Of a DNA stretch of 24,933 nt, positions 1-24,933 are shown one piece after another. Positions within the stretch are counted from its first letter, which is position 1; every line of letters begins with the position of its first letter. The stretch comes from a virus. Position numbers and translations under genes: made by a program. Location: positions 1-24,933 of the IMG/VR virus record IMGVR_UViG_3300034375_002218; one strand, given 5' to 3'. The notes beneath the pieces were generated by a model. It had not been told where the DNA came from, did no database searches, and saw only the letters and a program-made list of their open reading frames with translations.

Positions 1-2830
1 AATCACTATTGACATCTACGCCTTTTGGAATCATCCAAACGGAACTTCCTGCACCAAAGGCATCAAGGATACTTAGCGTACCCGTGTCTGGTGTACCTGA
101 AGGAGCACCGTTTCCAGGGAAGTTTTGGTCACCTACAGAGGAAATGTAGATAGCACTAGGCCCGTGTTGTATACCGTCTATGGGATGTAATCCACTAACA
201 GATAAATACCTAGCTTTTAGTTTAGATTGATCAGCGATATTCCAAATACCAAACTTGTCGCAAAGCTCTCCGTTAACATCATAATATAACCCATCTGCGG
301 GACTAGCATTAAAGGGGAAAGGGAAGTGAACATTCTCCACATCAACAACACTATTTCCTAAGGCCCTAACACACATCCCTCCAACCGAGAACTGCTGAGA
401 GCCATCTACACCCGGACTTCCGTAGGTAGGAAGTCCTAGCTGTCTATTGAAGATGATGGCATTAAGCTGCGCTGTATTATTTACTGTTTTTGGGGTAACG
501 CCCGCATTAGGAATTGCATCTAAAGAACTAGCTGTTACACTAACGATATCATCTGGGTTTGCGTAAAATTGCATCGACCCAGCAGAAACAATTGAACTAA
601 AGGAGGCGAACTCTGGGTCAGTGGGTGCAACTTCTCCTAAAAGAACACCGCCAGAGAGGCCCGTCCCCCAGTTAGCTGGATAAGCACCTAAATCTTTCAT
701 GGTTATGGTGCTGTTATTATCAGCAACGATGCACGCCTTTGTTGAATGAAGCTCCACCGACGTATGGTTTCCTGGTGCAGAAACACCGAAAGATGCATCA
801 GGCACTCGGCTCTCCGGGGCTCTTCTTGGTTCAAACGTAGCAACTGAGTTGTTCATCGCCAACACATCGACCCCGAACTGAGCAACCGCTGTTGGTCCGT
901 GAAAAAAGATTTTAGAGGCTGCGTCAGCTACCGCCCCCGCCAGACTCTTTTGTTTTCTATACTCGTTGGGTCCTACTATGTAAGTTGCCGCAGTCAGTGC
1001 TCCAGTCAGTCTAGCCGTGGATCCCTCAGTAGCTAGGACTCCCCTACCAAAAACAGTTTGATTATCATTAGTAGAATCAGTTACTAAGATGTTAGCTTTA
1101 TACAGGTCAAGAACAGAGTTCTTTGCAGCCTTAAGAGCAGCAGAGCCGCCGAAGGCATTACGATACTTAGTGTATCCGTAAGAAGTAACAGCATTATCCT
1201 TAGGCTTAAAACCAAACTTACTGTTGCTGGCTAGATCTACATGCACGCTATTACCAGAAAAATCAAGTTGAGATCTATTTCCATCGTTAATTTCGGAATC
1301 AGAATCAAAAGTAAGAGTAGAGTTGTTAGCTAATATACCTTGCTCTTGAGATCCGTCTACGGTCAGGTCCTCATAAGAAAATACAGACCCTTCACAAACA
1401 ATACCTTTCTTATTGCCATAAACATCTATTAGACCCTTAACATCTGCAAAGGAAGAATTTAATTCAATGCCCACCAAATTATTCAACTCAGAAACTAAAG
1501 CTCCTCCCGTGACTCTGTTTTCTGTAGTTCTTTGGACCCCACCTATAAGTTTAGAGTTATCTAGAACGATGCCTTTAGTGTTCCTGGAAGCAACAAAGAG
1601 TGCGTCCCTACCAGAAGCTTGATAATCACCAACATCATCAAGGGAAGAAGAAGCGAGAGAGCTTAGGGTTACTTCACTATTAATTGCATGAATACCTACC
1701 CCCTTCTCAGGGACTCTAGTTGTTTCTGTACCCTCATAGTTTCTGTAAGAGAACGCTGACCTCGACAAGGTTACAGCAGAGTTAAGGAACTTAAATCCAG
1801 CTTCTTTATTTCTTACAGAGGCACAGTTTTCTAGAACTACTTTAGAGTTATTTACTTCTATACCTACGTTTTGATTTTGTGTTTTTGCTGGGTTTCCCGT
1901 GGTAGAATTAACTAGGAAGTTTCTTATGTATATTGGACCATCGCAATTTTGAACTTTGATCTTAGTGCATTTATTTCCGTAATAGTTTCCTCCTAAGTTA
2001 AGTCCTACTGTAAAAGCAGTCCTTGCTAAAAAATTACCAGTAAAATTATTAAAACCACTAATATCTAAAGTGCTGATAGTAGTATCATTTACAGTATTTT
2101 CGAATGGGTTTATTCCGAAAACATTTGAAGTACCTGGAAATACTGTTGTATTAACTAAATTGAAAGATGCGTGTAGCGGGGCAAACCTACTTGTGGCATC
2201 AATCCTAGGATAAAATATAAAATTGTTATTACGGTTTGACCTAGCATCAACAGTGCTTGATAAAACTGGTGTTTGTATGTGAACGCAACTAGTGTCTGAC
2301 AATGTAGCACTTATATCAAGCGCGGAAATTTGACTAGTCATGTCAATAAACTGATTAAAATTGGGTGGGGCAGCGGCTACATGTGATGTTGAAGATGCGT
2401 TTAGAATTCTAGAAAAGTTCCTGTTTACTATTTCTATAGAACCATTCTCTTCTATTCTAAAGTTATTCAGTTCAAGTGGCCCAAGGTCTCCAAAGTTAGC
2501 TACTTCAACAAGAACTGGGAAACGAACTACTTTTGGGATAGCCGCTATAGCAGAGCTTAGGTCAGTAAAAATATTTCTATTCTGCTGTAAGGTTAACGCA
2601 GGGGCGTCAGCGGATACCGTAAGCGCGAGCCCTGGTACGCCAGCAGAGGTAGTAAACCCTTGCTGCTCCCAAAGCTCGTATGTGCGCTCCTCTAAATCAT
2701 AAAGAGGTAGGTTATCCTGCTCCCAATTATAGAAGGTACTTGTATCAAACTTGGTAACATAAGGCGTCCAAGCATTGAATAGCATTACGTTTCCGCTGCT
2801 TGTGTATATGTCGTTTTTATTGAAGGCCAT
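1..2830 (-). CDS. Tail fibre / adhesin with beta-helix repeats (C-terminus beyond window)
   Basis: The minus strand is open without a stop from ATG at 2830 to the window edge, giving 943 residues; the C-terminus lies outside. The first ~100 residues (start MAFNKNDIYTSSGNVMLF) look like a globular attachment region. From about residue 240 to 520, and less regularly to ~720, the protein shows short repeating beta-strand units of the type GIEVNNSKVVLENC, GIHAINSEVTLSS and GILANNSTLTFDS, spaced roughly 20-25 residues. This is the pattern of a right-handed parallel beta-helix (pectate-lyase-like), a fold common in phage tailspikes and adhesins. It starts one base after the stop of the preceding gene (stop 2832-2834) and lies last in the tail operon within view, the usual place for a receptor-binding protein. 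I infer host surface binding or polysaccharide recognition; no catalytic residues can be assigned. The Shine-Dalgarno signal is weak, so translational coupling is likely. Confidence 0.72.
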   Translation of the reverse strand, partial: MAFNKNDIYTSSGNVMLFNAWTPYVTKFDTSTFYNWEQDNLPLYDLEERTYELWEQQGFTTSAGVPGLALTVSADAPALTLQQNRNIFTDLSSAIAAIPKVVRFPVLVEVANFGDLGPLELNNFRIEENGSIEIVNRNFSRILNASSTSHVAAAPPNFNQFIDMTSQISALDISATLSDTSCVHIQTPVLSSTVDARSNRNNNFIFYPRIDATSRFAPLHASFNLVNTTVFPGTSNVFGINPFENTVNDTTISTLDISGFNNFTGNFLARTAFTVGLNLGGNYYGNKCTKIKVQNCDGPIYIRNFLVNSTTGNPAKTQNQNVGIEVNNSKVVLENCASVRNKEAGFKFLNSAVTLSRSAFSYRNYEGTETTRVPEKGVGIHAINSEVTLSSLASSSLDDVGDYQASGRDALFVASRNTKGIVLDNSKLIGGVQRTTENRVTGGALVSELNNLVGIELNSSFADVKGLIDVYGNKKGIVCEGSVFSYEDLTVDGSQEQGILANNSTLTFDSDSEINDGNRSQLDFSGNSVHVDLASNSKFGFKPKDNAVTSYGYTKYRNAFGGSAALKAAKNSVLDLYKANILVTDSTNDNQTVFGRGVLATEGSTARLTGALTAATYIVGPNEYRKQKSLAGAVADAASKIFFHGPTAVAQFGVDVLAMNNSVATFEPRRAPESRVPDASFGVSAPGNHTSVELHSTKACIVADNNSTITMKDLGAYPANWGTGLSGGVLLGEVAPTDPEFASFSSIVSAGSMQFYANPDDIVSVTASSLDAIPNAGVTPKTVNNTAQLNAIIFNRQLGLPTYGSPGVDGSQQFSVGGMCVRALGNSVVDVENVHFPFPFNASPADGLYYDVNGELCDKFGIWNIADQSKLKARYLSVSGLHPIDGIQHGPSAIYISSVGDQNFPGNGAPSGTPDTGTLSILDAFGAGSSVWMIPKGVDVNSD

Positions 2831-2831
2831 A

Positions 2832-3437
2832 TCAGAAGTTTATTGTCCATCTAAAAATTAGACTAAAATCATTAGTCTTCACTATATCGCTGAATGTTCT
2901 GTAACAAACTAAGATTGGCCTGTCCTGTGCATTCCCTGTTGGGTTCTTCATGAACATGCCAATCTCGTTTATCGCTGCATCGTTACCGCTCCTTTGAAGG
3001 TCATTAGCGGTTTCCTCGTCTACCACTAACGTATATCTAACCGAACTGTCATTGATGCGAGTCATTTTACTCGTTGGTATTTCTGCAAATACACTATTGG
3101 GTACAACTCCCGCACCAACAAGTTGTTCGCCTACAAAAATTTGATTATTAGTTCCCGTACCATACTCAGCTACAGAGGACAGTGCCCCAGATAACTGATT
3201 GATTGAACTGACCACGCCGCCCGCTGGAGGACCTGACACTCCTAACTGAAACTTCTGAATCTGATAATCTAGAATTTGGTCTGAGCCAGAGGCGGTAAAT
3301 AAATAGGATAATCCAGTTCCCATGCCTGAAACAATAATGTTTGAATCATCTAGAAGGATTTCTTCTTCCCCCGACCTCTCCCTCTTAATAATTGTGAGAT
3401 GTCCTGTAATCCCTAACTCTTCTGTAAAATTCTTCAT
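2832..3437 (-). CDS. Probable baseplate/tail structural protein, paralogue of the upstream gene
   Basis: Encodes 201 residues from ATG at 3437. A GTG start at 3455 would add six residues, but the ATG is preferred: it forms an ATGA overlap with the upstream stop (TGA, 3436-3434) and has GGAGG upstream, whereas nothing resembling a ribosome binding site precedes the GTG. I do not recognise a named family. Near the N-terminus it has G-H-L-T-I followed by a DDSNIIVSGMGTGL motif, and it ends in R-W-T-I-N-F. The upstream protein has the same kind of head (GEIEIW, then DNNMLTDGAG) and tail (KWRLRF), so the two look like diverged copies of one fold. It lies between the gp7-like wedge protein and the fibre, which suggests a baseplate-periphery or fibre-attachment role; this is inferred from position only. 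Confidence 0.7.
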   Translation of the reverse strand: MKNFTEELGITGHLTIIKRERSGEEEILLDDSNIIVSGMGTGLSYLFTASGSDQILDYQIQKFQLGVSGPPAGGVVSSINQLSGALSSVAEYGTGTNNQIFVGEQLVGAGVVPNSVFAEIPTSKMTRINDSSVRYTLVVDEETANDLQRSGNDAAINEIGMFMKNPTGNAQDRPILVCYRTFSDIVKTNDFSLIFRWTINF

Positions 3438-4504
3438 AGGAAACGAAGCCTCCACTTTATGGTCATGTCTTGATATTGTGTAATGTCATCAATGTATGTA
3501 AGGTCCTTCGACAACCCTTTTCTACAAAATAACCTATACTTTCTAGGATTATCTAGTGCGCTAAAGGCAAACGGGGGAGTATTTCCTTCCGTAAGAGACG
3601 CTTTAAGATCTAAAGCCCATAGGCCCATGTGGTACACCCCCCCGTAAAAGTGCAAGCAAGCCAAATCATCCTTGGATAATGTGAGGGCATACTCTACTGT
3701 ACCGTTAGATGCAAAACTTGCATTAGAAGAAACGGTAACGCCGTTCTGAGTGTTGGTTCCCGAGACTACAGAAATGAATCCATCTGTATCTATAGAACTG
3801 GCCTCATTAGCATAGCTACCCGCAGTAAGTGAAAGCTCATTAGAATCACCTTCTTCTATTGAAGAGAACGTCAATAGCATAACACCTTCAGTTCCTGTTT
3901 CAGAAGCCCCTGGGGGGTATGTGCCCGCAAAGGCAGCGGCAAGCTGTGAGTTCAGAAAATTTTTTGAAATAGGAAGTATACCTTCTTTAATAAATACAGG
4001 ATGATAATTTTGATGCTGTCCGGGGCTAGGACCAAGAGCACTCAGGCTGAAAAAGAATCCTCCAGAAGGATTAGGATCATTAGTAACATCCGTACTTAAC
4101 TCTAAGGCACTTAGCTGGGGATCTGGTGCGGTAGGGGTATAGTTAGATACTGGGTAGTATACTTTTCCTGACTCAAACTCTTTGTCAATATACAACGCCA
4201 CTGACGAATAATTATTACTAGAAACTTGGGTAGTTAGTAAATCGGCTACTGCGCCGCGAACAACGCCGTTTGTTATTCTAGCATTAGTAGTGCCAGAGGC
4301 ATAGCTCTGGGGAGCAGTACCAAAAGACATCGCTTGTATTGTAAAGTTAGACGCATCTAGAAGAGAGGATAGATCAGGTATCTCCGAGTAGGATGGGGAG
4401 ATAGTCATGATATCAGCAAGGATAGACCCAGCCCCATCCGTCAACATGTTATTGTCGCTGAAGATTACTTTATCCCCTTGCCAAATTTCTATTTCTCCTC
4501 TCAT
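3434..4504 (-). CDS. Probable baseplate/tail structural protein, larger paralogue
   Basis: Encodes 356 residues. The start ATG (4504-4502) overlaps the upstream TGA by one base (TGATG), and GGAG lies 11 bases upstream. I do not recognise a named family. The N-terminus (GEIEIWQGDKVIF, then DNNMLTDGAG) and C-terminus (IKWRLRFL) match in pattern those of the next gene. The centre is longer, rich in Ser, Thr, Gly and Asn, and looks all-beta. Its place directly after the giant wedge protein and before the fibre is where T4 has wedge and short-fibre connector genes (8, 10, 11), so a baseplate-edge or fibre-connector role is plausible but unproven. No signal peptide or membrane segment is visible. 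Confidence 0.7.
   Translation of the reverse strand: MRGEIEIWQGDKVIFSDNNMLTDGAGSILADIMTISPSYSEIPDLSSLLDASNFTIQAMSFGTAPQSYASGTTNARITNGVVRGAVADLLTTQVSSNNYSSVALYIDKEFESGKVYYPVSNYTPTAPDPQLSALELSTDVTNDPNPSGGFFFSLSALGPSPGQHQNYHPVFIKEGILPISKNFLNSQLAAAFAGTYPPGASETGTEGVMLLTFSSIEEGDSNELSLTAGSYANEASSIDTDGFISVVSGTNTQNGVTVSSNASFASNGTVEYALTLSKDDLACLHFYGGVYHMGLWALDLKASLTEGNTPPFAFSALDNPRKYRLFCRKGLSKDLTYIDDITQYQDMTIKWRLRFL
3449..3453 (-). promoter_or_regulatory. Ribosome binding site GGAGG deciding the start at 3437
   Basis: GGAGG on the minus strand lies 11 bases upstream of the ATG at 3437, inside the end of the preceding gene. It favours the ATG in the ATGA overlap over the in-frame GTG at 3455, which overlaps this motif. 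Confidence 0.5.
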
Positions 4505-7500
4505 CAGTTATCAAACTCCACTTCTGTATACTGAGATCCTACTTTGGTATTAGGAACCCAGTCAGGATGTTGCCTGTAGTTGTTTCTGCTTCCGCCGCTG
4601 ACACCCAAGTCATCAGAACTTATGTTGGCGTCTCTGGTCGCGAAGACCGTAGTGTGCATTCCTGCTGGCTGTCCTATCAACCCATTATAGAATTTTAATA
4701 ATCCTGCAATTTCTTTTTTTTCCATGAAGTATTTGTATTCTTCAATGAATGGAGTTAAGGGAATACCGCTTGTTTCTAAACCAAACCCTGTGGAAAGGCC
4801 CGCCTGATACCGAAGCGTTGTGTCTTGTAACTCAATAGAATCAAGCAACATGTATTTATCAGCGTTATTATTTTCTAAGAAGAAAACTTCTATAACATAA
4901 TTTCTATCTTTATGTATTTGATCCGTCTTCTTAAACTGTTCATTGTTCTTATCTATAATTTTTAAATATTCATAATTATTATGAATAGTAAAGTTTCTTG
5001 TATCAAACTTTACTGAGAACTCATCGAAGTAATCTTCTTTTATTGTTTCTAAAGAAACGTCAGGATATTTTTTACTTTGAGTGTCCTGTGCATTTAAGCA
5101 ATACTCTATGACTGTATTTCCCCTATCTCTTAAGGTGAAATCAAAGATATGAGATAGTTTAGATTTAACTTGATTTATACTCAAATCAGTTACATCAGTA
5201 GGAATCCATTTACCCTCTCGGTTCCATGTCCACATTAGACCTTGTTCTGGCTCTGTATGGATCCATATCCCCATTTTTCCTCCACCAAGAATACCTATCT
5301 CTTCGTCAGCCACTAAGGCTTTTACCTTAAGCTCGAACTGATGCTCAGGGACTAAGGTGTTTACTGAGTCTCCATAAGAAGACAAATCAAATCTAAGCCT
5401 GGGTAAACCCCCAACAGTTTTACATTTTACAACAGTATTGTTTATTAAATAATTAGCCTTTCCAGGAACCTTAGCTGATGAGTCTAACCTAATAATTTTA
5501 AACTGATTTGGGCTAGGTCCGGAAGAAACATCACAGAACTCAATACCACTAAGAATTGTAGGGTTTCTGTAGTCCGCAGAACTAACAGAATCTAAATAGG
5601 TTCCAGATATAGGGATCACTGCTTGATCAGGATCTCTGGCGATAAATGTTCCAGTTCCTCCATCAGAGAAAATGTTTGTGTTATTTATGGGCTTATCATC
5701 TAACAAAGAAGTCTCCAAGAATGACGCTCCATTAGCTCCCAACTTTTCAAAATCACAATTGTAAAGCCCTTTTCCAAAAATGTGAGCAAAGATATATCCT
5801 CCCGTTCTATCTGGATAATCTCCTCCCACAGGGTGCCTATTAAAGTTCTTGCAGTAGGTAGCATAAAGCTTTTGGAAGTCTGTTCCTGGGCTAAAGCCTT
5901 CATAATCTTTGAAAGAGCTTAGTACATAACCACTTGCAATAGCCGAGTTGGCAAAGCTTTGTATTTGATCTTTCCAGTACATATCATCCGAAAAACTCGA
6001 CGGACTATTGTTTATCTGTCTTTCAGCAAAGTCCCTAGCCTTCCTTTCAAAAATAGAGTGCATCGAAAGATAAACCTCTGGGGTTTGGCAACGATCAACG
6101 TATCGGTCAGTAGCAGAAGAGATGTCCTCATTTTTTGCATCCGAACCCAAACCACCAGCAAAACCTCGATAAGGAAAAGTGTTGCTGGTGTCTATGCCGA
6201 AGAAGGTTTTGTTTGATTGCAAGTTCTCACAAAAATCCCAAACTCCAGAGATATTAGTATAGTCCTCAACAGGATAGAAAGAATTAGAGGAGGGTATGTA
6301 ACCTAATGTAAGCTCTCCTAAAGAGCTTGGCAGGGATTCTTCGTTTATAAGCTCTGCCCACTGTACAGGGGCGTTGAACCCAGTTCTATCGTAGTAACCT
6401 TCTTTAGGCAATACATTCTTAAGGTTACGTCTCCTGAGAGAATTTCTAGTCGGACCTACAATAACATCAGTTGAACTTAGTTGCGATGTGATTGTATCCA
6501 CTTGATCTCTTTTAAACGTGCTATAGCCTTCGGGCGTCTTAGCTGACGTAATCTCTACGCCACTTACGGCCACGTTACCTAGAATTGTTCCTGAAGAATA
6601 CCCTGCCCTAGTATCCTCCTTGTCCAAGCCAACATAAGAGAATATCGTAGAAGAAGGTTCTGTAAAATCAAAAGCACTAGCATTTAAGTTTACTCTAGGA
6701 ATAGAGTGCGCTGGGCTGTATTCTTGAGTAACTCTGGCGGTTTCATATAAAGCGTACTTAGAATCATTCTCTAGGTTAGAGCTTCTAAAATCGAAGTCAG
6801 TATTATCAAAATCTAAAAAGAAATGCGAAGATTTTCCATTCCACAAGCTCAGTAAGTTCCGCTCATAGTCAGAAATACTAAACATTACATCGTCATAGTT
6901 TGGTGGATTTTGAACTGAGCTAAAGAACATCAAGAATTCATTTAGATCCTCAATATTATTGTCCGCTTTTACGGTAGCTTCTGATATATAATCACCCACC
7001 TGATCAGCAAACTCTGGCCTGACCTTAAAGCATTTTAGTTTGTCAACTAAAACCTCTACCATAGGTTGCGTAACAACACAATCCCTAAAGTATTTCACTT
7101 CCTCGAAAGGGGGTATGGGATAATTTTTTCTGCCTCTGAAATTGAATACAAAATCTGGATCTCCCTCAAAGAGAAGATACTGTACTTTAGAATCATCCTG
7201 CGGATGCTCTATACCCGCCATATAAACCCCAACTCCGAAAGGGCCTGGGCCTACCGCGTCATCCCACTGCGCCCGCTCGCCGTAATCATACCGTTGTCTT
7301 CGGATGGCCTCGTATCCTGGTCCACCGCTAACGTGTGCGTGCCAACCTAGAGATTTGGGATCACCGACAATGCTGTAGACATCTCCTTTAGTCCCATCAT
7401 CATTCATCTTGTAGAATCTAGGCAGTGGATATTCCTCACCAAAAGAGCGGAAGTTTTCTGGGAACTGTCTTGCTAAATCTAGAAGAATAGTATCCGTGGT

Positions 7501-8865
7501 TAGTTTTAGATTTTCCTCTAGGCTGCTTGTACTATAAACAAAAACCCCAGACTCAGAAGCTTTTTCAGGAGTCCACGTTCTTAAGTTTTTAAATAAAGGG
7601 GACTCTGTTCCCAGGCTGTACCAAATCAAAAAGGGTAAATAAGATTCCCAAAGAGGAATTATGCTTCCGCTAAGATCAAGTACACTGTTTACGATCAATG
7701 CATTCAGCGCCGCACGAAGAGCCCCCTCGGTTCCAATCTTCTTGTAGATGTCAGTAGCTACTCGAAGTTGATGCCTCCACTTTTCTGATGCGTTTCCTCT
7801 TAGCTTAAAACCAATAAGATCTGCTATGTACCTTAGCCTTTCTGGTGGAGCATTCTCAATATCATAAATATACTTTAAGTCCTCAACCTGATTTGATATG
7901 TCAGCGAAATGAAATCCTAGTGCATTTAAAAACTTTCTATGTGGGCCAGCAGAGTTCCTATCAACTAAAGTTAGTTGTGCATCTATAAAGTCGTCAAAAG
8001 CAGCCTTTACTGTGTAATCCTGCGAGTCGATGTTTAAAGGGGAATAAATAACCTCATTTAGAACCTGAAGATTCTGTAGCTTTTGCGTACCGCTAGTGTA
8101 TGTTGCAGGAGACCCATCACTCGAATCTAATATTGCGTCAGCAGCACCCGAGAGATACGGGGTAGGGATGTAAGAACCAAAGGAGCAAGCTTCGACATTC
8201 CTCCAAACGTACTCTTGAAGACCACTAACTCCGTCGAATGTGGTAAGCTCTCTGCCTATAAAAAGGTCTGATAAACACTCTAATACATATGATGAGGGAG
8301 AATAATCTAATCCTCCCAACGCTGAGGTATTTAAAAAGTAAAACCACCCTAGACTATCTACTAAATAGTTATGTATACTAGAAGCATCAGCGTTATTAGT
8401 AAACGCTGAAAGTTCAGACACATTATCTTCTATAGTGCCTGGAGTATTAACCCCTGGAGGGATCAGCTTTGGAAGCAGCGTAGAAGAAAGATAATTATAG
8501 AAGTCCGCTTTAAACTCAAAGTTAGTGTAGTTCTGTCCTAAAGGAAGCAGGATGTCTTCTCGAAAACTTTGATTAGTAATTTTTGTTAGCTCGTTTTGCT
8601 TTACGAAATACTGCGATATACCCTCAAGGGAACCTAAATTTTCTGTCTGAGTTCCTGGTACGGAAGACAGGGGAAGGACTGTAGATATATTATTCGCTAT
8701 ATCAATATGAGAGTTGATTATTTGTGAAAGAGGATTTAGTTCAGTGCCACTAAGATCAATGTCTTCCTGCTGATACACTCCTGGAGTCAATAGCTCCAGT
8801 AACTCTACAAAGTTAGACTTGTAGTATTTTCTTGGGTTTGGGGTGTATTTGCTGTTATCAACCAT
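4504..8865 (-). CDS. Giant baseplate wedge protein, gp7 / P2 tail protein I-like
   Basis: Encodes 1453 residues, longer than T4 gp7 (about 1030) and far longer than P2 gpI. Around residues 310-400 it carries the hallmark of the tail protein I family: a helical stretch with PPERLRYIADLIGFKLRG followed by a Trp/Arg-rich helix and KKIGTEGALRAALNAL. The rest is mostly unassigned. The C-terminal third (about 1080-1300) looks beta-rich, with an aromatic-rich stretch (MGIWIHTEPEQGLMWTW) that might be a jelly-roll or carbohydrate-binding insertion; that is a guess. It follows the gp6/baseplate J gene through a TAATG overlap, matching the conserved W-J-I order of simple contractile baseplates, in which I/gp7 joins J/gp6 to form the wedge. 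The function call rests on the short I-like segment plus position. Confidence 0.72.
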   Translation of the reverse strand: MVDNSKYTPNPRKYYKSNFVELLELLTPGVYQQEDIDLSGTELNPLSQIINSHIDIANNISTVLPLSSVPGTQTENLGSLEGISQYFVKQNELTKITNQSFREDILLPLGQNYTNFEFKADFYNYLSSTLLPKLIPPGVNTPGTIEDNVSELSAFTNNADASSIHNYLVDSLGWFYFLNTSALGGLDYSPSSYVLECLSDLFIGRELTTFDGVSGLQEYVWRNVEACSFGSYIPTPYLSGAADAILDSSDGSPATYTSGTQKLQNLQVLNEVIYSPLNIDSQDYTVKAAFDDFIDAQLTLVDRNSAGPHRKFLNALGFHFADISNQVEDLKYIYDIENAPPERLRYIADLIGFKLRGNASEKWRHQLRVATDIYKKIGTEGALRAALNALIVNSVLDLSGSIIPLWESYLPFLIWYSLGTESPLFKNLRTWTPEKASESGVFVYSTSSLEENLKLTTDTILLDLARQFPENFRSFGEEYPLPRFYKMNDDGTKGDVYSIVGDPKSLGWHAHVSGGPGYEAIRRQRYDYGERAQWDDAVGPGPFGVGVYMAGIEHPQDDSKVQYLLFEGDPDFVFNFRGRKNYPIPPFEEVKYFRDCVVTQPMVEVLVDKLKCFKVRPEFADQVGDYISEATVKADNNIEDLNEFLMFFSSVQNPPNYDDVMFSISDYERNLLSLWNGKSSHFFLDFDNTDFDFRSSNLENDSKYALYETARVTQEYSPAHSIPRVNLNASAFDFTEPSSTIFSYVGLDKEDTRAGYSSGTILGNVAVSGVEITSAKTPEGYSTFKRDQVDTITSQLSSTDVIVGPTRNSLRRRNLKNVLPKEGYYDRTGFNAPVQWAELINEESLPSSLGELTLGYIPSSNSFYPVEDYTNISGVWDFCENLQSNKTFFGIDTSNTFPYRGFAGGLGSDAKNEDISSATDRYVDRCQTPEVYLSMHSIFERKARDFAERQINNSPSSFSDDMYWKDQIQSFANSAIASGYVLSSFKDYEGFSPGTDFQKLYATYCKNFNRHPVGGDYPDRTGGYIFAHIFGKGLYNCDFEKLGANGASFLETSLLDDKPINNTNIFSDGGTGTFIARDPDQAVIPISGTYLDSVSSADYRNPTILSGIEFCDVSSGPSPNQFKIIRLDSSAKVPGKANYLINNTVVKCKTVGGLPRLRFDLSSYGDSVNTLVPEHQFELKVKALVADEEIGILGGGKMGIWIHTEPEQGLMWTWNREGKWIPTDVTDLSINQVKSKLSHIFDFTLRDRGNTVIEYCLNAQDTQSKKYPDVSLETIKEDYFDEFSVKFDTRNFTIHNNYEYLKIIDKNNEQFKKTDQIHKDRNYVIEVFFLENNNADKYMLLDSIELQDTTLRYQAGLSTGFGLETSGIPLTPFIEEYKYFMEKKEIAGLLKFYNGLIGQPAGMHTTVFATRDANISSDDLGVSGGSRNNYRQHPDWVPNTKVGSQYTEVEFDN

Positions 8866-10463
8866 TACGCTAGGTACTCTACATTAATAGTTAAGTTATT
8901 TAGTTGAATGATTTCATTAAAATCAATCCTGATATCTTGATCAACATTATCCAACGTAGAAAAGCGAACTTCGTCTACTTCGAAGATTGACCTATTCAAA
9001 TCGGCAACAATAAGGTCCTCACCAAACTCAGTATTGTCTATACTGAGATAGGTTAAAATTTTATCTCTGACCTTAGCTTTAACTGCTTCTTCGTTTTCTT
9101 TCTGCCCTAAGTCCACTCGAATAGTGCAAACTAAATCTAAAGTTCTAATCAAACCATCAACAATAACGATGTCGTCTGTCATCATTTTTTTTGCGGTCAT
9201 GGCTTTAAGAAGTTGAGTCTTGAAATTAGTTGTGGCCTTCTGTAACTGAAGGTCTCCCGCTTTTTCTAAAAGGTAAACATCTATTGTGTTTGCTGAAGAA
9301 TAGGCGTTTCTAGTTGTAGCTGTAGCTTTTCCTACGGTGCCGAACGTACTGATGAACGAATTAGCAAACGAAGAATAATCCTCCAAAGTAACTAGTCGAT
9401 CCTGTCTCCTAAATGTTAAGGGAGCATATTTCTTTGCGTGTTCTATAGTTTCAGCGTTTGCTCCACCAGTGGCCTTAGACGTATTTGTCATTGTCCCTTG
9501 ATAGCTTGTTCCCCCATTGTTCGCTTGTACAGAAGCGTTTATGGCCCGTTTCTCCAGGTTTCCTCTAGTCCCCCCTCCCACTCTGTAAGTGACAGAGTAT
9601 GCGGCGTCAGAAGGGGGCGATATTCCTGCCACCCCATTACCAAAAATTATGGTAGCGTTATAAAAATCGTCGTAGGTTATTTCAAAAATTTTATCTGAAG
9701 CGCCTGAAGCAAAGTAAACTGAGTCCACTTCCTTATATGCCCCCGCCGTATCTTCAGTGTTAGATTGAATAAATACTTCCACACTACCCTCAACCACAGG
9801 CCCATCAGTTAAAGGAATAGTTTTTTGGCCTTCCGTAGCAGCGAACTCTCCTGTCTCAACAACTAGTGCCCCCTCTTGAATAACCAAGTTTGAAAAGACA
9901 TTCTTATTATCTCCTAAACCCTCACCACTAGGGTCTAAAAATATTTGAGCAGTTCTATTTGCATTATCAACTAAACCGTTAACAACCTTATAAAGAGTGT
10001 ATGACGCTTGTGCTCCGTCTTCTGGGGATTGAAGCGTAAACACTCTTTCTGAAGGATTAATAACTAGTTGAGACACGCTTGTAAGGTCTTCGTTTGAAAA
10101 GGTTAGCTGTGCATCGGCGGCGGCTGATAGTGGTCCTCGCATGCGAATCCCAATTAACTCCAATAGCTTCTTTACGCTGGCTCGCTGCTGGGCAGTAGAG
10201 AGGTAATTCTCATTAGCTAACATGTCAGCCTTCATAGAAAGCACTGATCCCATGTAAGCAGCTAACTCTATAAACATCATGCCTAAATCAGATTCTACAA
10301 AATACTTATAATCGTCAGGATATACCGCTTTTATATAAGAAATAAGAGAATCCCTAAGAGATAAGAAGTCTGTGGCAGCGAAGTCTATAAGATCCATTCT
10401 CCTATTAAGAGCTAGTGGAGCTAACTTCATAAAGTCCGAAGATATAGTACCAGAAAAATTCAT
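8865..10463 (-). CDS. gp6: Baseplate wedge protein, gp6 / baseplate J family
   Basis: Encodes 532 residues (T4 gp6 is about 660). The N-terminal part has the family's helical region (FIELAAYMGSVLSMKADMLA, then ENYLSTAQQRASVKKLLEL-IG, about residues 65-108). The C-terminal half has the Baseplate_J core: GGANAETIEHAKKYAPLTFR, then RLVTLEDYSSFANSF, and a final domain with DLNRSIFEVDEVRFSTLDN. In T4 and P2 this protein dimerises to form the ring of wedges around the hub and triggers sheath contraction. It overlaps the gp25 gene by four bases (ATGA) and the gp7-like gene by one, the conserved W-J-I arrangement. GAGG lies about ten bases before the start. Confidence 0.88.
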   Translation of the reverse strand: MNFSGTISSDFMKLAPLALNRRMDLIDFAATDFLSLRDSLISYIKAVYPDDYKYFVESDLGMMFIELAAYMGSVLSMKADMLANENYLSTAQQRASVKKLLELIGIRMRGPLSAAADAQLTFSNEDLTSVSQLVINPSERVFTLQSPEDGAQASYTLYKVVNGLVDNANRTAQIFLDPSGEGLGDNKNVFSNLVIQEGALVVETGEFAATEGQKTIPLTDGPVVEGSVEVFIQSNTEDTAGAYKEVDSVYFASGASDKIFEITYDDFYNATIIFGNGVAGISPPSDAAYSVTYRVGGGTRGNLEKRAINASVQANNGGTSYQGTMTNTSKATGGANAETIEHAKKYAPLTFRRQDRLVTLEDYSSFANSFISTFGTVGKATATTRNAYSSANTIDVYLLEKAGDLQLQKATTNFKTQLLKAMTAKKMMTDDIVIVDGLIRTLDLVCTIRVDLGQKENEEAVKAKVRDKILTYLSIDNTEFGEDLIVADLNRSIFEVDEVRFSTLDNVDQDIRIDFNEIIQLNNLTINVEYLA

Positions 10464-10927
10464 TGTATTTTTGCCTCGATATCAAAAACTTCTAGATCAT
10501 CTGTGTCCAAACTAACAGACAAGATAACCCTGAGTCCGTTTCCGCCAGTGGCGTCATATTCCCCGGTTTCAAAAACGGAGACTCTCTGTAAAGTAGCCCC
10601 CACGATATAAGAAGAAAAAGATACACTTATGGTGTTTCTTATTGCTTCGAACAAATCAGCAGTAATCGGTTTAAATAAATATTTACGCAAGTTACAGCCA
10701 TAGTTAGGCAGCATGAGCCTCTCCCCTCTTTCTGTTTTTAAGAGTTGCGCCACGGCCTGTCTTATCATCTCTCTACCACTATTCTTCTTAAAAAATCCTC
10801 CCGTATATGTATCCTTTCCCAAAGGGAAAGTTAGACCATATACCTCTTGCCGCTTGGCTCTAGGAGCCTGTTCCTCATACTTGGTGGGTCTTATCCCAAA
10901 ACGAAATACTGTTGAATTAGCGGCCAT
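10460..10927 (-). CDS. gp25: Baseplate wedge protein, gp25 / gpW lysozyme-like family
   Basis: Encodes 155 residues (T4 gp25 is 132). Residues ~50-150 are the GPW/gp25 domain, with the conserved stretch ERLMLPNYGCNLRKYLFKP at 69-87, corresponding to the family's E-R-x-M-x-P-x-x-G sequence. This protein bridges the wedge to the sheath, and gp6/J follows at once as in P2 and T4-like phages. The start overlaps the upstream stop as TAATG; the Shine-Dalgarno signal is weak, so coupling is likely. The ~35 residues before the domain are basic and probably flexible. Confidence 0.88.
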   Translation of the reverse strand: MAANSTVFRFGIRPTKYEEQAPRAKRQEVYGLTFPLGKDTYTGGFFKKNSGREMIRQAVAQLLKTERGERLMLPNYGCNLRKYLFKPITADLFEAIRNTISVSFSSYIVGATLQRVSVFETGEYDATGGNGLRVILSVSLDTDDLEVFDIEAKIQ

Positions 10928-13611
10928 TAGATTTTAATATTCTTGAAGAAGCCCTTCTGGGCATCATAATTTATTTTTACCTCTGTACTATTTAGTGCTT
11001 TCGAGTAAAATTTTAAGCTTCCTAAGTGTCCCCGAAGACCACTTGTTATTCCTCCTCTGTCACCTCCCATAAAGTTTCCTTTATAGTACATACCATCTGT
11101 GTAACCCCCTCCGACAATCCAAGGAGTGTAGAAGGTATTTAAGAGTGGACCCTCCCTCAGAATCTGGGGTGCGTCTACTGTCGTAGAAGAATACTCGAAG
11201 CTGTTAGCTTTCTTGAACGTGGGCAATGCCGCTGCTTGACCCATAGGCATACCAAACACATCTGTCATGGAAGATAGTGCTATTAAGTCTCCATCCGCAT
11301 ACATTTTAACTTCGTTTCTTATTGGATCACAAGCCACATCAATCAACACAAACTGTGAAGAAACATCCCCAAACTTGGTAGAGTTTAAGTCTACTTTCAT
11401 CTTAAGAAGGTCTGGGTAATTTACACAGTCACTCTTGTTAACAAATGAAGCCGCAGAAGCATCTCTAGATATTGTCGGAGCTATGAAAAAGCTTAAAGAA
11501 GATACGGGATCATTGGCTGCATTATCATTGCTGTGGTAGATTGGATTAGACGAAGTTGATGTTTGAGTTATTCGCCTGTCCCTGGTGAATCCGCAAAGCA
11601 TACCTCGAACCAGTTGTTCTCCCCTGTTGTTAGGTAAGAAGTCCAAGTCTCTTACTGATCCGTCCGTATCTAGATTTGACACCCCCTCCTTAATTCCCAC
11701 GTTCTCGCTTGCTAAAACAACCTTAGTTAGTGAAGAAGGGCCTCCACTCAACCAGCCTTCTGCGGCGTCTGTAATATTTGGCACATGCACCCAGAACTCC
11801 ATACTAAAGCCAGAGGGGGAGTATGTTAAGTTTCTATACTCAGGTGTGTCAGGAAGCTTTACATAGCTTCCTAAGGCCGAAGCAGCTTCCACCTCAGTTG
11901 TCTTGTTTTTTACTATACCTTGTAGGTAAGGAATGCCCAAACCAGAAACAAAGATGTCTCTCTTAGATGTGCCTACTAACTGAGCGTTATTGTACATATC
12001 CTCCGTAGCGCAGTTGGTGGTTTGGAATTCCTCTGAACCAGGAAGCTCCAAGTCCGTATCTAAAAAGTTGTATATTGCAAAAAGGTCTTCAGTTACAATA
12101 GCGTCAGTCAACGAAAGCACCGCTGCATTAATATTATCTACTGAGGATGGGGTGTAAATAATACTGCCTCTTCCAACTGTTGGGACATTCAAGTGCTCGT
12201 AGCTAAGTGAATCCGGCTTGGCTGTTGTCCTCACATACTTAGCATTAATAGGAAGAACAATTCCGTCAACTTCAGCTTGCTCAAAAACAAGAGCTTTTTG
12301 CTTTTCTAGATCAACCTGAAGGTTATAATCAGCAAGGAAAGAGAAATCATTTATAGGAACTTTTCCTGGAGCAAATACGGGCGCTGTTTCCCCGCCGTAA
12401 ATCTGTGGGGCCTTCACAGCGACTTCAATCTGCTTTTTTCTTCTGTTAAGTTTATCGTTATGATTAGCTATCTCAGAGATGATAAGCTGCTTTTGATTCA
12501 ATACGATAGCATCGTTCTCGTCACCTATCTCGTTAATGTAAGTTTGTAGATCGGCTGAGAGATCAAAAACTAGTTTATCTCTTTGCTGCTTTAAGACTTG
12601 CAAAAAGTGATCCTGATCATAATACTCTTGCATGCCTAAGCTGTCGTCAATCAGTGCTACATCAAAGATGTTGTCCGCGAACTTATTCAGGGAGTTCAGA
12701 TCAATCTCATCACCGCGCCCCCCAAGGTTAGGATCAAAGTTATATTTCCATCGGTCACCCACAGGTATGATGCCTGAAATAGATGTATATATTGGATCTA
12801 ATCCTCCTTTTTGGGAGTCGTAGTATAGACCATCTTTAGTTAAAAGGTACTGACCTGTTGTTGTTTGCGGAGGCCCAAACGTAAGGCGGAAAGTTCCTTC
12901 GTCGTCGAGACCAGGATCAACTGCTCCAGAGGTGTTTAGTAGAGATAACCCGTACTCAGCATCGTCTTTAAATAAAGGCTCTAAGGAAGGGTCAGCTTGT
13001 CTAGCTTGAATTATTTGATTGATTCTAGCTTCTAAAGCATTTGCTTTGTCGATGAAATCTTTTCCCTCATTAGCTAACTCAATTGCAGCAGCATACTTTT
13101 GGTTAGCCTCAGCCTGACGTTGTTCTGGAGTTTTATTCTTCGACCCGTAGGAGGGGTCTGAAGCTTCAAGGTAATCTTTGTACCCTCCGACGCAATCAAG
13201 AATAGCTTGAACCTGATCAACGGCAGCGTTGATCCCGTTGTAGATATCCGCTCCAAATTCAGCCAAAGCATTGATGTACTCAATTATAACAAAAAGCTGA
13301 TCAAGGCCAATGCCCATCCAGCCTTCTCCGATCTTAAACTGAAATCTGCCTGTAGCTAAATCAAAGGTAAAGATTCCGAAGTCTAGCTGTACCATACGAT
13401 ACAGCTTATTGATAAACTCCTGCGCTTTTGCTCTAGCCTCTTGAGTGGCTAAAGAAATACTTACTAGAACAGGAGTAGGGAGAAGACTTAACAAGTCTTC
13501 ACCAAGATTTAGAAGGCAGCTAGGCATACCATAGGTGATACCTAACGCTCGGATTGCGCCAGTTCCTTCTCCTTTTACGCTAAGAAATGTTTCTAGATCA
13601 AAAGATGCCAT
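10927..13611 (-). CDS. Baseplate-associated structural protein with C-terminal LamG/concanavalin A-like domain
   Basis: Encodes 894 residues, with AGGAG eight bases before the ATG. Residues ~1-460 are mostly helical, with a hydrophobic patch near 35-60 and charged helices likely to form coiled coils (about 165-210 and 330-400). Residues ~590-885 fit a laminin-G/concanavalin A-like lectin sandwich: GFSMEFWVHVPN, then a strand pair with NEVKMYADGDL, a gap, and a GLRGHLGSLKFYSKALNSTE ending that is the classic last strand of such domains. It lies between the spike and gp25, a slot that is normally empty in P2-like clusters. I infer a virion baseplate component that binds glycans or decorates the hub; its ligand is unknown. 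It abuts the spike gene with no spacer (TAA then ATG). Confidence 0.68.
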   Translation of the reverse strand: MASFDLETFLSVKGEGTGAIRALGITYGMPSCLLNLGEDLLSLLPTPVLVSISLATQEARAKAQEFINKLYRMVQLDFGIFTFDLATGRFQFKIGEGWMGIGLDQLFVIIEYINALAEFGADIYNGINAAVDQVQAILDCVGGYKDYLEASDPSYGSKNKTPEQRQAEANQKYAAAIELANEGKDFIDKANALEARINQIIQARQADPSLEPLFKDDAEYGLSLLNTSGAVDPGLDDEGTFRLTFGPPQTTTGQYLLTKDGLYYDSQKGGLDPIYTSISGIIPVGDRWKYNFDPNLGGRGDEIDLNSLNKFADNIFDVALIDDSLGMQEYYDQDHFLQVLKQQRDKLVFDLSADLQTYINEIGDENDAIVLNQKQLIISEIANHNDKLNRRKKQIEVAVKAPQIYGGETAPVFAPGKVPINDFSFLADYNLQVDLEKQKALVFEQAEVDGIVLPINAKYVRTTAKPDSLSYEHLNVPTVGRGSIIYTPSSVDNINAAVLSLTDAIVTEDLFAIYNFLDTDLELPGSEEFQTTNCATEDMYNNAQLVGTSKRDIFVSGLGIPYLQGIVKNKTTEVEAASALGSYVKLPDTPEYRNLTYSPSGFSMEFWVHVPNITDAAEGWLSGGPSSLTKVVLASENVGIKEGVSNLDTDGSVRDLDFLPNNRGEQLVRGMLCGFTRDRRITQTSTSSNPIYHSNDNAANDPVSSLSFFIAPTISRDASAASFVNKSDCVNYPDLLKMKVDLNSTKFGDVSSQFVLIDVACDPIRNEVKMYADGDLIALSSMTDVFGMPMGQAAALPTFKKANSFEYSSTTVDAPQILREGPLLNTFYTPWIVGGGYTDGMYYKGNFMGGDRGGITSGLRGHLGSLKFYSKALNSTEVKINYDAQKGFFKNIKI

Positions 13612-14781
13612 TTATAAAACTCCTGTAAATGCATAATCTCCCAAGTTAAGAATACCTTTTGCTATCGGTGCAGGTAGATTAGAATTAGGTAATGCTAGAG
13701 AGGGTAGACCAAGTGTGCCCGGAGGGGCTCCAGCAAGGCTAACTATACTTCCGTTAACATTTGTAGGCCCTAAACTATCAATAATGACAGCAGACTCACC
13801 TCTAATAGATAGTGGTCCTAACGAGTTTAATCTTAATCCTCCTACCCCAGCGTTAATATCAATAGTCGTGGCATCTAAAACAATTTTTCCTGCGGTAGGA
13901 TTTAGGCATTTTAATACAATAGTTCCATCCGGGGCATTGGTCTGAAGTTGAATTAATTGCTGTGTTCCTGTTGGGCTAGTAGTCTCTAAAAATATTCTTC
14001 CTATGAGAGGAGACTTGGACATGATGTTTACATCACCCCAATCACTTTGAACATTTACGTTTCCACAAGGGTTAAGAGGATTAACATGTTGAAAATTACC
14101 CCAAAAAACTCCATTGGCGCTGTTTCGCACGGTTAACTCTCGACCGCCGCTGCCGACGCGGGCTTCGAGGTCGCTGCCCGTGCTTCGTAATAGCTGAGGA
14201 CCCTTAGACATAATCTCAATCGACTGCGCGTCTTTTCCAGGAACAAATTGAGGGTTACTTGTTAGTGTAATAGAAGCGTTGTTCCCAGAGTCCAACTTAA
14301 TGGAGTCAATGCCTGGGCTATCGTGCATCGTAATCTTCTTTCCGCTTCCTGTCCTAAGTTCCGCTTTAACATTATTAACAGTCTTTTGGTCATTCTCGTC
14401 TGAAAGCTCTAAAGCTTGACCGTTATTTCCTTGCAAAATTACTTTAGCAGGAACTCCAGCAAGTTTATTTATACCCGGATCTATTCTAGAGAAGGGTGTA
14501 GAAGTATTTTCTTTATCCTCACTTGATGTTAACTCAGGAGAAAATGTTGCTCCCATGTAGTACCAGCTATCGCTACCTTCGGGGCAACAAACCAAAATAG
14601 GAGTAAATAGCTCAGGGACCGCAATCATTCCAGCAGTCCCCCCACTACCATAAGGGCTAACGTAATAAACAGTTTGAAGCCCCTCCATCCCAGAGATCTT
14701 AGCTAAAAATACACCCCTAGTAGAAAGATCTACTCTACTCCTAACTTCTGCTGTCTTTATTTGTGTCTTCTCTAGTTCCAT
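13612..14781 (-). CDS. Baseplate central spike protein (gp5 / gpV / VgrG C-terminal type)
   Basis: Encodes 389 residues. Residues ~15-85 resemble the spike OB-fold (RVDLSTRGVFLAKISGM, then VPELFTPILVCCPEGSDSWYYMG). From about 120 onward there are short beta units such as GKKITMHDSPGIDSIKLDSG and NNASITLTSN, then VNVQSDWGDVNIMSK and GKIVLDATTIDINAG, as in the triple-stranded beta-helix of gp5 and gpV spikes. No T4-type lysozyme domain sits between the OB-fold and the helix. A metal-binding HxH tip is not evident in the C-terminus, so a separate PAAR-like tip protein may exist elsewhere. Hub upstream and wedge genes downstream agree with a spike role. No good Shine-Dalgarno sequence precedes the start, six bases after the hub stop, so re-initiation is likely. 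Confidence 0.82.
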   Translation of the reverse strand: MELEKTQIKTAEVRSRVDLSTRGVFLAKISGMEGLQTVYYVSPYGSGGTAGMIAVPELFTPILVCCPEGSDSWYYMGATFSPELTSSEDKENTSTPFSRIDPGINKLAGVPAKVILQGNNGQALELSDENDQKTVNNVKAELRTGSGKKITMHDSPGIDSIKLDSGNNASITLTSNPQFVPGKDAQSIEIMSKGPQLLRSTGSDLEARVGSGGRELTVRNSANGVFWGNFQHVNPLNPCGNVNVQSDWGDVNIMSKSPLIGRIFLETTSPTGTQQLIQLQTNAPDGTIVLKCLNPTAGKIVLDATTIDINAGVGGLRLNSLGPLSIRGESAVIIDSLGPTNVNGSIVSLAGAPPGTLGLPSLALPNSNLPAPIAKGILNLGDYAFTGVL

Positions 14782-14787
14782 ATTATT

Positions 14788-17145
14788 TTAGAATTTTGTA
14801 TAAAAATTGGGAGCAGGTATAGTTTTCCACAGATCAGCCTGATCCTTCGGTAGAGTGACCGGAACCGTAAAGTTTTCGTCTCCAACCTTGATGGTTGGGA
14901 TGTTAACTGTCTCTAGCTTTGTTGTCATATCAATTTTAGCTAACTGAAATTCAGAATGACATTTACCAGAACTTATGGTATGCTTAAGTCCTGTTATAAA
15001 ATACAACCCAGTTAGGAATCGGTTAAATTTAGATCTTTTTACTTTACCAGAAGTTTTTACAGGGGCGTCTTCAGCTAGTAGGATTACGGGTTTTGATACT
15101 AAAGCACCTCTTGTAGCTAGGTTGAAGAAGGGCAGCGTTTGTATGGTTGCGCTTCTAGTTACCTTGGTAATCATATTAGCGAACCTATCCATTAGTTGAG
15201 GTGGGGACTGCTCAAGCTCCTCTTCAATTTCTACAGTCATAGCATTTCCGTTTCTACTTATTGCCTCAACAAAACTAGCAATAGCTTTCTCTCTAGCATC
15301 TCCATCATCATAGACTTCCTTAACTAAGTCAGGACTTAGCTTATCCATAATCTTTTTTATTAGTTTTTTATTATCTAAAGCAGGACCAAAGGAAGAATAC
15401 TTATTTGCTAGAACAGCTTTTGCCATACCCGCTTGATCTAATATTTCAAAATCGTTTTCTCTAATATTTATTCCTCCTCCCTCTTTTACGAATTGTGCCA
15501 CTCGATCTATATTTGCGGCAAAAGTTAAAAGTAGGTTAGCAAAATAATTACCCTCATCTTTAGCTTTTATGGAGAGCACATTCGGATTTTGTGTGTTATA
15601 CCTGAAAATAGGAATAGCTTGTTTTTCAACGTCTTCATCAACATCAGTAACGCCTTCAACACTGGCAAGGGCAAATTTATCAGGAACAGAGTAAAGGTTT
15701 CCTAATAAGTACCCAGGGTATTTTACACGATTCTTTTCTTTAATTTTATTAGCGTATTCTCCGCTACCAAAGAAAGCTAAGTCGTCTTTGTAAATATACC
15801 CAGCTAGGTCTTTCATTCGGTCTCCAGTGTAAACTAAAGCATTAATAAAAGATGCATCTCCTAATATGTAAGTATCCTTGTTTGAATCAAAGCCGGGGAG
15901 GTCTGATAAAATATCAAGTAATTCCATATCTGACTCCGCAATATAAATTGGATAAGGCGTATATGCATCACCAGATACTTTACATATATTATTTATTACT
16001 GATTTAACTTTTGCTAGTGCGTCTGGAGTTTTTCCAGTATCAGAAGCCTCCATTGATGCGTAGAATTCATTATTTTCATAAAGGTCGTCACCCGCTCGGA
16101 GCGGGATACCACCAGACTTCGCTTGCTCTACTATCTGCGCTGGAAGCAGATTTGGTCCGGAATTTGCGTTCGCCTGTGTAACTTTATAAGGACCCTTCGG
16201 AGTTATTAACAACTGTAAGCCTAGCTTTTTCAAAAGAGCTTCTACTGCAAATCTTTTATCTTCATACCCATAGTTAGGGCCGAATCCACCGGGAGAGGTT
16301 TCTCCTTTTACCCTTTCATAATACTTGGAAAGGGTAATATTGAGATTTGGTAGTAATAAAATAACATTAGCTCCCCCAGTGAACTTTTTCACAAATCTAG
16401 TTACAACATCAACTACAAGTTTATGAATGTCTAGATCACCACCTAGTAAGTCGTCGCCATCACCGTAAATCGGAAAGCCCGATCTATCATTTCCAAAAAA
16501 ATTTAACTCATCGCTATAAGAGGTAAATCTAGTTTTATATCCATATAGGACTGCATCTAAACTTTGGTTGTATAATCCTTTCCTGTTATCTTTATTTAAA
16601 GATCGAGGAACAGGAGCAAATCTAAGTGTAATTTTTCTTGTTTTTGAGGGATCTAAAACTACGCCTGTTATCATTAGTCTTTGTACAGGAGACCAATATT
16701 CAGGATTTGGACCTACACCAAAGGAAAGATAAAAGTATTTTGTTTTGCTGAGGTCCACTATATTTTTAAATTCCGCAGAGCCAAGCTTAGATAATTCCTT
16801 AGTAGACTTTAATATTTCTTCTTCTTCTTTTTTTTCTATTGAGTTTTTTTCTTTAGGATTTCCGAAAGACAGATACCTGCCTAGAGATAAAAATGCACTT
16901 TGTGTATTGATATATAAATCTTCAAATTCGTTTTTAGGATCTATAATCTCTAAAATAGCCTCAGTCTCCGAACCCATCATGTTGTAGTTAAACGAAATAA
17001 TGTTTGGGTTATTTTGGGTGCTAAACAGAAATACATCTTTGTTGTCTTGTGTAAACATAGGTGCTCCTGAGCCCAATTTCTGGAGGGCTTTGTTTAGAGC
17101 ATCTCTGCTTTCAGATATAATGATGTTCCCCGCTGCAACTGTCAT
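14788..17145 (-). CDS. Baseplate hub protein (gp27 / gpD-like position)
   Basis: Encodes 785 residues, about twice T4 gp27. The N-terminus (NPNIISFNYNMMGSETEAIL, then EIIDPKNEFEDLY) resembles the first beta domain of phage hub proteins. A basic/acidic low-complexity stretch (EKKEEEE, about residue 103-110) looks like a linker inside that domain. Further on are ANVILLLPNLNITLSKYYER (about 250-275) and a segment on growing 'one long chain' of alpha/beta character to a conserved-looking C-terminus (FLTGLYFITGLKHTISSGKC, about 705-730). The protein sits between the gp53/LysM gene and the spike, where hubs such as gpD or gp27 sit. It would form the trimer that carries the spike and connects to the tube. 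Identification is mostly positional. It overlaps the gp53-like gene by four bases (ATGA). Confidence 0.7.
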   Translation of the reverse strand: MTVAAGNIIISESRDALNKALQKLGSGAPMFTQDNKDVFLFSTQNNPNIISFNYNMMGSETEAILEIIDPKNEFEDLYINTQSAFLSLGRYLSFGNPKEKNSIEKKEEEEILKSTKELSKLGSAEFKNIVDLSKTKYFYLSFGVGPNPEYWSPVQRLMITGVVLDPSKTRKITLRFAPVPRSLNKDNRKGLYNQSLDAVLYGYKTRFTSYSDELNFFGNDRSGFPIYGDGDDLLGGDLDIHKLVVDVVTRFVKKFTGGANVILLLPNLNITLSKYYERVKGETSPGGFGPNYGYEDKRFAVEALLKKLGLQLLITPKGPYKVTQANANSGPNLLPAQIVEQAKSGGIPLRAGDDLYENNEFYASMEASDTGKTPDALAKVKSVINNICKVSGDAYTPYPIYIAESDMELLDILSDLPGFDSNKDTYILGDASFINALVYTGDRMKDLAGYIYKDDLAFFGSGEYANKIKEKNRVKYPGYLLGNLYSVPDKFALASVEGVTDVDEDVEKQAIPIFRYNTQNPNVLSIKAKDEGNYFANLLLTFAANIDRVAQFVKEGGGINIRENDFEILDQAGMAKAVLANKYSSFGPALDNKKLIKKIMDKLSPDLVKEVYDDGDAREKAIASFVEAISRNGNAMTVEIEEELEQSPPQLMDRFANMITKVTRSATIQTLPFFNLATRGALVSKPVILLAEDAPVKTSGKVKRSKFNRFLTGLYFITGLKHTISSGKCHSEFQLAKIDMTTKLETVNIPTIKVGDENFTVPVTLPKDQADLWKTIPAPNFYTKF

Positions 17146-17453
17146 GATAACTTAGGTATTAATATTCTATCGTTTACTTTAAACCCTTCGAAAGGATCTG
17201 ATATGGAGTTAACTTCCATTAGAAGCCACCACTTACCTGGATCTCCATAGAATACATTTGATATTAAATCCGGCCTGTGCGCGTATCCCTCAGGGACGTA
17301 ACCGATTTCATACTCATAAGAAGTGTCAAGATTTTCTAAGAGTAGATCATGACCTTCACTATGAACAATTGTATTAACTGTATTGTTTCTATGCCTTACT
17401 ACGGTCTCACCTAATTCGTAAGGGCCTCTATCCTGCGCTATTCCCTCTGGCAT
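17142..17453 (-). CDS. gp53: Baseplate wedge protein, gp53-like with LysM-type core
   Basis: Encodes 103 residues. The second half carries the gp53/LysM-like pattern: RPDLI (60-64), YGDPGKWW (69-76), DPFEGF (86-91) and a closing ILIP (97-100). T4 gp53 and small tail proteins such as P2 gpX share this LysM-like module, here used for protein-protein contacts in the baseplate and not for peptidoglycan binding. GGGAGG lies eight bases before the ATG. The start overlaps the upstream stop as TGATG, and the hub gene follows through ATGA. The order tube initiator, LysM protein, hub equals U-X-D of P2. Confidence 0.8.
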   Translation of the reverse strand: MPEGIAQDRGPYELGETVVRHRNNTVNTIVHSEGHDLLLENLDTSYEYEIGYVPEGYAHRPDLISNVFYGDPGKWWLLMEVNSISDPFEGFKVNDRILIPKLS

Positions 17454-18400
17454 CAGTTAAACCTCCCTGGGTCCATGCTTTGGTGTGGACTTGAGATTAC
17501 TGCTTCCCAACCAACTAGGTTGTCTCTAGCGACCAAATCTCCCGGTTTGAACTTTTCGTAGTCTCCAGCTCTTAATTCTTCTAACCTCATTGATACCTTA
17601 ACTTGACGAGGCATCATAGTTTGAAGATCGTACCCTGCTGCTTCGACTGGTTCGAAGTTGTAGTCTGTGCATATACAAGGAATATTTTGGAACATTATAC
17701 CGTGATTCAACCTGACTACAGGAGGACCGTAAATAGGCTGCTCTGAGTTATTTGTAACTGAAGCTCGAATAATGTTCATCCAATACATAACTAAATTTAT
17801 TAGTCTGTACTTTTCTTTAGATGCAGAAAGTGTATTGCTAGGATTATTATTGAAAAGTGTCGTTGCGTTTGATTGAGCTAAATACCCCAAAGGGACATCA
17901 ACACCTGGAAAAAGATTAAAATTAGTTTGTTGAAAAACAGGATCTAAAGTACGAACTTCACTAAATTGAGTATTCGAATAAAACTCATTAAAGAACTTTT
18001 CCGCATCAGCCTTAAGCCCTCCCCTTGCTCCTCCAACGCTTTCTATTTCTCCTGCGGCGGGAGCAAAGAATCTATTTCTTTCTGCTTCATTATTCTCTAC
18101 GGATACTGTGCTAATGTAGTTTTCTAATGCAGTGGACGTACCTTGCTCTAATATGTGAGGAAAGTTCAAGTTAAAAGTTAGATTTAACTTTCTAGATTCG
18201 GCTCCGAGGTAGGTGTAAAGTTGGCTGGATCTGGCTAATAAATCGTATTTTTCATACCTTGCTCTTTTCGATTCCGTTATGCTTAGGTTTTCAAAGAAAG
18301 GCATAGTTACGGCGGTATCTACGCCTCCACCCACAGAGGGAAATTCAAAAGTAAGCTTAGACCTTTCCTCTAGCTTCCTATCTTTAATAAACTGGCTCAT
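17453..18400 (-). CDS. Probable baseplate tail-tube initiator/cap (gp48/gp54 or gpU slot)
   Basis: Encodes 315 residues. GGAGGAG sits about seven bases upstream, and the start overlaps the tape-measure stop as TAATG. Residues 33-83 carry a dense motif: MPFFENLSITE, then KYDLLARSSQLYTYLGAESR, then LTFNLNFPHI. This reminds me of tail-tube-like or tube-initiator proteins of marine T4-like phages, but I cannot confirm the family. A second conserved-looking stretch near the C-terminus (VVRLNHGIMFQNIPCICTDY, then VKVSMRLEEL) resembles a tube-type beta barrel. Position between tape measure and LysM protein equals P2 gpU or T4 gp48/gp54, which start the tube on the baseplate. An alternative is a further hub component. 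Confidence 0.58.
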   Translation of the reverse strand: MSQFIKDRKLEERSKLTFEFPSVGGGVDTAVTMPFFENLSITESKRARYEKYDLLARSSQLYTYLGAESRKLNLTFNLNFPHILEQGTSTALENYISTVSVENNEAERNRFFAPAAGEIESVGGARGGLKADAEKFFNEFYSNTQFSEVRTLDPVFQQTNFNLFPGVDVPLGYLAQSNATTLFNNNPSNTLSASKEKYRLINLVMYWMNIIRASVTNNSEQPIYGPPVVRLNHGIMFQNIPCICTDYNFEPVEAAGYDLQTMMPRQVKVSMRLEELRAGDYEKFKPGDLVARDNLVGWEAVISSPHQSMDPGRFN

Positions 18401-20637
18401 TATCTAGCTCCTCCTATCGCGGTTGCACCTGGGCCAGGAGGTATATCCTTGCCGATGACATTAGCTATATCTACTTGTGCTTTCAATGAAGCAAGAGCGA
18501 TGTCCCTCTCTTCATCATAGTTAGATAGTGTTATAGCAAGAAGAGTGTCGCCTAAGCTTTTTACAGATTCTGTCATAATCATTGTAGGCTCTGCAAAATC
18601 AGGAGGTTCTTCCGTATTCTCTTTAATGTCGTTTAAATACTCATTCATTATCCGCAACTGCTCGTCTGGGTTCAACTGTTCTATTTTAAACTCGTCCAGC
18701 ATCTGGCTAACACCTTGAACCACAGTTCCAAAATTATCTTCAAAGCTCCCACTCCTTGCTTCTTCAATCTGTCGCTCCAGGTCTTTTAACATCGCAAAGC
18801 CGTCAGCGGCCATCATTGTTTCGTGCTTATACTTTGAATAGATTTCACCCTTCTCGTTGGTTTTTCTAATTTCTATGGCTCTCTCAAACATCTTATCCCT
18901 AGACATTCTATCGTTCATCTCGCCATACTTATTAATTATTCCCTGCTCCGTCAACTGAGTCTTTAGTTCATCTCTTTGTTTCTTTAGGGGGCCAGTAATA
19001 CTTTCAATTAGATTAGATTCAAATTTCTCCCCCATACTTTTTTCAGGAAATAGAGTCATTTGGGTCCCCGCTTTGTATAAGTAATTGCTATCTATATTTA
19101 TTAGTTCGTCGAGAATACCACCTACTTTATTCAACAACAAGGATGCGAGAGACACAAACAGGTTTGCAATCTTAGCCATGCTGTTGTATATGTTTATAAA
19201 TACCCTGGCTATGGCTTCAGGGTCTCTGATTAGCGTAGATAGTTTATTAGAAAATTCTTGAACTTTAGGAACAAGAACAGTATTCAGTGATCTCATGAAC
19301 GATGCAATTGATCCGTATAATTCTGTGAAAACTACCTTGTCAAAAGGCTCAAGTATCTCATCAAAAAGAACTGATATTTGATCAGCAAAGTTAGCCCTCT
19401 CTATTTGTTTTTGTACTTTTCTAGGATCCATCTCTCCTAGAGCTTTAATAGAATATGCTACATTACCTAGGGCGTTAACCGGAACAGAGAATCCCTCAAT
19501 CATAGTTCCAAGATCGCCCGCCATGCTATCCACAACTCGACTTGATTGTCTCGCAGCGTCCATAAACGCTTTCTGCACACCCGCCTCATCTAAACCTTGA
19601 ATAGCCCTAGTGAAGCCTTGGACACCCAGGATGCTTCTTTTCTGCATGGCTTCAAACGAAGGGTCGAACATCAACTGAGCAAAATCTTTGAATTGCTGTT
19701 GCATCTCAGGACCAAGTTGCCCCGCCGCTTTTACTAGCCCTCCAACTGCGGACTCCATTCCAGCAGATTTAAACAGAGGAATAAACTGTTTTATGGCATC
19801 TACTGATTCTACTAATGTATCTATACTGACCGTAAATTTATCCCTGGTATCTCTAAGAGTTTCTACTAGAGTGTTTCTCTGTCTAGTATCCATTCTCATA
19901 GTGGTGTTAAGAAAAGCTAGAGATTTTGCTGTTCCTTTTACGTCACCACCAAGAAGCATCTGTTCATTGATCAAGTCTCCTATCGAACCATTTATCTCAT
20001 CAAGCTCAATACCTGCTCTTAGTCCTTCGAAAACAACTCCTAGTCGCTGAGTAAAATCACCACGAAACTGATCGACCATCAACTCTTTAATAGGCTTATC
20101 CCGATCAATAACACCTCTAGACACTAGATCATTAAAATCTTGATTTAGTTTAGAAACACTCTCTGAAAAGGATGTTCTTAGAACACTACCTTGTCGATCC
20201 ATTGTAATGTTCAACTTTGATAGTCTTTCTCCAAGACTATCATTGTTTTTTGCAACATCCTTTATGGGTCCTAAATCAGTACCTAATTTAGTGGTCGATT
20301 CCTTATAACTTTTTGATAATTTATCCGTGCTTTCTTTTAGATCCCCAAGAGTACCTATTTTTGCTGTTGTAGCGTTTAAACTCCTTGCTAACTCGTCCGT
20401 GCCTTTCCTAACATCTCTAAGCGCACTTTCCGTCCTAGCGGCTGAATCTTTAGCTGATTTATTAAAGTTCTTCTGTAGCTTATCACTTATAGTTAACTGC
20501 TTTGTAAGCCCTCCAAGTGACTGACCCAGCGCCAATGAAGCCTTCTGAGCTTTATCCGCCTGTTCCACCTGAGTTTTTATCTGACCTATAAGTGTCCCTA
20601 AAGTAGCATTTAAAATTTCAAATGTTAGTGCAAGCAT
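18400..20637 (-). CDS. Tail tape measure protein
   Basis: Encodes 745 residues. The first ~230 residues are almost wholly helical and polar, rich in Lys, Ser, Thr, Leu and Asp, as in coiled coils. A helical middle part follows, with a hydrophobic segment around 470-510 (VFINIYNSMAKIANLFVSLA, then SLLLNKVGGIL) typical of tape measures, which form a pore at infection, and then a charged helical C-terminus. Length and composition, plus the following tube-initiator, LysM and hub genes, support the call. With the usual ~0.15 nm of tail per residue, the protein would specify a tail of roughly 110 nm; this is an estimate from family behaviour. The start overlaps the upstream stop as TAATG. The chaperone pair that usually sits next door is over 3 kb away here. 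Confidence 0.8.
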   Translation of the reverse strand: MLALTFEILNATLGTLIGQIKTQVEQADKAQKASLALGQSLGGLTKQLTISDKLQKNFNKSAKDSAARTESALRDVRKGTDELARSLNATTAKIGTLGDLKESTDKLSKSYKESTTKLGTDLGPIKDVAKNNDSLGERLSKLNITMDRQGSVLRTSFSESVSKLNQDFNDLVSRGVIDRDKPIKELMVDQFRGDFTQRLGVVFEGLRAGIELDEINGSIGDLINEQMLLGGDVKGTAKSLAFLNTTMRMDTRQRNTLVETLRDTRDKFTVSIDTLVESVDAIKQFIPLFKSAGMESAVGGLVKAAGQLGPEMQQQFKDFAQLMFDPSFEAMQKRSILGVQGFTRAIQGLDEAGVQKAFMDAARQSSRVVDSMAGDLGTMIEGFSVPVNALGNVAYSIKALGEMDPRKVQKQIERANFADQISVLFDEILEPFDKVVFTELYGSIASFMRSLNTVLVPKVQEFSNKLSTLIRDPEAIARVFINIYNSMAKIANLFVSLASLLLNKVGGILDELINIDSNYLYKAGTQMTLFPEKSMGEKFESNLIESITGPLKKQRDELKTQLTEQGIINKYGEMNDRMSRDKMFERAIEIRKTNEKGEIYSKYKHETMMAADGFAMLKDLERQIEEARSGSFEDNFGTVVQGVSQMLDEFKIEQLNPDEQLRIMNEYLNDIKENTEEPPDFAEPTMIMTESVKSLGDTLLAITLSNYDEERDIALASLKAQVDIANVIGKDIPPGPGATAIGGAR

Positions 20638-20981
20638 TATATTTCAATTCTCCATACAGGGCTTTGGATCTTGGAGAGAATGTAGGTTCTGTAATTCTCT
20701 TCAGGTAGCTCCTTATTCTTATATAGAGTAACTAAAGACTCCGGGGTATAATCTGCCGCTAAAGGAACTTTGAAGCCTGTAAAAAGTTTATTACCCGTTC
20801 TAGCGTCCTTAACCACTGGGGTAACGGACAAAACAACTACCCAATCACCCTGGTAGAGGAACATTACTAGCCTACCTTTGTCTATACCTGACGCCGATTT
20901 AGGCACTATATGGATTTTTAGCGGGTCGTTTCTATCGACCTGATATAAAAATCTGGTAATTGGTAGTGAAAAAAACCTCAT
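20637..20981 (-). CDS. Small conserved-looking protein before the tape measure, function unknown
   Basis: Encodes 114 residues. I do not recognise the family. It looks all-beta, with strands such as LKIHIVPKS, RLVMFLYQGDWVVVLSVTPVV and KLFTGFKVPL, a helical PESLVTLYKNKELPEENYRT, and a final strand SPVWRIEI. It is basic and lacks membrane segments or a signal peptide. It is the first minus-strand gene after the inserted nuclease/primase block and overlaps the tape-measure start (TAATG), so it is probably co-translated with the tape measure and may be a small tail or assembly protein. A weak AAGAG lies six bases before the start. Confidence 0.6.
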   Translation of the reverse strand: MRFFSLPITRFLYQVDRNDPLKIHIVPKSASGIDKGRLVMFLYQGDWVVVLSVTPVVKDARTGNKLFTGFKVPLAADYTPESLVTLYKNKELPEENYRTYILSKIQSPVWRIEI

Positions 20982-21017
20982 TTGATACTCTTATATATTA
21001 GTATATAGGTAATCAAA
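20982..21017. promoter_or_regulatory. AT-rich divergent intergenic region
   Basis: These 36 bases separate two divergent starts (minus ATG at 20981, plus TTG at 21018). They contain TTATATATTAGTATATAG, in which two TATATA blocks flank TTAG. One or two promoters are expected here because both flanking genes start outward, but no confident -35/-10 pair or T4-type late box (TATAAATA) can be assigned; TATATAAG on the minus strand is the nearest. Confidence 0.35.
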
Positions 21018-21314
21018 TTGAGCAAAAACATAGACATTGAAATAGTAGACTTCCTTGACCTGATAAATCATACACTGAGTAATGCCTTTACAGAAAAGTG
21101 GAGACATAAGTATAGTGAAAAATTTATAAAGCATTTCCAGTTGAAGCTTCTTGACTCGATGAATAAACAGAAGCCTATAAAAAAGGAAATGCTTTATAAT
21201 TATCTTACTAAGAAGTGTAAGTACTCAAAAGAACAGGTATTAAACTTCTTTTCTACTATTGATATTGATATTTACAAACCTTTTATTTACGGTCCTTTGA
21301 AGATTTCTTCTTAG
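21018..21314 (+). CDS. Small basic helical protein of unknown function
   Basis: Encodes 98 residues from a TTG start with AGG about eight bases upstream. A stop (TAG, 21006-21008) lies just upstream in frame and the first in-frame ATG is internal, so TTG is the best start. The product is helical and Lys-rich, with an aromatic C-terminus (FSTIDIDIYKPFIYGPLK). I do not recognise it. It is not in the late structural direction; it faces the nuclease gene and overlaps its end by 32 bases tail to tail. Local base composition is AT-rich (19 of 60 G/C in 21121-21180), unlike the primase downstream. It may be an early or regulatory protein, which is speculation. Confidence 0.55.
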   Translation: MSKNIDIEIVDFLDLINHTLSNAFTEKWRHKYSEKFIKHFQLKLLDSMNKQKPIKKEMLYNYLTKKCKYSKEQVLNFFSTIDIDIYKPFIYGPLKISS

Positions 21315-22068
21315 CCTTTAGCTCGTCAAACTTCTTGGTACAGGTCTGTGGGTCGTTATACTCAGGACACAGACCCTTATAGGCACACCAGTTACAGAAA
21401 TCGTTCCTGCTAGGCTTTAGTTCCGCTTTCTTCTTCTTTCTGATCTTCCAGACCTCATCAACTATGTTCTTGACATGTGCATTGATCTGGGGTACGCTAT
21501 ACTGGACATGCACGAAGTTGTTCGTCAAGGGATAGTAATGTGCAGCCACAATATTCTTGACGGGCACATCGTACATCTTACTGACAGCATACACATAGCC
21601 CTTCAACTGTGAGTCCTGGTATAGGTCTACCTTGCTCTTCTCTCTCTTTGAAGTCTTGTAGTCTATCACCAGATAGCCTCCGTCTTTGCCTTTGATTACA
21701 CGGTCAATGACGCCATTGAGAGTTATATCGTCCTTTACAGGGACCTGGAAGACTAGCTCTGTGGCGATGCTTCCCTCTAACCCAGCGTTGAACTCAAGAA
21801 AGTTACGGAAACACGTTGAATCTTTGCCCTCATACTTCTTTGATATAGTCCATGTGCCCTTCACACTCTCAGCAATCTGCTCTAGTTCCTCTTGCGTGGT
21901 GGCCTCAACGCCATCTTCAAGGACCTTATGGATGTAAGATCCAAAGTGGAGAGCCTCTGTGTTGGCCTCTTCGGGCTCTGGTAGCCTATCTACATAGCGG
22001 AAGCAATATTTCAACTGGCACTGTTTAAAAGTTTGATACTTAGATTCGGATATAGTATTTATGTACAT
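21283..22068 (-). CDS. PD-(D/E)XK nuclease, Cas4/RecB/AddB-like with Fe-S cysteines
   Basis: Encodes 261 residues. The nuclease core is clear: the His motif GSYIHKVLE (H47), GVIDRV (D122), VIDYKTS (D136, K138), and a Q-x3-Y motif (Q154, Y158). C225, C228 and C234 in the C-terminus together with C17 (or C22) near the N-terminus form the spacing of the 4Fe-4S clasp of Cas4 and AddB nucleases. Such enzymes degrade or trim DNA ends, in phages often in replication or recombination; the exact role is not readable here. The start has a strong GAGGTGA site. The gene is divergent from the primase with overlapping starts, which suggests joint function in DNA metabolism. A Lys-rich C-terminal tail follows the cluster. 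No CRISPR repeats or cas1/cas2 occur in the window. Confidence 0.85.
   Translation of the reverse strand: MYINTISESKYQTFKQCQLKYCFRYVDRLPEPEEANTEALHFGSYIHKVLEDGVEATTQEELEQIAESVKGTWTISKKYEGKDSTCFRNFLEFNAGLEGSIATELVFQVPVKDDITLNGVIDRVIKGKDGGYLVIDYKTSKREKSKVDLYQDSQLKGYVYAVSKMYDVPVKNIVAAHYYPLTNNFVHVQYSVPQINAHVKNIVDEVWKIRKKKKAELKPSRNDFCNWCAYKGLCPEYNDPQTCTKKFDELKAKKKSSKDRK
22061..22068. other. Shared palindrome carrying two head-to-head start codons
   Basis: ATGTACAT is self-complementary. Its first three bases are the start codon of the plus-strand primase, and its last three, read on the minus strand, are the start codon of the nuclease. The two coding regions therefore overlap by eight bases at their 5' ends, and the upstream control signals of each must lie inside the other gene. 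A second in-frame ATG of the primase at 22067 would reduce the overlap to two bases. Confidence 0.75.
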
Positions 22069-23056
22069 GATTTCACCTCAGTTTATTAGAGAGTTCCTTA
22101 CCAAGAATTTCTCGGATATCGGACGTTTATCTGCAAATGATCGTGAGTTTATCATGGAGTCTCCTTTTATAAGGAATGACTACAAGCGACACTGCTCCGT
22201 TAATGTAGATAGTGGTCTATGGCAGTGCTTCAAGACAGGAAGGAACGGAAACTTTGTTAGCCTGTATGCTCACCTTCAAGGCATAACCTACTTCAGTGCC
22301 CAGAAGGAACTCATTATTAAAAACTTTGATTACCTAGGTAAGCCCATCCCTCTGGGTGTCATGCCTGAGGAAAAGAGGCTGGAGCTTGACACCAGCAAGC
22401 TAATCCCCCTCAACATAGCGTCGGGCTTCTCTGACGACCCCGATGTACTGAAGGCGTGGTCTATCCTGTATGACCGCAAGCTATTCACAGAGATTAACGA
22501 CACTAAGGCAGAATACTTCCTATGCAAAGAAGGTAAGTTCGCCAACAGGATTATTATTCCCTTCTCCAAGGACGGTATGGTTTTTTACTTCCAAGCTCGC
22601 GCTATGGGAGACGAGAAGCCTAAGTACCTCAACCCATCCACTGAGATCGCCCCCAAGTCATCAGACATCCTGTACCCCTACCGTGAAGACATGGGTATGC
22701 TTGTTGTCTGTGAGGGGCCTCTGGACGCCATCTCATTCCAGCTACAGGGAATTAACGCCACCGCCACGATGAAGAATATCGTCAGCCCGAGGCAAGCAGA
22801 GGCGCTGGCTACCTTCGACGGGGATATTGTCCTTGCTTTCGATAACGACACGGCGGGTGAGCGAGGATTCGAAGCTTTTGACAGGTTGAGGAAAGAGCGC
22901 CTGATGGACGAGTTCTTTGTTTGTAAACCTCCTAAGGGCTACAAAGATTGGAACGAGGCGCACAAGAACGGCCATGATCTTGGCAATCATCTTGTAGATA
23001 ACATGGCCCTTTATGATTTTGAGTATAAGATGTTCAACGAGATCAACTTAATGTGA
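22061..23056 (+). CDS. Toprim DNA primase, short, with degenerate zinc motif
   Basis: Encodes 331 residues. Residues ~30-70 align by eye to the CHC2 zinc-binding domain of DnaG primases (SPF near 34-36, then GLWQCFKTGRNGNFVSLY, 52-69). Of the four usual ligands only C56 is kept; the others appear as S34, I37 and T59. The Toprim domain is intact: VVCEGPLDAIS with E218 and D222, and AFDNDTAG with D261 and D263, followed by the common PKGYKDWNEA. It would make RNA primers for phage DNA replication, perhaps with a separate helicase, since no helicase domain is fused. Local G+C is visibly high (33 of 60 in 22681-22740). The gene opposes the tail operon and its end overlaps the 316-residue gene by 14 bases. 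ATG at 22067 is an alternative start. Confidence 0.82.
   Translation: MYMISPQFIREFLTKNFSDIGRLSANDREFIMESPFIRNDYKRHCSVNVDSGLWQCFKTGRNGNFVSLYAHLQGITYFSAQKELIIKNFDYLGKPIPLGVMPEEKRLELDTSKLIPLNIASGFSDDPDVLKAWSILYDRKLFTEINDTKAEYFLCKEGKFANRIIIPFSKDGMVFYFQARAMGDEKPKYLNPSTEIAPKSSDILYPYREDMGMLVVCEGPLDAISFQLQGINATATMKNIVSPRQAEALATFDGDIVLAFDNDTAGERGFEAFDRLRKERLMDEFFVCKPPKGYKDWNEAHKNGHDLGNHLVDNMALYDFEYKMFNEINLM
22073..22079 (-). promoter_or_regulatory. Strong ribosome binding site of the nuclease, inside the primase gene
   Basis: GAGGTGA on the minus strand, with AATC between it and the ATG at 22068, is close to the ideal anti-16S complement at normal spacing. It fixes the nuclease start and lies within the first codons of the opposing primase gene. 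The primase start has only a weak GGAT upstream. Confidence 0.65.
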
Positions 23057-23993
23057 AGTACAGGGGCGGCGTAACGATAAGTTCCTTAAGTAAGTTGTAC
23101 TTAAGAGTTAACCTGTACTGCCCAGTTAAACCTCCAAAATCTGCCACGTTAGCGTGAGTAGCAAGCGTGGTAGTATCAAAATTAAATACCAGTGTATTGT
23201 CTGAGGTAATGTCAATAAGTGCGCTGGTGTCTGAATAGCCAGACACCTCAACATGAGCAGGGAGTGTTGGAGTTCCTTCGTTTATCTTTTCTATAAGAAT
23301 CTGAGGGTTTATTATTGCCGACTCCTTAAAGATATTTCTAATGCTTTGGTCGATATCCTTGTTGCCTATTGTCATTTCGGTTGTTATCTTGATGTCCTCT
23401 TTTGACCCAAGAACTATATGTTTGTTAATTAGTTTGTTTTTAGTCGTAAGAAGTACAGGCTGAGTAGTAACAAAGAAAGTATCATCATAAAGGTGGAAAT
23501 CGTTTATGAGAGACTGATAGGTAGACCCTTCAGCAAGCATAACAGTCCATACGTCAATGTAATCTCTTACCGCACTAGCAGAATTTTCTACAACTATAGA
23601 AGATCCATGTAGGTTGTACACCCCACTGATGTCCTGCGTGCCGTCTAGAACGACAACGTACTCACCCTTGGAAACTCGGTAAACTCCGCTTGTAGATGCA
23701 ATATCCGTACTCGGATTGTATCCTGATGGGTCTTGTGCAGGAAAGCCTCCATCTTCGCCCGAAGGAGCAAAGTTCATTCTAACGATACCTGAAGCGATTC
23801 CTGAGGAAATTAGGTTTTCATCTAGAATGGTGCTTGGAGTGAAGTTGGCAGACTTGTCAAATACTGTTACTGCACTAATATCATACGGATCAACGTACTC
23901 ACCATCATTTATGAAAAAGGCTCTGAGGCCCACCTTTTGTAGCACCGTGGGCCTATTGTTTCTATCTACTAAGCTATTTCCGTTTAATTGCAT
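23043..23993 (-). CDS. Probable virion structural protein, family not recognised
   Basis: Encodes 316 residues, preceded by GAGAGGG about seven bases before the ATG. It is largely beta-sheet in appearance. The N-terminal part has GLRAFFINDGEYVDPYDISA followed by VFDKSANFTPS, a sequence style I associate with structural proteins of marine myoviruses without being able to name the family. The centre includes SGVYRVSKGEYVVVLDG and a D/Y-rich segment; the last strands are YRLTLKYNLL. Its start overlaps the end of the chaperone -1 frame by 20 bases, so it belongs to the tail operon. It lies where a tape measure would be expected after the chaperones, but is far too short and beta-rich to be one. 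It ends in a 14-base tail-to-tail overlap with the primase. Confidence 0.65.
   Translation of the reverse strand: MQLNGNSLVDRNNRPTVLQKVGLRAFFINDGEYVDPYDISAVTVFDKSANFTPSTILDENLISSGIASGIVRMNFAPSGEDGGFPAQDPSGYNPSTDIASTSGVYRVSKGEYVVVLDGTQDISGVYNLHGSSIVVENSASAVRDYIDVWTVMLAEGSTYQSLINDFHLYDDTFFVTTQPVLLTTKNKLINKHIVLGSKEDIKITTEMTIGNKDIDQSIRNIFKESAIINPQILIEKINEGTPTLPAHVEVSGYSDTSALIDITSDNTLVFNFDTTTLATHANVADFGGLTGQYRLTLKYNLLKELIVTPPLYFTLS
23085..23105. other. Stem-loop after the primase, possible convergent terminator
   Basis: CTTAAGTA and TACTTAAG form a perfect 8-bp stem with a 5-base loop, about 30 bases after the primase stop and inside the end of the opposing 316-residue gene. No T-run follows on the plus strand, so it is not a classic Rho-independent terminator. 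It could still limit read-through or protect a transcript 3' end. Confidence 0.25.
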
Positions 23994-24159
23994 TTGATTC
24001 CCTCTCGGCGTCTTCGCGCAGAAGTTTGAGGAATATAGTCCTCTCTAAGCGAGTCATCTCCTTTACGTCAGAATAAGTAAAGTTAGCTCGCTTTACCAAT
24101 ATATAGGCTTCTAGAAGCAGAGAATCTAAATCAATTATCTGTTCTAGCTCACGCCGAAA
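23974..24159 (-). CDS. -1 frameshift extension of the gp26-like chaperone (gp51-like)
   Basis: The -1 frame is open from the slippery run to TAG at 23976-23974, adding 61 residues beginning FRRELEQIIDLDSL. The extension is helical, with LLEAYILVKRANFTYSDVKE followed by MTRLERTIFLKLL and a charged end. That is the pattern of the second (T-type) domain of tape-measure chaperones: an L-x-x-x-Y helix, a short loop, then an M-T-x-x-E-R helix. No ATG, GTG or TTG occurs in this frame between the upstream in-frame TGA (about 24181) and a TTG far into the extension, so separate translation would lose the first helix. The fused product would have 295 residues (234 + 61). T4 gene 51 lies directly after gene 26, which fits this identity; gp51 homology itself is inferred. 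Confidence 0.72.
   Translation of the reverse strand, partial: FRRELEQIIDLDSLLLEAYILVKRANFTYSDVKEMTRLERTIFLKLLREDAERESNAIKRK
24111..24147 (-). promoter_or_regulatory. Possible stimulatory hairpin downstream of the slippery site
   Basis: CTAGAA (24147-24142 read on the minus strand) pairs with TTCTAG (24116-24111), and CAGA (24141-24138) pairs with TCTG (24121-24118). One unpaired base at 24117 separates the two helices, and a 16-base loop closes the structure. The stem begins 8 bases after T TTT TTC or 11 after A AAT TTT, near the usual spacing for -1 stimulators. It contains the zero-frame stop codon. Pairs are mostly A-T, so stability is moderate. Confidence 0.42.
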
Positions 24160-24860
24160 AAATTTGCTGTTATTGGTAGGTCAATGACTGACACCCCTCC
24201 GCAGGATTTACACTTAAGTTTAACTTTGGTATCCACACCGAAATCTAAGTTAAAGGCGGAAAGAATGGTCTTTATGTCTACTAATGGCAACTTGTTCAAA
24301 ACCTCAGCAATAATTGCTTTGTCCGTGTGGCCGTCTATTGATTCCACAAAACGCCATAATCCATCAAGAGAATCCTCAGCGTTAGCTAAAAGTTTTTCGT
24401 CACTAACTCTAGGAAGACGAACATTTACTTCTTTTTTTGCTTTGGGGAGCTTGACAATGACAGGCTCAGTAAACTCGTCTGGAACTTCGTGAACCAATAG
24501 TTCGGAAAGTTTTATTGTTGTTGGGTTTTCTGTAGAGCAGTGACTGCAAGCCAAAAGAGTCTCATACTCGTCACCGTAAGAAATTTCTCTCAATTTCATG
24601 ATGAGGTATAGTTTATCGAATGATAAAAGCTTTGTTACGGAAATTCCATCCAAGCAGCGATCCAGAAGTAGGTTAATGGGATCCTCTGTCTTTGCACTAA
24701 TTAATTGCTTCTCATCCTCAAATGTCATGGGCCTCAAAGTAAGTACATGATCTTCTTCTAAATCATAAACTTTATTTCTAGAGGGAAGATACACTTGAAC
24801 TTCCGTATCCTCTGGGACATCACTCAAAATATCGTTGATTATATCTTCTTTAGATTGCAT
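24144..24860 (-). CDS. gp26: gp26-like baseplate hub / tape-measure chaperone (zero-frame product)
   Basis: Encodes 238 residues (T4 gp26 is about 208), with AGGAG eight bases before the ATG. The layout fits the T4 gp26 family: an opening strand VQVYLPSRNKVYDL, then LTLRPMTFEDEKQLISAK (40-57), a helix ending in LLLDRCL, and FDKLYLIMKLREISYGDEYE (81-100). Two CxxC pairs, C105/C108 and C217/C220, could bind one zinc ion. In T4, gp26 acts in hub assembly beside gp51; in other phages this slot holds the tape-measure chaperone. The last codons contain the slippery site at N233-F234-F235, and the second CxxC lies just before it, so both products keep the metal site. It is the first tail gene visible at the right. 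Confidence 0.75.
   Translation of the reverse strand: MQSKEDIINDILSDVPEDTEVQVYLPSRNKVYDLEEDHVLTLRPMTFEDEKQLISAKTEDPINLLLDRCLDGISVTKLLSFDKLYLIMKLREISYGDEYETLLACSHCSTENPTTIKLSELLVHEVPDEFTEPVIVKLPKAKKEVNVRLPRVSDEKLLANAEDSLDGLWRFVESIDGHTDKAIIAEVLNKLPLVDIKTILSAFNLDFGVDTKVKLKCKSCGGVSVIDLPITANFFGVS
24156..24165 (-). promoter_or_regulatory. Programmed -1 frameshift slippery site
   Basis: On the minus strand the sequence is GCAAATTTTTTCGGC. In the gp26-like frame it reads GCA AAT TTT TTC, giving the heptamers A AAT TTT (24165-24159) and T TTT TTC (24162-24156), both of the X-XXY-YYZ form. The zero frame stops three codons later (TAG, 24146-24144), while the -1 frame continues for 61 residues. Confidence 0.75.
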
Positions 24861-24893
24861 AAATAAAACTCCTAATTATACTATAATAGTATG
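24861..24893. promoter_or_regulatory. AT-rich intergenic region with 15-bp palindrome
   Basis: ATACTAT, a central A, then ATAGTAT form a perfect palindrome at 24878-24892. It lies just upstream of the AGGAG of the gp26-like gene and of a possible plus-strand ATG. TATAATTA on the minus strand next to it is one base off the T4 late promoter box, but it sits so close to the ribosome binding site that its use is doubtful. A promoter or operator for the tail operon is plausible. Confidence 0.35.
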
Positions 24894-24933
24894 ATGGAAA
24901 TACTAGTAGGAGTACAAAAGAGTCTTATCAAGA
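24891..24933 (+). CDS. Possible start of a plus-strand gene running off the right edge
   Basis: From ATG at 24891 (or 24894) the plus strand is open to the window end, reading MMEILVGVQKSLIK. No Shine-Dalgarno sequence is seen upstream, and 14 codons are too few to judge. The alternative is that a minus-strand gene from the right ends in this stretch; stops occur in all three minus frames here, so that also fits. Confidence 0.22.
   Translation, partial: MMEILVGVQKSLIK

Follow-up and report, generated by a model that had tools for sequence, protein, structure and literature searches.

Does the gp26-like gene in this stretch of viral DNA end at its stop codon, or does a fraction of its product continue into a second reading frame, and if so where does the change of frame occur and what are the two products for? 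The window, by which we mean the whole stretch that was analysed, is 24,933 nucleotides long and comes from an uncultivated virus (IMG/VR virus record IMGVR_UViG_3300034375_002218). The gene ends GCA AAT TTT TTC GGC GTG AGC TAG, with AAT at 24164-24162, so that, as the first-pass annotation had observed, termination follows AAT TTT TTC by three codons. No stop interrupts the -1 frame between 24180 and a TAG at 23976-23974, a length of 68 codons from stop to stop and of 60 codons plus the TAG after the slip, and the last 20 bases of this open stretch overlap the next gene, counted from the ATG of that gene at 23993. The same annotation had reported an in-frame stop upstream of the second frame and no start codon in the first half of it; the stop is present (24183-24181, immediately upstream of the open frame), whereas the second statement fails on a TTG at codon 20 of the 60 (24099-24097), which is common to a minority of relatives. 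Of all off-frame stretches of 56 codons within the window's genes just 0.6% are open, which speaks against a chance opening. The ORF coordinates also give back the two product sizes first proposed, 238 residues and a predicted 295, the latter consisting of residues 1-235 of the 0 frame followed by 60 from the -1 frame. The features of the locus are collected in Table 1.

Table 1. Features of the gp26-like locus and its surroundings (window coordinates).
Feature	Position	Strand	Evidence or remark
TAC-N, gp26-like protein, 238 aa, 0 frame	24144..24860	-	PF12322, phrog_150, fold model
Heptamer A AAT TTT of the first-pass annotation, overlapping T TTT TTC	24159..24165	-	Not invariant; AAT replaced in 11/58
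Slippery heptamer T TTT TTC, putative -1 frameshift site	24156..24162	-	T TTT TTY in 58/58; preceding codon varies
0-frame stop TAG, 3 codons past slip	24144..24146	-	TAG 52/58, TAA 6/58; distance 3 codons in 55/58
TAC-C, putative gp51-like helical extension, -1 frame, 60 codons + stop	23974..24156	-	pN/pS, phrog_634, three-helix model
Predicted RNA hairpin, beginning at 0-frame stop, 8 nt after slip site	24111..24147	-	MFE -16.5 kcal/mol, z -2.84
GAAGCCTATATA, nucleotide-level conservation, about 45 nt after slip, -1 frame	24100..24111	-	GCC 47/49, ATA 47/47, GAA 46/46
Next gene, 316 aa, overlaps TAC-C end	23043..23993	-	Syntenic in relatives
Candidate tape measure protein, 745 aa, presumed client	18400..20637	-	Weak phrog_167 tape measure match, E 0.014

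Scans of viral contigs gave 13 and then 80 loci, and the comparison set left after the removal of duplicates comprises 58 sequences, one of them the window, in which the gene end is complete. T TTT TTY stands in one and the same frame in all 58 (TTC in 52, TTT in 6), and all have an open -1 frame, which runs for 54-66 codons after the slip; the 0-frame stop lies 4-6 codons past the slip in the three sequences that depart from the usual spacing, and many relatives have a -1-frame stop only 5-7 codons upstream of the region of the 0-frame stop. Among the 8119 codons of the window's genes there are just two in-frame occurrences of T TTT TTY. Two overlapping heptamers within A AAT TTT TTC, A AAT TTT and T TTT TTC, match the X XXY YYZ pattern of slippery sites, but the codon before TTT is AAT in 47 sequences and GAT, AGT or TCT in 6, 3 and 2 respectively. 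Because T TTT TTY is intact throughout, and 11 of the 58 lack an intact A AAT TTT, we take U UUU UUY to be the putative slip site. The alignment of relatives that had been proposed as a check on the original claim thus finds both heptamer and -1 frame conserved throughout, and this conservation, together with the frame-specific selection and the homology described below, gives strong support to a programmed -1 frameshift by which the gp26-like protein acquires a gp51-like helical domain; the part of the claim that placed the slip at A AAU UUU does not stand, since U UUU UUY is the constrained heptamer.

Selection was compared between frames in 49 representatives, using the 357 pairs at >=70% identity. 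Upstream of the slip, frame 0 has a pN/pS of 0.24, and the same nucleotides read in frame -1 give 2.58; downstream, frame -1 has a value of 0.29 and the remaining two frames have 0.89 and 1.62. Third-position differences dominate frame 0 up to the slip and frame -1 after it, such that the period-3 pattern switches at the slip. As frame 0 has a purifying ratio before the slip and frame -1 has one beyond it, both frames are evidently translated and selected.

These data bear directly on whether the -1 frame could be a small gp51 gene of its own, translated from an alternative start or by termination-reinitiation within or just after the gp26-like gene. Such a gene, of 41-60 aa, is in fact annotated directly after gp26 in phages S-SM1 and Sf-FP1, and the TTG at codon 20 of the window's extension could start one here. 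However, no ATG, GTG or TTG is conserved in the first 33 codons of the extension among the 58 sequences, and 21 of them have none of the three within the first 25 codons; the first conserved ATG, at codon 35 of the -1 frame as counted in this comparison, would as a start leave only the last helix. Purifying selection begins already at the slip, moreover, and the invariant heptamer would need another reason for its presence. We reject a separate start for the second frame for lack of a conserved start codon, and regard an independent gp51 gene in any of these forms as very improbable.

A second alternative is transcriptional slippage, in which RNA polymerase would lose register on the six Ts found in a row at the junction of every compared sequence, so that a minority of transcripts carries the other frame. 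A six-T run is short for polymerase slippage, and the site has the phase required of a ribosomal heptamer. The codon choice also runs the wrong way: the second Phe codon of the slip is TTC in 52 of the 58 (90%, versus 24% for Phe elsewhere in the same genes, where TTT is preferred 247 to 76), and because this preferred TTC shortens the T run we reject transcriptional slippage, which we consider to have hardly any chance of being correct. Last, a sequencing error or gene decay that broke a former in-frame fusion, to which the existence of in-frame long forms lends some colour (T4 gp51 is a gp26-like protein with a C-terminal segment), is ruled out as the least probable account of all by a frame relation and site that recur in all 58 loci, many of them on separate metagenome contigs, with both frames under purifying selection.

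The identity of the two parts was examined with sequence profiles. The gp26-like frame matches PF12322 (E 1.9e-23, 83.8 bits vs a cut-off of 24.5) and phrog_150, 'baseplate hub' (E 5e-27), and the PF12322 domain of the window protein contains two CxxC pairs. The extension had been proposed to be gp51-like and helical, to be verified by profile search, and this description holds: on their own, 35 of 41 extensions match phrog_634, 'baseplate hub assembly catalyst', the gp51 family (best E 7e-5), the window's own doing so weakly (E 0.003-0.004), and direct hhalign comparison of the extension with T4 gp51 gives a weak alignment of only 26-29 residues. In T4 gp51 the PF12322 match extends over residues 1-201, and in T4 gp26 it takes in almost the whole protein. 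The phrog_150 profile spans T4 gp51 at columns 13-280 of 282 and T4 gp26 only at 14-235, from which it follows that gp51 is a gp26-like protein with an extra C-terminal segment. The 0-frame part of the window product occupies columns 16-233 and its -1 part, weakly, columns 250-280; on these profile alignments the predicted extension adds the C-terminal segment that T4 gp51 has beyond gp26. None of the observations that had been named in advance as speaking against the frameshift was made, in that there is no conserved separate start, the heptamer is never lost with the downstream frame kept, and homologues of the extension are plentiful.

Structure prediction used an alignment drawn from the window and the viral-contig loci. 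The AlphaFold model of the gp26-like protein has a pLDDT of 89, with a baseplate hub subunit of phage SP-15 as its best fold match (E 1e-19), and the extension is modelled as three helices (pLDDT 90). Among predicted viral structures the nearest Foldseek matches to the extension include a siphophage tail assembly chaperone and the gp51 proteins of P-HM1 and phage ZZ1, each at high probability and with a non-significant E-value above 0.01; comparison with the tail assembly chaperone of a Microbacterium phage gives a TM score of 0.80 over 51 columns (E 0.62). A fold search of the PDB with the 61-residue extension model yielded no match.

Since gp51 is a gp26-like protein plus a C-terminal segment, and since the extension matches the gp51 family, the two products would be the tail-assembly chaperones TAC-N and TAC-NC. 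We therefore read the locus as encoding this pair for a T4-like contractile-tailed phage, the long form arising by -1 slippage at U UUU UUC, and put the probability of this reading at roughly 93%. We infer a slip ratio at which most ribosomes would read the gp26-like gene to its TAG, yielding the 238-aa TAC-N, and a minority would move back one base at U UUU UUC and translate 60 further codons, yielding the 295-aa TAC-NC, perhaps with the aid of a hairpin starting at that TAG. On the model of lambda gpG/gpGT, the TAC-N domain would coat the tape measure protein, and a few TAC-NC molecules would recruit tail-tube subunits via their C-terminal helices.

Frameshifts in tail chaperone genes, including those of lambda gpG/gpGT and P2 E/E+E', were reportedly described by Xu, Hendrix and Duda in 2004. 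The window shares with these two systems a single start, a short and a long chaperone, a slip shortly before the first frame ends and a C-terminal helical domain, but its N domain is a PF12322 protein with two CxxC pairs; the likeness is one of layout, and we claim no sequence similarity. Closer to the present case, Vladimirov, Gautam and Davidson are said to name T4 genes 26 and 51 in the abstract of a 2022 paper, and to report that frameshifting has been kept in several T4-like groups. That paper is credited with identifying the T4-like chaperone genes (Virology 2022, 566:9-15, doi 10.1016/j.virol.2021.11.003), and later papers cite it for poly-T sites of frameshifting in T4-like TAC-N genes (as cited in PMC12846349) and for some T4-like phages that have one short gene and one fused long gene, without frameshifting (as reported in PMC10885494). 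The frameshifted chaperone arrangement in T4-like phages has therefore been known since 2022, and the link between T4 hub assembly proteins and the general chaperone system that the first-pass annotation foresaw is correct but already published. The window agrees with the T4-like TAC-N/TAC-NC loci in its gp26-like short form, its gp51-like long form and a poly-T -1 site near the end of TAC-N; it differs in belonging to a group of uncultivated phages. A search of a literature collection found no paper linking 'baseplate hub assembly catalyst' with frameshifting. New details here are the conserved GAAGCCTATATA element and the +1-frame versions in SP-15, LIS04 and a Streptococcus phage.

T4 itself departs from this arrangement. 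Its gp26 and gp51 are both PF12322 proteins, and the extra C-terminal segment of gp51 matches the window's -1 extension, but the short and long forms are products of two separate genes and not of a frameshift; the first-pass annotation had called these adjacent but separately started, yet they are no tandem pair and lie divergently on opposite strands, each with a gp26-like domain. A further parallel is the TAC locus of the Pakpunavirus/Vandenendeviridae phages (phage Adele, PMC12846349), where the -1 frame is likewise open in every genome and a poly-T site lies near the end of TAC-N, although the reported slip motif is GTTTTT and the phage family is another. The window thus provides, in an uncultivated T4-like group, what would be independent confirmation that T4 gp26 is the counterpart of the short tail-assembly chaperone and gp51 that of the long one, and on this comparison the two separate genes of T4 may derive from an older state with -1 slippage at U UUU UUY.

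The 745-residue candidate tape measure protein, with no Pfam family among its matches, is inferred from its context and is encoded about 3.3 kb downstream of the chaperone gene, with an opposite-strand gene in between. The gene order differs from that of T4-like TAC loci in that chaperone and candidate tape measure are separated in the window by the 316-aa gene, for whose product no family match was found, by a nuclease gene and, on the opposite strand, by one that looks like a primase gene. The primase- or toprim-like gene (331 aa, 22061-23056, + strand, judged by eye) lies within the run of tail genes and adjoins the PD-(D/E)XK nuclease gene (21283-22068, - strand), and this order is kept in relatives, in which the gene upstream of the gp26-like gene is a helicase gene. 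Further along, a 103-aa protein (17142-17453, - strand) aligns with no more than a short central portion of the T4 gp53 baseplate wedge family (E 2e-4) and is on this match a putative reduced gp53-like protein.

We have also examined the nucleotides downstream of the slip for signals in the RNA. The 10-bp helix of the predicted hairpin pairs in 76% of cells in an alignment of 48 sequences, versus 46-56% in slid versions of the same comparison; covariation among these 48 is not clearly above controls, RNAalifold predicts no consensus structure, and some relatives form other hairpins or none. A stimulatory role of the hairpin in frameshifting is likely. In GAAGCCTATATA, the third codon positions are conserved far beyond codon usage (the background is 0.15 for GCC and 0.24 for ATA), and this synonymous-site conservation suggests an RNA- or DNA-level element, for which a search found no pairing partner. 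A role as a general late promoter was rejected, as the motif is nearly absent elsewhere in relatives and TATAAATA occurs at chance level in the window. A second CCTATATACT is present at 21000-21009 (- strand), about 19 nt upstream of the start of a 114-aa gene at 20981.

The same arrangement, T TTT TTC followed by a gp51-like -1 frame, is found in the cyanophages S-SM1 (GCG TCT TTT TTC GCA TAG at the slip region) and Sf-FP1, in Ochrobactrum phage ORM_20 and in the uncultured phage LR756511, and with T TTT TTT in Stenotrophomonas phage RAS14. In S-SM1 and Sf-FP1 'gp51' is annotated as a gene of its own right after gp26 (L104:3178-3360; L105:3229-3354). From the sequence context these separate 'gp51' genes are probably mis-annotated -1 frameshift extensions of gp26; such extensions, recorded as separate small genes in cyanophages and missed in phages like the window's, should be annotated as frameshift products.

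Three phages carry the extension in the +1 frame instead: Bacillus phage SP-15 (L095:3600-3920), Listeria phage LIS04 (L096:3640-3950) and Streptococcus phage GXN1 (L097:3660-4000). The three have in common NCC CGA TTY shortly before the stop, a plausible +1 shift site as far as the sequence goes, and a -2 shift may be an alternative. By eye and in one small alignment their extensions are like the -1 ones; a search of the three found no match to phrog_634. A broader proposal, in which GAAGCCTATATA and the stop-codon hairpin together would form a frameshift stimulator new for tail chaperones and the SP-15/LIS04/GXN1 branch would have switched from -1 to +1, we consider doubtful. In the three phages the +1 extensions carry no annotation as a fusion, and close to the end of the gp26-like gene of the uncultured phage LR756508 we note another gp51-like extension in the +1 frame (L103:2200-2440). 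In SP-15 and LIS04 the chaperone gene lies between the tail tube gene and a tape measure or tail protein gene, the classical chaperone position.
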